From the NCBI RefSeq assembly GCF_002795825.1, contig NZ_CP018800.1, positions 186,001 through 250,000 of the forward strand: DNA of 64,000 nt. The letters are read 5' to 3'. Made by a program: the position numbers and the translations under genes. The notes beneath the pieces were generated by a model, which saw only the letters and a list, made by a program, of their open reading frames with translations, did not search any database and had not been told where the DNA came from. Source of the stretch: Mariprofundus ferrinatatus (GTDB lineage Bacteria > Pseudomonadota > Zetaproteobacteria > Mariprofundales > Mariprofundaceae). Below, piece by piece: positions 1 to 64,000 of the stretch; the stretch's first letter is position 1, and each line of letters opens with the position of its first letter.

Positions 1-276
1 AGACGAATCACCGCCCACCCGATGCTCTGGGGCATCACCTTCTGGGCAACGGGCCACCTGTTTGCCAACGGCGATGCCGCGTCGCTTCTGCTGTTCGGTT
101 CGTTCCTGATTTACTCCCTGTTTGCCATGGCCTCTGCAAACCGGCGTGGAGCAAGGCCTTCTGGCCGCAAGATGGCCTTGATGCAGGATGGCATTGCGCT
201 GGTGGTGAGTTCAATTATCTATGTCGCCCTGATGATGATGCATGCTCACTTCACAGGCATCTCTCTGATGTCTTGA
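1..276 (+). CDS. NnrU-like membrane protein, 3' end only
   Basis: The reading frame is open from base 1, so the gene starts outside the window and only the last 91 residues are seen. The visible part begins RRITAHPMLWG and contains HLFANGDAASLLLFG, which resembles the conserved C-terminal block of NnrU proteins (multi-pass inner-membrane proteins linked in some species to nitrite/nitric oxide metabolism, with no proven biochemical role). Two hydrophobic segments are visible, one around the ANGD motif and one before the C-terminus. The stop codon lies one base from the stop of the opposing glycosyltransferase gene, so the two genes converge without room for a separate terminator. The family call rests on the motif alone and the role is unknown. 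Confidence 0.7.
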   Translation, partial: RRITAHPMLWGITFWATGHLFANGDAASLLLFGSFLIYSLFAMASANRRGARPSGRKMALMQDGIALVVSSIIYVALMMMHAHFTGISLMS

Positions 277-277
277 T

Positions 278-1363
278 TCAGGTCGATGCAGAGGCGAGAA
301 GCGCCCGATAGCGCTGCTTCATGTGGCGCCATGCCAGTTTCGAGATATCAATGGCTGCCGGTTCCGTATGTTTTGAAAGGGCGATGATTCTATCCGCCAT
401 CGCTGCAGCCTCCCTGTCGGCGTCATCTGCGCATGATTCGGCCAGATAACCCGCGTGAATAAATTCCGGATAAGCAAGCCGCCTGGGGGCGACAGGAGTG
501 CAGCCGCAGGCAACTGCCTCCAGTATGGCAATGCCCTGAAAGTCGTGCAGGGCAGTCGAGATTGCGATGTCACTGCTGCGGAGAATATGTAGATAAGCCG
601 CTCGATCCTCGATATAGCCCCATTTGCCTATGCGGTGCGAAAACTGCATGCGCATGGCATCGAAACTCTCAGGCATAGCTCTGAACTGCTGGCCGATAAT
701 GTGGATGCGGTAGTCCAGGCCTGCTGTTTCCAGCTTCTGCATCAGCAGGAGAAGCCGTTCAGGCCCCTTGTCATACTCCCAGCGGTGGTTCCATAACAGG
801 GTCGTCGGCCCCTCTTTATTTCTTTCACGGCGGGCAAAACATGCCTCATCCAGCGGCACCGGCAGCACCAGACTCTTTGCCGCCAGTGAATCGATCAGGG
901 TGGTTGGGGCGTGGTCCGGCATCTTCCTGATCAGCGCCAGGGCCCCGGCCAGGAAGCTGTCGCGATTATATGCCGAGTTGAAGACGAGCCGGTCGGCGGC
1001 GAGTCCTGAGTAGATGGATGTGATCTGTGCCTCCACACTCGGGTGCGCATGGCCAGATTCAGGATAGGCGAACTGGTTTTCATGAAAGTAGATGATGGCG
1101 GGTGTTGTGGAAAGGCCGGGGACGATGCCGCGCAGGGTGGCAAGGTCGACCATCGATGTTGCAAGGATCAGGTCGTATGGCTCGTTCAGCATCTGTCGCT
1201 GTTCGCCGGCCCAGGAAAAAGCGTTGCCACGGATCCGCCATGAGAAATGGCGGGGAGGGAGTGCTAATACGCACCATTCATGTTCCGGCAGGTTGTTCGC
1301 AAGCCCCTGTCGCCACTGGCGATGGCTGGCCGCATCATAGGCGGAGAGAAGAAGGATTCGCAT
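278..1363 (-). CDS. DUF3524 glycosyltransferase, tRNA-queuosine alpha-mannosyltransferase homologue
   Basis: A 361-residue GT4-type glycosyltransferase. The N-terminus MRILLLSAYDAASHRQW, the segment FHENQFAYP and the C-terminal half with WNHRWEYDKGPERLL, a GYIEDR stretch and ILEAVACGCTPVAPRRLAYPE match the DUF3524 family, whose human member (QTMAN/GTDC1) puts mannose on queuosine in tRNA-Asp. The FQGIAILEAVACGC stretch corresponds to the nucleotide-sugar binding region of GT4 enzymes. The start is taken at the ATG of MRILLL; the frame runs 15 codons further upstream, but that extension has no family resemblance. Queuosine biosynthesis genes are not in the window, so the acceptor in this organism is inferred from the family. 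It converges with the NnrU-like gene. Confidence 0.8.
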   Translation of the reverse strand: MRILLLSAYDAASHRQWRQGLANNLPEHEWCVLALPPRHFSWRIRGNAFSWAGEQRQMLNEPYDLILATSMVDLATLRGIVPGLSTTPAIIYFHENQFAYPESGHAHPSVEAQITSIYSGLAADRLVFNSAYNRDSFLAGALALIRKMPDHAPTTLIDSLAAKSLVLPVPLDEACFARRERNKEGPTTLLWNHRWEYDKGPERLLLLMQKLETAGLDYRIHIIGQQFRAMPESFDAMRMQFSHRIGKWGYIEDRAAYLHILRSSDIAISTALHDFQGIAILEAVACGCTPVAPRRLAYPEFIHAGYLAESCADDADREAAAMADRIIALSKHTEPAAIDISKLAWRHMKQRYRALLASAST

Positions 1364-1438
1364 GAGCCGATTGTAACGGCTGGCTGTCAAAGCAACAGGG
1401 GCTCGCACAGGCGGGCCCCTGATCTGGTCGTTGAGATG

Positions 1439-1990
1439 CTATTTGTCGAGTTTGGTGATCTTGGAGCCCTCAAAGGTGAGGTTGAACATCAGTCCCTTGT
1501 TGGAGAAGATGAAGCCGATAATCGGATCCTTGATCGTGTTGGTGTCAACATCACCCCCGGCTCCAACGGTGACCACTGCAACGCTGCCATCGACACCGGC
1601 CTTCCAGCCGTCGCTGGATTTAAAGCTCGTGAGCGCATCCCGGGTCATAAACATGATAATCTGAGATTTCATCTGCGCCCCCAGCTGGAAGCCGATGGAG
1701 GCTGAAGCTGTGTTGTAGTAGCCGGTGGTTTTTCCGCCCTCAAGTAACGCACCTTCGCCATATTCACCGCCGATGCCGATGCCGGCCTTGAATACCTCGG
1801 GGAAGACGAGGATGCCGACAGCCTTGTTTGCAAGCTCCTTGCCGGATTTAACCTGTGAGTAAAATGTGGTCAGGGTTGCCCTGACCTTGGCATTAATCTC
1901 CTCTTTGCTGGCCGCGTTGGCGGTGGCGGGCAAAGAGAGCAGGCTTAGTGCTATAAACAGATATAATAATCGAATGGATGCAGCTTTCAT
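1439..1990 (-). CDS. Secreted SYLF-domain (Ysc84-type) lipid-binding protein
   Basis: A 183-residue exported protein. Residues 1-26 form a clear signal peptide (MKAASIRLLYLFIALSLLSL, then ATANA/AS). The mature part has the SYLF/YSC84 pattern: KAVGILVFPEVFKAGIGIGG, a glycine-rich YGEGALL segment, SASIGFQLGAQ and a terminal GLMFNLTFEGSKITKL. The domain binds phosphoinositides in eukaryotes; bacterial members are periplasmic proteins of unknown function. A strong Shine-Dalgarno AAGGAGGT lies just upstream of the ATG. It is a single gene, divergent from the DUF1499 gene downstream on the plus strand. The fold call is secure; no function can be read from context. Confidence 0.85.
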   Translation of the reverse strand: MKAASIRLLYLFIALSLLSLPATANAASKEEINAKVRATLTTFYSQVKSGKELANKAVGILVFPEVFKAGIGIGGEYGEGALLEGGKTTGYYNTASASIGFQLGAQMKSQIIMFMTRDALTSFKSSDGWKAGVDGSVAVVTVGAGGDVDTNTIKDPIIGFIFSNKGLMFNLTFEGSKITKLDK

Positions 1991-2113
1991 ACAGACCTCC
2001 TTGGAACGATGCTTCGATTATAGCAAACTTTTCACAGCGCGCCTGTAGATGGCTATGATAGGCATCACAGGGAACGGTCAGATACCCCGACAAGGGAGGC
2101 GAAACTGAAAAAA

Positions 2114-2590
2114 ATGGCAATTGCAGTGATCACCATTCTGCTTCTGGCGCTGACTGCGTTTGCAGCCATGGCCATCCAGTCGCAGTCACCACCGAAAACA
2201 TTAGGGCTGCAGGATGGCATGCTTCGAGCCTGCCCGGACAAGCCGAACTGCCTCTGCAGTGAAGCCATCCTGTCCGCCAACGTGCGAAACAGAAGTGAAC
2301 CCATTGCCATCTTCAGCGGCCACTCGCAAAAGCGGGCGTGGCAACTGCTCAGGCAGGCTGTTATTCACTCTGGCGGTACGATTGAACAGGAGAGAGATGG
2401 TTACCTGCATGCAACCTACAGCTCCAGGCTTTTCCGTTTTATCGATGATTTCGAAGCGCGGCTTGACCGGCAGGCGGGGGTGATTCATCTGCGCTCTGCT
2501 TCCCGTGTTGGCCACTCCGATTTCGATGCCAATCGGAAAAGGGTGGAGACCATTCGCCGCGAATACCTGAAAGGTCTATCTCAGCAGTAG
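2114..2590 (+). CDS. DUF1499 family protein with N-terminal membrane anchor or signal
   Basis: A 158-residue protein with a hydrophobic N-terminus (AIAVITILLLALTAFAAMA) followed by the DUF1499 pattern CPDKPNCLCSE, YLHATYSSRLFRFIDDFEARLD and IHLRSASRVGHSDFDANRKRVE. The family is widespread in proteobacteria and plants and has no assigned activity. Start choice is uncertain: the Shine-Dalgarno GGGAGGC (2094-2100) is about 13 bases from this ATG but only 4 bases from an in-frame CTG at 2105, which would add M-K-K and give a better-looking signal peptide. The 3' end overlaps the end of the opposing CoA-binding gene by 15 bases. Confidence 0.8.
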   Translation: MAIAVITILLLALTAFAAMAIQSQSPPKTLGLQDGMLRACPDKPNCLCSEAILSANVRNRSEPIAIFSGHSQKRAWQLLRQAVIHSGGTIEQERDGYLHATYSSRLFRFIDDFEARLDRQAGVIHLRSASRVGHSDFDANRKRVETIRREYLKGLSQQ

Positions 2591-3010
2591 CCGGTGCATC
2601 ACTGCGATGCAGCGATCCATTACACACTCCACGCCTGCATCGGTCGCGATTTTCCAGCTCTCCGCATTGATAATGCCCTGCTGTAACCAGAGGCAGCCGG
2701 CACCCATTGCAACAGCCTCTTTGGCTACCGGAGGGGTGAACTCAGCCCGGCGGAAGACATTAACGATATCGACATGCTCAGGGATCGAGGCGAGATCCGG
2801 ATAGGCTTTCTGGCCGAGGATCGAGTCGGCTTTCGGATGCACGGGGTAAACGCGGTATCCCGCCTTGATCAGGAATGCCGCGATCTGATGGCTGGTGCGA
2901 TGCTCTTTTGGCGAGCAGCCATAGACGGCAACTGTTTTCGCATCCCTCAGCAGGCGGGCGATGGTGCTGTCATCGGGATTTGACCATGGTATGTTGTGAT
3001 CTTCAGGCAA
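2576..3010 (-). CDS. CoA-binding domain protein (YccU type)
   Basis: A 144-residue single-domain Rossmann protein of the CoA_binding_2 family. Visible signatures are the N-terminal nucleotide loop TVAVYGCSPKEHRTSHQIA, VYPVHPKADSILG, VDIVNVFRR and the C-terminal LWLQQGI...CVMDRC. This matches small stand-alone homologues of the succinyl-CoA synthetase alpha N-domain; their metabolic role is not known. The start is a TTG placed 5 bases after GGAGGTG; no ATG fits as well. The gene is convergent with, and overlaps, the DUF1499 gene. Confidence 0.85.
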   Translation of the reverse strand: MPEDHNIPWSNPDDSTIARLLRDAKTVAVYGCSPKEHRTSHQIAAFLIKAGYRVYPVHPKADSILGQKAYPDLASIPEHVDIVNVFRRAEFTPPVAKEAVAMGAGCLWLQQGIINAESWKIATDAGVECVMDRCIAVMHRLLLR

Positions 3011-3126
3011 GAGGCACCTCCTTCTTCCCTCCGGATACAGGGAGAGTTGTGAAAGGGTCGCCTAAAAACTTGGATTTTGCCACAGGAATCGCGATAATGG
3101 GCTGATTTTTCAGGGGTATGGGTTTC

Positions 3127-3756
3127 ATGAGAGTTCTGATCACACTACTATTTTTCGTCGCCTTTGCTGGGGCGGCCGAGGCTGAAACACGTTATATCGT
3201 TGATCAGGCCAAATTGCCGATGCGTGCAGGGCAGAGCACCGGCCACAAGATTGTTCGCATGCTCTCCAGCGGTACGGCCGTGGAGTTGCTGGGCCAATCT
3301 GCGGACGGCTACGCACATATCAGGACAGCCGATGGCAAGGAGGGGTGGATTCTCAGCCGCTATCTGATGAATACACCGGCAGCCAGAGATCGCCTTGCAC
3401 AGTTCGAGAAGGAGTTGAATCAGCTGGGTGAACTGAAAAAGAGGTTGGCTGCAGCTGAATCCGACAGGGATAACCTGAGAGGGGAGAAGGACAGGATTGA
3501 GGCAGAACTTGCGCTGTTGAAAAAAGCTTCTGCCGAGACAGCCGAAATGCTTGAGGAGAACCGGTCGCTGAAGGCCGACTCGGCTGAGGCAAAACGGGCG
3601 CTTGAGGAGTATCGCGAAAATACCGAGGACCTGACCAACAGTGCCCACCAGCGCTGGTTTATGCTTGGTGGCGGCGCAATCCTGGCCGGTGTTCTGCTCG
3701 GGCTGCTGCTGCCCTATGTGCGGGTTCGCCGTAAGAAGCGCTGGGGTGGGTATTAG
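3127..3756 (+). CDS. SH3-domain, coiled-coil, single-TM envelope protein (TIGR04211/YgiM type)
   Basis: A 209-residue envelope protein. Order: signal peptide (MRVLITLLFFVAFAGAAEAE), a bacterial SH3 domain (about 22-85; RAGQSTGHKIVRML...GWILSRYL), a long charged coiled coil (about 95-165), a transmembrane helix (about 172-195; MLGGGAILAGVLLGLLLPYV) and a short basic tail RVRRKKRW. This is the layout of the YgiM/TIGR04211 family, thought to hold an SH3 domain in the periplasm. The ATG at 3127 is chosen because AGGGGT lies 8 bases upstream; an in-frame ATG at 3118 is too close to that site. A separate transcript from smpB is likely, but no terminator is visible. Confidence 0.85.
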   Translation: MRVLITLLFFVAFAGAAEAETRYIVDQAKLPMRAGQSTGHKIVRMLSSGTAVELLGQSADGYAHIRTADGKEGWILSRYLMNTPAARDRLAQFEKELNQLGELKKRLAAAESDRDNLRGEKDRIEAELALLKKASAETAEMLEENRSLKADSAEAKRALEEYRENTEDLTNSAHQRWFMLGGGAILAGVLLGLLLPYVRVRRKKRWGGY

Positions 3757-3813
3757 GCCCTGATCACAACAGCATTGCTGGCCACTTGAGGAATTCGGGT
3801 TAGCATCCCGTCC

Positions 3814-4254
3814 ATGGCTATTGTTAACCGTCGTGCTCGGCACGAATATCATATTCTGGAAACCTTTGAGGCGGGCATCATTCTGACCGGCCCCGAGGTG
3901 AAGTCGATCCGTGCCGGCCAGGCCAATCTGGCCGAGGGGCACTGCATTATCCGTAACGGCCGGGTGCTGCTGATCGGCTGCCATATCAGCCCCTACAAGC
4001 CCGCCTACCAGAACAACCCTGCAGACCCCGCAAGGACGAAAGAGCTGCTTCTGCACAAGAAAGAGCTGGAGCGCCTGCTCGGCAAGTTGAAGGAGAAGGG
4101 GCTGACGCTGGTGCCGCTGAAGCTCTATTTCAATGCGCGCAACTTTGCCAAACTCGAGATTGGACTCGCCCGTGGCAAGAAGATGCACGACAAGCGCCAG
4201 GATGTGAAAGAGCGCGATATCAAACGCGATCTCCAGCGTCGTTACAAAGTCTGA
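3814..4254 (+). CDS. smpB: SsrA-binding protein SmpB
   Basis: A 146-residue protein, normal length for SmpB, the partner of tmRNA in rescuing stalled ribosomes. It shows all family blocks: NRRARHEYHILETFEAGIIL, TGPEVKSIRAGQANLAEGHC, HISPYKPAYQNNPADPARTKELL, the tmRNA-binding LKLYFNARNFAKLEIGLARGKKMHDKRQ and the basic C-terminal tail DIKRDLQRRYKV that enters the decoding site. The tmRNA gene is not seen in the window. Neighbours are unrelated. Confidence 0.97.
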   Translation: MAIVNRRARHEYHILETFEAGIILTGPEVKSIRAGQANLAEGHCIIRNGRVLLIGCHISPYKPAYQNNPADPARTKELLLHKKELERLLGKLKEKGLTLVPLKLYFNARNFAKLEIGLARGKKMHDKRQDVKERDIKRDLQRRYKV

Positions 4255-4309
4255 TACCCCCACTTATTCCGGCATAGTGACGATCCGGCCCAAGGTGTAG
4301 TCTCTCCCC

Positions 4310-5245
4310 ATGTTGAATGTCCTGCTTGGAATGGCCCTTATCATTGTGGCCGGTGTTGCCTGGAAAATGGTGCTTGGCGGGAAATCCGCCGAGACGATCC
4401 GCTCTCATCTGGCACAATCGGTCTACCATATCTTCCTGCCTGCCCTGGTACTGCATGTGCTGTGGCAGTTCCCTGTCGGGCTGAATACGATTCGTATTCC
4501 TGTCGTGGCACTGCTTAGCGTGTTGCTGTCGCTATTGGCTGCTTTCCTGCTCTATGGCAATGGCAAGCTGGTTCGTGCATTCCTTCCCGGACAGGCCAAT
4601 CGCGCTGTCGGCGCACTGCTGCTGGCCAGTGCCTTCGGCAACTTCTCCTATCTGGGCCTTCCGGTTCTCTCACAAACATTCGGTGACTGGGCCCGGGTGG
4701 TGGCGATTCATTTCGACCTGCTGGCCTCAACCCCGCTGCTGTTCACCATCGGTATCATTCTGGCGCGATATTATGGTGGCTCCGGCGAGGGTATGCATCC
4801 GCTGGTCAGCCTCTTCCGGGTACCGGCTGTCTGGGCTGCACTGGCTGGCCTCACATTAAGTGCTGCCAAGGTGCCGATACCGGTCTGGTTTGATGGGACG
4901 CTATCTACGCTGGGGGCTGCCGTAGTTCCCCTGATGCTGCTCTCCGTCGGCATGGCACTGCGCTGGCAGTCCGGCTGGATGGCACGAATTCCGGTTCTGC
5001 TCCCGGTTATATTGATTCAGTTAATTCTGATGCCCCTGATTGCATGGAGTGCAGCTATCGGTACCGGTATGCCGGATGAATACCTGGCCCCCGTTGTGAT
5101 TGAGGGTGCCATGCCGACGATGGTGTTGGGGCTTGTGATCTGTGACCGTTTCAAGCTCGATGTGGCTCTCTATGCCGAAGCGGTGACGCTGACCACTGCG
5201 CTGTCGCTGCTGACACTGCCCTTCTGGCTGCAGCTCTTGTCATGA
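4310..5245 (+). CDS. AEC (auxin efflux carrier) family transporter
   Basis: A 311-residue integral membrane protein with about ten hydrophobic helices arranged as two five-helix halves, as in the AEC/bile-acid-related carriers. Recognisable blocks are the N-terminal LGMALIIVAGVAWKMVLG, the central LLASAFGNFSYLGLPV (the conserved N-x-x-x-x-G-L-P discontinuous-helix motif) and the second-half VVPLMLLSVGMALRW. Such proteins export small carboxylates or amino acids; the substrate cannot be deduced. It starts 55 bases after smpB with no strong ribosome site. It is followed by 361 bases without a gene. Confidence 0.85.
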   Translation: MLNVLLGMALIIVAGVAWKMVLGGKSAETIRSHLAQSVYHIFLPALVLHVLWQFPVGLNTIRIPVVALLSVLLSLLAAFLLYGNGKLVRAFLPGQANRAVGALLLASAFGNFSYLGLPVLSQTFGDWARVVAIHFDLLASTPLLFTIGIILARYYGGSGEGMHPLVSLFRVPAVWAALAGLTLSAAKVPIPVWFDGTLSTLGAAVVPLMLLSVGMALRWQSGWMARIPVLLPVILIQLILMPLIAWSAAIGTGMPDEYLAPVVIEGAMPTMVLGLVICDRFKLDVALYAEAVTLTTALSLLTLPFWLQLLS

Positions 5246-5606
5246 CAGGGTGATTCGGGAGTTTGAAGCATGAACAGGAGTTGCCGCTATTGTTGTTTTC
5301 CGCACTCATGCAATTCAATGGCGCTTCTGTGTAGTTACCACCCCCCTCTCCCTCTTTGCTTACAAAACCAGAAAAGCTGGCCTTTAGCGAAGGCTGACTC
5401 ATGACTGATAATAGAACCTTGTAGAAACAGAGGGATTATTCATCTATAATTAATATGTATTGTCACGAGATGCATAAATGGCCTATGGGCAGGTTCGGCC
5501 TGGTTGTCTTGGGGGTGCTAATGTTTCGCTTAGGTTCTTGCCGGTGCTTGGTTTTTCTTAATGGCGTGCCCCTCCCTTTATTGACCGTGGCTGTCAATAA
5601 GACGAC
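5246..5606. other. Intergenic stretch upstream of the signalling cluster
   Basis: 361 bases without a convincing gene. The second half is AT-richer than the surroundings and carries a perfect -10 hexamer TATAAT at 5445-5450 on the plus strand, but the best upstream -35-like TTGTAG is 20 bases away, so a sigma-70 promoter is only suggested. It presumably holds the control region of the signalling genes that begin at 5607. No terminator hairpin with a T-run was found. Confidence 0.5.
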
Positions 5607-6653
5607 ATGATTCCAGACACAAGAAGACCCTGGCTCAAGGCATCCGCTCCCTTTTTACTGGTTCTTGCTATTGGGTTGGTTAGTTCGGTTTCAATGATAC
5701 TCATAAAAGAAAAAAATGAGTGGGTTCATCATACTGATCAGGTGATAGAGCAGGCCGGTTTGATTGCAAAATTGATAGTCGATATGGAAACTTCCGAGCG
5801 CGGCTTCCTGCTGACCGGTGAGGAGCGTTTTCTCGAACCCTACAATCTGGCTGATAACAAGATCGATAATGCCATTGGCTATCTTTCAGAGTTGGTGGCG
5901 GACAATCCACCTCAGGTAGAGCAAGCCCGGAAGATTGGACGGCTAATCAATCAATGGAAGGAACAGGCCGCCATACCCGAGATAAATAAGCGTCGCGAGG
6001 TAGATGTAACAGGCGGCAGCATGGCAAGGCTGCAGGCTATGCTGGTTGAGCGCACAGGTAAGAAGATTTTAGATCGCATTCGAGTTCGGGCAGACCTGCT
6101 TGATCAGGTTTTCAAACGGGATGGTCTGACTGAAGGACGCCTATTGCTGCTTCAGGTCACCAAGGCCATGGTTGATATGGAGACAGGCGAACGCGGTTTT
6201 CTGATCACTGGTCAGGATGAGTTTCTCGAGCCATATGACAGTGGCCGCGAAATGCTTATTAAGTATTTTGATCAATTAACCAGCTATTGCCGCAGGCAAT
6301 CACAGGAGGCTATTCCTCATGTTGAGGCGCTGTTTCAGGATGCCAGTCAATGGCAGATTATGGCAGGCACTCCCGAGATCAATGCGCGCAAAAAGATGAA
6401 TGAGAAGTTGGTGGAACTGGGTGAAGTAATTAACATGGTGAAGGCGGGTACCGGGAAGTCAATCATGGATCAGATCCGCGTCGAGCTGGCCACCTTTGAA
6501 GATGTGGAGCGCCGCTTGAGAGTAGGGCGTATTCAGGAAGCCTCAGCGCTTACATATTTCGGACTGTTATACACCCTCATTAGTGCCATTGTGGCGCTTC
6601 TGCTCGGTTACTGGTTTCTGCAGAGGAAAAATTGGCTTGGAGGTGATCGATGA
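5607..6653 (+). CDS. Double CHASE3-domain membrane sensor without output domain
   Basis: A 348-residue protein: TM1 (about 12-32), two tandem CHASE3 domains, TM2 (about 320-341) and only a ten-residue cytoplasmic tail, QRKNWLGGDR. Each CHASE3 repeat carries the family signature: IVDMETSERGFLLTGEERFLEPY in the first half and MVDMETGERGFLITGQDEFLEPY in the second. CHASE3 is an extracytoplasmic four-helix sensor module normally fused to a kinase, cyclase or chemoreceptor. Here no output domain follows; the gene ends with ATGA overlapping the next gene. It probably works by contacting another membrane protein, such as the hybrid kinase two genes downstream; this is inference. Confidence 0.88.
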   Translation: MIPDTRRPWLKASAPFLLVLAIGLVSSVSMILIKEKNEWVHHTDQVIEQAGLIAKLIVDMETSERGFLLTGEERFLEPYNLADNKIDNAIGYLSELVADNPPQVEQARKIGRLINQWKEQAAIPEINKRREVDVTGGSMARLQAMLVERTGKKILDRIRVRADLLDQVFKRDGLTEGRLLLLQVTKAMVDMETGERGFLITGQDEFLEPYDSGREMLIKYFDQLTSYCRRQSQEAIPHVEALFQDASQWQIMAGTPEINARKKMNEKLVELGEVINMVKAGTGKSIMDQIRVELATFEDVERRLRVGRIQEASALTYFGLLYTLISAIVALLLGYWFLQRKNWLGGDR

Positions 6654-7585
6654 TCTGTTTCCGAGTTATGATGAAGTACCTCGTTTGTCTGGTGGGGCTG
6701 TTATTCCTGTATGCAGGTACGACTGTTGCTCAGGAGATGTCGGTATTTATCAGCCCATCCCAGGCCTATGCAGAGGCGGTTCAGATTGAGAAAGAGGTGG
6801 AGCTTCTGCTCAAGCACTTCAAGATCTCCGCAAGAATTCATCCGAAGCCCTACAAGGCTGAGTTGAAACCGCGCCACGTTTTTGAGAAGGCCTATGTTGT
6901 ACTGACCAAAGTCCAGATTTTGCGGGAAAAGAACGGCTTCTCCCGTTTCAGCATAGTTTCTCTGGAACCGAAGATGTCTGTGGACTCAGAGCTGGTTTAT
7001 GAACAGGCCCAGAGAATCCTCACAGAACTTAGAATTATCAAGACCCGTCTGGGCATCTCAGCTCAGGTTTCTGCCGCAAAAAGCTATTCAGGAAAAAGGC
7101 CGATTGATGTTTTCAACAAGCTTCACCAGATATCGCTGAATATTGAACTGCTTAATCAAGAGCCGATTTCACCCAATCATGTGTTCGCTGTTGTCATGAA
7201 GATTGATCATGATGTTGATGACATTCTTCGCCAGCGCCTTGTCGATGATCAGACCTTCCCTCCAGCAAAGGTCGAAGGTGCCAAGCCTGTCGATACACTG
7301 GCCTCCGTGTTTGCACTAATGGGTGAGATTCAGCGGCTGCAGGGGCAGGTTGGTATCGGGCGCACCGACTTTTCAGCATTTGAGCAGAGTGAAGATGTAG
7401 AGCCATCCGATGTTTTCAATATGGTGGGGATGGCCTTTGCCGAGCTGCAGACGCTCAAGGCAAGCCTTGATATCACTACAATTGCCCCTCCTGCAGAGCG
7501 TTTTGAAGGAAAGACACCGGCCGATGTGCAGCAGCTCATAAGCTGGGTGACCAGAAAGCTGCGCTTGATCGAACAGCTAAGATAG
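6650..7585 (+). CDS. Secreted helical-repeat protein of unknown function
   Basis: A 311-residue protein not recognised as a known family. A signal peptide is clear (MICFRVMMKYLVCLVGLLFL, then YAGTTVAQ/E). The mature protein consists of about eight repeats of 35-40 residues with the core P-x-D/H-V-F-x-x-(4-6)-x-x-E-L-x-x-L-K, for example RHVFEKAYVVLTKVQIL, ELVYEQAQRILTELRIIK, IDVFNKLHQISLNIELL and SDVFNMVGMAFAELQTLK, several followed by a GI segment and a Y/F-x-G-K linker. The strong ribosome site GGAGGTG precedes the ATG, which overlaps the CHASE3 stop codon (ATGA), so the two are translationally coupled. The likely job is a periplasmic partner of the sensor proteins of this operon; this is inferred from order only. 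Confidence 0.75.
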   Translation: MICFRVMMKYLVCLVGLLFLYAGTTVAQEMSVFISPSQAYAEAVQIEKEVELLLKHFKISARIHPKPYKAELKPRHVFEKAYVVLTKVQILREKNGFSRFSIVSLEPKMSVDSELVYEQAQRILTELRIIKTRLGISAQVSAAKSYSGKRPIDVFNKLHQISLNIELLNQEPISPNHVFAVVMKIDHDVDDILRQRLVDDQTFPPAKVEGAKPVDTLASVFALMGEIQRLQGQVGIGRTDFSAFEQSEDVEPSDVFNMVGMAFAELQTLKASLDITTIAPPAERFEGKTPADVQQLISWVTRKLRLIEQLR

Positions 7586-7594
7586 GAGCCTGAG

Positions 7595-10500
7595 ATGAGA
7601 TGGAGTGAGGCAATATTGCGCAAAACCGGCATTGAGAAGCTGGCTATCCGCAGGAAAATGTTCACCCTCTTCTATCTGGTTGTAACGATCGCTATCGCGG
7701 TTGTCGGCTATTACGGCTATCAGTCAGCCAGGGAGGCCTATCGCCAGCATGCATTGGCGCAGGTGGTGGAGAAGACGGACGATGTCTCCCGCAGCACCAT
7801 GGAGCTCTTGTCTCTGGTTGCCAATGACATGAACTTTATATCCAGCTATTACGGGCTGAAACGATACCTCTACTGGCAGGATCTGAAGGTTCCCGGCAGT
7901 GCCGCCATCTGGAAAAGTTCCACGACAGACGCATTCGAAGCGTTTATGCGTAACTACGATTATCTCTACAAGATCCGGTTCCTGGATAACAACGGGGCTG
8001 AGGTCATCAGTATCCGTAGTGACAGGGCAGCAGGGAAAGTGCAGGTTGAGAAAGGGCGCAACCTTCAGGACAGGCACCATGAGGCCTACTTCAGTGAAAC
8101 CTATATGATGGAAGAAGATGGGCTCTACACCTCGTCACTGGACCTTAACAGGGAGTATGGCAAAATCGAGAAGCCCCACATCCCGGTGCTGAGGTATGCC
8201 CGTCCGGTATATGGTGCCAACCATGTGAAGTACGGTGTGGCGGTGATCAATATATATGCCGATTACATTCTCTCGTTTGTCAGAAGCGTCGATGAAGGCA
8301 GTGATGGCGACTACAAGCTGATCTCGGCAGATGGCTTCTATTATTACAACTCCGATGCGGAGAAGTCATGGGGCCACCTTCTGGGTCACCATGTCAGCTT
8401 TGCCAGCGAGCACCCCGAAATATTTGCCGCCATCTCCGGAAAGGAGAGCGGTCTTATTGAGCTGGATAATAAGGTTATCAGCTTTACCAAGATCTACCCC
8501 AACCCCCAGGACAAAACCAACTACTGGTATCTGCTAGGTATGATTGATGAAGATGTGGTGCTGGCCCAGCTCAACCAGTTCGTCACCATATCAGCCATCA
8601 TCTTTGTTATGACGCTTCTGCTCGTGTTTATCTCCGGCCGTCTCTCCATCAACAGCCTGCTGAGCCCGTTGATAACCCTTACCCGCCAGATGCAGCGCCT
8701 GAGTCAGGGTGAACTGCGACGTGAGGAGATAGACTACAGGGCGGATGATGAGATCAGTGCCATGCTTAAATCGAGTGACAGCGTAATAGCCAACCTGGAG
8801 GCGCTGACCACACAGGTCGACACGATCTCCTCAGGTGATTATTCACAGCAGGTTCACGTTCTCTCCGACAAGGACAAGTTGAGCATGGCTATCAATAATA
8901 TGACTGCCACCCTGAAGAAAAACAGGGAGGAGAATGAGATCCGGGAGTGGCTCTCCGACGGGCTTACACAGCTTGCCCGTGAGCTCTCAGGTGAGAATAA
9001 CCTGCAGCAATTGGCGGAAAAGGCTGTCTCCTTTATCGGCCGCTATGTCGATGCCGGCCATGGTGTAATCTATCTCTACAGTGAATCAGATGAAGGGGAG
9101 ACGCTTGATCTTCTAGGCTCCTATATGTTTACCGAGCGAGCCAACCTCTCCTCCCACTACAAGCTGGGAGAGGGGGCTATTGGCCAGGTTGCACGTGAGC
9201 GCAAAGCGATCCTGCTCAAGGAGATCCCCAAAGAGAGAAAGATCAGTACAGGCACCACCAGTGAGACCCCGCTGAATACCTTTACCTTCCCGCTGATCTA
9301 TGAGGGTGGGCTGTGTGGCGTTGTTGAGTTCGCCTCATTTGAGCCATTCACCGAGCTTAAACAGCAATTCTTTGACGAATCAGCCAGTATCATTGCATCG
9401 CTGATCTACATGGCCATCCAGAGTGGTAAAATCTCGACCCTTCTGAAGGTTTCTGAAGAGAAGAGCCGTGCCCTTCAGCAGAGTAACACCCAGATGGAGG
9501 AGCAGCAGCAGCAACTGCAGCAACAGACAGAGGAGCTGCAGCAGACCAATGCCCAGATGGAGGAGCAGCAGCAGCAACTGCAGCAACAGACAGAGGAGCT
9601 GCAGCAGACCAATGCCCAGATGGAGGAGCAGCAGCAGCAACTGCAGATGCAGACAGAAGAGCTGCAGGAGTCAAAAGAGGCACTCACCCTAAGGGCTGAG
9701 CAGTTGGAGCTCTCCAATAAGTATAAATCGGAGTTCCTGGCCAATATGTCGCATGAGCTGCGCACCCCTCTCAACTCGGTCATTCTTCTCTCCAAAATGA
9801 TGATGCGCAATGAGAACGGGCATCTCGATGATGAGGATGTCAAACGGGCCAATGTTATCCACCACTCGGGCAATGAGCTGCTGCGCCTGATCAATGACAT
9901 CCTCGACCTCTCGAAGGTGGAGGCCGGTAAGTTCGAACTGATTCAGGAGAGCTTTGACTCCACTCAGCTGCTGGATGAGCTGAGGAGCCAGTTTGAGGAT
10001 AGCGCAAAAAATAAAGGGCTGAGCCTTATTGTTGACGATCGGCTGCATGGATCACTAAACACCGATAAAAACAAACTTCTGCAGATCCTGCGCAACCTTC
10101 TCTCCAACGCCATGAAATTCACCAAAAAGGGATCTGTAACCCTTACTGCTGCAATGATCGAGGATGAAGAGCTGCCGATCAAAATTTCGGTCAGCGATAC
10201 CGGCATTGGCATCCCTGAAGATAAACTTGAGCTTATTTTCAATGAGTTCCAGCAGGTGGATGGCTCCATCTCCAGAGAGTTCGGAGGCACAGGTCTTGGA
10301 CTCTCCATCAGCAAGAAATTTGCAGAGCTGATCAACGGAAAGGTGAGCGTGGAGAGTAAAGAGGGCGTGGGGAGCACATTTACCGTTCACCTGCCCGGGA
10401 AAATGGAACAGGCGAAGGCTCCTGCCTCCGTAGATGCGCGGGATTATGCAGAGGCAGCAGGAGATGATCGTGCAGAGCTCCGTGATGAAGATCGTCCAAT

Positions 10501-11662
10501 TCTTCTTATCGATGACGACAGCGACTTTTGTGAAGCTGTTATCGACATTAACCGTCAAAATGGCTGCAAAACGGTGGTTGCGCATAGCGGTAAAGAGGGG
10601 TTGAAGATGGTCGCCAAATACCACCCTGCTGGCATCATCCTCGATCTTGGACTGCCGGACATGGATGGCGTTGACCTGCTTGCCCGCCTAAAGAAGAACG
10701 CTCATACCAAGACTATTCCCGTCTATATCGTGTCCGGCCGGGATAAAGACGAGGCCCTGCTGAAGCAAGGTGCTCTGGAGTACCTGCAGAAGCCGGTCAC
10801 AAGTGATGACATCACCGATGTGGCCCATGCCATTCTTCAGACGATCAGCAGCGGGGTGAAATCTATTCTTGTTTATGCAGGCGAAGCGATCTCTTATGTG
10901 GAAATATTGGAGTTGGCGAAAACGATGGGCGTTCAGGCCATCGATATGAGTGATTCGGATGAATCCCTTGAATCGATAGGTGCAGAGGAGAAGCTGCTTG
11001 CCATCGTTGATGCAGTCCCCTCTAAAGGAGCGATGCTGGATATCTGTGCCGAGTTAAGGAGTCGGTGGCCCGATATATCTATCGTTATCGGCGCCACCTC
11101 AGCCCCAGATGCCGATGATGAGGCAGCTATTGCCAAGTTTACAGATACGGTCATCGTCAAGTCTTCCGGGGCGCAAAGCCGGTTGATTGAAAATATTGAA
11201 CACTTCCTTCGCACGACTTCTAATCAGCAATTGGCTCCAGCCATCCCGGCCCAGCCGCACCCTGTTCATGCTGATCAGAAGGTACTCAAGGGGAGTAATA
11301 TCCTTGTTGCCGATGACGATGCCAGAAACCTCTTTGTGATTACTTCGGCGCTTGAGGAACACGGTGCGAGGGTTGTTGATGCAGTCAATGGTAATAGTGC
11401 GCTTAAGAAACTGAAGGAGGAGCAGTTCGACTTGATCCTGATGGATATCATGATGCCGGAGATGGATGGCTATGAGGCGATCAGCAAGATCAGGGCAGAT
11501 GATGCATTGAAAGGCATTCCCATTATCGTGTTAACTGCCAAGGCGCTGAAGGAAGATCGTGAAAAATGCCTGCAGATCGGTGCCAATGACTATCTCTCCA
11601 AACCTGTCGAATACGAAAGGCTGATTAAGCTGAGCCATGCCTGGATTGAGAAGGGGAGATGA
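7595..11662 (+). CDS. Hybrid histidine kinase: Cache-HAMP-GAF-coiled coil-HK-REC-pseudoREC-REC
   Basis: A 1355-residue membrane kinase. Order: TM1 (about 22-42), a large periplasmic double-Cache-type domain (about 45-325), TM2 (about 335-357), HAMP (about 358-450), GAF (about 450-610), a Gln/Glu-rich coiled coil (about 620-705), DHp with phospho-His720 in MSHELRTPLNS, and a complete HATPase (NLLSNAM, DTGIGIP, GGTGLGL). These are followed by a receiver with phospho-Asp1017 (LDLGLPDMDG), a second receiver-like segment (about 1090-1210) lacking the acidic pair, and a third receiver with Asp1284 (LMDIMMPEMDG). ATGA overlap with the CheB-CheR gene shows co-translation. It is the likely centre of this cluster; the input signal is unknown. 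Confidence 0.93.
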   Translation: MRWSEAILRKTGIEKLAIRRKMFTLFYLVVTIAIAVVGYYGYQSAREAYRQHALAQVVEKTDDVSRSTMELLSLVANDMNFISSYYGLKRYLYWQDLKVPGSAAIWKSSTTDAFEAFMRNYDYLYKIRFLDNNGAEVISIRSDRAAGKVQVEKGRNLQDRHHEAYFSETYMMEEDGLYTSSLDLNREYGKIEKPHIPVLRYARPVYGANHVKYGVAVINIYADYILSFVRSVDEGSDGDYKLISADGFYYYNSDAEKSWGHLLGHHVSFASEHPEIFAAISGKESGLIELDNKVISFTKIYPNPQDKTNYWYLLGMIDEDVVLAQLNQFVTISAIIFVMTLLLVFISGRLSINSLLSPLITLTRQMQRLSQGELRREEIDYRADDEISAMLKSSDSVIANLEALTTQVDTISSGDYSQQVHVLSDKDKLSMAINNMTATLKKNREENEIREWLSDGLTQLARELSGENNLQQLAEKAVSFIGRYVDAGHGVIYLYSESDEGETLDLLGSYMFTERANLSSHYKLGEGAIGQVARERKAILLKEIPKERKISTGTTSETPLNTFTFPLIYEGGLCGVVEFASFEPFTELKQQFFDESASIIASLIYMAIQSGKISTLLKVSEEKSRALQQSNTQMEEQQQQLQQQTEELQQTNAQMEEQQQQLQQQTEELQQTNAQMEEQQQQLQMQTEELQESKEALTLRAEQLELSNKYKSEFLANMSHELRTPLNSVILLSKMMMRNENGHLDDEDVKRANVIHHSGNELLRLINDILDLSKVEAGKFELIQESFDSTQLLDELRSQFEDSAKNKGLSLIVDDRLHGSLNTDKNKLLQILRNLLSNAMKFTKKGSVTLTAAMIEDEELPIKISVSDTGIGIPEDKLELIFNEFQQVDGSISREFGGTGLGLSISKKFAELINGKVSVESKEGVGSTFTVHLPGKMEQAKAPASVDARDYAEAAGDDRAELRDEDRPILLIDDDSDFCEAVIDINRQNGCKTVVAHSGKEGLKMVAKYHPAGIILDLGLPDMDGVDLLARLKKNAHTKTIPVYIVSGRDKDEALLKQGALEYLQKPVTSDDITDVAHAILQTISSGVKSILVYAGEAISYVEILELAKTMGVQAIDMSDSDESLESIGAEEKLLAIVDAVPSKGAMLDICAELRSRWPDISIVIGATSAPDADDEAAIAKFTDTVIVKSSGAQSRLIENIEHFLRTTSNQQLAPAIPAQPHPVHADQKVLKGSNILVADDDARNLFVITSALEEHGARVVDAVNGNSALKKLKEEQFDLILMDIMMPEMDGYEAISKIRADDALKGIPIIVLTAKALKEDREKCLQIGANDYLSKPVEYERLIKLSHAWIEKGR
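9491..9670 (+). repeat. 63-bp tandem repeat inside the hybrid kinase gene
   Basis: Nearly identical 63-bp units begin at 9491, 9554 and 9617; the third decays after about 50 bases. Each encodes 21 residues, starting QMEEQQQQLQQQTEEL and ending QQTNA, as part of the coiled coil between GAF and kinase domains. The period is exactly three heptads, so gain or loss of a unit would keep both reading frame and coiled-coil register. Units 1 and 2 look identical at the DNA level, a sign of recent duplication or gene conversion. Confidence 0.92.
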
Positions 11663-13338
11663 GCCTATCTGTCCATGATGGTGGAGGAAAAAGGCGCCTG
11701 CTGGTTATGGGCGAGCTTTCAGCACCCGAAGAGCAGAAGGAGCTTATCAGTGCCATCAACGACTCAGCAGGCATGGCGACTGAAGTTAACTTCTTTGATG
11801 CCCGACTGCTTCCGGAGAAGCTGATCAAAGTGCTGGCATCTTACTCCTCGGGTGAGGAGCCATTACGCATACGAACCCATCATCCGAGTCTTTCTCATTA
11901 TTTGAATAAACTGAAAATCAACTCCAGAAATGATCTGGCAATAAGTGAGAACAAAAGGCATCCAGCATTCAAGGCTCTAGCTCTAGGTGGCTCGGCAGAC
12001 AGCCTTGCGAAAATTCTTCATATCATCGAATCGCTGCAATTATCTGAGTTGACTGTTTTTATTGTTCAACATGTCTCCGAGGATCAGCCAAACCTTCTGG
12101 ATAAACTGTTGAAAATGCGCACCGAATACAGCGTGCTCATGCCGCACCATATGATGCCGGTTGAGCCGGCTACCATCTATATCGCCCCTCCCGGCCATCA
12201 GCTTCGCATCCATGATCAGCAGGTCTATCTGACGCGCGACCGTAAAGTCCGCTTTGCCCGCCCATCGATTCAGGTGTTGTTTGAGTCACTGGCGCACGAA
12301 TATGAGTCCAGCCTGATGGTCGCCCTGCTTTGCGGTTATGGCGATGATGGTGTGGAAGCATTGAAGGTTCTACGCGATAAAGGCGCAACCGTATTGATTG
12401 AGTCCCCTGAAGAGTGCGAGGCAAAGAAACTGCCACAAAATGGCATCAACAGCGGCAATTACGATCATGTTCTTAGCAGGAAAGGAATTCAGAGTTTTTT
12501 TTCCAGTGCTGTGATCAAGAACAGCCTGCCCGACCTGCACACGATCAGCTTCTTTCTAGAAGCTGTCAGGGAGCAGTACGGTTATGACTTCACCGAGTAT
12601 CAATCTGGCACCCTGCAGCGGCGAATCGAGGTGATGCTTAAATCATCCGGCGCTGCTGATTTCTTCACGCTTCAGCGGGATGTTTTGACCAATCCGGAGG
12701 CCTTTGAGCAGCTGTTCAGCGCACTCTCCATCAATGTGACTACATTCTTCAGGTCTCCTGAGCAATTCGACTACCTGCGCCAGAAGGCATTCCCGTTTCT
12801 GGAAAGCTTTCCGCATATCAAGATATGGGTGGCTGGCTGCTCAAGTGGAGAGGAGGCATATTCGCTGGCTATATTGCTTAAAGAAGCTGGGCTGTTGCAA
12901 AAGACCACCATCTACGCAACGGATATCAACTCACACATTCTCTATGAGGCAAAAAATGCCCTCTATTCGTGCCAGAAGATGGATGAGTATCAGGAGAATT
13001 ATCGATTAAGTGGAGGTGCTCGGCAGTTTACGGATTATATTGAAAAGCACGGCGACATCTTCGAAATTGCGCCGGAATTACGCAATAAGGTGCTCTTCTT
13101 CCGCCATTCGCTGGTCGATGAGGGGGTCTTTAATGAATTTCAACTTATCCTCTGCCGTAATGTCATTATCTATTTCTCAAATAAGCTGCAAAATCGAGTG
13201 ATGCAGCTCTTCTCGCGTTCCCTGCATCGCGATGGTTTTCTAACTCTGGGGGATAAAGAGTCACTGAGTCTGGGTGATGGTAATCGTTTTTTTAAAGCTG
13301 AAAACAAAGAGAAGAAGGTTTATCGATGGTTGATCTGA
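11659..13338 (+). CDS. CheB-CheR fusion (protein-glutamate methylesterase/methyltransferase)
   Basis: A 559-residue fusion. Residues about 105-272 are a CheB methylesterase domain with the expected catalytic triad positions Ser112 (GGSADS), His138 (VQHVSED) and Asp230 (CGYGDDG), plus the PPGHQLRI block. Residues about 290-559 are CheR: an N-terminal helical part with TFFRSPEQFDYL, the SAM-binding loop GCSSGEEAYSLA, YATDINSHIL and CRNVIIYF. The first 100 residues match neither CheB receiver nor anything recognised, and no phospho-acceptor receiver is present. No chemoreceptor gene lies in the window. It overlaps the preceding kinase by 4 bases and the next kinase by 13, so all three are one operon. 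The protein substrate is unknown. Confidence 0.92.
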   Translation: MSLSVHDGGGKRRLLVMGELSAPEEQKELISAINDSAGMATEVNFFDARLLPEKLIKVLASYSSGEEPLRIRTHHPSLSHYLNKLKINSRNDLAISENKRHPAFKALALGGSADSLAKILHIIESLQLSELTVFIVQHVSEDQPNLLDKLLKMRTEYSVLMPHHMMPVEPATIYIAPPGHQLRIHDQQVYLTRDRKVRFARPSIQVLFESLAHEYESSLMVALLCGYGDDGVEALKVLRDKGATVLIESPEECEAKKLPQNGINSGNYDHVLSRKGIQSFFSSAVIKNSLPDLHTISFFLEAVREQYGYDFTEYQSGTLQRRIEVMLKSSGAADFFTLQRDVLTNPEAFEQLFSALSINVTTFFRSPEQFDYLRQKAFPFLESFPHIKIWVAGCSSGEEAYSLAILLKEAGLLQKTTIYATDINSHILYEAKNALYSCQKMDEYQENYRLSGGARQFTDYIEKHGDIFEIAPELRNKVLFFRHSLVDEGVFNEFQLILCRNVIIYFSNKLQNRVMQLFSRSLHRDGFLTLGDKESLSLGDGNRFFKAENKEKKVYRWLI

Positions 13339-15656
13339 CAGGGGGCAATGATATTCCCTTCAAAATCCTGATTGTAGATGACAATCCAAATAACCTGTTT
13401 ACGCTGGAGTCTCTGCTTCGGCGACTGGATGATTGTGAAATCGTGCAGGCTTCCTCCGGCGAGGCTGCGCTTGCAACCACTATTGAGAATTCCATCGACC
13501 TGATTCTTCTGGATGTCCAAATGCCCGGGATGGATGGCTATTCAACTGCAGAACATTTGAAAATGACCAGGCGCACGAGGGATATTCCAATTATTTTTAT
13601 CACAGCGGTATTCAAGAGCGCTGAGTTTATCAAGCATGGCTATGAAGTGGGTGCAATTGACTACCTGACAAAACCACTGGATGAGAACCAGTTGCTTAAC
13701 CGTATCAGACTTTACCGTAAAATATTTGAACGTGAAACGGCACTTCGAAAGGCGCTAAAAACACTCGAATTTGAAAGCCAGGAGCGTTTCCGCTCTTATT
13801 TCGAACGCTCTACTGTAGGCATGGCGATTGTTAACCCCGACAGGAGCTGGCAAGAGGTGAACGATGCCCTGTGTCTCATGCTGGGTTACAGCCGTGATGA
13901 GTTGATGCACATGCCCTGGTCTGGGTTGGTTTGCCCTGATGATCAAAACCTCGATGAGGATTCTATCAACGCATTATTAAGCGGCGAGACTGATGGCTAT
14001 ACGATCGAACTACGGTTTATTCACAAAGGCGGCCAAGTTGTTCACACTCATTTCGCAGTGCGCAGCGTATGCAAAGAGCAGGGTGGCATTGATTATCTGA
14101 CTGCAATGATAGTGGATATCAGCAAAGCCAAGGAAGCGGAAGCCGTACTGCGAAGGCTGTCTCAGGCTGTCGAGCAAGCTGGTGAATCCATCTTTATCAC
14201 AGACTGCAGCGGTATCATCGAATATGTGAACCCTGCCTTCTCTGAACTTACCGGATATAGCAGTGATGAGGTTGTCGGGCAGAAGCCGAAGGTTCTTAAG
14301 AGTGGCAAGCAACAAGCGATTTTTTATGAAAAGATGTGGAATACCATACTTTCCGGTCAGGTCTGGCATGGCAAAATGATCGACAGGAAAAAGGATGGCA
14401 GTTTCTATCCGGCCATGGTGACGATTTCACCCATCAAGAACCAGTTGAGTGAAACCACCGGCTTTGTCTGCCTTCAGCAGGATTTGAGCGAGAATGAGGA
14501 GCTTGAGAATCGCTTTTATCAGGCTCAGAAGATGGAGGCGCTTGGAACACTGGTGGGAGGAATTGCCCACGAATTTAATAATTCATTGGCCGGAATTACA
14601 GGCAACCTATATTTGGCAAAAAAACTAGCCTCACAGCTTCCAGAGGTGATTGAGAAGCTGGATATTATTGAGAAACTCTCGTTCAAAAGTGCTGAGTTGA
14701 TTAAAAACCTGCTCTCTTTCGCACGTAAAGGGGTGATCCAGAAAACACCGATCAACTTGCCTCTCTTTCTGAAGGAGGTCATAAAAGTACATCGGGTTTC
14801 GCTACCGGAACATATCCGGCTGGACTTGGATGTTGGAGCTGTCCCCATGACAGTCAAATGGGACGCGAACCTTCTTCAGCAGGCATTGATCAATCTCATC
14901 AACAACGCCTGTGATGCATTGATGACGGTCGAAGGGCCCTTGATATCTATCAAATTAAGTGAGTTTTCTGCTGATGACGATTTTCTTGCCAGGCACCCTG
15001 AAGTCGACGCTGACAACTTCGCTTGTCTCGCCATAAGAGATAATGGAACGGGTATCAGCCCGGATGACCTGCCTCATATTCTCGAGCCCTTTTATACAAC
15101 CAAGAAAATCGGCAAGGGGACAGGGCTCGGCCTCTCAATGGTCAGTGGGGCGATGCATGCCCACCAGGCCTGTATGGAGGTTGAGAGCGTTGAAGGTGAA
15201 GGGGCACTGTTCCTGCTATACCTGCCCTTACAGGAGGCAGAAGAGATTGAGCTTTCCCCTCGCCAGTGTGAGGTAAGCGAGAGAGGGGTTGGTGAGCTAA
15301 TCCTGCTGGTCGATGATGAAAAAAACATTCTCGAGACAAGCAAAGAGGTGCTTGAATCGATTGGCTATCGGGTGTTGGTAGCTTCGGATGGTTCAGAGGC
15401 CGTTGATGTTTTCAAGGCCAATAAAGATGAAGTTTCCATCGTTGTTACCGACATCATGATGCCAAAGCTTGGAGGTGTTGAAGCAGTTGGGCTTATGAAG
15501 AAGATTCGTCCTGAGATTAAGGTTGTTTTTACCACAGGATATAACAAAGAAGAGGAGCGGCTTGGCGATATTCATTCGAGCGATGCTATCGTTCTCTATA
15601 AGCCTTACGACGTTGATGAGCTTGGCAGAACAATAAGAAGGGCGTTAGACGCATAG
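13326..15656 (+). CDS. Hybrid kinase REC-PAS-PAS-HK-REC, soluble
   Basis: A 776-residue cytoplasmic protein without membrane segments. Order: N-terminal receiver with phospho-Asp63 (LLDVQMPGMDG), a linker helix, PAS1 (about 155-275), PAS2 (about 280-400), a kinase core with His415 (GGIAHEFNNSLAGI) and ATPase motifs NLINNACDAL, DNGTGI and GTGLGLSM, and a C-terminal receiver with Asp709 (VTDIMMPKLGG). The H-box HEFNN places it in the NtrB-like class, unlike the HELRTP-type kinase upstream. Its N-terminal receiver is strongly similar to that of the gene at 15813, including FIKHGYEVGAIDYLTKP, which points to duplication. Overlap with the CheB-CheR stop codon indicates translational coupling. Confidence 0.93.
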   Translation: MVDLTGGNDIPFKILIVDDNPNNLFTLESLLRRLDDCEIVQASSGEAALATTIENSIDLILLDVQMPGMDGYSTAEHLKMTRRTRDIPIIFITAVFKSAEFIKHGYEVGAIDYLTKPLDENQLLNRIRLYRKIFERETALRKALKTLEFESQERFRSYFERSTVGMAIVNPDRSWQEVNDALCLMLGYSRDELMHMPWSGLVCPDDQNLDEDSINALLSGETDGYTIELRFIHKGGQVVHTHFAVRSVCKEQGGIDYLTAMIVDISKAKEAEAVLRRLSQAVEQAGESIFITDCSGIIEYVNPAFSELTGYSSDEVVGQKPKVLKSGKQQAIFYEKMWNTILSGQVWHGKMIDRKKDGSFYPAMVTISPIKNQLSETTGFVCLQQDLSENEELENRFYQAQKMEALGTLVGGIAHEFNNSLAGITGNLYLAKKLASQLPEVIEKLDIIEKLSFKSAELIKNLLSFARKGVIQKTPINLPLFLKEVIKVHRVSLPEHIRLDLDVGAVPMTVKWDANLLQQALINLINNACDALMTVEGPLISIKLSEFSADDDFLARHPEVDADNFACLAIRDNGTGISPDDLPHILEPFYTTKKIGKGTGLGLSMVSGAMHAHQACMEVESVEGEGALFLLYLPLQEAEEIELSPRQCEVSERGVGELILLVDDEKNILETSKEVLESIGYRVLVASDGSEAVDVFKANKDEVSIVVTDIMMPKLGGVEAVGLMKKIRPEIKVVFTTGYNKEEERLGDIHSSDAIVLYKPYDVDELGRTIRRALDA

Positions 15657-15812
15657 GATTTCGCCGCTATTGTTGAGTGATAGCTTTGCGTGTGGCGAGG
15701 AGATGCCGCGTGTTCTGGCGCTCTCTGTATCGGGACGTTTTCCCAGAGGCGATAAATATGTGAGACGGCAATCGATATTCAGGGCTGGAAATGGGTAAAG
15801 GAGGCTTTATAG

Positions 15813-17030
15813 ATGGCAGGGTTAAAAGAGTTCAATGGTGTTGATGGCAGCCCCTATAATGTTCTCATTGTCGATGACAACCCCAATAACCTATTTACGC
15901 TGCACTCATTGCTTAAACGGGTGAAAAACATTCATGTCATAGAGGCTGACTCGGGTGAAAAAGCCCTGAAAATTGTTATCGAACAACCGGTCGATCTGAT
16001 ACTCATGGATGTGCAGATGCCGGGAATGGATGGCTTTGAGACTGCCAAGCACCTGAAGATGACAAGCCGAACCAGGGAGATACCCATTGTTTTCATCACC
16101 GCTGTGTTTAAAGCCGAAGAGTTCATTAAACATGGCTACGAGGTGGGGGCCATTGATTATCTGACCAAACCTATTGATGACAACCTGCTCATCAGTCGCC
16201 TCTCTCTTTACACCAATATCATCGGGCGTAAGCGCGCTGAGGAAGGGCTGCTGCATGCACATCAGATGCTTGAGAAGAGGGTGCGTGAGCGAACTCGCGA
16301 ATTGACCATCGCCTACAACCAACTCAAAGAGGTGGATAAGCTTAAATCCGCGTTTCTCTCCACGATGTCGAGCGAGCTCCACACCCCTTTGAATGCCATT
16401 ATCGGTTTCGCCTCCATGTTGAGGCATGGCATGGAGGGGAAGCTCACCGATATCCAGCTGGACCGCGTGACTCGCATTGAGGCTGCGGGGCAACAGCTGC
16501 TGGAACTAATAACCGAGGTGTTCGAGGTGTCTTTGCTTGAGTCAGGAAGTGTAAAGGCCAAAGCAGAGTCATTTTCGATGATTGAGATTATCAATGAGGC
16601 GGTTGCAAAGGTTAAACCGGCAGCCGAGAGGAAAGGAATCAGGATATATGTTAAACAAAATGGCGACATCTCCATTCACTCGGACAGGGAGTGGTTGATC
16701 AAGTGCCTGCTCAACTATCTTAGTAATGCTGTGAAATACAGCACAGGGGGGGTCATCACGGTCTGCGCCAGCGAAGATGGTGAAAACATACAGGTAGATG
16801 TGATGGATGAGGGTATTGGCATCAAGAAAGAGGATCAAGAGCGTGTGTTTCTAGCATTTGAGCGGCTGGATACCCCTCTATCTACTGTGGCGGGTGGCAC
16901 AGGCCTCGGCCTGTATTTGACCAAGCTCATTATTCATAATCTATTGAAGGGAGGGCATGCCTTAGAGAGCACCTTTGGTAAGGGCAGCAGGTTTAGCTTC
17001 ACCATTCCCAAACATCTTAATGTGGCGTGA
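15813..17030 (+). CDS. REC-histidine kinase-like protein lacking the phospho-accepting histidine
   Basis: A 405-residue cytoplasmic protein: receiver (phospho-Asp66 in LMDVQMPGMDG), a coiled-coil linker, a DHp-like segment and an intact-looking HATPase (LLNYLSNAVKYS, DEGIGI, GGTGLGLYLT). The H-box reads STMSSELHTPLNAII where active kinases have S-H-E-L-R-T-P; Ser187 occupies the phospho-His position and a histidine (His190) sits three residues later in place of Arg. The codons are unambiguous in the sequence (AGC GAG CTC CAC). It may therefore be a pseudokinase acting through its receiver, or by binding ATP or other kinases. AAAGGAGG precedes the ATG; 156 bases separate it from the preceding gene. 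Confidence 0.9.
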   Translation: MAGLKEFNGVDGSPYNVLIVDDNPNNLFTLHSLLKRVKNIHVIEADSGEKALKIVIEQPVDLILMDVQMPGMDGFETAKHLKMTSRTREIPIVFITAVFKAEEFIKHGYEVGAIDYLTKPIDDNLLISRLSLYTNIIGRKRAEEGLLHAHQMLEKRVRERTRELTIAYNQLKEVDKLKSAFLSTMSSELHTPLNAIIGFASMLRHGMEGKLTDIQLDRVTRIEAAGQQLLELITEVFEVSLLESGSVKAKAESFSMIEIINEAVAKVKPAAERKGIRIYVKQNGDISIHSDREWLIKCLLNYLSNAVKYSTGGVITVCASEDGENIQVDVMDEGIGIKKEDQERVFLAFERLDTPLSTVAGGTGLGLYLTKLIIHNLLKGGHALESTFGKGSRFSFTIPKHLNVA

Positions 17031-17141
17031 TGTGGGTAAAACGAGTTTAGGGTTAGCAGATACGATGCTCGCGGTTGCTCTTCGAGGGCTGTTCACCACT
17101 GGGTAAAGTTCGCTGCCACTGTTTCTTCAGATCCGAACGCT

Positions 17142-17552
17142 TCAAACAAACGGTGCTGCCAGCACGGCGTAGCGGGCCAGCTTTCCAATCGATACCAGTA
17201 CTACAAACGTAATCAGGCTGCAGCGCAGCAGGCCTGCCACAAGGCAGAGTGGGTCCCCAATAACGGGCAGCCATGCGAAAAGAAGCGATGGCCGGCCATA
17301 TTTCCCGAACCAGAGTTCGGCCCGTTCGGTCTGTGACTCGGAGATGCGCAGCCATTTTTTATGCACGGCTTCATTGCCCAGACGCCCCATGCCATAGGTG
17401 ATCAGGCTGCCGAGCACGTTGCCTGCAGTGGCGATCAATACGAGCGCCACTGCGTTTCCACCCTCGTTCAGGCGATAGAGCAGCAATACCTCAGAGCCGC
17501 CCGGAAAGAGGGTGGAGGAGATCAGTGCGGAGAAGAAGAGAGACCAATCCAT
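17142..17552 (-). CDS. YqaA/DedA-family (VTT domain) membrane protein
   Basis: A 136-residue membrane protein with four hydrophobic segments and the VTT/SNARE-associated pattern: an N-terminal FFSALISSTLFPGGSEVLLL, GNVLGSLITYGMGRLG, and FGKYGRPSLLFAWLPVIGDPLCLVAGLLR. The conserved G-x-x-x-G and R/P-x-x-D positions are those of the small YqaA branch rather than full DedA. Relatives in the VTT superfamily flip or scramble lipids, but YqaA itself has no proven substrate. It is transcribed away from ogt; the start codons are 89 bases apart. Confidence 0.88.
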   Translation of the reverse strand: MDWSLFFSALISSTLFPGGSEVLLLYRLNEGGNAVALVLIATAGNVLGSLITYGMGRLGNEAVHKKWLRISESQTERAELWFGKYGRPSLLFAWLPVIGDPLCLVAGLLRCSLITFVVLVSIGKLARYAVLAAPFV

Positions 17553-17641
17553 TGCGGCAGCCTAGTCGGCATTCTCGCAGTCGGCACGCACTGAACAGGA
17601 TTCTGGGTGCCAGCGCGCACCAGCTTCCATAGAGTGGCGCG

Positions 17642-18067
17642 ATGACCTATCTGTTCAATTCACCGCTCGGCCCCATCTCTTATGAGTGGGATGGCAATAG
17701 ATGCCATCGGGTTATGCTGGAGAGCTCCTCCTCGGCCGAATGCGGTGAAGATCCCGTATCGCGCTGGCTGGCTGCATATTTCGATCGCGAGATCACTTCG
17801 CTGCCACCACTGGCAGAACCGGCGACCCCATTTCAGCAGATCATGCGGCAGGCGTTGTTGAATATTCCATCAGGCGAAGTGCGAACTTATGGTGAACTGG
17901 CCCATGAACTGAAAACATCCCCGCGGGCGATGGGTCAGGCGCTCGGGGCCAACCCGCTGCCGATCCTTATTCCCTGCCACCGCGTCATTGCAGCCGATGG
18001 CCTTGGCGGTTTTGCCTGCGGCATCGACTGGAAGAAAAAACTGCTTCAATTTGAACGAAGAAAATGA
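17642..18067 (+). CDS. ogt: Methylated-DNA--protein-cysteine methyltransferase
   Basis: A 141-residue O6-alkylguanine-DNA alkyltransferase, which repairs alkylated guanine by irreversible transfer to a cysteine. The active-site block is ILIPCHRVIAADG with acceptor Cys112; preceding it are the helix-turn-helix stretch GEVRTYGELAHELKTSPRAMGQALGANPLPI and, after it, the GGFACGIDWKKKLLQFE end. The N-terminal domain is shortened (141 against about 165-170 residues in E. coli Ogt), but the catalytic domain is complete. It lies 34 bases from a small parvulin gene, possibly the same transcript. A joint terminator follows at 18402. Confidence 0.93.
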   Translation: MTYLFNSPLGPISYEWDGNRCHRVMLESSSSAECGEDPVSRWLAAYFDREITSLPPLAEPATPFQQIMRQALLNIPSGEVRTYGELAHELKTSPRAMGQALGANPLPILIPCHRVIAADGLGGFACGIDWKKKLLQFERRK

Positions 18068-18101
18068 ACTGATAGGGTGCAGAAAATTTTCGAGGTGATT
18101 C

Positions 18102-18380
18102 ATGACAGTAGCAACAGCCCGCCACATTCTGGTGGATAGCGAAGATAGATGTATAGAACTGAAGGCGGCTATTGAAGCCGGAGCAGACTTTGCGGAGATA
18201 GCGCGCCAGAACTCACGCTGTCCCTCAGGCCGTAACGGTGGCGATCTGGGAGAGTTCGGCCCGGGAATGATGGTGCCGGAGTTTGACAAGGTGGTGTTTT
18301 CTGCCGAAGTCGGCACCGTGCAGGGGCCTGTGAAAACCCAGTTCGGATATCATCTTCTGGAAGTCACCAGCCGCAGCTGA
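18102..18380 (+). CDS. ppiC: Single-domain parvulin peptidyl-prolyl isomerase
   Basis: A 92-residue stand-alone parvulin like E. coli PpiC: TARHILVDSEDRCIELKAAI, GADFAEIARQNSRCPSGRNGGDLGEFGPGMMVPEFDKVVFS and the terminal GPVKTQFGYHLLEVTSR. There is no signal peptide, so it acts on cytosolic proline-containing substrates. GAGGTGATTC before the ATG supplies the ribosome site. A rho-independent terminator follows directly. Confidence 0.95.
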   Translation: MTVATARHILVDSEDRCIELKAAIEAGADFAEIARQNSRCPSGRNGGDLGEFGPGMMVPEFDKVVFSAEVGTVQGPVKTQFGYHLLEVTSRS

Positions 18381-18401
18381 CTGACTATCTCAGCGGATCA
18401 G

Positions 18402-18430
18402 AAAAGGCGGGGGAAACTCCGCCTTTTTTA
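18402..18430 (+). terminator. Rho-independent terminator after ogt-ppiC
   Basis: Inverted repeat AAAGGCGG / CCGCCTTT with an eight-base loop, followed by a run of T on the plus strand. The A-run at its left side could also make it work for the opposing GGDEF-EAL gene, so it may be bidirectional. Confidence 0.85.
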
Positions 18431-18452
18431 TGCGTAACAGGCTTTTACGACC

Positions 18453-20594
18453 TCAATGATCGAGCATCGACCTTCTGTTTTTCAGTTGGCGCACGAACTC
18501 GTCCGGAGGCACAGGCGGACTGGAGAGGTAGCCCAGCATGCCATCGGACTTATGCTCACGTAAAAATTGCAGTTGATCGGCCGTTTCCACCCCTTCGGCA
18601 ACCACCTGATGATTCAGGATATGGCCCATGGAAATAATTGCATTGGTAATCTGACTGCTGTCATTGCCGCTTCCAATCTGCTTAATAAGCGAGCGGTTCA
18701 CCTTCAGTTCGTGCACCGGCATGGCCTGCAGGGCCTGCAGCGAGAAGTAGCCTGCCCCGAAATTGTCGATCGTGATTCTGACACCCAGTTCATTGAGCTG
18801 GTTCAGGGTGGGGATGGCTAAAGCCCCGTACTGCATCAGGGTGCTTTCGCTGATCTCCAGCTCAAGCATGCTGGCTTCAAGGCGACTCTCTTCGAGAATC
18901 CGGGCCACAACTTCGCTGAAGTCAGGATGCCTGATCTGTTCGACCGTCACATTGACTGAAACAGGAACAATCGGAAGCCCCTCATCCTGCCAGGTCCGGT
19001 TCTGCTCACAGGCGTTGCGCAGCACCCACTCGCCAATCGCCACAATCAGGCCTGTTCTGTTGGCTACAGGGAGAAACTGGTCGGGATAGAACATGCCCTC
19101 TTTGCCGCGATCCCAGCGCAACAGTGCATGCATGCCGGTGATCATGCCATCTGCAAGCCCCACCTTGGGCTGATAGTGAATCACCAGTTCGTCATTGCTA
19201 ATGGCATGACGCAGCGCTTTCTCTACCATGAGCTCCTGGGTTGTTGCATCGTTCATGCCTTCGTCGCCGGGACGATGGATGCAGTAGCGGTTGCGCCCCA
19301 TCTGCTTGGCCTGATACATGGCATCATCAGCCAGCCTCATGTAGGCCTCGGCATCCACATCCTGATGAGATTTCATGCATATACCGATGCTGACTCCGAG
19401 AACATAGCTGTTCTCTTTGAGTATCATCGGCTCCTGAATGCGGCTGATAATCTTGTCGGCAACAACAGCGGCTGCCTCTTCCGAGGCAATATCGACAAGA
19501 ATAATGCTGAATTCGTCGCCGCCAATACGCGCTACCGTGTCCGTTTCACGCACACACTCCAGCAACCTTCTGCTCACCTCGATGAGCGCTTTATCCCCCC
19601 ACTCATGGCCCAGCTCGTCGTTGATGGGCTTGAAATAGTCCAGATCGAGGAACAGTACTGCCATCTCTGTTCTGTTACGATGCGCCTGTGCAATGGACTG
19701 CTTCAGTCGGTCATAATAGAGACTTCGGTTCGGCAGGCCGGTGAGAAGATCCGAGTAGGCCATCTCCCTGATCCTGTCTTCATGCAGTTTGTGCTCTGTG
19801 ATATCGGACATGAACCCCAGAAACTCAAGTTCCCCGTACGGGTTTTTCACCAGACGAATTTCATCCGCAACCCAGAAGTAGTGGCCATCCTTGTGGCGCA
19901 ACCTGTATTCGAAACGGTTGTTGCCCCGCTCAAGCGCCTTTTCCAGTTCACTCTCCACAGACTCAAGGTCATCCGGATGGGTGGCGTGAATTCGGAATGA
20001 GGGGGTGTTAAGACACTCTTCGGCATCATGTCCGCACATGCGTTTAATGTTGTCGCTGATAAATGTAGTGCCATAGGGATGGTTGGTTTTTGCCGAGTAG
20101 ATGACCGCTGCAGTCGAGGTGAGAAGAAAGTTGAGGCGCTCATTGGCCATACGGGCCTCTGTTTCACTCTTCTTCAGCCGATGATGCATCGCCTGATACT
20201 CTTGCAGCTGCTGATTCTCATTTTCCAGGGCGCGGTAATTGAGCCTGTGCCTGATGCTGTGGACCAGTTCAAGCGGTGCGATAGGCTTTTCAAGATAGTC
20301 TGCAGCGCCCTGCCGCAATGCCTCGATGGTGTTTTTCTTATCCGCATAACCGGACATCATAATGACAGGGCAGATCGGGTGATGCCCCCGGATGTAGGAT
20401 AGGAGATCAAGGCCTGATTTCCCCTCCAGCAGGATATCGAGAAGGGCAAGGTCGATGGAGCCGTCATTGAGCATGGCAATGGCAGCATCGTAATCTTTGG
20501 CCTTGCAGACGTTGAACCCTGCATGTTCGAGGATTTCACCGTAGGCATCCCTCAGGGAGGCCTGATCATCAACGATGAGGATTTTATGTTTCAA
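18453..20594 (-). CDS. REC-PAS-GGDEF-EAL protein with degenerate EAL domain
   Basis: A 713-residue cytoplasmic c-di-GMP protein. Order: receiver with phospho-Asp53 (LLDILLEGKSG), PAS (about 160-275), GGDEF domain with intact GGDEF at 358-362, and an EAL-like domain from about 460 on. In the EAL domain several metal-binding positions are lost: the signature reads HAL (His489) instead of E-A-L, DNFGAGY replaces DDFGTGY, and KVNRSL replaces K-I/V-D-R. Diguanylate cyclase activity is therefore plausible, phosphodiesterase activity unlikely. The start is taken at TTG 20594, since GGGAGAGG lies about 7 bases upstream and the product begins MKHKILIVDD; an ATG at 20627 would add eleven residues but lacks a ribosome site. 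Confidence 0.92.
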   Translation of the reverse strand: MKHKILIVDDQASLRDAYGEILEHAGFNVCKAKDYDAAIAMLNDGSIDLALLDILLEGKSGLDLLSYIRGHHPICPVIMMSGYADKKNTIEALRQGAADYLEKPIAPLELVHSIRHRLNYRALENENQQLQEYQAMHHRLKKSETEARMANERLNFLLTSTAAVIYSAKTNHPYGTTFISDNIKRMCGHDAEECLNTPSFRIHATHPDDLESVESELEKALERGNNRFEYRLRHKDGHYFWVADEIRLVKNPYGELEFLGFMSDITEHKLHEDRIREMAYSDLLTGLPNRSLYYDRLKQSIAQAHRNRTEMAVLFLDLDYFKPINDELGHEWGDKALIEVSRRLLECVRETDTVARIGGDEFSIILVDIASEEAAAVVADKIISRIQEPMILKENSYVLGVSIGICMKSHQDVDAEAYMRLADDAMYQAKQMGRNRYCIHRPGDEGMNDATTQELMVEKALRHAISNDELVIHYQPKVGLADGMITGMHALLRWDRGKEGMFYPDQFLPVANRTGLIVAIGEWVLRNACEQNRTWQDEGLPIVPVSVNVTVEQIRHPDFSEVVARILEESRLEASMLELEISESTLMQYGALAIPTLNQLNELGVRITIDNFGAGYFSLQALQAMPVHELKVNRSLIKQIGSGNDSSQITNAIISMGHILNHQVVAEGVETADQLQFLREHKSDGMLGYLSSPPVPPDEFVRQLKNRRSMLDH

Positions 20595-20672
20595 GCTGAC
20601 GCCTCTCCCTACTTCAGCATGGATCATAGCACACAATACGGCATCTGGCAGGTGAGCAAGCTGCGGGGCTCG

Positions 20673-21395
20673 CTATTTCGCTGGAAAATCAGTGAACGGC
20701 ACTTCAATTTCACCATTCACCGTGATCTGGATCATCCCTTCACCGGAAGACAACGAGGGAGGCGCTGCATCAGCAGCCTTGGCCATCATTGCCATCTCGC
20801 TCCGATAGACCACCGGCTGCGGTGCCTGACTGCTGCTGTTCAGACGAATAATGCGGAAGCTTTTGGCGGCAAGGCTTCTGGTGACAGTGGCGGCTTTGTT
20901 TCTGAATGTCTCGATTGCCTGCATCCGCAACGCATCCTGGGCCTTGCGTGTGGCACTGCGGCTGATCCTGAACTGCAGGTTGGAGAGCTGTGCCCCTTCG
21001 GTTTCGATCGCATCGAGCCATTCGGGTAGAGCATCCAGATTGCTGCTGGTAACCTGTTCTGACTGGGTTAAATGCCATGAAGAGCGGATGCGCGGTTTAT
21101 TCTTCGGATATTGCCATACCGGCTGCATTCTGCGGCTGGTGGTTTCGACCTTCACACCTTTCTCGAGCTGTAGTCGCTTCTGGATCGCCGTGGTGATCCG
21201 GTTGACCTGCCGGCGAATATCATTCACATCTTTGCCCTCTCTCTCCACCCGGTAGAGAATCACCACCTCATCATTGGGCAGCTCTGCCTCTGCTGTGGCG
21301 GAGATGGTGATGCGCGTGCCGGCAGGCTGGCCGTTCTCTGCCTGCACAGTAACAGGCGTAAGCAGTATAAGAGAGAGTAAGAGCACCAGTCGCAT
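20673..21395 (-). CDS. Periplasmic SIMPL-domain protein
   Basis: A 240-residue exported protein with a signal peptide (MRLVLLLSLILLTPVTVQAE) and a SIMPL (DUF541) domain: RITISATAEAELPNDEVVILYRVEREG, the central TSRRMQPVWQYP segment, DALPEWLDAIETEGAQLSNLQFRIS and a C-terminal VNGEIEVPF. The family (E. coli YggE, human IRAK1BP1) forms oligomeric rings; YggE is linked to oxidative stress, but no enzymatic role is known. The gene is divergent from the DUF985 gene, with 88 bases between starts. Confidence 0.88.
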   Translation of the reverse strand: MRLVLLLSLILLTPVTVQAENGQPAGTRITISATAEAELPNDEVVILYRVEREGKDVNDIRRQVNRITTAIQKRLQLEKGVKVETTSRRMQPVWQYPKNKPRIRSSWHLTQSEQVTSSNLDALPEWLDAIETEGAQLSNLQFRISRSATRKAQDALRMQAIETFRNKAATVTRSLAAKSFRIIRLNSSSQAPQPVVYRSEMAMMAKAADAAPPSLSSGEGMIQITVNGEIEVPFTDFPAK

Positions 21396-21483
21396 GAAGC
21401 GAGTATGGAGTCGATTTTTTCAATCTGCAAGCCGGAGACTTCGCCGCAGTTTCCATCTCGATCTCTCTGGATAGGGTTGGCCC

Positions 21484-21984
21484 ATGAGCAGGGTTCAGAA
21501 AATCATTCATCAGCTGGCGCTTAAACCGCATCCGGAAGGGGGGTGGTACCGGGAAATTTACCGCTCAGCTGAATCGGTTCCGCCAGCCGGATTGCCGCCG
21601 CGCTTCGGTGGCGCACGCGCCTTTGCTACCAGTATCTATTTTCTGCTCGAAGGTTCTGATTTTTCTGCCTTTCACCGCATCCGCCAGGATGAGCTGTGGC
21701 ACTTTTACGATGGTGATGGATTGACCATACATGTGATCGACAAATCGGGGGGCTACAGCAGAAAAAAGCTCGGGCGCAATCCGGATCAGGGAGAAGCATT
21801 TCATCATGTAGTGGCGGCAGGCGACTGGTTCGGAGCGACTGTATCATCTGGAGGTTTTGCGCTGGTCGGTTGTACGGTGGTGCCGGGTTTCGACTTTGAC
21901 GATTTCGAGATGGCTGAACGTCATACCCTGCTGCAACTCTACCCGCAGCATCGGGATATTATCGCACGGCTGACCCGCAGCTGA
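21484..21984 (+). CDS. DUF985 cupin-fold protein
   Basis: A 166-residue protein of the DUF985 cupin family. Family landmarks are the N-terminal LKPHPEGGWYREIYRS, TSIYFLLEGSDFSAFHRIRQDELWHFYDGD (the cupin metal-site region) and the C-terminal WFGATVSSGGFALVGCTVVPGFDFDDFEMA. The family resembles sugar epimerases in fold but no reaction is established. Its stop codon overlaps the start of the next gene (TGATG), so the PLP enzyme downstream is translationally coupled; a shared pathway is possible but not evident. Confidence 0.88.
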   Translation: MSRVQKIIHQLALKPHPEGGWYREIYRSAESVPPAGLPPRFGGARAFATSIYFLLEGSDFSAFHRIRQDELWHFYDGDGLTIHVIDKSGGYSRKKLGRNPDQGEAFHHVVAAGDWFGATVSSGGFALVGCTVVPGFDFDDFEMAERHTLLQLYPQHRDIIARLTRS

Positions 21985-22874
21985 TGGACGGGACGGCCGC
22001 ACTGCCTGCTCCGGTGGAGCGCTTCATGTTTCGCGGTCGCGAGTTTTTCGTCAAACGCGATGAGTTGATCGATCCGCTGCTCTCCGGCAACAAATACCGT
22101 AAGCTCTACAGCCTGATGCAGATGCCTGCTGAACGATATCGGCGTCTCACTTCATACGGTGGGACACAGTCCAATGCCATGTTATCCATTGCCGCACTAT
22201 GCAGGCAGAAGGGTTGGCAGTTCCACTACACTGCCAAGGCTCTTCCCGGGCGGTTGAAAGAGCATCCAACCGGCAACTTCAAGCTGGCAATTGAGCTTGG
22301 CATGCAGCTGCATGAGGTCAGCCCGGAGCGCTATCACCAGGCGATATCTGATCTGCAAGATTCACAGGAGGAATCGGAGCTGTTGGTGCCGCAGGGCGGA
22401 GCTGATCCGCTGGCAGCGCGTGGCATCAACATACTGGCGGAGGAGATCACCAGCTGGCAGAGGCAGATGGGGATGGCGAGTCTCAATGTTGTGACCCCTT
22501 CAGGCACTGGAACCACTGCCTATTACCTGGCATGTGCTTTGCCTGATCTGAATATCCTGACCACGCCGGTCGTGGGAGACAGCGACTATTTGCATCTGCA
22601 GATGCGAGCCCTCGGCGACATCCCTGACAACCTGTGCATCATCGAGAGCAGTAAAAAACAGCACTTTGCAAAACCCTATCCGGAACTGCTGTCGATCTGG
22701 CGGGAGCTTAAAGCGGCGGGTATCGCGTTCGACCTGATCTACGGGGCAAAGATGTGGCATACATTGATGCAGCATCCCGCCTTGCTCGAGGGCCCCACTC
22801 TCTATATTCATAGTGGTGGCCTGATTGGCAACGAAACCATGCTAAACCGCTATTTCCACAAGGGGCTTATCTAG
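21984..22874 (+). CDS. PLP-dependent ACC deaminase/D-cysteine desulfhydrase family enzyme
   Basis: A 296-residue fold-type II PLP enzyme. Lys37 in LLSGNKYRKL is the expected Schiff-base lysine; SYGGTQSNAMLSIAAL is the substrate carboxylate loop and TPSGTGTTAYYLA the glycine-rich PLP-phosphate loop. Length and motifs match the 1-aminocyclopropane-1-carboxylate deaminase/D-cysteine desulfhydrase group; the true substrate cannot be separated by inspection, and bacterial members of this short type more often act on D-cysteine. It is coupled by a one-base overlap to the DUF985 gene. Confidence 0.85.
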   Translation: MDGTAALPAPVERFMFRGREFFVKRDELIDPLLSGNKYRKLYSLMQMPAERYRRLTSYGGTQSNAMLSIAALCRQKGWQFHYTAKALPGRLKEHPTGNFKLAIELGMQLHEVSPERYHQAISDLQDSQEESELLVPQGGADPLAARGINILAEEITSWQRQMGMASLNVVTPSGTGTTAYYLACALPDLNILTTPVVGDSDYLHLQMRALGDIPDNLCIIESSKKQHFAKPYPELLSIWRELKAAGIAFDLIYGAKMWHTLMQHPALLEGPTLYIHSGGLIGNETMLNRYFHKGLI

Positions 22875-22975
22875 CAGATAAAACTAAGGTATGGCATGTT
22901 GTTTGCTTGCATATAACTTTTTATGTCGAACCGACCAGAGGCGACCTCAGGAGATGAAAACTCGAATGAGTAAAT

Positions 22976-25900
22976 ATGGCTAGTGCCGATAGAGTGAACC
23001 TGCGGGGCAGGGTGATGTTTGTCGTTCTGGGCATTCTTCTGGTCGGCGCGACACTTCTCTTCTTCAAGATCCAGAACGATCAGCGCCAATCATTGCGTGC
23101 TTCCTATGCGGCTGCGATGGAGGATGCGGTAAGCAGCCGTAGCGCCCATCTGCAGGTTTATGTCAACGAGCTGCGCAAGCAGACCCGCTTTCTGGCCCAG
23201 ACCCCGCCTGTGCAGGCCCTTGTCCGTGCCACAGGAGGTGCTATTGCAGATCGGGACGGTGGCGACACGATAGCGGCCTGGAAGCAGCGACTTCAGGAGA
23301 TATTCAAGGCTTTCCTGACGGCCAATCCCGGTTACTACCAGCTCCGTTATATCGGTGTGGCCGATCATGGCAGGGAGCTGGTTCGCGTTGAACGGCAGCA
23401 GGAAGGGCTGGTGGTTGCAGCGGATGCGCAACTGCAGGCAAAGGGCGATCGCGACTACTTCAGGGAATCGCTGAAGCTGAGCGAGGGATCCGTATATATC
23501 TCCAACATCACCCTGAATCGCGAGCATGGCCAGGTTCAACAGCCCCATGTTCAGACAGTCAGGGCTTCGGCGCCTGTCTTTGCGGGGGACGGGAAGCTGT
23601 TCGGCATGGTCGTGGCGAATCTGGATATCGGCCCTGGCCTTGCCGAAATTATGAAGCCGGTTCGCCCCGGTGTTCAGGGTTACTTGGCCAATCAGGACGG
23701 GGACTTTCTTTTCCACCCTGATCCCGGGAAGGCATTCGGATTTGATCTGGGGCAGCGCTACCGCTGGCAACAGGAGATGCCCGGTCTTCTGCTGCATAAT
23801 CCCGAGCAGCAATTGCGAGAGTTTTCGAGGTTGGGGGAATACCCCAAAGGGATCGAGACGCAGTCACTCACGATAGCAGGAGAGAAGGTGCATCTGGCCG
23901 CCGGCAAGATCCACTACGACCTGAGCCAGCCGGAAAGATACCTGGCCCTGATCTATAGCCTCCCTGACGCCCTGATAGATGAGCAGATGGCAACGCTGCG
24001 TAACATGCTTTCGCTCGGGTTTCTGGGGATTCTGCTGCTGCTTGGTTTGATTATGACAGTCATGTTGCGGCGGATGTTTGCCCCGCTTGAGAAATTGACC
24101 GATGGTGCTATGGCCATTGCCGATGGCTCCCGGGAAGTCGAGCTGCCAGAGAAGGCATCAGGGGAGATTGGCACCCTTGTTCACGCATTTGACCAGATGT
24201 TGAACGGCATCAAACAGCAGGAGCGGAAGCTCGGCTCACTTCATGATCACTTGAGGCAGAGTGAGGCCTACGCCAACCACGTGATTGAAACAGTTCCCCA
24301 GGGGATCATCGTGATTGATGCGGATGGTCGAATGATTCGAGTCAACAACGTTGCAGCTGACCTGTTCGGATACTCCATTCAGGAGATGCTGGGGCTGCCG
24401 GTAGAGGCCCTTATGCCCGCGGAACTTGTCGACATCCATCGCGACGGACGTGTTGAGTATCAGCAGGGAGAACCGAAACAGCGCAGGCGTATGGGTGAGG
24501 GAGATAACCACGTTGCCCGGCGCAAGGATGGCGAAGAGTTTTTTGTCGAGGTTGAGCTTTGCCCGCTTCACATGAACGATGATCACCATGTCATTGCCAC
24601 GGTCTCCGATGTGACCCAGCGCAAGCTCGCCGAGCGGGAGTTGCAGATAGCCGCAACCGTTTTTAACGCACATGAAGCGATGTTTATCACCGATCCGGCG
24701 GCCAATATTCTCAGGGTGAATGATGCTTTCCTGCAGGTCACAGGCTACAGCAGGGAGGAGGTGATCGGTAAGAATCCCCGCATCCTGCAGTCGGGACGAC
24801 ACACTGATGAGTTCTACCAGGAGATGTGGCGGCACCTTAACGAGTATGGCGTCTGGCAGGGCGAGATATGGGACCGCCGCAAAAACGGGGAGATCTTTCC
24901 GAAGTGGGCTACGATCAGCAGCGTGACGGATGAGCGAGGACGGCTCGTCAACTATGTATCCATGTTCTCGGATATTACTGCGGTCAAGGAGGCTCAGGAG
25001 GAGGTGCTGCGGTTGGCCTACTACGATCCGCTTACCGGGCTTCCGAACAGGCGCCGGCTTGTCGAACAGCTGCAGCACAACCTGAAGGAGAGCGCACGCA
25101 GCAGGCACTATGGCGGATTGCTGTTTATTGATCTGGATAATTTCAAAATCATCAATGATACACTTGGGCATGATCAGGGGGATGCGCTGCTTAAAGAGGT
25201 GGCACACAGGCTGCAGGCGGTTCTTCGCGAGGTTGATACCGTTGCAAGGCTCGGCGGGGATGAGTTTGTGATCATCCTGCATGAGCTCGGAAGCGATAAA
25301 GAGCAGGCTGTGGAGGGTGCCAGGCATGTCGGTGAGAAGCTTGTAGCCACACTTGCTGCGCCCTACCGGTTGCAAGGAAGGAACTTCAGCTGCACAGGCA
25401 GTGTCGGCGCCACCCTTTTCCAGGGTATGGATGTGAGCGTGGAGGAGATATTCCGTAATTCAGATATCGCCATGTATGAGGCCAAGAAGCTGGGGCGTAA
25501 CGGTTTACGTTTCTTCGACCCTGCAATGCAGGCATCGCTGGAGAAGCGCAGCCAGCTGGAGTCGGATCTCCGTGATGCCTTGGAGCAGGAGCAGTTTGTC
25601 CTCCACTACCAGAAGCAGGTGGATGACAAGGGGCGCACCATCGGTGCCGAGGCGCTGATCCGATGGAAGCATCCTGTACGTGGCATGATTCCCCCATTCG
25701 AGTTCATTCCGGTCTGTGAGGAGAGCGGGCTGATTGTTCCTGTCGGGCAGTGGCTCATGAAGGAGGCGTGCCAGAAACTCAATCAGTGGCAGCAGAATGA
25801 GCGGATGAAGGATTACACGCTCTCAGTGAATATCAGTATGAAGGAGTTTATGGAGGAGGGCTTTGTCCGACAGGTGCATCAGACCATCGAGGAGTCCGGG

Positions 25901-26344
25901 GTGAACCCATCCAATCTCGAACTGGAGATCACCGAGAGTATCGGTCATGCCAATCCGGAGGAGTTGATCGAGAAGCTCCACCTGTTGCGCCTGGCGGATC
26001 TCAGTCTCGCCATGGATGACTTCGGAACAGGCTACTCCTCCCTCTCCTACCTGAAGAAGCTGCCTCTCGATGTGCTTAAGATCGACCAGAGTTTTGTTCG
26101 CGACCTTGGAGTTGATACCAGCGATGAATCGATCGTGCAGGCGATCATCAAGGTCGGAGAGACCCTTGGACTGGAGGTGATTGCCGAAGGGGTGGAGAGC
26201 GAAGAGCAGTTCGAGCTTCTAAAGCAGTATGGCTGCCGGAAGTTCCAGGGCTACTATTTCGCCCGCCCCCTGCCGGCTGAAGAGTTTGAGCAGTCGTGTG
26301 TCCCTTGCCCTGAAGAGGCTGATCTTGATGTTGCGGGGGTGTGA
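22976..26344 (+). CDS. Membrane Cache-HAMP-PAS-PAS-GGDEF-EAL c-di-GMP regulator
   Basis: A 1122-residue protein. Order: TM1 (about 12-31), a long periplasmic Cache-type domain (about 35-325; RELVRVERQ, RDYFRESLKLSEGSVYIS), TM2 (about 340-362), HAMP, PAS1 (about 430-545), PAS2 (about 555-675), GGDEF and EAL. The cyclase motif is intact (GGDEF at 760-764), and so is the phosphodiesterase site (EAL at 892-894, DDFGTGYSSL, KIDQSFV, AEGVES, QGYYFARP), so both activities are possible. This contrasts with the degenerate EAL of the protein at 18453. It is a single gene. AGGAGATG lies about 20 bases before this ATG, so a slightly different start cannot be excluded. Confidence 0.93.
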   Translation: MASADRVNLRGRVMFVVLGILLVGATLLFFKIQNDQRQSLRASYAAAMEDAVSSRSAHLQVYVNELRKQTRFLAQTPPVQALVRATGGAIADRDGGDTIAAWKQRLQEIFKAFLTANPGYYQLRYIGVADHGRELVRVERQQEGLVVAADAQLQAKGDRDYFRESLKLSEGSVYISNITLNREHGQVQQPHVQTVRASAPVFAGDGKLFGMVVANLDIGPGLAEIMKPVRPGVQGYLANQDGDFLFHPDPGKAFGFDLGQRYRWQQEMPGLLLHNPEQQLREFSRLGEYPKGIETQSLTIAGEKVHLAAGKIHYDLSQPERYLALIYSLPDALIDEQMATLRNMLSLGFLGILLLLGLIMTVMLRRMFAPLEKLTDGAMAIADGSREVELPEKASGEIGTLVHAFDQMLNGIKQQERKLGSLHDHLRQSEAYANHVIETVPQGIIVIDADGRMIRVNNVAADLFGYSIQEMLGLPVEALMPAELVDIHRDGRVEYQQGEPKQRRRMGEGDNHVARRKDGEEFFVEVELCPLHMNDDHHVIATVSDVTQRKLAERELQIAATVFNAHEAMFITDPAANILRVNDAFLQVTGYSREEVIGKNPRILQSGRHTDEFYQEMWRHLNEYGVWQGEIWDRRKNGEIFPKWATISSVTDERGRLVNYVSMFSDITAVKEAQEEVLRLAYYDPLTGLPNRRRLVEQLQHNLKESARSRHYGGLLFIDLDNFKIINDTLGHDQGDALLKEVAHRLQAVLREVDTVARLGGDEFVIILHELGSDKEQAVEGARHVGEKLVATLAAPYRLQGRNFSCTGSVGATLFQGMDVSVEEIFRNSDIAMYEAKKLGRNGLRFFDPAMQASLEKRSQLESDLRDALEQEQFVLHYQKQVDDKGRTIGAEALIRWKHPVRGMIPPFEFIPVCEESGLIVPVGQWLMKEACQKLNQWQQNERMKDYTLSVNISMKEFMEEGFVRQVHQTIEESGVNPSNLELEITESIGHANPEELIEKLHLLRLADLSLAMDDFGTGYSSLSYLKKLPLDVLKIDQSFVRDLGVDTSDESIVQAIIKVGETLGLEVIAEGVESEEQFELLKQYGCRKFQGYYFARPLPAEEFEQSCVPCPEEADLDVAGV

Positions 26345-26395
26345 TCATCACGCCGATTCTATAGTCTGCCCCGATCCCAGATTCGGAGTTCTGTT

Positions 26396-27238
26396 TTGAA
26401 ATATGTAGGTGCACATGTGAGTGCTGCGGGCGGTGTCGAGAACACGCCGGGCCGGGCCGTTGAGATCGGGGCGAAGGCCTTTGCCCTGTTTACCAAGAAT
26501 CAGCGGCAGTGGGTGGCGAAGCCGCTGACGAATGAGAGTATCGCAGCATTTAAAGAGAATCTTGAGCAGGCCGGAATCGAACCGAAACATGTGCTTCCTC
26601 ACGACAGCTATCTGATCAATCTCGGTCACCCCGAAGAGGAGGGGCTGCAGAAGTCGCGCGATGCGTTTGTTGATGAGATGCGGCGTTGCGAGCAGTTGGG
26701 GCTGCCGCTGCTCAACTTCCATCCCGGCTCGCACCTGAAGAAGATCTCCGAAGATGCCTGCCTCTCCCGAATTGCCGAATCGATCAACCTGGCGCTTGAG
26801 CAGACCCAAGGGGTCACCGCCGTGATCGAAAATACCAGCGGTCAGGGCAGCAACATGGGGTTCCGCTTTGAGCATCTGGCAGCCATTATCGATCAGGTTG
26901 ATGACAAGAGTCGCGTAGGTGTCTGTCTCGATACCTGCCACACATTCACAGCCGGTTACGATCTGCGTACCATGGACGACTGTGAGAACACTTTCGGTGA
27001 GTTCAATAATATTGTCGGTTACGAATATCTGCGCGGCATGCATCTTAACGGATCCAAGGCCGCCTTCGCCTCGAGGGTGGATCGCCACCACTCACTGACA
27101 CAGGGTGAAATGGGGCTTGATGCCTTCCGCTTTATCATGAACCACGACGCCTTCAACGATATCCCCATGGTGCTGGAGACGATTGATGAGACGATCTGGC
27201 CTGAGGAGATCAATCTGCTCTACTCCCTGATCGAGTAA
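26396..27238 (+). CDS. nfo: Endonuclease IV (AP endonuclease)
   Basis: A 280-residue enzyme of normal length. It cleaves DNA 5' to abasic sites in base-excision repair, using three zinc ions. The start [17 protein letters not shown], the metal ligands in [37 protein letters not shown] and the [12 protein letters not shown] block are all present. The start is TTG, which alone gives the canonical first residues M-K-Y; no ATG is available nearby. Two short hairpins without a T-run follow before trmFO. Confidence 0.96.
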
Positions 27239-27254
27239 GTTGCACCTCGGATTC

Positions 27255-27304
27255 GCGCATACGCTGTTATGCGCCGTCAATCCGTGTGAGGAAGCGTTGC
27301 TTCC
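27255..27304. other. Two consecutive stem-loops between nfo and trmFO
   Basis: GCGCATA (27255-27261) pairs perfectly with TATGCGC (27268-27274) over a six-base loop; GGAAGC (27290-27295) pairs with GCTTCC (27299-27304) over a three-base loop. No T-run follows, so they are not classical terminators. They could slow or stabilise the nfo transcript; function is unknown. Confidence 0.5.
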
Positions 27305-27392
27305 CATCCCCTCTCTGCACATGCCTGAACCGCAACGGGTGGAGGCGTTTCTTTCGCTGGCCTGATGCAAGTTTCCGATTAGCCTGCTGCCC

Positions 27393-28742
27393 ATGAACGA
27401 CTCCTCTTCACCCATTCAAACCGTAACAATTATCGGTGCAGGTCTGGCCGGATCCGAGGCCGCATGGCAGCTGGCCAGACGCGGTGTGCCGGTGCGGCTG
27501 CACGAGATGCGGCCGGCGAAAATGACGCCGGCCCACAACACGTCCAAATGTGCCGAGCTTGTATGTTCCAACACCTTCCGCGCTGATCATCTCGAGAATG
27601 CCGTAGGGCTGCTGCATGAAGAGATGCGCCGCATGGATTCGCTGATCATGGGTTGCGGAGATGCTGCACGTATTCCGGCCGGTACCGCACTTGCCGTTGA
27701 TCGCGAACAGTTTGCCGATATGGTGACGGAGAGGCTGAATGCCGAACCGCTGATCGAGTTCGTCAACGGCGAAGTGACCGAAATACCGGCGGAGGGGCTG
27801 CTGTTGATCGCTTCCGGGCCGCTCACCTCCGATGCGCTTTATGAGGAGATCCAGAAGCTGACCGGCGAAGATCGCCTCTGCTTTTTCGATGCCATTGCGC
27901 CGGTAATCGATGCCGAGTCGATCAACATGGATATCTGCTACTGGAAAAACCGTTACGATAAAAATGTCGCCGAAGGCGAGGAGGGCGACTACCTCAACTG
28001 CCCGATGGATGAGACGCAGTACAAGGCCTTTATCAAGGAGCTTATCGACGCCGAGAAGGTCGCTTTCAAGGATTTCGAGGATATCCCCTTTTTCGAGGGC
28101 TGCATGCCGATCGAGGAGATGGCCGAGCGCGGCGAGGATACACCGCGCTTCGGGCCGATGAAGCCTGTCGGTCTCGATCATCCGGTGAGCGGTGAAAAGG
28201 CGTATGCGGTGGTGCAGCTCAGGCGCGATAACCGTATGGGCTCGCTTCTGAACATGGTCGGATTCCAGACCAAGATGACCTACGGCGAGCAGAAGCGTGT
28301 ATTCACAATGATCCCCGGACTGGAGCAGGCCGAGTTTTTCCGGCTGGGGTCGCTGCATCGCAACACCTTTATCAAGTCACCGGACCTTCTCGATGGGACC
28401 CTGCGGTTAAAGAGTGATCCGCGTATTCTCTTTGCCGGTCAGATCACCGGCGTGGAGGGTTATGTCGAGTCTGCCGCCATGGGTTTGATGGCAGGACGGT
28501 TTCTTGCCGCGATGGCCAGGGGCGAGGAGCCCGATGCTCCACCCGAAATCACGGCTCACGGCTCACTGCTGGCACATATCTCGAAAACCAGAACTTCGGA
28601 TTTCCAGCCGATGAATGTCAATTTCGGGCTGCTTCCACCGGGCAAGAAGCGCGAAGGAAAACGCCGCTTTTCAAGGGCCGAGCGCCGTCGTTCGGTCTCC
28701 GAGCGCGCGCTTGAAGCGCTGGATGGCTGGCTAAAGGGCTAG
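27393..28742 (+). CDS. trmFO: Folate-dependent tRNA (uracil-5-)-methyltransferase TrmFO
   Basis: A 449-residue flavoprotein that methylates U54 of tRNA with methylenetetrahydrofolate, instead of the SAM-dependent TrmA. The FAD loop [76 protein letters not shown] and [26 protein letters not shown] are the family blocks. TrmFO is frequent in Gram-positives, alpha- and deltaproteobacteria but absent from typical gammaproteobacteria, so it is informative for taxonomy. The last four bases overlap the convergent hda-like gene. Confidence 0.96.
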
Positions 28743-29464
28743 AGCAGCCGGGGATGCAGCTCTTCGGCAATTCGGATTAGCTGCTGTTTTACCCATGCTG
28801 GACCCGGCTTGTGTTTCTGTTCAAAGGAGAGGCGCTCCAGCTCCCTGAGCGATGAAACAAGAATATCGAGATCCCGTGGCAGGTAGGTGAGCATCGATTG
28901 CAGTACCTGCTCGCGGATATCCCACTGCAGTTTTCCTGCGCTGTTGCCAAGGATCTGGAGAAGCAGCGCATCGTCCCGCGGTGGCGACAGGGTGATCTTT
29001 TCCATGGCCAGCAGGCGTGAGGAGAGCTCCGGAGGCAGGGGGTCGACATTGCCGCGCCATGCCACGATCAGCGGCCGCTGCAGATCGCGCGCCCGCTCGA
29101 GCACGTGGAAGAGCGCATGGGCCACGGCCTGCGGCAGAGGTCCTGCCTGGATATCGATCATCCAGTGACTTCTGGCCTCCAGTCCTTTCATCCACTGCTG
29201 TACCAGGTGCCAGCTTGCGCCGCTGTATTCATCACCGCAGATCTCGAGAAGTGCGATGCTCGGGTGATCCGCCGCCATCGTGCGCAGCAGGTGGCTCTTG
29301 CCGGCCACCGTGACGGAATCGAGCCAGACGCGGCCGCCATGCACAGTCCAGAGCGCCAGCCGGTTACACGCCTCTTCGACACCGCTGTGGCGCAGCCAGC
29401 TGTGATAATCGTAACTCACCGGTAGCGGAAGCTGCAGGCGTAACTGGTTTTTCTTGGTTGTCAT
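28739..29464 (-). CDS. hda: Hda-like DnaA-family AAA+ protein
   Basis: A 241-residue protein. The N-terminus [14 protein letters not shown] resembles the sliding-clamp binding motif of Hda (QLSLPL) followed by the AAA+ domain of DnaA relatives. Hda, with the DNA-loaded clamp, stimulates ATP hydrolysis by DnaA and so limits re-initiation of replication. The nucleotide loop is degenerate: [12 protein letters not shown] keeps GKS but lacks the earlier glycines, and the Walker B region reads MIDIQAG without the second aspartate; E. coli Hda also has an altered loop. The sequence is diverged overall. Its neighbours pgsA-like and DUF2066 support the call, since DUF2066 lies next to hda in Pseudomonas. 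Confidence 0.75.
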
Positions 29465-30027
29465 TAGCCGGCGCCTTCGTCGCTGACCGCCTTACGCATC
29501 CAGACCACCATGTACTGGACGCCTGAGATACAGGTGAAGGTGAAGGTGCTCCAGATGACCGTCAGCTCGAACAGTTCGGATGGCAAATCCCATGCCATAT
29601 CAGCCAGCACTGTCAGCACCAGCGTGATCTGCAGGAAGGTGGTGATCTTGGAGCTCATGGTCGGCTCCATCTCGAGTTTCCCCGTCACCATTTCATAGGC
29701 GATGGCGCCGACGACAATGACAAGGTCGCGGAATACGACTGCAAGGAAGAGAAAGAGCGGGATCTCCTCGATAAAATAGAGCGTCACGATGGTGCTAATC
29801 AGCATCAGCTTGTCGGCCAGCGGATCCATGAAGGCTCCGACAATGCTGCGCTGGTTGAAGTAGCGGGCGATGGCGCCGTCAAGCATGTCAGTGATGCCGG
29901 CGATGCCCATCAGGATCAGTGCGAAAACCGCTTCCCCCTCCATGATCGCGAAAATGATAAACGGGGTAATGACGATGCGGGCAAGCGTCAGGATGTTCGG
30001 GATGTTGAGGATTCGGTTATGGACCAT
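29464..30027 (-). CDS. pgsA: CDP-alcohol phosphatidyltransferase, PgsA type
   Basis: A 187-residue membrane enzyme with the complete CDP-alcohol phosphotransferase motif D-G-x2-A-R-x8-G-x3-D-x3-D, seen as DGAIARYFNQRSIVGAFMDP followed by LADK, and an N-terminal NIPNILTLARI typical of phosphatidylglycerophosphate synthase. It would transfer the phosphatidyl group from CDP-diacylglycerol to glycerol-3-phosphate. Four or more transmembrane segments are visible. The TAA stop overlaps the hda start (TAATG), so the two are coupled. A cardiolipin-synthase role of the same family is the alternative. Confidence 0.88.
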   Translation of the reverse strand: MVHNRILNIPNILTLARIVITPFIIFAIMEGEAVFALILMGIAGITDMLDGAIARYFNQRSIVGAFMDPLADKLMLISTIVTLYFIEEIPLFLFLAVVFRDLVIVVGAIAYEMVTGKLEMEPTMSSKITTFLQITLVLTVLADMAWDLPSELFELTVIWSTFTFTCISGVQYMVVWMRKAVSDEGAG

Positions 30028-30035
30028 TCACGAGC

Positions 30036-30983
30036 CTAGCGAGCCACCCATCCTTCCACAGAAGATGTGAGGCTTAACCCTCTGCGCTTGAACCACTGCG
30101 GAAGCCACAGCTCATCCTCGCCCTTCAGGATCATGCGATATTGCTGTCCATCACGATTCGTCTGCCTGAGAGAGAGTTCGAGGACGCGCGGATCACGCCG
30201 AAGCTCCTCCTCAAACAGCACCTGCTCTGGCAGGGATGCATGCCGCTCAACGACCAGAAACACGCTCCTGTTCTGCGGCATGGCGACACCATTGGCGGCT
30301 TCGATACCTCCTGAAGGCACGGCCTTGGGGGCATTGGATGCGTAGGCATCACGCGCTCTAAGCAGCACGCTGGAGAGCCATGGCTTGAGCTGACGGAACG
30401 GGTCGCCCGCACCGGCCGCGCGTGTTTCCGAAAATTCACCCAGCTTAGAAGTGCCGCGTACACTCAGTTCCACCTGTCGGCTGTCCAGCCAGCGCCAGTG
30501 CAACACAAGTGACGCCTTGGCGGCATTGATGCCATAACCCCAGGTTTCGGCCTCTTCCGCCGCAAACTGTTCAAGCATGGCGGCCGACTCCGGCATGGCA
30601 CGACCCGAGGCGCTGGAGAGTTGTACGGAGAGGTTCCAGGCAGGCTGTTCGGCGATGTGCGGGATACGGTTCTGTTTCAGGAACGAGAGCACGCGACGTT
30701 GATCGAAGGTGACCATCATGCCATTTTGGGATGGCGTAGCGCGCTGCAGGAAACGGATTGCATTGGTGCTGTCGGGAATCTTGTTCAGCGCCTCCTGCAG
30801 GACTATCCGTTGCCACAGCTTCGGCAGTGCCAGCTCGGCTGCCTTGTCGATATTGGCGCGCAGGAATTCAGCCGTATTGGAGTCCTTGGCAACCACCTCG
30901 ATCTGCATGCGGGCATCGGTTGCCGCCAGCACAAGCTGCGGAACAAGCAAAAGCAGCAGGAGGGATATAATACGTTTGATCAT
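30036..30983 (-). CDS. DUF2066-like exported protein
   Basis: A 315-residue protein with a signal peptide (MIKRIISLLLLLLVPQLVLA). The mature part begins DARMQIEVVAKDSNTAEF and contains ALPKLWQRIVLQEAL and repeated short beta-rich segments, resembling DUF2066 proteins encoded beside hda in Pseudomonas and relatives. No catalytic motif is seen. It precedes pgsA by 8 bases and overlaps the sspB stop by 4, so sspB, this gene, pgsA and hda probably form one operon. The family call rests partly on this neighbourhood. Confidence 0.65.
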   Translation of the reverse strand: MIKRIISLLLLLLVPQLVLAATDARMQIEVVAKDSNTAEFLRANIDKAAELALPKLWQRIVLQEALNKIPDSTNAIRFLQRATPSQNGMMVTFDQRRVLSFLKQNRIPHIAEQPAWNLSVQLSSASGRAMPESAAMLEQFAAEEAETWGYGINAAKASLVLHWRWLDSRQVELSVRGTSKLGEFSETRAAGAGDPFRQLKPWLSSVLLRARDAYASNAPKAVPSGGIEAANGVAMPQNRSVFLVVERHASLPEQVLFEEELRRDPRVLELSLRQTNRDGQQYRMILKGEDELWLPQWFKRRGLSLTSSVEGWVAR

Positions 30984-31528
30984 TTGACGACCCGGAGGTG
31001 ACCTGTCTTGCGTGCTTGCGGCTGCGCCTCTTCGGCTCCCTGTTTCTGCTCACCGCCGCCGTTGATGACGGTAATGGGCGAACTTGCCGGGCTGGCGGCT
31101 CCTGTGAGCCCTTCGGCAGACTGTTCTCCTTCTGCTCCGGTTTCATCCTGCGCTTCGGATTCAGCGAGATTGCTGCGCACCGCCTGTACAATTGCCCTGA
31201 TCATTTCGGGTACGGCATCGTCCCAGATAATACCCTGCTCGAGATCGCCCTCAGGCAGGTAGGCGGCCCAGATGCGATGCATCGGAATCTTGCACGGGAA
31301 GATGGTGCCGGAGAAGGAGAAGTCGGAGTCCAGTGCATCGTCACGGATATGGATCGCCTGCGGCATACGGGCATTGAGGACCAGTCGAAGCGCCGGGTCC
31401 CCCATCAGCGATTCGGGCACCTGCACATCATCACCGGTCGCATCGATCACAATATAGATGCGACCGTTGCGGGCGAAATACTCCCGCAGTTGCTTTGCCT
31501 TGGCCGCATCAGTAAAGCTTAAGCTCAT
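30980..31528 (-). CDS. sspB: ClpXP specificity-enhancing factor SspB
   Basis: A 182-residue adaptor. The folded N-terminal domain (about 1-110) carries the SspB pattern VIDATGDDVQVPESLM, LRLVLNARMPQAIHIRDDALDSDFSFSG and FPCKIPMHRIWAAY, which binds ssrA-tagged proteins. A long acidic, disordered linker follows, and the end GHLRVVK matches the ClpX-binding XB tail of E. coli SspB (ALRVVK). The start is placed at the ATG of MSLSFTDAAK; a longer in-frame version would run into the RNase P RNA gene and lacks similarity. Together with smpB in this window it covers part of the trans-translation and tagged-protein turnover route. Confidence 0.9.
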   Translation of the reverse strand: MSLSFTDAAKAKQLREYFARNGRIYIVIDATGDDVQVPESLMGDPALRLVLNARMPQAIHIRDDALDSDFSFSGTIFPCKIPMHRIWAAYLPEGDLEQGIIWDDAVPEMIRAIVQAVRSNLAESEAQDETGAEGEQSAEGLTGAASPASSPITVINGGGEQKQGAEEAQPQARKTGHLRVVK

Positions 31529-31587
31529 CTCTTGTCCCTGATCATCATCGTTTCCCAACGCTAGCGGGATTCGACAGAAGAATAAAA

Positions 31588-31951
31588 TACGGAGTGGCCC
31601 TGTAAGCCGGGTTCTGTCTCCCGCAAGCGGGATGACGGTCATTCATCTAGGCCTGCCGTTACCGGCAGGCTCGAGCAGCCTACCCGGAAGCAAACGCGGG
31701 CCGCGCCAATACTTCCCTATTTGGCCTTGCTGCGAACGGGGTTTACCGTGCCCCGGTCTGTTACCAGACCGGGCGGTGCGCTCTTACCGCACCTTTTCAC
31801 CCTTACCGTGGCAAGCCACGGCGGTCTGTTTTCTGTGGCACTTTCCTCGGGGTCGCCCCCACCGGCCGTTAGCCGGCGTTCTGCCCTGTGCAGCCCGGAC
31901 TTTCCTCGGTGGATGCAAGCATCCAACGCGACCGTCCGGACCACTCCGTGC
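31588..31951 (-). ncRNA. rnpB: RNase P RNA (bacterial type A)
   Basis: The minus strand holds the conserved 5' core GAGGAAAGTCCGGGCT (complement of about 31895-31910), internal blocks such as GGTAAGGGTGAAAAGGTGCG, and the 3' signature AGACAGAACCCGGCTTA. Ends are set by the P1 helix: the 5' strand CGGAGTGGTCC pairs with the 3' GGCCACTCCG at 31590-31599. Length about 364 nt is normal for type A. It is the catalytic RNA that matures tRNA 5' ends. Open reading frames across this stretch on either strand are spurious. The RNA ends 59 bases before sspB on the same strand. Confidence 0.95.
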
Positions 31952-32018
31952 GCCGAAGTGTAGGGGGTTTGCCAGGTCTGCGCACTTCTATGATTCTATT
32001 GGTATATATTAGAGGCTT

Positions 32019-32054
32019 CGAATGGCTGTTTCCGGCGCCGGAAACAGTCATTCG
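32019..32054. repeat. 36-base near-perfect palindrome between rnpB and prlC
   Basis: Two 18-base arms starting CGAATGGCTGTTTCC and ending GGAAACAGTCATTCG meet without a loop at GGC|GCC. The only mispairing is a G-T at 32025/32048, tolerated in RNA as a wobble pair. No T-run flanks it on either side, so it is not a standard terminator; it sits between divergent rnpB and prlC. Confidence 0.8.
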
Positions 32055-32130
32055 ATAATCAATGAGTTAACTTGATTCACGCAGAACGTAAGGGCTTGCG
32101 TCGGGGGCGGGGTGACTTATCGTTCCGGAC

Positions 32131-34191
32131 ATGAATGAGACTTCCAGCAACCCGATCCTGAAAGGGATCACCGCCGAACTACCACTGTTTGACCAGATCA
32201 GGCCGGAGCATGTGCTGCCGGCGATAGATGCCGAGCTGACCCGCGCCCGCGAAACTGTCGCAAGGCTGACGGAGATTGCCGCCCCGGACTGGGATTCGCT
32301 GATGATGCCGCTGGAGGAGATCGAGGAACGACTCTCCCGTGTATGGGGCCCTGTGGGGCACCTCAATGCGGTGTGCGACTCGGAAGAGTTGCGTCCGATC
32401 TACCAGCAGGGTGTAGCGAAGATGACCGAGTGGTCGTCGGAACTCGGGCAGAACGAGGCGCTCTACTCCGCAATCCGCAAGGTGCGCGAGCGTGACGATT
32501 TCAGTTTGCTTTCCGAAGAGCGCAGGCAGGTGATCGAACATGCGCTGCGCGACTTCAAGCTCTCCGGTGCAGAACTTGAGGGTGAGGACAGGGAGCAGTT
32601 CAAGGCGATCCAGATACGCCTCTCCGAGCTCTCCACCACATTCGAACAGCATGTGATGGATGCGACTCGCGCTTTTGAACTGCACATCACTGATAAGGCC
32701 GATGTTGCGGGTCTTCCTGAGTCGGTGCTGGCGGCAGCGGCACAGCGTGCGGAGCAGGCCGGTAAACAGGGTGGCTGGCTCATCACGCTTGATGCACCCT
32801 CCTATATCCCGTTCATGCAGTATGCCGAAAACCGTGCGCTGCGCGAAACGATGTACCGGGAATATGTTACGCGCGCATCATCCGGCAAGCTCGATAACTC
32901 GCCGGTGATCGACGAGATACTCAGGCTTCGTGCAGAGGCTGCTGAGCTGCTCGGCTTTTCCCACTACGCAGCCAAATCGCTGGCCAGCAAGATGGCGGCC
33001 GATGTCGATGCGGTGACCGGTTTCCTGCGCGAACTGGCCGAGAAGAGCAGACCTGCCGCCGAGAACGATATGGCGGAGCTCAAGGCGTTTGCAGCGGGCG
33101 AGCTTGGACTTAAAGGCTTGCATGCGTGGGATATCGCCTACGCTTCTGAGAAGCTGCGGCTGAAGAAATACGCGATCAGCCAGGAGGAGCTCAAACCCTA
33201 CTTCCCCGAAAAGAGCGTGGTTGCCGGCATGTTCGGACTGGTGGAGAAGCTCTACGGCCTCTCTATCCGTGAACGGGAAGATGTGCCGAAATGGCATAAA
33301 GATGTCCGCTTCTTTGAACTCTTCGATGGCCAGAATGAGAAGATCGCAGCTTTCTATCTTGATCCCTACGCCCGTGCCCATAAACGCGGCGGCGCCTGGA
33401 TGGATGAGTGCATTGTGCGCTGGCGGAAGGCGGATGGTTCGCTGCAATTGCCTGTGGCATACCTGGTCTGCAACTTCGATGCGCCGGTCGGTAGCCGCCC
33501 GGCACTCTGGACGCATGACGAGGTGACAACCCTTTTCCACGAGTTCGGCCACGGTCTGCACCACATGCTGACCACAGTCTCCGAACTCGGTGTATCGGGT
33601 ATCCGCGGTGTGCCGTGGGATGCGGTGGAGCTGCCGAGCCAGTTCATGGAAAACTTCTGCTGGGAGCGGCAGGTCGTCGATCTCTTCGCCCACCACTTTG
33701 AAACAGGGGAGGGGTTGCCCGATGCCATGTTCAACAAGATGCTGGCAGCCAAGAATTTCCAGTCTGCAATGATGATGTTGCGCCAGATCGAGTTCGCACT
33801 CTTCGATGTACTACTGCATAGCGAGTATGAGCCGGAGAAAGGGTCGGTGCAGACGCTGCTCGACCGGGTGCGTGGCGAGGTGGCGGTATTGATCCCGCCA
33901 GCTTTTAATAAATTCCAGAACGGTTTCTCGCATATCTTTGCCGGTGGCTATGCGGCGGGTTATTACTCCTACAAGTGGGCGGAGGTGCTCTCTGCCGATG
34001 TATATGCCACCTTCGAGGAGGAGGGTATCCTGAACAGCGATACTGCTGCGCGACTGCGCAGAGAGCTGCTCTCGATTGGCGGCAGTCGCGAGATCATGGA
34101 TGCTTTCGCGGCATTTCGCGGCAGGAAACCATCGGTTGATGCACTGCTGCGTCACTCCGGACTTGCAACCGAAACAGGAGATGAGAAATGA
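32131..34191 (+). CDS. prlC: Oligopeptidase A (M3 metallopeptidase)
   Basis: A 686-residue cytosolic zinc peptidase, close to E. coli PrlC (680). The zinc site HEFGH is at 470-474 in TTLFHEFGHGLHHML; GVPWDAVELPSQFMENF, which supplies the third ligand, and the C-terminal FAGGYAAGYYSYKWAEVLSADVY follow as in all M3 enzymes. It degrades short peptides, including cleaved signal peptides. The ATG at 32131 has no obvious ribosome site. The stop overlaps the next small gene (ATGA). Confidence 0.95.
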   Translation: MNETSSNPILKGITAELPLFDQIRPEHVLPAIDAELTRARETVARLTEIAAPDWDSLMMPLEEIEERLSRVWGPVGHLNAVCDSEELRPIYQQGVAKMTEWSSELGQNEALYSAIRKVRERDDFSLLSEERRQVIEHALRDFKLSGAELEGEDREQFKAIQIRLSELSTTFEQHVMDATRAFELHITDKADVAGLPESVLAAAAQRAEQAGKQGGWLITLDAPSYIPFMQYAENRALRETMYREYVTRASSGKLDNSPVIDEILRLRAEAAELLGFSHYAAKSLASKMAADVDAVTGFLRELAEKSRPAAENDMAELKAFAAGELGLKGLHAWDIAYASEKLRLKKYAISQEELKPYFPEKSVVAGMFGLVEKLYGLSIREREDVPKWHKDVRFFELFDGQNEKIAAFYLDPYARAHKRGGAWMDECIVRWRKADGSLQLPVAYLVCNFDAPVGSRPALWTHDEVTTLFHEFGHGLHHMLTTVSELGVSGIRGVPWDAVELPSQFMENFCWERQVVDLFAHHFETGEGLPDAMFNKMLAAKNFQSAMMMLRQIEFALFDVLLHSEYEPEKGSVQTLLDRVRGEVAVLIPPAFNKFQNGFSHIFAGGYAAGYYSYKWAEVLSADVYATFEEEGILNSDTAARLRRELLSIGGSREIMDAFAAFRGRKPSVDALLRHSGLATETGDEK

Positions 34192-34379
34192 GTAAAGAGG
34201 TTACGATTATCGATATCAAGATGCCGTTTATGTCGATGGTGATATTCATGGTGAAGGCGGCAATCGCGTCGATTCCGGCGTTTATTATTCTTTCGGTGAT
34301 TGGATCGATTATCTTTGGGGTAATGGGCGCGATGTTTGGAGTCGGGCAGGTTGAGATGCTCACGCCTCAGCACTTCTAG
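34188..34379 (+). CDS. Small hydrophobic protein, coupled to prlC
   Basis: A 63-residue protein with one long hydrophobic stretch (about 14-50, PFMSMVIFMVKAAIASIPAF and IILSVIGSIIFGVMGAMFGV), likely a helical hairpin in the inner membrane, flanked by short polar ends. No family is recognised. The ATG overlaps the prlC stop and GGAGATGAGAA lies upstream, so it is very probably translated with prlC. It is followed after 14 bases by yajD. Confidence 0.65.
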   Translation: MSKEVTIIDIKMPFMSMVIFMVKAAIASIPAFIILSVIGSIIFGVMGAMFGVGQVEMLTPQHF

Positions 34380-34393
34380 GGGCCCTCTGGCTG

Positions 34394-34699
34394 ATGGGTA
34401 ACGAGAGCTATCGTGAACAGGCCCTGAAACTGTTTCCATGGGTTTGCGGCCGCTGTGGCCGGGATTTCTCAGGTAAACAGTTAAAGGAACTTACGGTGCA
34501 TCACAAAGATCACAACCACGCCAACAATCCGCCTGACGGCAGCAACTGGGAGCTGCTCTGCATCTACTGCCACGATAATGAACACCAGCGATATCTCGAG
34601 GCCGATGCGCACGGGGATGTGAAACGTGACGAGGCAGGCGGCTCGACCTTCAAGGGGCTTGCAGGCCTTGCTGAGTTGCTGAAAAAAGAGGGTAAGTAG
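34394..34699 (+). CDS. yajD: YajD-family HNH nuclease
   Basis: A 101-residue HNH-fold protein: two zinc-binding pairs (CGRCGRDF and CIYCHDNEH) bracket the HNH core LTVHHKDHNHANNPPDGSNWELLC. This matches E. coli YajD, a small HNH protein of unknown cellular role. A C-terminal segment STFKGLAGLAELLKK is family-typical. It follows prlC and the small membrane gene on the same strand and may share their transcript. Confidence 0.92.
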   Translation: MGNESYREQALKLFPWVCGRCGRDFSGKQLKELTVHHKDHNHANNPPDGSNWELLCIYCHDNEHQRYLEADAHGDVKRDEAGGSTFKGLAGLAELLKKEGK

Positions 34700-34708
34700 A
34701 AGCCTGCT

Positions 34709-35737
34709 TTAACTATCTCGAGCTTCGATGTCCGGGCCGATCAATATGGCCAGCCACTGCGTATCCTCACGCGCTTCCAGCGCCAGCTTGACGATCATGG
34801 TCAGCGGCACCGAGAGCAGCATGCCGACAGGGCCCAATACCCAGCCCCAGAACACCAGTGAGAGGAACACCACCAGGGTTGAAAGCCCCACGCCTTTACC
34901 CATGTAACGCGGCTCCACGGCATTGCCCATCACGATATTCACCGCCACAAAACCGAGCCCCGCCAGCAGGGCGTCACCGAGGCCAAGTTGTACCAGTGCC
35001 AGCAGTACAGCTGGGACCGCGGCAATAATCGAACCGATATTGGGAACGAAATTGAACAGGAATGCGACCAGGCCCCAGAGCAGCGCATGATCAACGCCGA
35101 CAAAGGTGAGCCAGATCGCGATAAGGGTGCCGGTAGCGAGGCTGATCCAGGTCTTGATGGCAAAATAGGAGCTGACCGTGCCGACGAATCGTTCAAAGCC
35201 GCCGGTCGAGGGTGCGTGTTCGCCCATGGCAGACCATTTGTGAGGCAGTGCGGTGATCTCGATAAGCAGAAAGATGACCGTCAGCACGATCAGGAAGGTG
35301 TTGGCCAGCACGTTGCCGAGTCCTGACAGCAGTTTGCCAGCCATGCCCATGGCGATGGAGGGGTCGAGATTGTCGCGAAGCAGTTGTGTGTCGAGGCTTA
35401 TGCCGAATCCGGCAAGCCATGTGATCAAATCACTGGTCTGCTGGTTCAAACGGGCCTGGTAGATGGGCAGGTTGTTGGTGAATTCGGCAACAGAGGCGCC
35501 GACAAAGGCACCGAGCAGGCTTCCCAGCAACACAAGCACCAGCGTGATCGACAGAACAGACAGTGCCGGGGAGAACCCTTTCGATGTCAGCCACTTCAGT
35601 GGCGGCAGGCAGATGATGGCAATGAATGCGGCAAGCAGGAATGGAACCAGCATGGATGTTGCCGCCTGCATGCCGGCAACAATGACCACAAAGGCGGCTG
35701 CCGGAACCAGAATATTCATGCCGCTGCGTGAATCCAT
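34709..35737 (-). CDS. AI-2E family transporter (PerM type)
   Basis: A 342-residue membrane protein with about seven to eight helices, including the family blocks LVPFLLAAFIAIICLPPLKWL, the central ISLATGTLIAIWLTFVGVDHALLWGLVAFLFNFVPNIGSIIAAVPAV and the C-terminal FLSLVFWGWVLGPVGMLLSVPLTM. The family includes E. coli TqsA (autoinducer-2 export) and PerM, but most members have unknown substrates. The start is ATG 35737, one codon after a possible GTG. It directly follows the BFD-like gene on the same strand, so the two are probably co-transcribed. Confidence 0.92.
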   Translation of the reverse strand: MDSRSGMNILVPAAAFVVIVAGMQAATSMLVPFLLAAFIAIICLPPLKWLTSKGFSPALSVLSITLVLVLLGSLLGAFVGASVAEFTNNLPIYQARLNQQTSDLITWLAGFGISLDTQLLRDNLDPSIAMGMAGKLLSGLGNVLANTFLIVLTVIFLLIEITALPHKWSAMGEHAPSTGGFERFVGTVSSYFAIKTWISLATGTLIAIWLTFVGVDHALLWGLVAFLFNFVPNIGSIIAAVPAVLLALVQLGLGDALLAGLGFVAVNIVMGNAVEPRYMGKGVGLSTLVVFLSLVFWGWVLGPVGMLLSVPLTMIVKLALEAREDTQWLAILIGPDIEARDS

Positions 35738-35740
35738 CAC

Positions 35741-35944
35741 TTACTGGAAATCCGCCAGGCGGGAGTCGTCGATATCGAAAGCGGTTTCGCCGCTGGCAAA
35801 CATCAGCTTCAGATAGGGCAGGCATCCCTCGCACTCGATGCCGCAGCCGGTTGCCTTTTGGGCTGCGGCAAGGTTTTCGAATACCTTCAGCTTGTCGAAT
35901 GTTTTATTCACGCATTCGCAGCGGTTTACCTTCTCGTCACACAT
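35741..35944 (-). CDS. BFD-like small [2Fe-2S] protein
   Basis: A 67-residue protein, MCDEKVNRCECVNKTFDKLK, ending FDIDDSRLADFQ. Cysteines 9 and 11 (C-x-C) and 38 and 41 in GCGIECEGCLPYL match the C-x-C...C-x2-C ligand layout of bacterioferritin-associated ferredoxin (BFD-like) domains; extra cysteines are at 2 and 34. A longer in-frame version from 36040 only covers the end of the neighbouring desaturase gene in another frame. AAGGAG lies 7 bases before the ATG, within the last codons of the desaturase gene, with which it overlaps by 8 bases. The partner protein is unknown. Confidence 0.8.
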   Translation of the reverse strand: MCDEKVNRCECVNKTFDKLKVFENLAAAQKATGCGIECEGCLPYLKLMFASGETAFDIDDSRLADFQ

Positions 35945-36767
35945 CCAGCCGCTCCTTTTTCCGGTTACTGCTCGGATACTGGCCCAAATCCCCTTGGAAC
36001 GGCAAGCGCAGCATAAATGCCAGACTGTGGGTCGGCGCATGCTGTAGCTGGGTCAGGCCGATAGTCATGCCATCGTGCCCCATGTCAGGCTGCGCTTTCC
36101 AGGTGCCGAAAATGCGGTCCCAGATACTCAGGTTGAAGCCGAAGTTGCTGTCGGTCTCGGCAGGAATGACGGAGTGGTGCACGCGGTGAACATCGGGCGT
36201 GACCAGCAGCAGGCGAATGGCCGAGTCAATCTGTCTCGGCAGGCGTACATTGGCGTGGTTGAACATTGCCATGCCGTTAAGCACGATCTCGAATATCACT
36301 ACGGCAGTGGCAGGTGCGCCAACTGCGATAATGAATGAAATTTTGACCAGCATTGAGAGGATGATTTCGATCGGATGGAAACGCAGGCCTGTGGTGACGT
36401 CAATGTCGTTGTCGGCATGGTGGACGCGGTGCAGGCGCCAGAGCATTGGCACGGCGTGAAAGATTACATGCTGCCAGTAGATGATCAGGTCAAGCAGAAT
36501 CACCGAGAGAGCAACGGTCGCAGCTGGCGGCAGTTCGACCAGGTTGAACAGGCCGACAGCGTTTGCATCGGCCCAGAGTGCAGCGCCAACCGCGCCCGCC
36601 GGAAAGAGCAGGCGCACCAGAAACGTGTTAAGAAGCACGATGCCGAGATTGGCGGGCCAGCGACGATATCCGAAGCGGAGCCTGCGCCGCGGGGCAGCTG
36701 TCTGGGCCAAAGCCATGCAGCCGAAGATGGCGACAAATGCGGCAAGTCTTAGGGTGGATTCATCCAT
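35937..36767 (-). CDS. Sterol desaturase/fatty-acid hydroxylase family membrane protein
   Basis: A 276-residue membrane di-iron enzyme of the fatty-acid hydroxylase superfamily. The histidine boxes are HVIFHAVPMLWRLHRVHHAD, N-H-A-N in FNHANVRLP, and VTPDVHRVHHSV, as needed to hold two irons. Four transmembrane segments are visible before and between the boxes. The reaction is a C-H hydroxylation or desaturation of a lipid-like substrate; the substrate is unknown. It overlaps the BFD-like ferredoxin gene, which could deliver electrons; this is inferred from the 8-base overlap only. The start is at the ATG of MDESTLRLAA; an upstream in-frame codon adds 12 unlikely residues. Confidence 0.88.
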   Translation of the reverse strand: MDESTLRLAAFVAIFGCMALAQTAAPRRRLRFGYRRWPANLGIVLLNTFLVRLLFPAGAVGAALWADANAVGLFNLVELPPAATVALSVILLDLIIYWQHVIFHAVPMLWRLHRVHHADNDIDVTTGLRFHPIEIILSMLVKISFIIAVGAPATAVVIFEIVLNGMAMFNHANVRLPRQIDSAIRLLLVTPDVHRVHHSVIPAETDSNFGFNLSIWDRIFGTWKAQPDMGHDGMTIGLTQLQHAPTHSLAFMLRLPFQGDLGQYPSSNRKKERLDV

Positions 36768-37056
36768 GCACCCACTCTCTATGAAAACAGAAGGGGGTGG
36801 CAAGCTGTACCGGCGGTGCGCAAATTACACTTGGTGATAGTCGTCATAGAATCTAGCCTGAGGGTGAGTGATACAGTTCGCCGATCCGGCAAGTGTGATG
36901 CATTATTTCATCCCGTACTTACTTTATGTTCATCGGGAAACGGGTAGGCTTGCGAAGATCAGGCAGATATGTGAAGTTGGAAGCCATGCAGGTTTCCGGC
37001 CGGCAGTTCGACCTGCCGGTGATTGAAACAGTTAAGGTGTTACGGAGGATAGATTG

Positions 37057-37737
37057 ATGAAACGAATGATGATGATGGCGGTTGCGGCAGGCCTGGTTCT
37101 GGCCGGATGTGCAAGCAGCCCGGATGATCCGAATAAGCATACGAAGGAGAAGGCTGCGGCAGGTGCGGCAATCGGCGCAATTGCAGGTGCCGTGATCGGG
37201 CATCAGCAGGACCGCTCCGGCGGCGCACTGCGCGGCGCACTGATCGGTGCGGCAGCAGGTGGTGCGATTGGTGCCGGCGTGGGCCGTTACATGGATAACC
37301 AGCAGGCCGAATTCAACCGCGTGCTGGCGGAAGAGCGCCGCGCCAACCAGGTTGAGATCGAGCGTTTGAAGAATGAGAACCTGAAGATCACCATGAACTC
37401 TGAGGTCTCCTTCGACTACAACTCGGCACAGCTGAAGCCTGCATTCAACAGCACCCTCGATAAGGTGGCCGATATTCTCAACCGCTATCCGCGTACCACC
37501 ATCCGCATCACCGGCCATACCGACAGTCGTGGCTCCACAGAGTACAACCAGAATCTCTCGCAGCAGCGGGCCAACTCTGTAGCATGGTACCTTGCTGACC
37601 GTGGTGTGGATTCACGCAGGGTGATCGCCGAGGGTCGCGGTGAAATGCAGCCGCGCGCCACCAACGATACTGAGGCTGGAAGGCAGCTGAACCGTCGTGT
37701 CGAGATGCTGATTATTCCCGATAACGATATTCAGTAA
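37057..37737 (+). CDS. OmpA-family outer-membrane lipoprotein with glycine-zipper segment
   Basis: A 226-residue lipoprotein. The lipobox LAGC puts the lipidated cysteine at residue 18. A glycine-zipper stretch follows (AAAGAAIGAIAGAVIGH...GALIGAAAGGAIGAGVG, about 35-80), a coiled linker, and a C-terminal OmpA peptidoglycan-binding domain (VSFDYNSAQLKP, ITGHTDSRGSTEYNQNLSQQRA, EGRGEMQPRATNDTEAGRQLNRRVEM). It resembles YiaD/Pal-like proteins that tie outer membrane to peptidoglycan. GGAGGA lies 8 bases before the ATG. It has its own terminator. Confidence 0.94.
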   Translation: MKRMMMMAVAAGLVLAGCASSPDDPNKHTKEKAAAGAAIGAIAGAVIGHQQDRSGGALRGALIGAAAGGAIGAGVGRYMDNQQAEFNRVLAEERRANQVEIERLKNENLKITMNSEVSFDYNSAQLKPAFNSTLDKVADILNRYPRTTIRITGHTDSRGSTEYNQNLSQQRANSVAWYLADRGVDSRRVIAEGRGEMQPRATNDTEAGRQLNRRVEMLIIPDNDIQ

Positions 37738-37750
37738 GCGACTGAATCTG

Positions 37751-37784
37751 AAAGGGCCCGGTTTTTTGACCGGGCCTTTTTCTT
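37751..37784 (+). terminator. Rho-independent terminator after the OmpA lipoprotein gene
   Basis: AAAGGGCCCGGT pairs, with one bulged G, with ACCGGGCCTTT over a six-base T-rich loop, followed by a T-rich tail. Confidence 0.88.
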
Positions 37785-38024
37785 TTCAGGGATGGGGCTG
37801 AAGCGGGATAGATTCAATCCCCTGTTCAGATTGAGTGGCAAAAATAAGTTTATGATTTTGCTGGCTTATTGTATCCGGCTGGCATACAGTGCGGATCGCA
37901 GAACATGATTGTGGTGGTTTTTCTAGGCCGATTCAGAAGTTTCCTTCTTGATTTCTCTTAAGTAAAATCGCATATGATAAACATGTATGCACTATATTTA
38001 TTAGTAATTGAGGTACAATTAAAA

Positions 38025-38228
38025 ATGGCAACAGGAACAGTTAAATGGTTTAACGACTCTAAAGGTTTTGGCTTTATCGCTCAGGATGATGGCGGCGACG
38101 ACGTATTCGTTCACTTCTCTGCAATTCAGAGCGACGGCTTCAAGTCTTTGGTAGAAGGCCAGAAAGTTGAGTATGAAGTAGAAGATGGACAGAAGGGCCC
38201 ACAGGCTCGTAACGTTTATCCTCAGTAA
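38025..38228 (+). CDS. cspA: Cold-shock protein (CspA family)
   Basis: A 67-residue single cold-shock domain with both RNA-binding motifs intact: KGFGFI (RNP1) and VFVHFSAIQ (RNP2), starting [18 protein letters not shown]. It binds single-stranded RNA and DNA as an RNA chaperone. GAGGT lies about 10 bases before the ATG. The AT-rich leader upstream (about 37790-38024) contains no gene and could be the long, temperature-responsive 5' UTR known from E. coli cspA, but no specific fold was verified. The exact paralogue (cspA, C, D, E) cannot be told. Confidence 0.95.
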
Positions 38229-38257
38229 GACACCACATATCAGTTTTCACTGAATCT

Positions 38258-38289
38258 AAACACCCCGCCTCGGCGGGGTGTTTTTTTTG
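38258..38289 (+). terminator. Rho-independent terminator after cspA
   Basis: CACCCCGC (38261-38268) pairs with GCGGGGTG (38273-38280) over a four-base CTCG loop, followed by eight T. The A-rich left side might let it also end transcripts of the converging HPP gene. Confidence 0.93.
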
Positions 38290-38322
38290 GTGCGTATGAC
38301 TGTCCAAGTCTTGCGGTTAGCA

Positions 38323-39003
38323 CTATTCGGGGCGTTTTCTGTCGTATTCGCCGGCCAGTTGATAGATCCGGTTGAGGTCATCCTCGGAAACATCGATAAA
38401 TGAGTCGATCTGTTGCAGGGCATGCGCGATCCCCTCATGCGAGAAGCTGGTGGTTGCGGGAGCAGTGGCAGGGGTAGTCAGGCTTGCCGGATACCTGCGC
38501 CACTTGAACAGGTAGTTGAAGATCAACGCAACGGTAAAAATAACCAGCACATTGAGCAGCACCGGGGTAACGACATACATGTATCCCAGTTGCTCCACGC
38601 TTGCGCCGCCGACAACTGCAGAGAGTGCAGTGGCGCCGCCCGGCGGATGAATGCATTTCAGATAATACATGACGGCAATCGCGATGCCGACGGCCAGACC
38701 TGCCGCAATAAACGCATCAGGCACAAATTTGGCACAGATCACGCCAATGATTGCGGAGAGGAGATTGCCGCCAAACAGCGGCCAGGGTTGTGAAAGCGGG
38801 CCGTGCGGCACTGCAAACAGCAGCACCGTTGCCGCACCCATGGATGCAACGATCAGGTAGGCATCTTCACCCAGAATCGTGTAACTGATCAGTATGATCA
38901 TGAATATGGCGATGAAACCGCCAAGGCCTGAGATCAGCTTCTCGGCATGGCTGGAGGGGCTGAGTTCAATGCCGATAAGATCGGAAAACGGTTTACGGGC
39001 CAT
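38323..39003 (-). CDS. HPP-family membrane protein
   Basis: A 226-residue membrane protein with four to five helices and the name-giving motif CIHPPGGATALSAVVGG, preceded by MGAATVLLFAVPHGPLSQPWPLFGGNLLSA. Plant and cyanobacterial HPP proteins transport nitrite; bacterial function is mostly untested. A soluble C-terminal tail (about 175-226, FSHEGIAHALQQIDSFIDVSEDDLNRIYQLAGEYDRKRPE) is short compared with members that carry CBS domains. It converges with cspA. Confidence 0.9.
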   Translation of the reverse strand: MARKPFSDLIGIELSPSSHAEKLISGLGGFIAIFMIILISYTILGEDAYLIVASMGAATVLLFAVPHGPLSQPWPLFGGNLLSAIIGVICAKFVPDAFIAAGLAVGIAIAVMYYLKCIHPPGGATALSAVVGGASVEQLGYMYVVTPVLLNVLVIFTVALIFNYLFKWRRYPASLTTPATAPATTSFSHEGIAHALQQIDSFIDVSEDDLNRIYQLAGEYDRKRPE

Positions 39004-39146
39004 GGTTGACTCCTTTGACGGTCACAGCATTTACCCGAATTGGTGATTAGACAACCATGAATGTTTTCCGGATGCTGTTGGTACTCCGTTATGCAGCCTT
39101 TTACCCTGCGGGTGTCATGCATGCTCAAATGGAGTAAAACCGGCTT

Positions 39147-39180
39147 AAAAGAAAAGGCCCCGAACTGGGGCCCTTTCTTA
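39147..39180 (-). terminator. Terminator downstream of tRNA-Ser
   Basis: On the minus strand, GGGCCCCAG and the following GGGGCC form a GC-rich hairpin ending in TTTTCTTTT, a few bases after the CCA of the tRNA. Confidence 0.8.
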
Positions 39181-39185
39181 TGGGA

Positions 39186-39279
39186 TGGCGGAGAGGGTGG
39201 GATTCGAACCCACGTGGCGGTATTACCCGCCCAACCGATTTCGAGTCGGTGCCGTTATGACCACTTCGAGTACCTCTCC
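39186..39279 (-). tRNA. tRNA-Ser(CGA)
   Basis: The minus strand folds as a class II tRNA of about 94 nt. The acceptor stem is GGAGAGG/CCTCTCC with discriminator G and an encoded CCA; the T arm contains GGGTTCGAATCCC. The anticodon stem ACCGA/TCGGT encloses CTCGAAA, giving anticodon CGA (reads UCG). The long variable arm (GGGCGG...CCGCC) confirms serine identity. No integrase or repeated attachment site flanks it. Confidence 0.97.
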
Positions 39280-39292
39280 GTGGTGAAAGCGT

Positions 39293-40249
39293 TCAGCTGC
39301 TGAATGAGCCCAGATTACGAAGTCGTTTTGTGCGGGCCGCAATAAGCTTATCAACGGGTGTGTTCAGCAGCTTGTTCAGCGCTTTTTCCAGCACATCACC
39401 CATCAGCTCGGAGGCTTCCTTGATATTGCGGTGGGCTCCCTCTTTGGGTTCCGGAATGATTTCATCGATCAGTCCCAGTTCTTTCAGATCGAGTGCGGTA
39501 GGCTTCAGCGCCTCGGCAGCCTCATCGGCATGGGCGCGGTCTCGCCAGAGAATTGCGGCACAACCCTCAGGGGAGATGACGGAATAGGTGGAGAACTGCT
39601 GCATGAACATGCGGTCGCCGACACCAATCGCCAGTGCGCCGCCTGAGCCGCCTTCACCGATCACGGTGCAGATCACCGGCGTTCTCAATGCTGCAAGCTC
39701 CTGCAGGTTGCGGGCGATCGCCTCACTCTGGCCGCGCTCTTCGGCATCGATGCCCGGCCAGGCGCCTGCGGTGTCGATAAAGGTGAGCACAGGAATTTCA
39801 AAACGTTCGGCGAGCTTGAACAGTCGCAGTGCCTTGCGGTAGCCCTCCGGCCTCGGCATGCCGAAATTACGTTTCAGCTTCTCTTTGGTATCACGCCCTT
39901 TCTGATGGCCGACGACCATGACACTTCTGCCGCGGAAACTGGCCACGCCGCCGACAATGGCGCCATCATCGGCAAAAGCGCGGTCGCCGTGCAACTCCTG
40001 AAAGTCATCAAACATCTGCGGGATATAGTCGAGAATGTAGGGGCGGTCGGGGTGGCGTGAGAGCTGGCAAACCTGGGCGCGGGTAGCCTTGCTGTAGATC
40101 TGCTCGACCAGCTTGTCCTTTTTGCTGTTCAGGCGCTCAACCTCTTCTGCAATATTCACGCCCGAATCTTTGCCCATGCCTGAAAGCTCATCGATCTTCG
40201 ATGCCAACTCTGCAATCGGACGTTCAAATTCAAGATAGCTCATTGCCAT
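39293..40249 (-). CDS. accA: Acetyl-CoA carboxylase carboxyltransferase alpha subunit
   Basis: A 318-residue subunit, normal length. AccA with AccD transfers the carboxyl group from biotin to acetyl-CoA, the first step of fatty-acid synthesis. Landmarks: [71 protein letters not shown] and [40 protein letters not shown]. The start is ATG 40249 after GAGAGGAT; upstream in-frame codons overlap dnaE and look spurious. It lies 11 bases after dnaE, the same order as in E. coli, so co-transcription is likely. Confidence 0.97.
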
Positions 40250-40260
40250 ATCATCCTCTC

Positions 40261-43200
40261 TTATCCCCGGCGCATCTGCTGGCTGCGTGGCGGCTGCCAC
40301 GGTTTACAGCGGACGCGAATCGAATCCACGCCGAAGCGGGCATCCAGTTGGGTGCGGACCGCCTCGCTCCAGTTGATACACGGACCGGTGATCAATTGCG
40401 CAAGACTAGCGTCTGGAAGCCGTACATGGAATGCAAGCCTTGCCGATCCTCCGGTCGCCATCGATTTCAGGCGGGCCAGCGTGACCTCATCCCAGGCAAT
40501 GCTGGCTGCAGTGATCTGAACTTCATGCACCAGTTCCGGCAGGATGTCATCGAGCGAGCTTATCGCCTCGGCAATCAGAACCGGATCATCTTTGGAGGTG
40601 TCCACCTTGGCGGCGATGAGCAGCGGTTCGTCAGAAGCGAGCAGTTCCGAGACCTCGGCATAGAGCTTGGCAAAGACGATCATCTCCGCCTGGCCGTGCA
40701 GATCTTCAACCTGAACAAATGCCATGGTTCCCGAACGCCCGTTGTAGGGCCGGATGCCTGAAATGCCAACCGGCACGACGATCTGGCTCTCATGCGCACG
40801 CTCCCGCAACTCGGAGAGGTTGCAGTCACCAAGCCCTTTAAAACGCTTGAGGTAGGCCTCAAGCGGGTGGCCGGTAAGGTAGAACCCGAGAACCTCACGC
40901 TCTGCCTGTAGTTGCTCACCATGACTCCACGATGCCAGCAGCGGGAATCCCCCCTCTCCGGATTGCGGTTCAGCCACCTCAAACAGTGTGGACTGGTTGG
41001 AGGCGTACTCCTTGCGTTTGCGGGAGAGCTGCTCAAGCACTTCGGACAGTCCTTCAATCGCAGCCCGCTGGTTCGGGATCAGCCCCTCAAGGGCCGCGGC
41101 CTTGATCAGTGCCTCAAGGATCCTTTTGTTCAGCGTGCGTGTTGGTGAGCGCATGATCAGCTCTTCAAAGGATTCGAACGGTCCGTTCTCTTTGCGCTCA
41201 GCCACCACTGCACGGATCGCAGCTTCTCCAACACCTTTGATGGCGCCGAGGCCGTAACGGATTGCCTTCTCCTCGGGGCGGAACTCCCAATCCGATGCGT
41301 TGATATGCGGTGGCAGCACCTCGATATCCATGTTGCGGCAGTCGGTGACCAGCGCTGCAACCTTGTCGGTATTGCCCATGTCGCAGGAGAGGGTTGCGGC
41401 CATGAAGGCCTGGGGATAATGCGCCTTGAGGTAGGCGGTCTGGTAGGAGATCAGGGCGTAGGCTGCCGAGTGTGATTTGTTGAAACCGTAGCCGGCAAAC
41501 TTCTCCATCAGGTCGAAGATCTGCTCAGCCCTGTCGAGCGGCACTTTCTTCTTTTCAGCCCCCTTCATGAAAATCTGCCGCTGCTTGGCCATCTCCTCCG
41601 GTTTTTTCTTGCCCATGGCGCGACGCAGCATATCGGCCTGGCCGAGCGTGTAGCCTGCCAGTACCTGGGCGATCTGCATCACCTGCTCCTGATAGAGGAT
41701 GACGCCATTGGTCTCCTGCAGAATCTCTTTCAGTTGCGGCACCAGATAGACGATCTCCTGGCGTCCGTGCTTGCACTCGATATAGGTGTCCACCATGCCC
41801 GATTCGAGTGGGCCGGGACGATAGAGGGCCACAAGCGCGATGATATCTTCGAAGCAGTCGGGGCGAAGGCGCGTAAGCAGGTCGCGCATGCCCGATGACT
41901 CCACCTGGAATACCGCACCGGTCTGGCCGCGCTGCATCAGATTGAATGTGGCCTGATCATCCATCGGAATGGCGGTGATATCGAAGCTCTGCGCTTCGGG
42001 CCGCGGGTCATAGCGCTTGATCAGTTTGCAGGCGATATCGATAACGGTAAGCGTTTTCAGTCCGAGAAAATCGAACTTGATCAGCCCCATTTTTTCGCTG
42101 TTGCCCATGTCCCACTGGACCACCTTTCCCTCTTCGCCGGCCACCTTGAAAAGCGGGGCGGTTTCGTCGAGGTCCTGTCTGCCGATGATAACGCCGGCGG
42201 CATGTTTGCCGGCATTGCGGTGGCACCCCTCAAGGCGTCTGGCCAGTTCAAAGAGGTGCGCTACCTCATGGTCATCATCGACCATCTTGGCCAGCTTCGG
42301 CTCCTCGACCAGTGCTTTTTCGAGTGTCATCTTCAGGTCGTTGGGGATCAGCTTGGCGATCAGGTTTACCTTGGCCAGATCCATGCCGAGCACACGCCCG
42401 ACATCGCGAACCACAGCCTTTGCCTTCATCGACCCGTAGGTGATGATCTGCGCCACTTTCGCCTCACCATACTTCTCGGTGACGTAGCGGATCACCTCTT
42501 CACGGCGGCTCATGCAGAAGTCGATATCGAAATCGGGCATCGATACGCGTTCAGGGTTGAGGAAACGTTCGAAAAGTAGTCCGTACTTGATCGGATCCAG
42601 ATCGGTGATTTTCAGGACATAGGCGACCAGTGAACCGGCGCCCGAGCCTCGTCCGGGGCCGACCGGGATGCCGTGATTTTTTGCCCACAGGATGAAGTCC
42701 GATACGATCAGGAAGTATCCCGGAAACCCCATCTTCTCAATGATGTCGAGTTCGAACTGCAGTCGTTTGTCATAGACATCGCGGTCGGCTTCCGGCTCGC
42801 CGGCAAGGATCGTCGGCCAGCGCAGATCCAGCCCCTCCTGCGCCTGTTTGCGCATATAGGCGTTGAGCTCCAGATCTTCAGGCGGCTGGAAATCGGGCAG
42901 TTGATAGTTGCCGAAGCGCAGGTCGACATTGCAGCGGTTGGCAATGTGCATGCTGTTTTCCAGCGCCTCGGGGATGTCGGAAAAGAGGTCTTGCATCTCT
43001 TCGAACGATTTGAGGTAGTGCTCGGGGGTAAAGATGCCGGTGACATCATCGTGAATCGTGCGGTTCTGCTGGAGCGCCAGCATCGCCTCAAAAGAGTTGA
43101 AACCGTCGCGTTCAATGAAATGGGTGTTGTTGCTGGCTACCAGCGGGATATCAAGCTCATGGGCGATCTCTATCAGTTGCCGGTTAATCTCCTCCTGGCC

Positions 43201-43752
43201 GCCATTGCCATGGCGCTGTAGCTCCAGGAAGAAGCAGTTCTCATGGAACATCTCCTTGTAGGCGCGCGCTGCAGCTGTGGCACCCGTACGGTCGCCCTTC
43301 TGCAGCAGCTGTTCCACCTCGCCATTCCAGCCGGAGGACAGGGCAATCAGGCCGTCACAGTGCTCGGCCAGCAGTGGTTTGCCGACACGCGGCTTGTAGT
43401 AGAAACCTTCGATATAGGAGATGGAAATCAGCTTGAGCAGGTTTTTCCAGCCGGTGTTGTTGCGTGCCAGCAGTACCAGCTGCGGGAAGCGCGGTCCGCG
43501 CGGCCCCTCAGATATGCGTTTGGTGTGGTCATCGCAGAGAAAGATTTCGCAGCCGAGAATCGGTTTGATGCCCATCTGCATCGCTTTGGAGTAGAACTCG
43601 ATAGCGCCGAACAGGTTGCCGTAATCGGTCAGGGCTACGGCTGGCTGTTTCAGTTCCGCCACCCGTTTCAGCAACTCGCTTACCCTCGTGGTGGCACCAA
43701 GCAGGGAGAAGTCGGAGTGGTTATGAAGATGGGCGAATGGAGCAAAATGCAT
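40261..43752 (-). CDS. dnaE: DNA polymerase III alpha subunit
   Basis: A 1163-residue replicative polymerase, close to E. coli DnaE (1160). Order: PHP domain ([15 protein letters not shown] at the N-terminus), the polymerase core with catalytic acidic pair [40 protein letters not shown], the fingers region ([25 protein letters not shown]), [25 protein letters not shown], helix-hairpin-helix motif and an OB-fold domain near the C-terminus ([22 protein letters not shown]). Upstream of accA in one operon. Confidence 0.98.
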
Positions 43753-43822
43753 CGGGCTATCGTAGCCTCGGACGGGCAGTTTTGCACCCGTCTAATTGAC
43801 AGGGCTGGAGAGAAGCGGGTGG

Positions 43823-45514
43823 CTAACTGCCAGCCCTTTCCCGGCGCACTTTGTTGACCACCAGCAACGCCTCGAGCAGCACCCAACCCGCCAGAAGGAA
43901 GATGGCAGCGCCGACAGCAGCAACGGTCCACTGCCCTTTTTCAACAGCACCAAATATCCCCATTACCATTCCGGAAATCGTGGCGCCGAGCACCAGCAGC
44001 ATTGGCAGCAGCGTGTAGAGGATAGGCTTTCTCTTGCGGTAGAGGTAGATGGTGACGGTGAGCAGCGTCAATCCTGCCAGGATCTGGTTGGTGGTGCCGA
44101 ACAGTGTCCATAAAAAAAGGCCTGCAGGTTTTCCATCCACCTTGAAAAAGGCAAAAAAACCGATTGCGGCAACGGCGAGGAGTGTGGCCAGGTAGCGGTT
44201 GCCGAGCGCCTTGATGCCGATGGTCTGACCGATCTCCTCCAGATTGAAGCGCAGCAGTCGCGCACCGGTATCGACGCTGGTCATGGCGAAACCGACCACG
44301 ACTACGGAGATAAAGGCGGCGGCATAATCGAGCGGCACGCCGAGCTGGTGGATGAAGTTGGCGTTGCCCTGGATGAAGACACCGAGCTTCTGGTGCAGTC
44401 CGACCGCCTTGTCCCACGAACCGTAAAAGGACTCCCAGTCGGCTCGAGATGAAAATGCGCCGGCAGTGGTGGCGAGCACGGCGAGCAGTGCCAGCAGCGA
44501 CTCCCCGATCATGCCTACATATCCGACAAAGGGGGCATCCGATTCACGGTTCAGCTGTTTCGATGTCGTGCCCGATGCGACCAGGCCATGGAAACCTGAG
44601 ACAGCTCCGCAGGCAATTACAATGAACAGGAATGGAAGCAGCGGCGGCGCACCGACCGGATTCGGGTTAATGGCAGGTGCAGCCCAGTCGGGAGAGAGGA
44701 TGAAGAAACCGGCCAGCATCGAAAAGAGAGCCAGATAGAGCAGCAGCGAGTTGAGGAAATCGCGCGGCTGCAGCAACAGCCAGACCGGCAGTACGCTGGC
44801 AACGAAGGCGTAGATCAGCAGGGTCCATGTCCAGTCGCCGGCAGTAAATCCGGTGATCGGCATATCCAGTCCGATCCAGGTGGTGAGCAGCATCAGTACG
44901 AAGCCGAGTGCAATCATCGGCCAGAGCGGCATGTTCTTCTTGTAGACGAGGAAGCCGATCACCATGGCGATCAGCATCAGCGCATAGGTCGGAAAGATCG
45001 CTTCTGGATGCGAGGTTTTCGGAATGTTGGCGGCATCGGGCGCAGCAAAGAGTCCTGAGATCACCAGCACAAACACACCCATGGCCAGGGCCACGAGGAA
45101 GAAAATCACCAACAGGAATAATAGCCGTGTGCGTGGACTGATCACGTCGCGGGCAATGGTGCCGACGCTCTGCCCTTTGTGGCGGATGGAGAGAACCAAC
45201 GCTGAGAAGTCGTGCACAGCACCGACCAGCAGGGTGCCGAAAACCACCCAGCAGAGTGCGGGCACCCAGCCCCAGATCACCGCAATGGCAGGTCCGAGCA
45301 TGGGCGCAAGCCCTGCTATCGAGGCGTAGTGGTGACCAAAGAGGATATATTTGTTGGCGGGAACATAATCGACATCATCGCGAAGGGCATGCGCAGGCGT
45401 GTCATTGCTGTTATCCAGTTCGAAGATTCTTCTGGCCAGAATCCGCTTGGCGTAGAAGTGGAAAAAGATCAGGTAGAGACTGAGTACAGTGATGGCCATG
45501 ACAACTGGCGTCAT
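43823..45514 (-). CDS. cstA: CstA-family carbon starvation/peptide or pyruvate transporter
   Basis: A 563-residue membrane protein with about 14-16 helices. The CstA signature is clear in YVPANKYILFGHHYASIAGLAPMLGPAIAVIWGWVPALCWVVFGTLLVGAVHDF and in SGFHGLVASGTTSKQLNRESDAPFVGYVGM. E. coli CstA (701 residues) takes up peptides and YjiY/BtsT pyruvate; this shorter type lacks part of the C-terminal region, so the substrate is open. It is encoded upstream of dnaE on the same strand with 70 bases between; independent promoters are likely. Confidence 0.93.
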   Translation of the reverse strand: MTPVVMAITVLSLYLIFFHFYAKRILARRIFELDNSNDTPAHALRDDVDYVPANKYILFGHHYASIAGLAPMLGPAIAVIWGWVPALCWVVFGTLLVGAVHDFSALVLSIRHKGQSVGTIARDVISPRTRLLFLLVIFFLVALAMGVFVLVISGLFAAPDAANIPKTSHPEAIFPTYALMLIAMVIGFLVYKKNMPLWPMIALGFVLMLLTTWIGLDMPITGFTAGDWTWTLLIYAFVASVLPVWLLLQPRDFLNSLLLYLALFSMLAGFFILSPDWAAPAINPNPVGAPPLLPFLFIVIACGAVSGFHGLVASGTTSKQLNRESDAPFVGYVGMIGESLLALLAVLATTAGAFSSRADWESFYGSWDKAVGLHQKLGVFIQGNANFIHQLGVPLDYAAAFISVVVVGFAMTSVDTGARLLRFNLEEIGQTIGIKALGNRYLATLLAVAAIGFFAFFKVDGKPAGLFLWTLFGTTNQILAGLTLLTVTIYLYRKRKPILYTLLPMLLVLGATISGMVMGIFGAVEKGQWTVAAVGAAIFLLAGWVLLEALLVVNKVRRERAGS

Positions 45515-45590
45515 TCCTTATCCTCCCGGAGCTTGGTTGCAGCAGGTCGGGACGCTACTCTAGCGCTCACGTTGGACAAGGGGTTCGTCA

Positions 45591-46427
45591 ATGAGATGGT
45601 TGATAGTTATAGGGTTTACGCTCCTGCTGGCTGGCTGCCAGCAGCAGGATGAGGCCTCCCTTGCAGGAGTGGTGAATCCCAGTCCGGTGGTGGCAACCGT
45701 AAATGGAACCCCTATCCATGAGTCCGATATCGACCTTGAAATGGCCATGTTGCCCGAAGAGGTCAGTCGTTACAGAAAGGATCCGAAGGCGCGGGCACAT
45801 ATTCTTCGTACATTGATTCGGCATCACGCTGTCAGCCAGAAGGCCGAAGCGATCGGGCTGGATCTCGATCCTGCAACGCGCCAGCATATTGAGAGCGCAC
45901 GCAGGCAGATACTCATTGAGGCGGCCATGCGCTGGCAGATGGCGAACATGAAGAAGATCGAGGAAGCCGATGCTGCAGCCTATTACAAACAGCACCCCTC
46001 CGAATTTTCCGTACCAGAACAGATCCATGCCCGCCACATTCTGGTGGCCACCGAAAAGAGGGCATGGGCTGTTATCAAGAAGTTGCGGAAAGGAGCCGAT
46101 TTCTCGGCACTTGCCGCCAGCGAATCGCTCGATGACAGCAATAAATCCCGCGGTGGTGACCTCAACTGGTTTCAGCGCGGCGTGATGGTCAAGCCTTTCG
46201 ACGACGCAGCCTTTGCTTTGAAAGAGAAGGGGGTCAGCAATCCGGTTAAAACGCAGTTCGGCTGGCATGTGATCGAGCTGCTCGGTCGTCGCGCTGCCTT
46301 GCAGAAACCGCTTGAAGAGGTGAAAGAGGAGATCGTCAGCATCCTGGAGCAGGAGCAGCTGGAGCAGTGGTACCTGGATATCGAAAAAGAGTCGCGCATC
46401 AAGGTGCTCAATCCGGCGTATCAGTAG
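45591..46427 (+). CDS. Lipoprotein peptidyl-prolyl isomerase (parvulin, PpiD/EpsD-like)
   Basis: A 278-residue protein: lipobox LLAGC with lipid-carrying Cys16, a SurA/PpiD-like N-terminal helical chaperone domain (about 32-130, VNGTPIHESDIDLEMAML...) and one parvulin domain (about 140-240; IHARHILVATEKRAW, GADFSALAASESLDDSNKSRGGDLNWFQRGVMVKPFDDAAF, TQFGWHVIELLGR). It would help fold periplasmic or outer-membrane proteins. It is divergent from cstA and has its own terminator. Confidence 0.9.
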   Translation: MRWLIVIGFTLLLAGCQQQDEASLAGVVNPSPVVATVNGTPIHESDIDLEMAMLPEEVSRYRKDPKARAHILRTLIRHHAVSQKAEAIGLDLDPATRQHIESARRQILIEAAMRWQMANMKKIEEADAAAYYKQHPSEFSVPEQIHARHILVATEKRAWAVIKKLRKGADFSALAASESLDDSNKSRGGDLNWFQRGVMVKPFDDAAFALKEKGVSNPVKTQFGWHVIELLGRRAALQKPLEEVKEEIVSILEQEQLEQWYLDIEKESRIKVLNPAYQ

Positions 46428-46450
46428 GCTTCTTTATGGTGACCCCAATT

Positions 46451-46474
46451 TTGGCATGAAAAATGCCATTTTTC
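46451..46474 (+). terminator. Rho-independent terminator after the parvulin lipoprotein
   Basis: TGGCAT (46452-46457) pairs with ATGCCA (46463-46468) over GAAAA, followed by five T. Confidence 0.85.
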
Positions 46475-46748
46475 CGACGGAAGCTTGCAGCCAAACTCAG
46501 AAACTCGGCAGTCTTTTAGTTGGAGTCCTTCATGCTTCCTCGATCCGGACAAGCCATCAGGAGAGGTGATTTACACGTGTTGCCCGGGTGAAACCATGGG
46601 TGGTCTGAATAACAAATCTGGCCACCATTGGGGTGGGGTTGAATGGCTGCTTTCAAGTCACATGCCGATTTTCAACTTCTAGCGCACTAGGGAAATCATA
46701 ATCTGAGAGTTGGCTGTATTATTGACACACCCTGTTCCCGGGCAGTTA
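46475..46748. other. Intergenic stretch between two convergent genes
   Basis: The gap between the parvulin stop and the opposing AT-rich gene totals about 320 bases including the terminator. Beyond the terminator nothing convincing is seen: one 65-codon frame (46485-46682) has no ribosome site, no signal sequence and no similarity. AT content rises towards 46690, marking the edge of the AT-rich island. Confidence 0.5.
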
Positions 46749-48344
46749 TTAAAGGGCACTTAGTGTCGAGAATCGATATGTTAAGCCTATTCCTACGGAA
46801 GAAGCACGAAATCTCTTTCTATCAGGATATAGATTAATTTTTTCAAGTGATATTGTCTTGGCAAGCTGACCATACAGTGCATAGTGATCACTTAATTCAT
46901 AATTGAGACCAACCGAAGGCTTTAAGACGACCCCTTCTGCGCTTGCGCCAATCAATACTTGGAAAAACCCCTGAAGACTATTGGTTGTGGAATATCCGGT
47001 CTGGATACCTAATCCTGTTAGTGCCTCGCCATAACCAGGGGTCCCAAAGTACGAATTGTACGCGAAGCTAACTTGAGTGGGGATATACCAGTTTTCATTC
47101 AAAAGATAATCAAATTGAGTTGATAGCATCTTGAGGTCGGGGTGTCTTATGTTGCCAATTCGAACACCGAATTCAGTTTGTTGAAACACATGAATGCGGA
47201 TTCCACTGTACAACAAATTCTGTTTAGCATCAGGGCTTCGATTTCCACTTCCTTTGTTGGATAGGTGGAAGTTTATTGCCGCTCCCAGAGTGAAGTTATT
47301 AGAACTTCCCTTCGGCGCAAATAAATAACCACTCGATAATGACAGTCCGTAGTTGTTGTTCAGAAAGTATTCAATGGAAAATTTAGGGTGAACCAGTAGT
47401 CCCGGGCCTGTATCAATTCTATCGGGTGAATACCCTCCCGAGCCAACACCTATTTGGCCATATAGGCTGACACGAGGGGAAACTGAATGCCTGTACCCCA
47501 CTCCACCCAATATGTGATTATAGAGTGGCATACCGTAATAGCCCCCTTCTGCAGCAAAAAACACATAATGATTGTTGGTTAGAAAGTGGGAGAATTGCAA
47601 AGACAACGAGTTAATTGGTTTTGTATAACTTCCTTTCGGTTTGATTTGAAATATATTATTAAGCTCTATCGTCAACATATTCTCTCCTCCCTCTTCAAGG
47701 TGGGAGGGATCATGTTCTGTCTTAGTCCCTGAAGCCGCATATGAACCGATTGAGTATGAAAGTTTCTTTTGAACAAACATGTTGAGTTGGGAACTGTTTA
47801 TTCGAGAGTTTTTAAATTGGTAGTGGGCATAATTCACCCCAACAGAGAAATTGCGAAAATCGTAACCAATTCCCATGTAGCCTTTGATAAACCCTCCTGT
47901 GCCGGTCAATTCGGCACTTCTCCTTATACTGGGTCCACCTCCACCTCCTCCTAGAGAGATGCCAGCATTGACAAACGAATTCCCAATTAATGCTTGTTGG
48001 GCATGGGCAGTAACGTCAAAGACCATGAAACCACCGTAATTACCATGCAACAATGGCGCATGAAGCCCCAAACCTAAATATAGCCAACTATTCATTTGAT
48101 GGAGTAAGTGAATGCCATGTAAATCAACAGATTTAAACCCGGGAACGGGGATTACTGCATAATCCAGCATAATGAGCCCCTTTCCCGGACTCAGTTTATC
48201 CCTGTCAAATGCTGGCGTCTGAGTTGCTCCCTCAGCAGGAACTTCAGAAACTTTTTTTGTTTGTTGTGATGCGAATGCTATTTCTGTGGAGATAGAAAGC
48301 AGAATAAGTAACAGGATCAGCTTTAACCTTGAAAAGTAGATAAT
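46749..48344 (-). CDS. AT-rich putative outer-membrane beta-barrel protein, non-standard start
   Basis: Not recognised as a named family. About 530 residues with alternating short beta-like strands rich in Gly, Tyr, Phe and Asn (for example IKGYMGIGYDFRNFSVGVNYAHYQF), ending in the aromatic-containing strand VGIGLTYRF and then STLSAL, as outer-membrane barrels do. The first ATG is at 48170, but the frame continues upstream without a stop into a clear signal peptide (YFSRLKLILLLILLSISTEI then AFA/SQQ). The region after AAGGAG (48349-48354) offers only ATT at 48344 or ATC at 48341 in this frame. An ATG at 48348 exists one frame away, so a start-region frameshift is possible. Base composition is clearly more AT-rich than the neighbours, suggesting acquisition or weak constraint. 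Confidence 0.65.
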   Translation of the reverse strand: MIYFSRLKLILLLILLSISTEIAFASQQTKKVSEVPAEGATQTPAFDRDKLSPGKGLIMLDYAVIPVPGFKSVDLHGIHLLHQMNSWLYLGLGLHAPLLHGNYGGFMVFDVTAHAQQALIGNSFVNAGISLGGGGGGPSIRRSAELTGTGGFIKGYMGIGYDFRNFSVGVNYAHYQFKNSRINSSQLNMFVQKKLSYSIGSYAASGTKTEHDPSHLEEGGENMLTIELNNIFQIKPKGSYTKPINSLSLQFSHFLTNNHYVFFAAEGGYYGMPLYNHILGGVGYRHSVSPRVSLYGQIGVGSGGYSPDRIDTGPGLLVHPKFSIEYFLNNNYGLSLSSGYLFAPKGSSNNFTLGAAINFHLSNKGSGNRSPDAKQNLLYSGIRIHVFQQTEFGVRIGNIRHPDLKMLSTQFDYLLNENWYIPTQVSFAYNSYFGTPGYGEALTGLGIQTGYSTTNSLQGFFQVLIGASAEGVVLKPSVGLNYELSDHYALYGQLAKTISLEKINLYPDRKRFRASSVGIGLTYRFSTLSAL

Positions 48345-48653
48345 ACATCTCCTTCAAACAATTATCAGATTGAGTGAAAAGATTATAGCCAGAAATGCTC
48401 GTTTATGAAGGGTTGAAAAAATATAAACTTTTTTGTTCGCATCTCTAACAGAAGTCATAAAGGACTGATGCACCAAGCAACTGCACTAGAAAACCTGCTT
48501 GAATGCGTGCTGCGAGTTGGTTTGCTCAACTCAATTGTGGCAAGGAGTATGCCCAACAATGTAAGTTGAACTGCACAGCGGCTTGCACGAATGCCCCGAT
48601 TGCACGAACAGGTATTCGCTGCTAATGCAAATATTAATAAGTTGAGTGTTTGA
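48345..48653. other. Intergenic stretch between the AT-rich gene and hemH
   Basis: 309 bases, AT-rich in the left half. It carries the probable promoter and ribosome site of the AT-rich gene on the minus strand (see 48382-48409). No coding signal and no terminator for hemH was identified. Confidence 0.5.
48382..48409 (-). promoter_or_regulatory. Probable sigma-70 promoter of the AT-rich outer-membrane gene
   Basis: On the minus strand TTCATA (48404-48409) and a perfect TATAAT (48382-48387) are separated by 16 bases, lying about 30 bases before the ribosome site AAGGAG. The -35 box matches four of six consensus positions. It supports transcription starting upstream of the signal peptide rather than near the later ATG. 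Confidence 0.55.
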
Positions 48654-49664
48654 TTAGGATTCTTTCAGTACCACCTGGGTAAGAGCCTGGACATGGGCAT
48701 CAGAGTCGTTGAGGGCAGGGATATAGCTGTACCTTTTGCCGCCAGCTCCGAGGAAGACTTCACGGTTCTCCATGGCGATCTCTTCAAGGGTTTCGAGGCA
48801 ATCAGCGGCAAAGCCCGGGCAGATCACATCGACCGACTCCACCCCCTCTTTGCCCCATTTTTCGAGGGTCTCATCTGTATAGGGCTGTACCCAGGGCTCT
48901 TTGCCGAAACGGGACTGGAATGCGAGTTGCAGCTGGGTCTCGTCGAGCCCGAGCGCCTCCCTGACCAGGCGGGCTGTTTTGCGGCAGTGGCACGGGTAGG
49001 GGTCGCCGTTTTCAAAATAGGATTCCGGGATACCGTGGAATGAGAGCAGCAGCCGTTCAGCTTTACCGTTCTCCTTCCAGTGATCTCGGATGCTTGCTGC
49101 AAGCGCTTCGATATAGAGAGGCTGGTCGTGGTAGGCATCGATAAAGGTAAGCCGTGGCACGCGACGCCACTCCTTCAGCACCTTGGCAACGGCATCGAAG
49201 GTTGAGCCGGTGGTGGTGGCTGAGTATTGCGGGTAGAGCGGCAGCACAATCATGCGGTCGCAGTTTTTCTCCCGCAGCGCTTCAAGCCCTTTGCGGATAG
49301 AGGGATTGCCGTAACGCATGGCCAGCTCCACATGCACGGCGCCGATACCCCTCTCCTGCAGCGCAGCTTCCAGCTTCTCTCGTTGGCGTTTGCCGGTGGC
49401 CAGCAGCGGCGAGCCTTCATCTGTCCATACCTTTTCATAGAGCGCAGCCGATTTGGCGGGGCGGGTATTGAGGATGATGGCGTTGAGAATCAGCCACCAG
49501 AGCCAGCGTGGCTGCTCGACCACACGGGGATCCCAGAGGAATTCAGCAAGATAGTCCTGCAGCGCCGCCCTGGTCGGTGCATCGGGGGTGCCGAGATTGG
49601 TTAGCAGGATGCCGGTAGCACGCTCCTGCTCGTGGTCGAAATTCTCTTTAGCGCTGAATGACAT
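48654..49664 (-). CDS. hemH: Ferrochelatase
   Basis: A 336-residue enzyme inserting Fe(II) into protoporphyrin IX, the last step of protoheme synthesis. Landmarks: GILLTNLGTPDAPT, ELAMRYGNPSIRKGLEAL, VLPLYPQYSATTTGSTFDAV, the catalytic histidine block LLLSFHGIPESYFENGDPYPCHC, LAFQSRFGKEPWVQPYT and VICPGFAADCLETLEEI. It is soluble or loosely membrane-bound. acyP and nadB lie upstream on the same strand with small gaps, so a hemH-containing operon nadB-acyP-hemH is likely. Confidence 0.97.
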   Translation of the reverse strand: MSFSAKENFDHEQERATGILLTNLGTPDAPTRAALQDYLAEFLWDPRVVEQPRWLWWLILNAIILNTRPAKSAALYEKVWTDEGSPLLATGKRQREKLEAALQERGIGAVHVELAMRYGNPSIRKGLEALREKNCDRMIVLPLYPQYSATTTGSTFDAVAKVLKEWRRVPRLTFIDAYHDQPLYIEALAASIRDHWKENGKAERLLLSFHGIPESYFENGDPYPCHCRKTARLVREALGLDETQLQLAFQSRFGKEPWVQPYTDETLEKWGKEGVESVDVICPGFAADCLETLEEIAMENREVFLGAGGKRYSYIPALNDSDAHVQALTQVVLKES

Positions 49665-49682
49665 TCAAGTTCCCTTGCCCGT

Positions 49683-49976
49683 TTAGTATCGAATGGAGAA
49701 GCTGTTGCAGCTCTCCGGCAGTGTGGCCTCTGAATACGCCACGTGCTCAACACTGGCATAGGATGGTCCCTGTTGCAGCCACCGTTTCATCATGGTTATT
49801 TGCACTTCGGGGCCGGCGAAACAGACCTCCACCCCTCCTTCGGCCACATTTCTTACCCAGCCGCGCAGCCCCAGGCGGTTTGCCTCAACTTGTGTATAGT
49901 GGCGGAAGCAGACCCCCTGCACGCGGCCGGAAATCCTTGCGAGAAGGCAGGTTTCAGCTACAGGGTGTTCGGCCAC
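49683..49976 (-). CDS. acyP: Acylphosphatase
   Basis: A 97-residue acylphosphatase. The phosphate-binding loop GRVQGVCFRHYT with its conserved arginine and GLRGWVRNVAEGGVEVCFAG with the catalytic asparagine are present. It hydrolyses acyl phosphates such as 1,3-bisphosphoglycerate. It overlaps the end of nadB by 19 bases and precedes hemH by 18, consistent with one transcript. Confidence 0.95.
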   Translation of the reverse strand: MAEHPVAETCLLARISGRVQGVCFRHYTQVEANRLGLRGWVRNVAEGGVEVCFAGPEVQITMMKRWLQQGPSYASVEHVAYSEATLPESCNSFSIRY

Positions 49977-51553
49977 AGAATCGTGTCCCTGGCTTCGGGG
50001 TCGGTCCCGGTATGATCTGTGGAGTAGTGCAGGCCGCGGGATTCATGCCGCTGCAGGGCGCTGGCAATGATCAGTTCTGCGATCAATTCGATGTTACGTA
50101 ACTCCAGCAGATCCTGACTGACGGGATGTTTCCAGTAGTAGCTGGCAATCTCTTCACGAATGACATGCAGTCGCCGCTTGGCGCGCCGCAGCCGTTCATC
50201 GGATCGTACAATGCCGACGTAATGGGACATTGTCGCCCGAATCTCGTCCCAGTTCTGCTTGATCTGGATACGCTCAGTCTCTGGCACGATGCCGGTATCA
50301 TCCCATGTCGGAATGGGCGGCGCATCGGGCACCTCGGAAGTGATAATGTCGCTGGCGCAGCACTCCGCCATCACAAGGCACTCCAGCAGCGAGTTGCTGG
50401 CCAGCCGGTTGGCGCCGTGCAGGCCGGTGCAGGCTGTCTCCCCGATGGCATAGAGGGCATCGATCGCGGTGCGGCCGTTAATCTCCGCCTTGATGCCGCC
50501 ACAGATATAGTGGGCGGCAGGTACGACCGGAATCGGCTGTGTGGTGATGTCCATGCCCAGCTTCAGGAGCCGTTCGTGAATGTTGGGGAAGTGAGCGAGC
50601 AGCTGATCGCGTCCGATAGGGCGCGCATCGAGATACATGCAGTCGGCACCCTGTTTCTTGATCTCATGGTCGATAGCGCGTGCGACAATATCACGGGGTG
50701 CAAGTTCGCCCTGCGCATCATAATCAAACATGAAACGCCGCCCTTCGCTGTCGACAAGGTGTGCTCCCTCGCCGCGCAAGGCCTCGGATAGCAGCATGTT
50801 GGATCCCTGACGGTGAAAGAGGCAGGTGGGGTGAAACTGAATGAATTCGAGGTTCATGACTGGGCATCCGGCGCGCCATGCCATGGCGATACCGTCGCCT
50901 GTGGCTGCATGCGGATTGGAGGTGTAGAGGTAAACCTTGCCGGCACCTCCGGTGGCAAGCACCGTATGCGCGGCCTCCACAGTCACAACGTGTCCCTCGG
51001 GGGCCAGGATATAGGCTCCGAGACAGCGGTTGCCGGTGTCGGTGCCGTGGCCGATGCGAAGCGTGGTGATAAGGTCGATCGCGGTATGTTGCTCAAGCCT
51101 GAGGATGTTGGGGTGCGGCGCCACCTTTGAAAGCAGCGCCTCTCCAATCGCGCGACCGGTTGCATCCTGCGCATGTGCAACCCTGCGACTGCTGTGCCCA
51201 CCCTCCTGAGTCAGGTGCAGCTCTCCATCTTTACGGTCGAAACAGGTGCCGATGGCGATCAGCTCATCAATGATTTCGCGCCCCCGCGCAACAATGGCCT
51301 GTACCACTTCCGGATGGCAGAGCCCTGCGCCTGCCTTCAGCGTGTCCTGAACATGCGATGCGACGGAGTCGCTGCTGGAGAGTACGCCGGCAATGCCGCC
51401 CTGGGCGTTCCAGGTATTGGAGTCCCGGAAGCTGCCCTTGTTGACCAAAATGACCTTGCCATGTTCGGCAAGCCTGCGCGCAGCCAGAAGGCCGGCGGCA
51501 CCACTGCCGATAATCAGATAGTCCGCTTGCAGGCGTTTTTTCGAACTTCCCAT
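49958..51553 (-). CDS. nadB: L-aspartate oxidase
   Basis: A 531-residue FAD enzyme, normal length, making iminoaspartate for quinolinate and NAD synthesis. Landmarks: the dinucleotide loop YLIIGSGAAGLLAARRLAEHG, NTWNAQGGIAGVLSSSDSV, TQEGGHSSRRVAHAQDATG, ATGGAGKVYLYTSNPHAATGDGIAMAWRAG, LEFIQFHPTCLF and HYICGGIKAEINGRTAIDALYAIGE. It is divergent from rseC-degP, the same arrangement in which nadB stands next to the algU-mucABCD operon in Pseudomonas. Confidence 0.97.
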   Translation of the reverse strand: MGSSKKRLQADYLIIGSGAAGLLAARRLAEHGKVILVNKGSFRDSNTWNAQGGIAGVLSSSDSVASHVQDTLKAGAGLCHPEVVQAIVARGREIIDELIAIGTCFDRKDGELHLTQEGGHSSRRVAHAQDATGRAIGEALLSKVAPHPNILRLEQHTAIDLITTLRIGHGTDTGNRCLGAYILAPEGHVVTVEAAHTVLATGGAGKVYLYTSNPHAATGDGIAMAWRAGCPVMNLEFIQFHPTCLFHRQGSNMLLSEALRGEGAHLVDSEGRRFMFDYDAQGELAPRDIVARAIDHEIKKQGADCMYLDARPIGRDQLLAHFPNIHERLLKLGMDITTQPIPVVPAAHYICGGIKAEINGRTAIDALYAIGETACTGLHGANRLASNSLLECLVMAECCASDIITSEVPDAPPIPTWDDTGIVPETERIQIKQNWDEIRATMSHYVGIVRSDERLRRAKRRLHVIREEIASYYWKHPVSQDLLELRNIELIAELIIASALQRHESRGLHYSTDHTGTDPEARDTILWPNTL

Positions 51554-51716
51554 AGCCGCCAACTCTACGCTCGATTTTGGATCAGGCTAGCTAAGAACTG
51601 GAGGTGATGTGAAGTGGTGCGCATACTGCAGGGATGGCAATCCATGATCGGGTTGGTATAAGATACGCCTTCGCCCCTCTCTGGGCGTGACGAAACAGCG
51701 CGAATAAGGAGTTGAG

Positions 51717-52193
51717 TTGGAGCAGCAGGCTACAGTAATCGAAACCGATGGCATCAACGCTACCGTGCGCGGCAGTCGTGCTTCCGCCTGTGGTGGCTGT
51801 GCGGGCAAGGCGTCCTGTTCAACGATGGGGTCATGGAGAGAACGGTTGATCGAGCTGCAGGTAAAGAACTCGATCGGGGCAAAGGCGGGCGATGAGGTGC
51901 TGCTGGAGGTTCCTGACGGACTGCTGTTGAAAGTGGCATTCCGGATCTACGCCATACCGATGCTGATGTTTGTTGTAGCTGGTGGTGTGGTGTCATCGCT
52001 GGCAACAGCGATGCATTGGCCGGCACCCGAGCTGCTGGCGGCAGTGACCGCTCTGCTCTGCGTGCCGATCACCTACCTGTTTCTGCTGCGCCGTAAAAGA
52101 GGCAGCGAGGCATCGCTGGATGTGCGTATGTTGCGTATCGTAGGCAGGGGTGAGAAGCTGATTCCAATCCTGCCCGTTTCAGCATCTGAATAG
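51717..52193 (+). CDS. rseC: RseC/MucC-type SoxR-reducing system protein
   Basis: A 158-residue inner-membrane protein. The N-terminal cytoplasmic part has the RseC cysteine cluster ASACGGCAGKASC (Cys25, 28, 34), followed by VKNSIGAKAGDEVLLEVPDG and two transmembrane helices (about 82-100 and 108-125). RseC of E. coli helps reduce SoxR; MucC of Pseudomonas modulates the envelope-stress response. The start is TTG five bases after AAGGAG. It is followed by degP after 68 bases. The rpoE, rseA and rseB genes that usually precede it are absent here. Confidence 0.92.
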   Translation: MEQQATVIETDGINATVRGSRASACGGCAGKASCSTMGSWRERLIELQVKNSIGAKAGDEVLLEVPDGLLLKVAFRIYAIPMLMFVVAGGVVSSLATAMHWPAPELLAAVTALLCVPITYLFLLRRKRGSEASLDVRMLRIVGRGEKLIPILPVSASE

Positions 52194-52261
52194 TTTGTCT
52201 TAATCTTTTATTCATCTGAAGCGCTTAAAAAGCGCCCTGACATTTTTTCAAGGAGTAGAGC

Positions 52262-53677
52262 TTGCACTATTTCAAATCACTGATTCCAATGTTTCTTGTT
52301 GCTGTTGTATGGGCCATGCCCGCCCACGCTATTCCGGAGAGTTTCGCAGATCTTGCCGCCGAACAGGCAGATGCGGTTGTTAATATCAGCACCACGCAGC
52401 ATGTTGTTCAGCGTGGCCAGCAGGGCCTTCCTCCGGGTTTCGGATTTCCTCCGGGCTCCCCTTTTGAGGACTTCTTCCAGGATTTCCTGCGCAATATGCC
52501 GCAGCAACAGCAGGAGAAACATTCACTCGGTACCGGTTTCGTTATCTCAGCGGACGGCTATGTGGTGACCAACAACCATGTGGTGGATGGCGCCGATGAA
52601 GTGGTTGTGAAGTTTAACGATGGTAGCGAACTGGAAGCCAAGATTATCGGCACGGATCCGAAACTGGATGTTGCACTGCTGAAGGTGAAGGGCAAGAAGC
52701 TGAAAACAGTCAATGTGGGCAACTCTGACGGGTTGCGCGTTGGCGACTGGGTGGTGGCAATCGGCAACCCCTTCGGCCTCGGTCAGACTGTGACTGCAGG
52801 TATCGTATCAGCCAAAGGACGTGTGATCGGTTCAGGCCCCTATGACGATTTCATCCAGACCGATGCTGCCATTAATCCGGGAAATTCCGGTGGTCCGCTG
52901 TTTAATATTAAAGGTGAAGTGGTGGGCATCAATACCGCCATCTACTCCCGTAGTGGCGGCAATAACGGTATCGGCTTTGCCATTCCGATGAATCTGGCAC
53001 GCCCTGTTCTCGATGAATTGAAGGAGAAGGGGCATGTGACACGTGCACGTCTCGGCGTTCACATCACCGACGTGAACAAGGAGACGATGCAGGCGCTTGG
53101 TCTGAAAAACCGCGAGGGTGCCCTGGTGCCGCAGGTCGAAGCTGGCTCGGCGGCTGACAAGGCAGGCATCCGTGCCGGTGATGTGATCGTATCAATCGAT
53201 GGTGAAGCGATCCACAAGGCACACGACCTTCCAATTCGTGTGGCCCGCCATGCTCCGGGCGACAAGGTGAAGCTCGGCATCATCCGCGACGGCAAGCTCA
53301 TCAACCTGACAGCAACAGTTGAGGCGATGCCGGATGAGCAGGTCGCCAGCAATGGACAGCAGAAACAGGAAAACTCAAAGGTGCGTCTCGGCGTAGTGGC
53401 CGAGAACCTGACGCCTGATCTGGGAGCCCGGTTGCGTACACGCGTGAAGAAGGGTGTTGTGGTTCAGCAGGTCCAGCAGGGTATGCCGGCAGCCAATGCA
53501 GGCATTCAGCGTGGCGATGTGATCTATCGCATCAACGGCAAGGATGTGAATGACATGCAGGCTTTTGCCAAACTCGCTGATACATTCAAACATGGTGAAG
53601 TGTTGCGCGTGATGATGGATCGAAATGGCGATCAGGTCTTCGCGCTGGTCAAGCTGCCGAAGAAAAGCGGTGATTGA
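52262..53677 (+). CDS. degP: Periplasmic serine protease DegP/MucD
   Basis: A 471-residue HtrA-family protease/chaperone with a signal peptide (MHYFKSLIPMFLVAVVWAMP then AHA). The trypsin-like domain has the catalytic triad His106 (TNNHVVDG), Asp136 (KLDVALLKV) and Ser209 (NPGNSGGPLF); two PDZ domains follow (about 265-360 and 380-465, GVHITDVNKETMQALGL and GVVAENLTPDLGARLRTR). It degrades misfolded envelope proteins. The start is TTG after AAGGAG. Gene order rseC-degP next to nadB equals mucC-mucD next to nadB in Pseudomonas. Confidence 0.97.
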   Translation: MHYFKSLIPMFLVAVVWAMPAHAIPESFADLAAEQADAVVNISTTQHVVQRGQQGLPPGFGFPPGSPFEDFFQDFLRNMPQQQQEKHSLGTGFVISADGYVVTNNHVVDGADEVVVKFNDGSELEAKIIGTDPKLDVALLKVKGKKLKTVNVGNSDGLRVGDWVVAIGNPFGLGQTVTAGIVSAKGRVIGSGPYDDFIQTDAAINPGNSGGPLFNIKGEVVGINTAIYSRSGGNNGIGFAIPMNLARPVLDELKEKGHVTRARLGVHITDVNKETMQALGLKNREGALVPQVEAGSAADKAGIRAGDVIVSIDGEAIHKAHDLPIRVARHAPGDKVKLGIIRDGKLINLTATVEAMPDEQVASNGQQKQENSKVRLGVVAENLTPDLGARLRTRVKKGVVVQQVQQGMPAANAGIQRGDVIYRINGKDVNDMQAFAKLADTFKHGEVLRVMMDRNGDQVFALVKLPKKSGD

Positions 53678-53686
53678 GTCCCTGTT

Positions 53687-53935
53687 ATGAGTCTGCCTCA
53701 TATCCGCTTGATGACGCGGCAAGATTGCTGCCTCTGCGATGATGCCAAAGAGGTGCTCGAAGCGGTTGCGGCTGAAGGGCTCTGTAGCTGGGAGACGGTC
53801 GATGTGGACCGCGACAAAGCGCTGCTGGTTCGTTTCGGGCTCGATGTTCCGGTATTGATGCTGGATGATGCACCTGTATTCAAACACCGGGTTACGGGCG
53901 CAGAGCTGAAAGCTGTACTGGCGGGAGTGAACTGA
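53687..53935 (+). CDS. Glutaredoxin-like DUF836 protein
   Basis: An 82-residue thioredoxin-fold miniprotein of the DUF836/YruB-like family: IRLMTRQDCCLCDDAKEVL with a C-x-x-C-type site (CCLC), then WETVDVDRDKALLVRFGLDVPVLMLDDAPVF, where the cis-proline VPVL is the fold hallmark. A redox role is likely; the partner is unknown. It starts 9 bases after degP and is followed by a TlpA-type gene on the same strand. Confidence 0.85.
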   Translation: MSLPHIRLMTRQDCCLCDDAKEVLEAVAAEGLCSWETVDVDRDKALLVRFGLDVPVLMLDDAPVFKHRVTGAELKAVLAGVN

Positions 53936-53961
53936 AAGATGCAAACGCCAAGGTGGTTGTC

Positions 53962-56548
<2,587 letters not shown>

Positions 56549-56556
56549 TCATTAAA

Positions 56557-56583
56557 TTGGCACTCTTTCAGCCGGAGTGCTAA
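56557..56583 (+). promoter_or_regulatory. CIRCE element (HrcA operator) upstream of rpoH
   Basis: TTGGCACTC and GAGTGCTAA are separated by exactly nine bases. This equals the CIRCE consensus TTAGCACTC-N9-GAGTGCTAA with one difference (A to G at position 3). CIRCE is the binding site of the heat-shock repressor HrcA. It ends 33 bases before the GTG start of rpoH, so it lies in the promoter or leader of rpoH. Confidence 0.92.
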
Positions 56584-56616
56584 ATATATTTGGCTTGATT
56601 TGGAGGTGTTTAAAAG

Positions 56617-57438
56617 GTGACTGCAGCAACAGGTGAGATGACAAGTCTGGCTCTCTTTTCGCGCGAAATGCGTAAAGTGGATCCCCTTTCACGTGAGGAA
56701 GAGACACGTCTGGCCCGCTTGTGGCACGAGAGTGGCGACCGCGAAGCGGCCCGTCAGCTGGTAGTTTCCAACCTCGGCGGCGTGGCAGCTATTGCCCGCG
56801 AATATCGCCATTTCGGGTTGCCTGAGATGGATCTGATTCAGGAAGGCACCATGGGCCTGATGCATGCCGTAAAACGCTTTGATCCGGACAAAGGTTTCCG
56901 TCTGATGACCTATGCATCGTGGTGGGTGCGCGCATCTATCCACGATTTTATTCTGCGCTCCTGGAGCATTGTCAAACTTGGCACCAACAAATTGCAGCGT
57001 CGTATCTTTGCCGGTCTTCAGAAGGCGAAAAATGCCATCGCTGCACTGGATGGAAACAGGGCTGATGAGGTGGGTGCCGATTACGGGATGAACGGTACGC
57101 AGTATCAGGAGGCGGCCAACGCATTTTTGCAACGTGATCTGTCGCTTGATGCCGAGTACGAGGAGGGCGATGCGCTGGTCCATTCATTGCCTTCAGATCA
57201 TGCCACACCGGAGCAGATCGTGCTGGAGTCCAACTGGGAGAGCCATCAGAAAACAGCACTTTACCGGGCACTGAACTCCCTTTCCGATCGCGACCGCCTT
57301 ATCGTCGAGCGTCGTCATATGTCTGAGGATCCGGCAACCCTTAAGGATCTGGCCGATGAGTTCGGCGTATCGATTGAGCGGGTTCGCCAGCTTGAGGCAC
57401 GGGCGATGAAGAAGCTGAAAGAGGCTGTAGCCCACTAA
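56617..57438 (+). CDS. rpoH: RNA polymerase sigma-32 factor
   Basis: A 273-residue sigma-70-family factor of the RpoH group. Region 2 reads LVVSNLGGVAAIAREYRHFGLPEMDLIQEGTMGLMHAVKRFDPDKGFRLMTYASWWVRASIHDFILRSWSIVKLGTNKLQRR; the RpoH box follows in LQKAKNAIAAL; region 4 ends EFGVSIERVRQLEARAMKKLKE. It directs heat-shock gene transcription. The start is GTG with GGAGG about 10 bases upstream. A CIRCE operator precedes it, so HrcA probably represses it. A terminator follows. Confidence 0.96.
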   Translation: MTAATGEMTSLALFSREMRKVDPLSREEETRLARLWHESGDREAARQLVVSNLGGVAAIAREYRHFGLPEMDLIQEGTMGLMHAVKRFDPDKGFRLMTYASWWVRASIHDFILRSWSIVKLGTNKLQRRIFAGLQKAKNAIAALDGNRADEVGADYGMNGTQYQEAANAFLQRDLSLDAEYEEGDALVHSLPSDHATPEQIVLESNWESHQKTALYRALNSLSDRDRLIVERRHMSEDPATLKDLADEFGVSIERVRQLEARAMKKLKEAVAH

Positions 57439-57461
57439 AGCACAGATTTGATTCATTTTGT

Positions 57462-57491
57462 GAGGCAGTTCCTTCGGGACTGCCTCTTTTC
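57462..57491 (+). terminator. Rho-independent terminator after rpoH
   Basis: GAGGCAGTTCC pairs with GGGACTGCCTC (one G-T pair) over a short TTC loop, followed by TTTT. Confidence 0.9.
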
Positions 57492-57565
57492 ATTCCGGGC
57501 CGTTGCCCTCATCATCGGGGTTTATATTTAGCGGCCTGGTCCAGGCCATTTCGGGAGTATTGCAG

Positions 57566-60031
57566 GTGTCTGATCGTTACGAAGCAGAGGGAATCGAAGC
57601 AAAATGGCAGCAGAGGTGGATCGATGCCGATATCGACAGCGCCAGTGATGATCCGGCCGATGGACGTGAGAGTTATTACTGCCTGGTAATGTTCCCCTAT
57701 CCGTCCGGCAACCTGCATATGGGCCACGTGCGCAACTACTGTCTTGGTGATGCTGTGGCCCGCTATAAGCGCATGAACGGGTTTAACGTACTGCACCCGA
57801 TCGGCTGGGATGCCTTCGGCCTGCCGGCCGAGAATGCTGCGATCAAGCATCATCGTCCACCGGCTGAGTGGACCTATGCCAACATCGACCAGATGCGCGA
57901 GCAGTTAAAACGGCTCGGGCTCTCCTACGACTGGTCACGAGAGATCGCTACCTGCAGGCCTGAATACTACCGCTGGGAGCAGTGGCTATTTACCCGCCTG
58001 ATGCAGAAGGGACTTGCCTATCAGCAGGATGCGGAGGTGAACTGGTGCGATCCGTGCCATACGGTGCTGGCCAACGAGCAGGTGGTGGACGGTGTCTGCT
58101 GGCGCTGTGATACCCCGGTTATCCGCAAGAACCTGAAACAGTGGTTTATCCGCATTACCGATTATGCCGAGGAGCTGCTGGCCGATCTGGATAAGTTATC
58201 CGGTTGGCCTGAAAAGGTTGTCGGCATGCAGCGTAACTGGATCGGCAAATCGACCGGTGCAGAGGTCGCATTCGGTATCGAGGGTTCAGACGAAACGCTG
58301 GATATTTTCACCACCCGCCCGGACACCCTGATGGGGGTCACCTACATGGCGGTGGCAGCAGGCCACCCGCTGGCACAAAAGGCGGCCGAAAATAACAACG
58401 AGCTTGCGGCATTCATCAAAGCGTGCAGTAAAATGTCGACCAAGGAAGCCGATGTCGAAACGATGGAGAAGCGGGGCATGCCGACAGGCTTCAACGCGGT
58501 GCATCCGATCAGCGGTGAAACAGTTCCGATCTGGGTCGCCAACTTCGTGCTGATGGGTTATGGCACGGGGGCTGTGATGAGTGTGCCAGCGCATGATGAA
58601 CGCGATCATGCCTTTGCCAAAAAATACGCTCTTCCGATCAGACAGGTGATCCGACCTGCCGAGGGTGAATGGGATATTGATGCGGAGGCATTCACCGAGG
58701 CGGGTCTGCTGGTGAATTCGGGCGAGTTCAATGATCTCGACTCCGTGGCCGCCAAACAGGCCATCACGATCTGGCTGGCAGAGAACGGAAAGGGCAGTGA
58801 GCGTGTGCAGTACCGCCTGCGTGACTGGCTGGTATCGCGTCAGCGCTACTGGGGTGCGCCGATTCCTGTGGTTCATTGCAGTGATTGTGGTGCGGTTGCG
58901 GTTCCGGACGAAATGTTGCCGGTAGAGCTGCCAACCCACCTTCAGCCGACAGGCGGTGCGTCACCACTGACCGAGTGTGACGAGTTCAAGCATACCGAGT
59001 GTCCGAAATGCGGCAGGCCTGCCCAGCGCGAACTCGATACTTTCGATACGTTTATGGAGTCCTCCTGGTACATGAACCGCTATACATCTCCGCGCAGTGA
59101 ATCTGCGATGGTGGATGCAGAAGCGATGGGCCGCTGGGCACCTGTCGATCAGTATATCGGTGGTGTGGAGCATGCAGTGCTGCATCTGTTGTATGCACGC
59201 TTCTATCACAAGCTGATGCGTGATGCCGGCCTCTTTACATCCGAGCAGGGCGGCGATGAGCCATTCAAGAATCTGCTGACGCAGGGGATGGTGCTGAAAG
59301 ACGGCTCCAAGATGTCCAAGTCGAAGGGCAATACGGTTGATCCCAAGGCGATTATCGACACCTTCGGCGCCGATACAGCCCGTCTCTTCACTCTTTTTGC
59401 CGCGCCTCCCGAGAAGGAGCTGGAGTGGAACGATGCCGGTGTCGAGGGGGCACACCGTTTCCTGAAACGTGTCTGGCGTCTGCTGGAGAAGCTGGATGGA
59501 GACGACAGTACAGCTGAAGAGGATGCTGCAGCGGTGAAGGCATTGCGCTTTGCGATCCACTCGACCATCCAGCGCGTTACGCACGCATTCGAGCACGGTT
59601 TTGCCTTTAACGTTGCGATTGCAGCCCTGATGGAGCTCTCCAATACGTTGCAGTCGTTTGAGCCGAAGGGGAAAGCGGGTATGGCGGCTTTCCGTGAAGG
59701 GCTACAGGCAGTGGCTGCGATGCTGGCCCCATTCGTGCCACACTTCGCCTGCGAGGTCGGTGAGGTTCTCGGCATGGACGAGATGGCTGTGATCAGCAAC
59801 TGGCCAAAGGTGGACAGTACTGCGCTGGAGAAGAACGAGATCACACTGGTGGTTCAGATTCAGGGCAAGAAACGCGGCGAAATCACCATCGCCAAGGATG
59901 CCGATCAGGAGAGCGCAATGGCGGCAGCACAAGCCGACCCTGCGATCAGTAAATGGCTTGAGAATATGCAGGTTGTAAAGGTTATTCTCGTTCCCGGTCG
60001 TCTGCTCAATATCGTGGTCCGCCCCGCATGA
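57566..60031 (+). CDS. leuS: Leucyl-tRNA synthetase
   Basis: An 821-residue class I synthetase. The signature HMGH is in FPYPSGNLHMGHVRNYCLGD, and KMSKS in DGSKMSKSKGNTVDPKAI; the editing domain contains TTRPDTLMGVTYMAVAAGHPL and the C-terminal segment VVQIQGKKRGEITIAKDADQE binds tRNA. The start is GTG 57566 (VSDRYEAEGIEAKWQQRW) after CGGGAGTATT; an upstream extension has no similarity. The stop overlaps lptE (ATGA), giving the conserved leuS-lptE-holA order. Confidence 0.98.
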   Translation: MSDRYEAEGIEAKWQQRWIDADIDSASDDPADGRESYYCLVMFPYPSGNLHMGHVRNYCLGDAVARYKRMNGFNVLHPIGWDAFGLPAENAAIKHHRPPAEWTYANIDQMREQLKRLGLSYDWSREIATCRPEYYRWEQWLFTRLMQKGLAYQQDAEVNWCDPCHTVLANEQVVDGVCWRCDTPVIRKNLKQWFIRITDYAEELLADLDKLSGWPEKVVGMQRNWIGKSTGAEVAFGIEGSDETLDIFTTRPDTLMGVTYMAVAAGHPLAQKAAENNNELAAFIKACSKMSTKEADVETMEKRGMPTGFNAVHPISGETVPIWVANFVLMGYGTGAVMSVPAHDERDHAFAKKYALPIRQVIRPAEGEWDIDAEAFTEAGLLVNSGEFNDLDSVAAKQAITIWLAENGKGSERVQYRLRDWLVSRQRYWGAPIPVVHCSDCGAVAVPDEMLPVELPTHLQPTGGASPLTECDEFKHTECPKCGRPAQRELDTFDTFMESSWYMNRYTSPRSESAMVDAEAMGRWAPVDQYIGGVEHAVLHLLYARFYHKLMRDAGLFTSEQGGDEPFKNLLTQGMVLKDGSKMSKSKGNTVDPKAIIDTFGADTARLFTLFAAPPEKELEWNDAGVEGAHRFLKRVWRLLEKLDGDDSTAEEDAAAVKALRFAIHSTIQRVTHAFEHGFAFNVAIAALMELSNTLQSFEPKGKAGMAAFREGLQAVAAMLAPFVPHFACEVGEVLGMDEMAVISNWPKVDSTALEKNEITLVVQIQGKKRGEITIAKDADQESAMAAAQADPAISKWLENMQVVKVILVPGRLLNIVVRPA

Positions 60032-60540
60032 AGCGACTGATTGCTTGCGCGGCAATGGTGGGGGCGTTGTTGCTCTCCGGCTGCGGTTACCATCTGGTCG
60101 GCCACGGCGATGGTATCGGGGCGATTCCTGCCGATGTTCGGACAGTCTCACTGATTGTTCGAGGCAGCAGCGACCGTCAACTTGAGCCGATGCTCAGGCA
60201 GCGGTTGAAATCAGACAGCTATGCCCTGATTGAGCCACAGGACGTGATCGATCAGGAGGCACATGCCAATCTGCATGTGAACATGTCACGCCTTATCTTT
60301 ACACCCTCGGCTTATGATGCAGCAGGCGTGGAAACCGAATATCGCATGGTCTTTTCAGGAAGTCTGATGCTCGAGCGTGAAGGTAAGGCTATCTGGCAGA
60401 GTGGTGTGATCCGTAGTCATGGCGATGTCTATGTGGCCGGAGGGCCGGCCTCCATCGAGGCATCTCGCGAGCGACTCTATGATGATCTGCGCAAGCAATG
60501 GCTTCAGGATGCGCTGGGCCGTCTGCGATCCGGGTTTTGA
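60028..60540 (+). CDS. lptE: LPS-assembly lipoprotein LptE
   Basis: A 170-residue lipoprotein: lipobox LLLSGC with lipidated Cys19, then GYHLVGHGDG typical of LptE, and a short body with strands IYHLPVRG-like pattern (TVSLIVRGSSDRQLEPMLRQRL, YRMVFSGSLMLEREGKAIWQ). LptE plugs the LptD barrel that inserts lipopolysaccharide into the outer membrane. Position between leuS and holA is the conserved proteobacterial one. It is coupled to leuS by a 4-base overlap. Confidence 0.93.
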   Translation: MKRLIACAAMVGALLLSGCGYHLVGHGDGIGAIPADVRTVSLIVRGSSDRQLEPMLRQRLKSDSYALIEPQDVIDQEAHANLHVNMSRLIFTPSAYDAAGVETEYRMVFSGSLMLEREGKAIWQSGVIRSHGDVYVAGGPASIEASRERLYDDLRKQWLQDALGRLRSGF

Positions 60541-60567
60541 TCCTCTGGATATCAAGCTGAGAGTGAC

Positions 60568-61557
60568 ATGCGGCTGACTCCTGCACGACTGCTGCTGGCA
60601 GAACAGAGCTCCTATTACCTGCATGGTGAAGATGAGGACGCTATTTTCGAGTCGGCCGAGGCGCTGCTGGCCGCAGGGGTGCCCGATGCGGTGCGTATCC
60701 GCGTCGATATCAATGAACTGGCCACGGTGGAGCAGGAGTCGCGCAATCAGGGGCTGTTCGGGCCATCCATCTGTTATGCGCTGGTGCGCAATGCGCAATC
60801 CGCCAACCCCAAACAGAGCGAACACCTGCTGAAGCTTGCGAGGACAGTTTCCGAAGGCAACCGGTTAATCATCTGTGCACCAGGCATTGACTGGAAAAAA
60901 GCGCTGCATAAAAAGATGAAATCGGAGCAGCTGATTGCCGAGTGCGAATTCAGTAAACCCGACGAGGCTGCATTTGCGCGGTGGCTTGAGGCGGAGATCA
61001 AAAAGAGCGGCCTGAATGTGGCACCCGATGCGCTGCTCTGGATGAGCGATCGTCTCTGCGGGATGCGGCTTGCCGCAAGGCAGATGATCGAGAGACTCGG
61101 CTGGTATGACGACGGGGAAGGGGCGGAGATCGGACTAGATACGGTTTCAGAGCTGCTCGGAGAGCGTGCGCCGGGGGCGCTGGAAGAGTGGTGCCACGCT
61201 GTTGCGATGCGCAAGCCCTTCGCGCTGACACTGGTGCGAAGGCTGTTGCATGAGCAGCAGGTGGCCGAGGTGCAGATGATCTCCTGGCTGGGAACCCGCA
61301 TGCAGCAGATTCTGATGTACCGCTGGTTCCAGTCGCGAAACGATCGCAATGCGCTTCAGGCCGCACGCGTGTTTGGTGATGCCCGACGCAAGGTTGGTGA
61401 GGAGTCGAGGGTATGGAAGGGGAGTGAACTGGCGCTGGCAGTCAAGCGGATCATCGATGCGGAGAAGCTGGTGAAAGGGGCCACGATTGAAGACCGCCCC
61501 GTGGTTATTGAGCGGCTGACGCTTGATCTTGTCGAGCGGGAGAGACTGGGCGCATGA
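60568..61557 (+). CDS. holA: DNA polymerase III delta subunit
   Basis: A 329-residue clamp-loader subunit of normal length (E. coli 343). It begins [28 protein letters not shown], with the AAA-like fold segments [21 protein letters not shown] (clamp-contacting region), [13 protein letters not shown] and a C-terminal helical domain ([32 protein letters not shown]). It opens the sliding clamp during loading. It is 27 bases after lptE and overlaps bioA by 4. Confidence 0.92.
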
Positions 61558-62849
61558 GCGATCAGGAGAACTGGCTCGCTTTTGAGCGCCGGCATGTCTG
61601 GCACCCCTATGCATCGATGTACAACCCGTCACCGGCCTATCCGGTCAGGCGTGCCGTAGGGGTGGAGCTGCAATTTGAGGATGGGCGTCGTGTCATCGAT
61701 GGCATGGCTTCGTGGTGGTGTGCGATCCACGGTTACAATGTGCCCGAGCTCAATGCGGCAGTGGAGATTCAGCTGCGTGATATGTCGCATGTAATGTTCG
61801 GCGGGCTGACCCATCGGCCTGCAGCAGATCTGGCCAGAAAACTTCTCGAAATAACACCGGCAAATATGGAGCATGTTTTCTTTGCCGATTCGGGCTCTGT
61901 GTCGGTCGAGGTGGCGATGAAGATGGCGCTGCAGTTCTGGCAGGCAAAGGGCCATCCAGAGAAAAACCGCCTGCTGACTATCCGCTCCGGTTATCACGGA
62001 GACACTTTTGGAGCGATGAGTGTCTGTGATCCCGAAACCGGCATGCATCACCTGTTCGCAGGCGTTCTGGCCAAGCAGCTGTTTGCCGCTGCGCCGACCG
62101 TGAAAAGCGATGAGCAGTGGAGTGATTCACAGATCGCATCATTCCGGTCGCGCATCAAAACACATCACCATGAACTTGCTGCCGTGATCCTTGAACCGAT
62201 TGTGCAGGGAGCCGGCGGTATGCGCTTTTACGCCCCTGAATTCCTGCGTCAGGTACGGGCACTCTGTGATGAGTACGGCGTGTTGCTGATTCTTGATGAG
62301 ATTGCTACCGGCTTTGGCCGAACCGGAACCATGTTTGCCAGTGAACATGCGGGTATCGAGCCCGACATTATGTGTCTCGGCAAGGCGTTGACCGGTGGAT
62401 ATTTGACGCTGGCGGCAACACTCTGCTCGAAAGCGGTATCTGACGGCATCCATGCAGAGGACGGGGAGGGGGGCTCCGGCGTGCTGATGCATGGTCCGAC
62501 ATTTATGGCCAATCCGCTCGCCTGTGCCGTGGCGCTGGCCAGTATCGACATGCTGCTTGCGTCACCCTGGCAGCAGCGTGTACAGGCGATTGCCCGTCAG
62601 CTGGAGCGGGAGCTTTCGCCCTGCCGTGATATGGATGCCGTAGCCGATGTGCGCGTAAAAGGGGCGATCGGTGTGATCGAGATGAGAGAGGCGGTTAATG
62701 TCGCAGAGGTGCAGCGCCGGTTGATTGAACAGGGCGTCTGGCTGCGCCCGTTCGGCAAGCTGCTCTATACCATGCCGCCCTATGTGATCTCATCCGCACA
62801 GTTAAGCCGTGTCACGAATGCGATGTGCTCGGTTTGTGCCGGGACCTGA
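61554..62849 (+). CDS. bioA: Adenosylmethionine--8-amino-7-oxononanoate aminotransferase
   Basis: A 431-residue class III PLP aminotransferase of biotin synthesis, using SAM as amino donor. Landmarks: [107 protein letters not shown] and the PLP-lysine block [17 protein letters not shown]. It is the only biotin gene visible. It overlaps the radical SAM gene start by one base. Confidence 0.96.
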
Positions 62850-63694
62850 TGGGTAACAAATTAAATACACATAATCATGATCGGGATGCGGCAGGCATGA
62901 CCTATGTCTACCCGGTGGTGTCACGCCGGGCAGGCGGTGTATCGGTTGGCATCAATCTCAATCCGAACAACGCCTGCAACTGGCACTGTGCTTATTGCCA
63001 GGTGCCTGAACTTACACGCGGTGTGGCGCCTGAGATTGACCTTGAACAGTTACGTTCAGAACTGCACAGCATGCTGGATGCGATCTGTAACGGGGAGTTC
63101 ATGACCCGGCGTGTTGCTGAAGATAGCCGCAGGCTCTGCGATATCGCCATATCGGGGAATGGTGAGCCGACCAGTTGCAGGGAATTTGATCGGGTGGTCG
63201 AGGTGATTGTTGAGCTGATGCAACAGTTTGATCTCCATATTCCGCTGCGTTTGATCAGTAACGGCTCCTACGTACACAAGGCTCATGTGCAGCGAGGCCT
63301 GAAGTTGATGGCCGCGCACCAGGGTGAGGTCTGGATCAAGGTTGATGCCGTAAATGAGGAGGCGATCAGGCGGATCAATGGAGTCAAACTCGATGGTGAG
63401 CGTTTGCGTCAGCAGGTGGAGACGGTGGCGAGAATATGCCCGAGCTGGATTCAGACCTGCCTGATGGCCTGGGATAATCAGCCACCTGCAGAGGCGGAGA
63501 TTGTTCAATATGTTGAGTTTATTTCAGCCCTGAAAAGGGATGCTGTGCCGCTTCGGGGGGTGCTGCTCTACGGGCTTGCTCGTCCATCCATGCAGCAGGA
63601 GGCAGGGCACCTGCAGCCCCTGGATGCCGGCTGGATGAAGCTGATGGCCGGAAGAATTGAAGCATGCGGTCTTAAGGTCTCCCTCTCCCTCTGA
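62849..63694 (+). CDS. Radical SAM protein of unknown function
   Basis: A 281-residue radical SAM enzyme: NNACNWHCAYCQVPE has the [4Fe-4S] cluster ligands Cys43, Cys47 and Cys50 (C-x3-C-x2-C), followed by the SAM-binding segment ISGNGEPTSCREF and VDAVNEEAIRRINGVKLDG. It resembles uncharacterised radical SAM proteins with a MoaA-like core and no extra cluster domain. Coupling to bioA (TGATG) is by position only and does not make it a biotin enzyme. The start is the ATG at 62849; an upstream GTG adds eight residues with no support. Confidence 0.85.
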   Translation: MGNKLNTHNHDRDAAGMTYVYPVVSRRAGGVSVGINLNPNNACNWHCAYCQVPELTRGVAPEIDLEQLRSELHSMLDAICNGEFMTRRVAEDSRRLCDIAISGNGEPTSCREFDRVVEVIVELMQQFDLHIPLRLISNGSYVHKAHVQRGLKLMAAHQGEVWIKVDAVNEEAIRRINGVKLDGERLRQQVETVARICPSWIQTCLMAWDNQPPAEAEIVQYVEFISALKRDAVPLRGVLLYGLARPSMQQEAGHLQPLDAGWMKLMAGRIEACGLKVSLSL

Positions 63695-63713
63695 AGCCGC
63701 GGAGTATGATGGC

Positions 63714-64000
63714 CTAAAATTCGTCCAGTCGATCTTCGAGTGCATCAACATCGACGCGCATTTTTCCACGCCCTTCACCCTGAACCAGAACACCATCCTT
63801 CTTGAGCTGGCTGATTGCACGTGAAATGGTTTCGCGGCTGGTGGAGAGCTGATCAGCGAGAAGCTGGTGGGTCGGCAAAACAGTGGAGTACCACCCATCA
63901 TCATCAGCCTGGCTGAAACGCTGGCAGTGTTCGGTGAGGTAAGCGTAAAGCCGGTGTGGAACATCCATGCTGCTGATGCGCTCAAGTACGCGGCTGGTGC
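63714..64000 (-). CDS. Crp/Fnr-family transcriptional regulator, C-terminal part
   Basis: The frame is open to the right edge, so the N-terminal sensor domain lies outside. The visible part runs through VLERISSMDVPHRLYAYLTEHC (end of the dimer helix region) into a helix-turn-helix, VLPTHQLLADQLSTSRETISRAISQLKKDGVLVQGEGRGKMRVDV, where SRETISRAISQLKK is the recognition helix typical of Crp/Fnr proteins. No FNR-type cysteines can be judged. It converges with the radical SAM gene, 19 bases apart. Confidence 0.85.
   Translation of the reverse strand, partial: TSRVLERISSMDVPHRLYAYLTEHCQRFSQADDDGWYSTVLPTHQLLADQLSTSRETISRAISQLKKDGVLVQGEGRGKMRVDVDALEDRLDEF

Follow-up and report, generated by a model that had tools for sequence, protein, structure and literature searches.

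The rpoH gene of Mariprofundus ferrinatatus is preceded by an inverted repeat that resembles CIRCE, the operator of the repressor HrcA, which raises the question of whether HrcA controls the heat-shock sigma factor in this organism. We analysed a window of 64,000 nucleotides, meaning the whole stretch from position 186,001 to 250,000 of contig NZ_CP018800.1, together with the rest of the genome and with genomes from inside and outside the class Zetaproteobacteria. The product of the rpoH ORF scored 283 bits against NF005143, the model of the sigma-32 subfamily (cut-off 241), and 282 bits against the equivalog model TIGR02392 (cut-off 323). The genome encodes no other sigma-32-like protein, and the nearest named relatives of this RpoH come from Mariprofundus and other Zetaproteobacteria. 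The gene lies close behind ligA, on the same strand. The coordinates of all features are collected in Table 1.

Table 1. Features around rpoH (window positions) and at hrcA (positions of locus L001), with the basis for each
Feature	Position	Strand	Basis or remark
ligA, NAD-dependent DNA ligase, upstream neighbour of rpoH	54497..56533	+	
Weak terminator-like hairpin (9 bp) at the end of ligA	56523..56544	+	Folding; this genome only
Predicted -35 box of the rpoH promoter, TTGATT	56530..56535	+	Promoter scoring versus shuffles; overlaps the ligA stop codon
Predicted -10 box, TAAATT	56553..56558	+	Promoter scoring; two-base overlap with the start of CIRCE
CIRCE operator (putative HrcA box)	56557..56583	+	TTGGCACTC-N9-GAGTGCTAA, 1 mismatch; conserved upstream of rpoH in 17 Zetaproteobacteria genomes
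Shine-Dalgarno sequence of rpoH, GGAGG	56602..56606	+	Sequence
rpoH, coding for a sigma-32-type sigma factor of 273 aa; starts with GTG	56617..57438	+	NF005143 and TIGR02392 scores
Degenerate CIRCE at the hrcA start	L001, near 2485-2522	-	5 mismatches

The putative operator reads TTGGCACTC-TTTCAGCCG-GAGTGCTAA (full string TTGGCACTCTTTCAGCCGGAGTGCTAA). Compared with the CIRCE consensus TTAGCACTC-N9-GAGTGCTAA, it carries a single mismatch in 18 positions (A to G at position 3) and has a spacer of exactly nine bases. Its end is separated from the GTG codon of rpoH by 33 bases. The preliminary description was thus accurate both in identifying this 27-base repeat as CIRCE with one mismatch and exact spacing and in placing it 33 bases ahead of the rpoH start. 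A search of the window allowing up to three mismatches returned this site as the sole match, against a mean of 0.01 in shuffled sequences. Given the base composition of the window, the analytical expectation for a match with at most one mismatch is 0.0014 per 2.3 Mb genome and 5e-8 per given 100 bp.

The repressor itself, which the preliminary description had suggested looking for, is encoded in the genome. The assembly consists of a single contig of 2.30 Mb with one copy of hrcA (PF01628, 196.8 bits, cut-off 22.2), the first gene of hrcA-grpE-dnaK-dnaJ. A whole-genome pattern search with at most three mismatches retrieved exactly two CIRCE boxes, one ahead of rpoH and the other ahead of groESL, the latter with one mismatch and located 94 bases before the start of the groES ORF. 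A degenerate box with five mismatches, CTGGCAGTC-N9-GAGTGCCAG, was also observed at hrcA, where it overlaps the listed GTG start. Its position across this codon suggests that the true start of hrcA is an internal ATG downstream of the box, which we consider the likelier start codon, and that hrcA may be autoregulated. Based on the two good boxes and the degenerate one, the predicted HrcA regulon comprises groESL, rpoH and, probably, hrcA-grpE-dnaK-dnaJ. No sigma-32-type promoter sharing 10 or more of the 13 consensus positions was found ahead of rpoH or hrcA.

The positions of rpoH, CIRCE and hrcA were compared in 78 genomes of the class, and the regions upstream of rpoH were then scored. In 17 genomes belonging to eight genera, a CIRCE box with zero to three mismatches was located 30-97 bases ahead of the matched part of rpoH, whereas the best upstream score of every other rpoH gene scored was at least six mismatches, making the distribution bimodal. 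All 17 genomes with the box encode hrcA. Conversely, the box was present before rpoH in 17 of the 23 hrcA-bearing genomes with a detected rpoH, versus none of the 45 genomes lacking hrcA (Fisher P=2e-11, a value that ignores relatedness). No CIRCE of at most two mismatches was found anywhere in the hrcA-lacking genomes of the class. When contrasts were drawn on well-supported branches of the tree, only two independent ones showed a difference in both traits at once, each time in the direction expected; the independent-contrast test for hrcA and CIRCE was not significant, the contrasts being too few. Within the genus to which the window belongs, five near-complete genomes (G047, G048, G051, G052 and G056) lack hrcA and, along with it, every CIRCE of at most two mismatches. 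Among them, G048 matches Mariprofundus ferrooxydans PV-1 (L070).

The phylogeny of RpoH separates two paralogous groups within the class. Four of the six hrcA-bearing exceptions (G037-G040) possess only the other paralogue, so the box is present in 17 of the 19 hrcA-bearing genomes that have the orthologous rpoH. The remaining two, G055 and G065, encode both hrcA and the orthologous rpoH, yet lack the box. Some Zetaproteobacteria carry both paralogues (for example, G049:C3 with G049:C20; G052:C62 with G052:C63), and CIRCE was found before only one of the two. In some relatives, CIRCE occurs as tandem pairs 61-62 bases apart (L009 and L015, corresponding to G038:C28 and G045:C138, and also G020:C11). 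When the upstream regions were anchored on the box, identity between genomes reached 94% and 89% in the two arms, compared with 40% in the spacer and 28-34% in the flanks. Conserved arms with a drifting spacer and drifting flanks are, as judged from this comparison, the pattern of selection on a protein-binding site.

We also searched for the best sigma-70-like promoter whose -10 element falls within -40 to +45 relative to the start of the box. In the window, this search predicted TTGATT-N17-TAAATT, with transcription starting near 56565, within the box. The best promoter overlapped the box in all 17 genomes, its -10 element lying at the left edge of the box, inside the spacer, at the right edge or just past the right arm. 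Over these genomes, the mean promoter score was 11.6, versus 7.3 in shuffles that kept the arms (maximum of 200 shuffles, 8.6). The window's own promoter, whose predicted strength is only moderate, is to be taken as a prediction, since a stricter consensus scan did not list it.

Taken together, 56557-56583 is very probably a functional HrcA operator overlapping the -10 region and start of rpoH, through which the gene would be repressed and, upon heating, derepressed together with groESL, raising the sigma-32 regulon. HrcA repression is the best reading because the box tracks hrcA, has conserved arms and overlaps promoter-like sequence. With hrcA present in the genome, the control of rpoH by HrcA proposed in the preliminary description is well supported by comparative genomics. 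At normal temperature, HrcA seated on the box would block RNA polymerase. Heat or protein-folding stress would then abolish HrcA activity; inactivation by heat or by chaperone titration is known from other HrcA systems. Once HrcA is inactive, rpoH would be derepressed along with groESL and probably also hrcA-grpE-dnaK-dnaJ, and the resulting sigma-32 would boost its own regulon. HrcA binding and repression at rpoH, the transcription start and the inactivation by heat or chaperone titration are inferred. The view of HrcA as a superior regulator of the sigma-32 regulon is overstated, as groESL and probably hrcA-grpE-dnaK-dnaJ would remain direct targets.

Other explanations of the repeat were weighed against HrcA repression. 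That it merely resembles CIRCE by chance has a negligible probability, and we ruled this out given the very low expectation for the 100 bp concerned and the recurrence of the site upstream of rpoH in eight genera. The main role of the repeat could instead be that of an RNA hairpin within the rpoH leader, affecting mRNA stability or attenuating read-through from ligA, rather than that of a DNA operator. It does fold as RNA (-12 kcal/mol, z -3.7), and a terminator scan lists it as terminator-like. However, conservation of the arms concerns their sequence, not pairing with free sequence, and the box is missing where hrcA is missing. Moreover, the predicted start lies within the box, so the transcript from that promoter would include only part of the repeat. 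Given this conservation of sequence over pairing, and with no match of note in Rfam, we rejected an RNA element, a role that we regard as improbable.

It is similarly unlikely that HrcA binds the box with little effect, rpoH being expressed mostly through read-through from ligA or from promoters elsewhere, with sigma-32 regulated chiefly at the post-transcriptional level; post-transcriptional control of sigma-32 is established in E. coli. The proximity of rpoH to ligA on the same strand agrees with such an arrangement, as does the weakness and lack of conservation of the terminator-like hairpin between them, but the box has been retained in eight genera despite its drifting surroundings. This hairpin, which spans the ligA stop codon (-12.6 kcal/mol, z -3.3) and is followed by a short, weak T tract, had been taken as a terminator shielding rpoH from ligA. 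The hairpin and T tract are indeed present, but they are absent from the output of the terminator scan, and the matching sequence forms the hairpin in none of the aligned near relatives, several of which retain promoter-like sequence there, not a hairpin. A shielding terminator was rejected, the hairpin being found in this genome only.

The predicted HrcA control of rpoH has a precedent in the comparative study of Geobacter sulfurreducens published in 2004, in which CIRCE was predicted at -51 of rpoH, as well as before groESL and hrcA-grpE-dnaK-dnaJ (PMC545781, Table 8). Both cases, alike computational, have CIRCE close before rpoH, a genome encoding hrcA and the same set of targets. The present one differs in the class of the organism, the one-mismatch box, the degenerate site at hrcA and the overlap with a predicted promoter. 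It shares with classical HrcA/CIRCE systems, in which groESL and hrcA-grpE-dnaK-dnaJ are controlled, the operator, the repressor family and a box in or near the promoter, and departs from them in that a sigma factor gene is a target besides the chaperone operons. Outside the class, we surveyed 60 Pseudomonadota genomes, most of them picked for having CIRCE boxes. At least 33 of these 60, a proportion that is no estimate of frequency given how the genomes were picked, have CIRCE with at most two mismatches immediately upstream of rpoH (25 found in 40 fetched upstream regions, plus eight more by coordinates). Boxes with zero or one mismatch precede rpoH in Methylococcaceae bacterium PMV_1.33 (L101), an uncultured proteobacterium (L107) and two Gammaproteobacteria MAGs (L113 and L128), and one with two mismatches does so in another Methylococcaceae bacterium (L130). 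With so many genomes from many other families, the arrangement is widespread. The notion that such a placement is unusual is not supported by these comparisons, as it was predicted in G. sulfurreducens in 2004 and recurs in many other families. The box described here is a further instance of that arrangement, and its novelty is low. Our searches of open-access papers turned up no study in which the action of HrcA on an rpoH promoter had been tested by experiment.

The predicted circuit would join in one cascade the repressor-based (HrcA) and the sigma-factor-based (RpoH) heat-shock systems, which are usually described apart, and the link appears to be widespread in hrcA-bearing Pseudomonadota and not peculiar to Geobacter. 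More tentatively, HrcA could act as the principal transcriptional gate of the sigma-32 regulon in Zetaproteobacteria, forming a layered feedback cascade, with lineages that lost hrcA having erased the rpoH operator and rewired their heat-shock control; the genome matching M. ferrooxydans PV-1 would be an example of such loss. If this possibility holds true, hrcA-loss lineages would be a natural experiment on the joining and separating of two heat-shock circuits. The paired presence and absence of hrcA and the rpoH operator in Mariprofundus-like bacteria offers a clean comparison of the gain and loss of a regulon.
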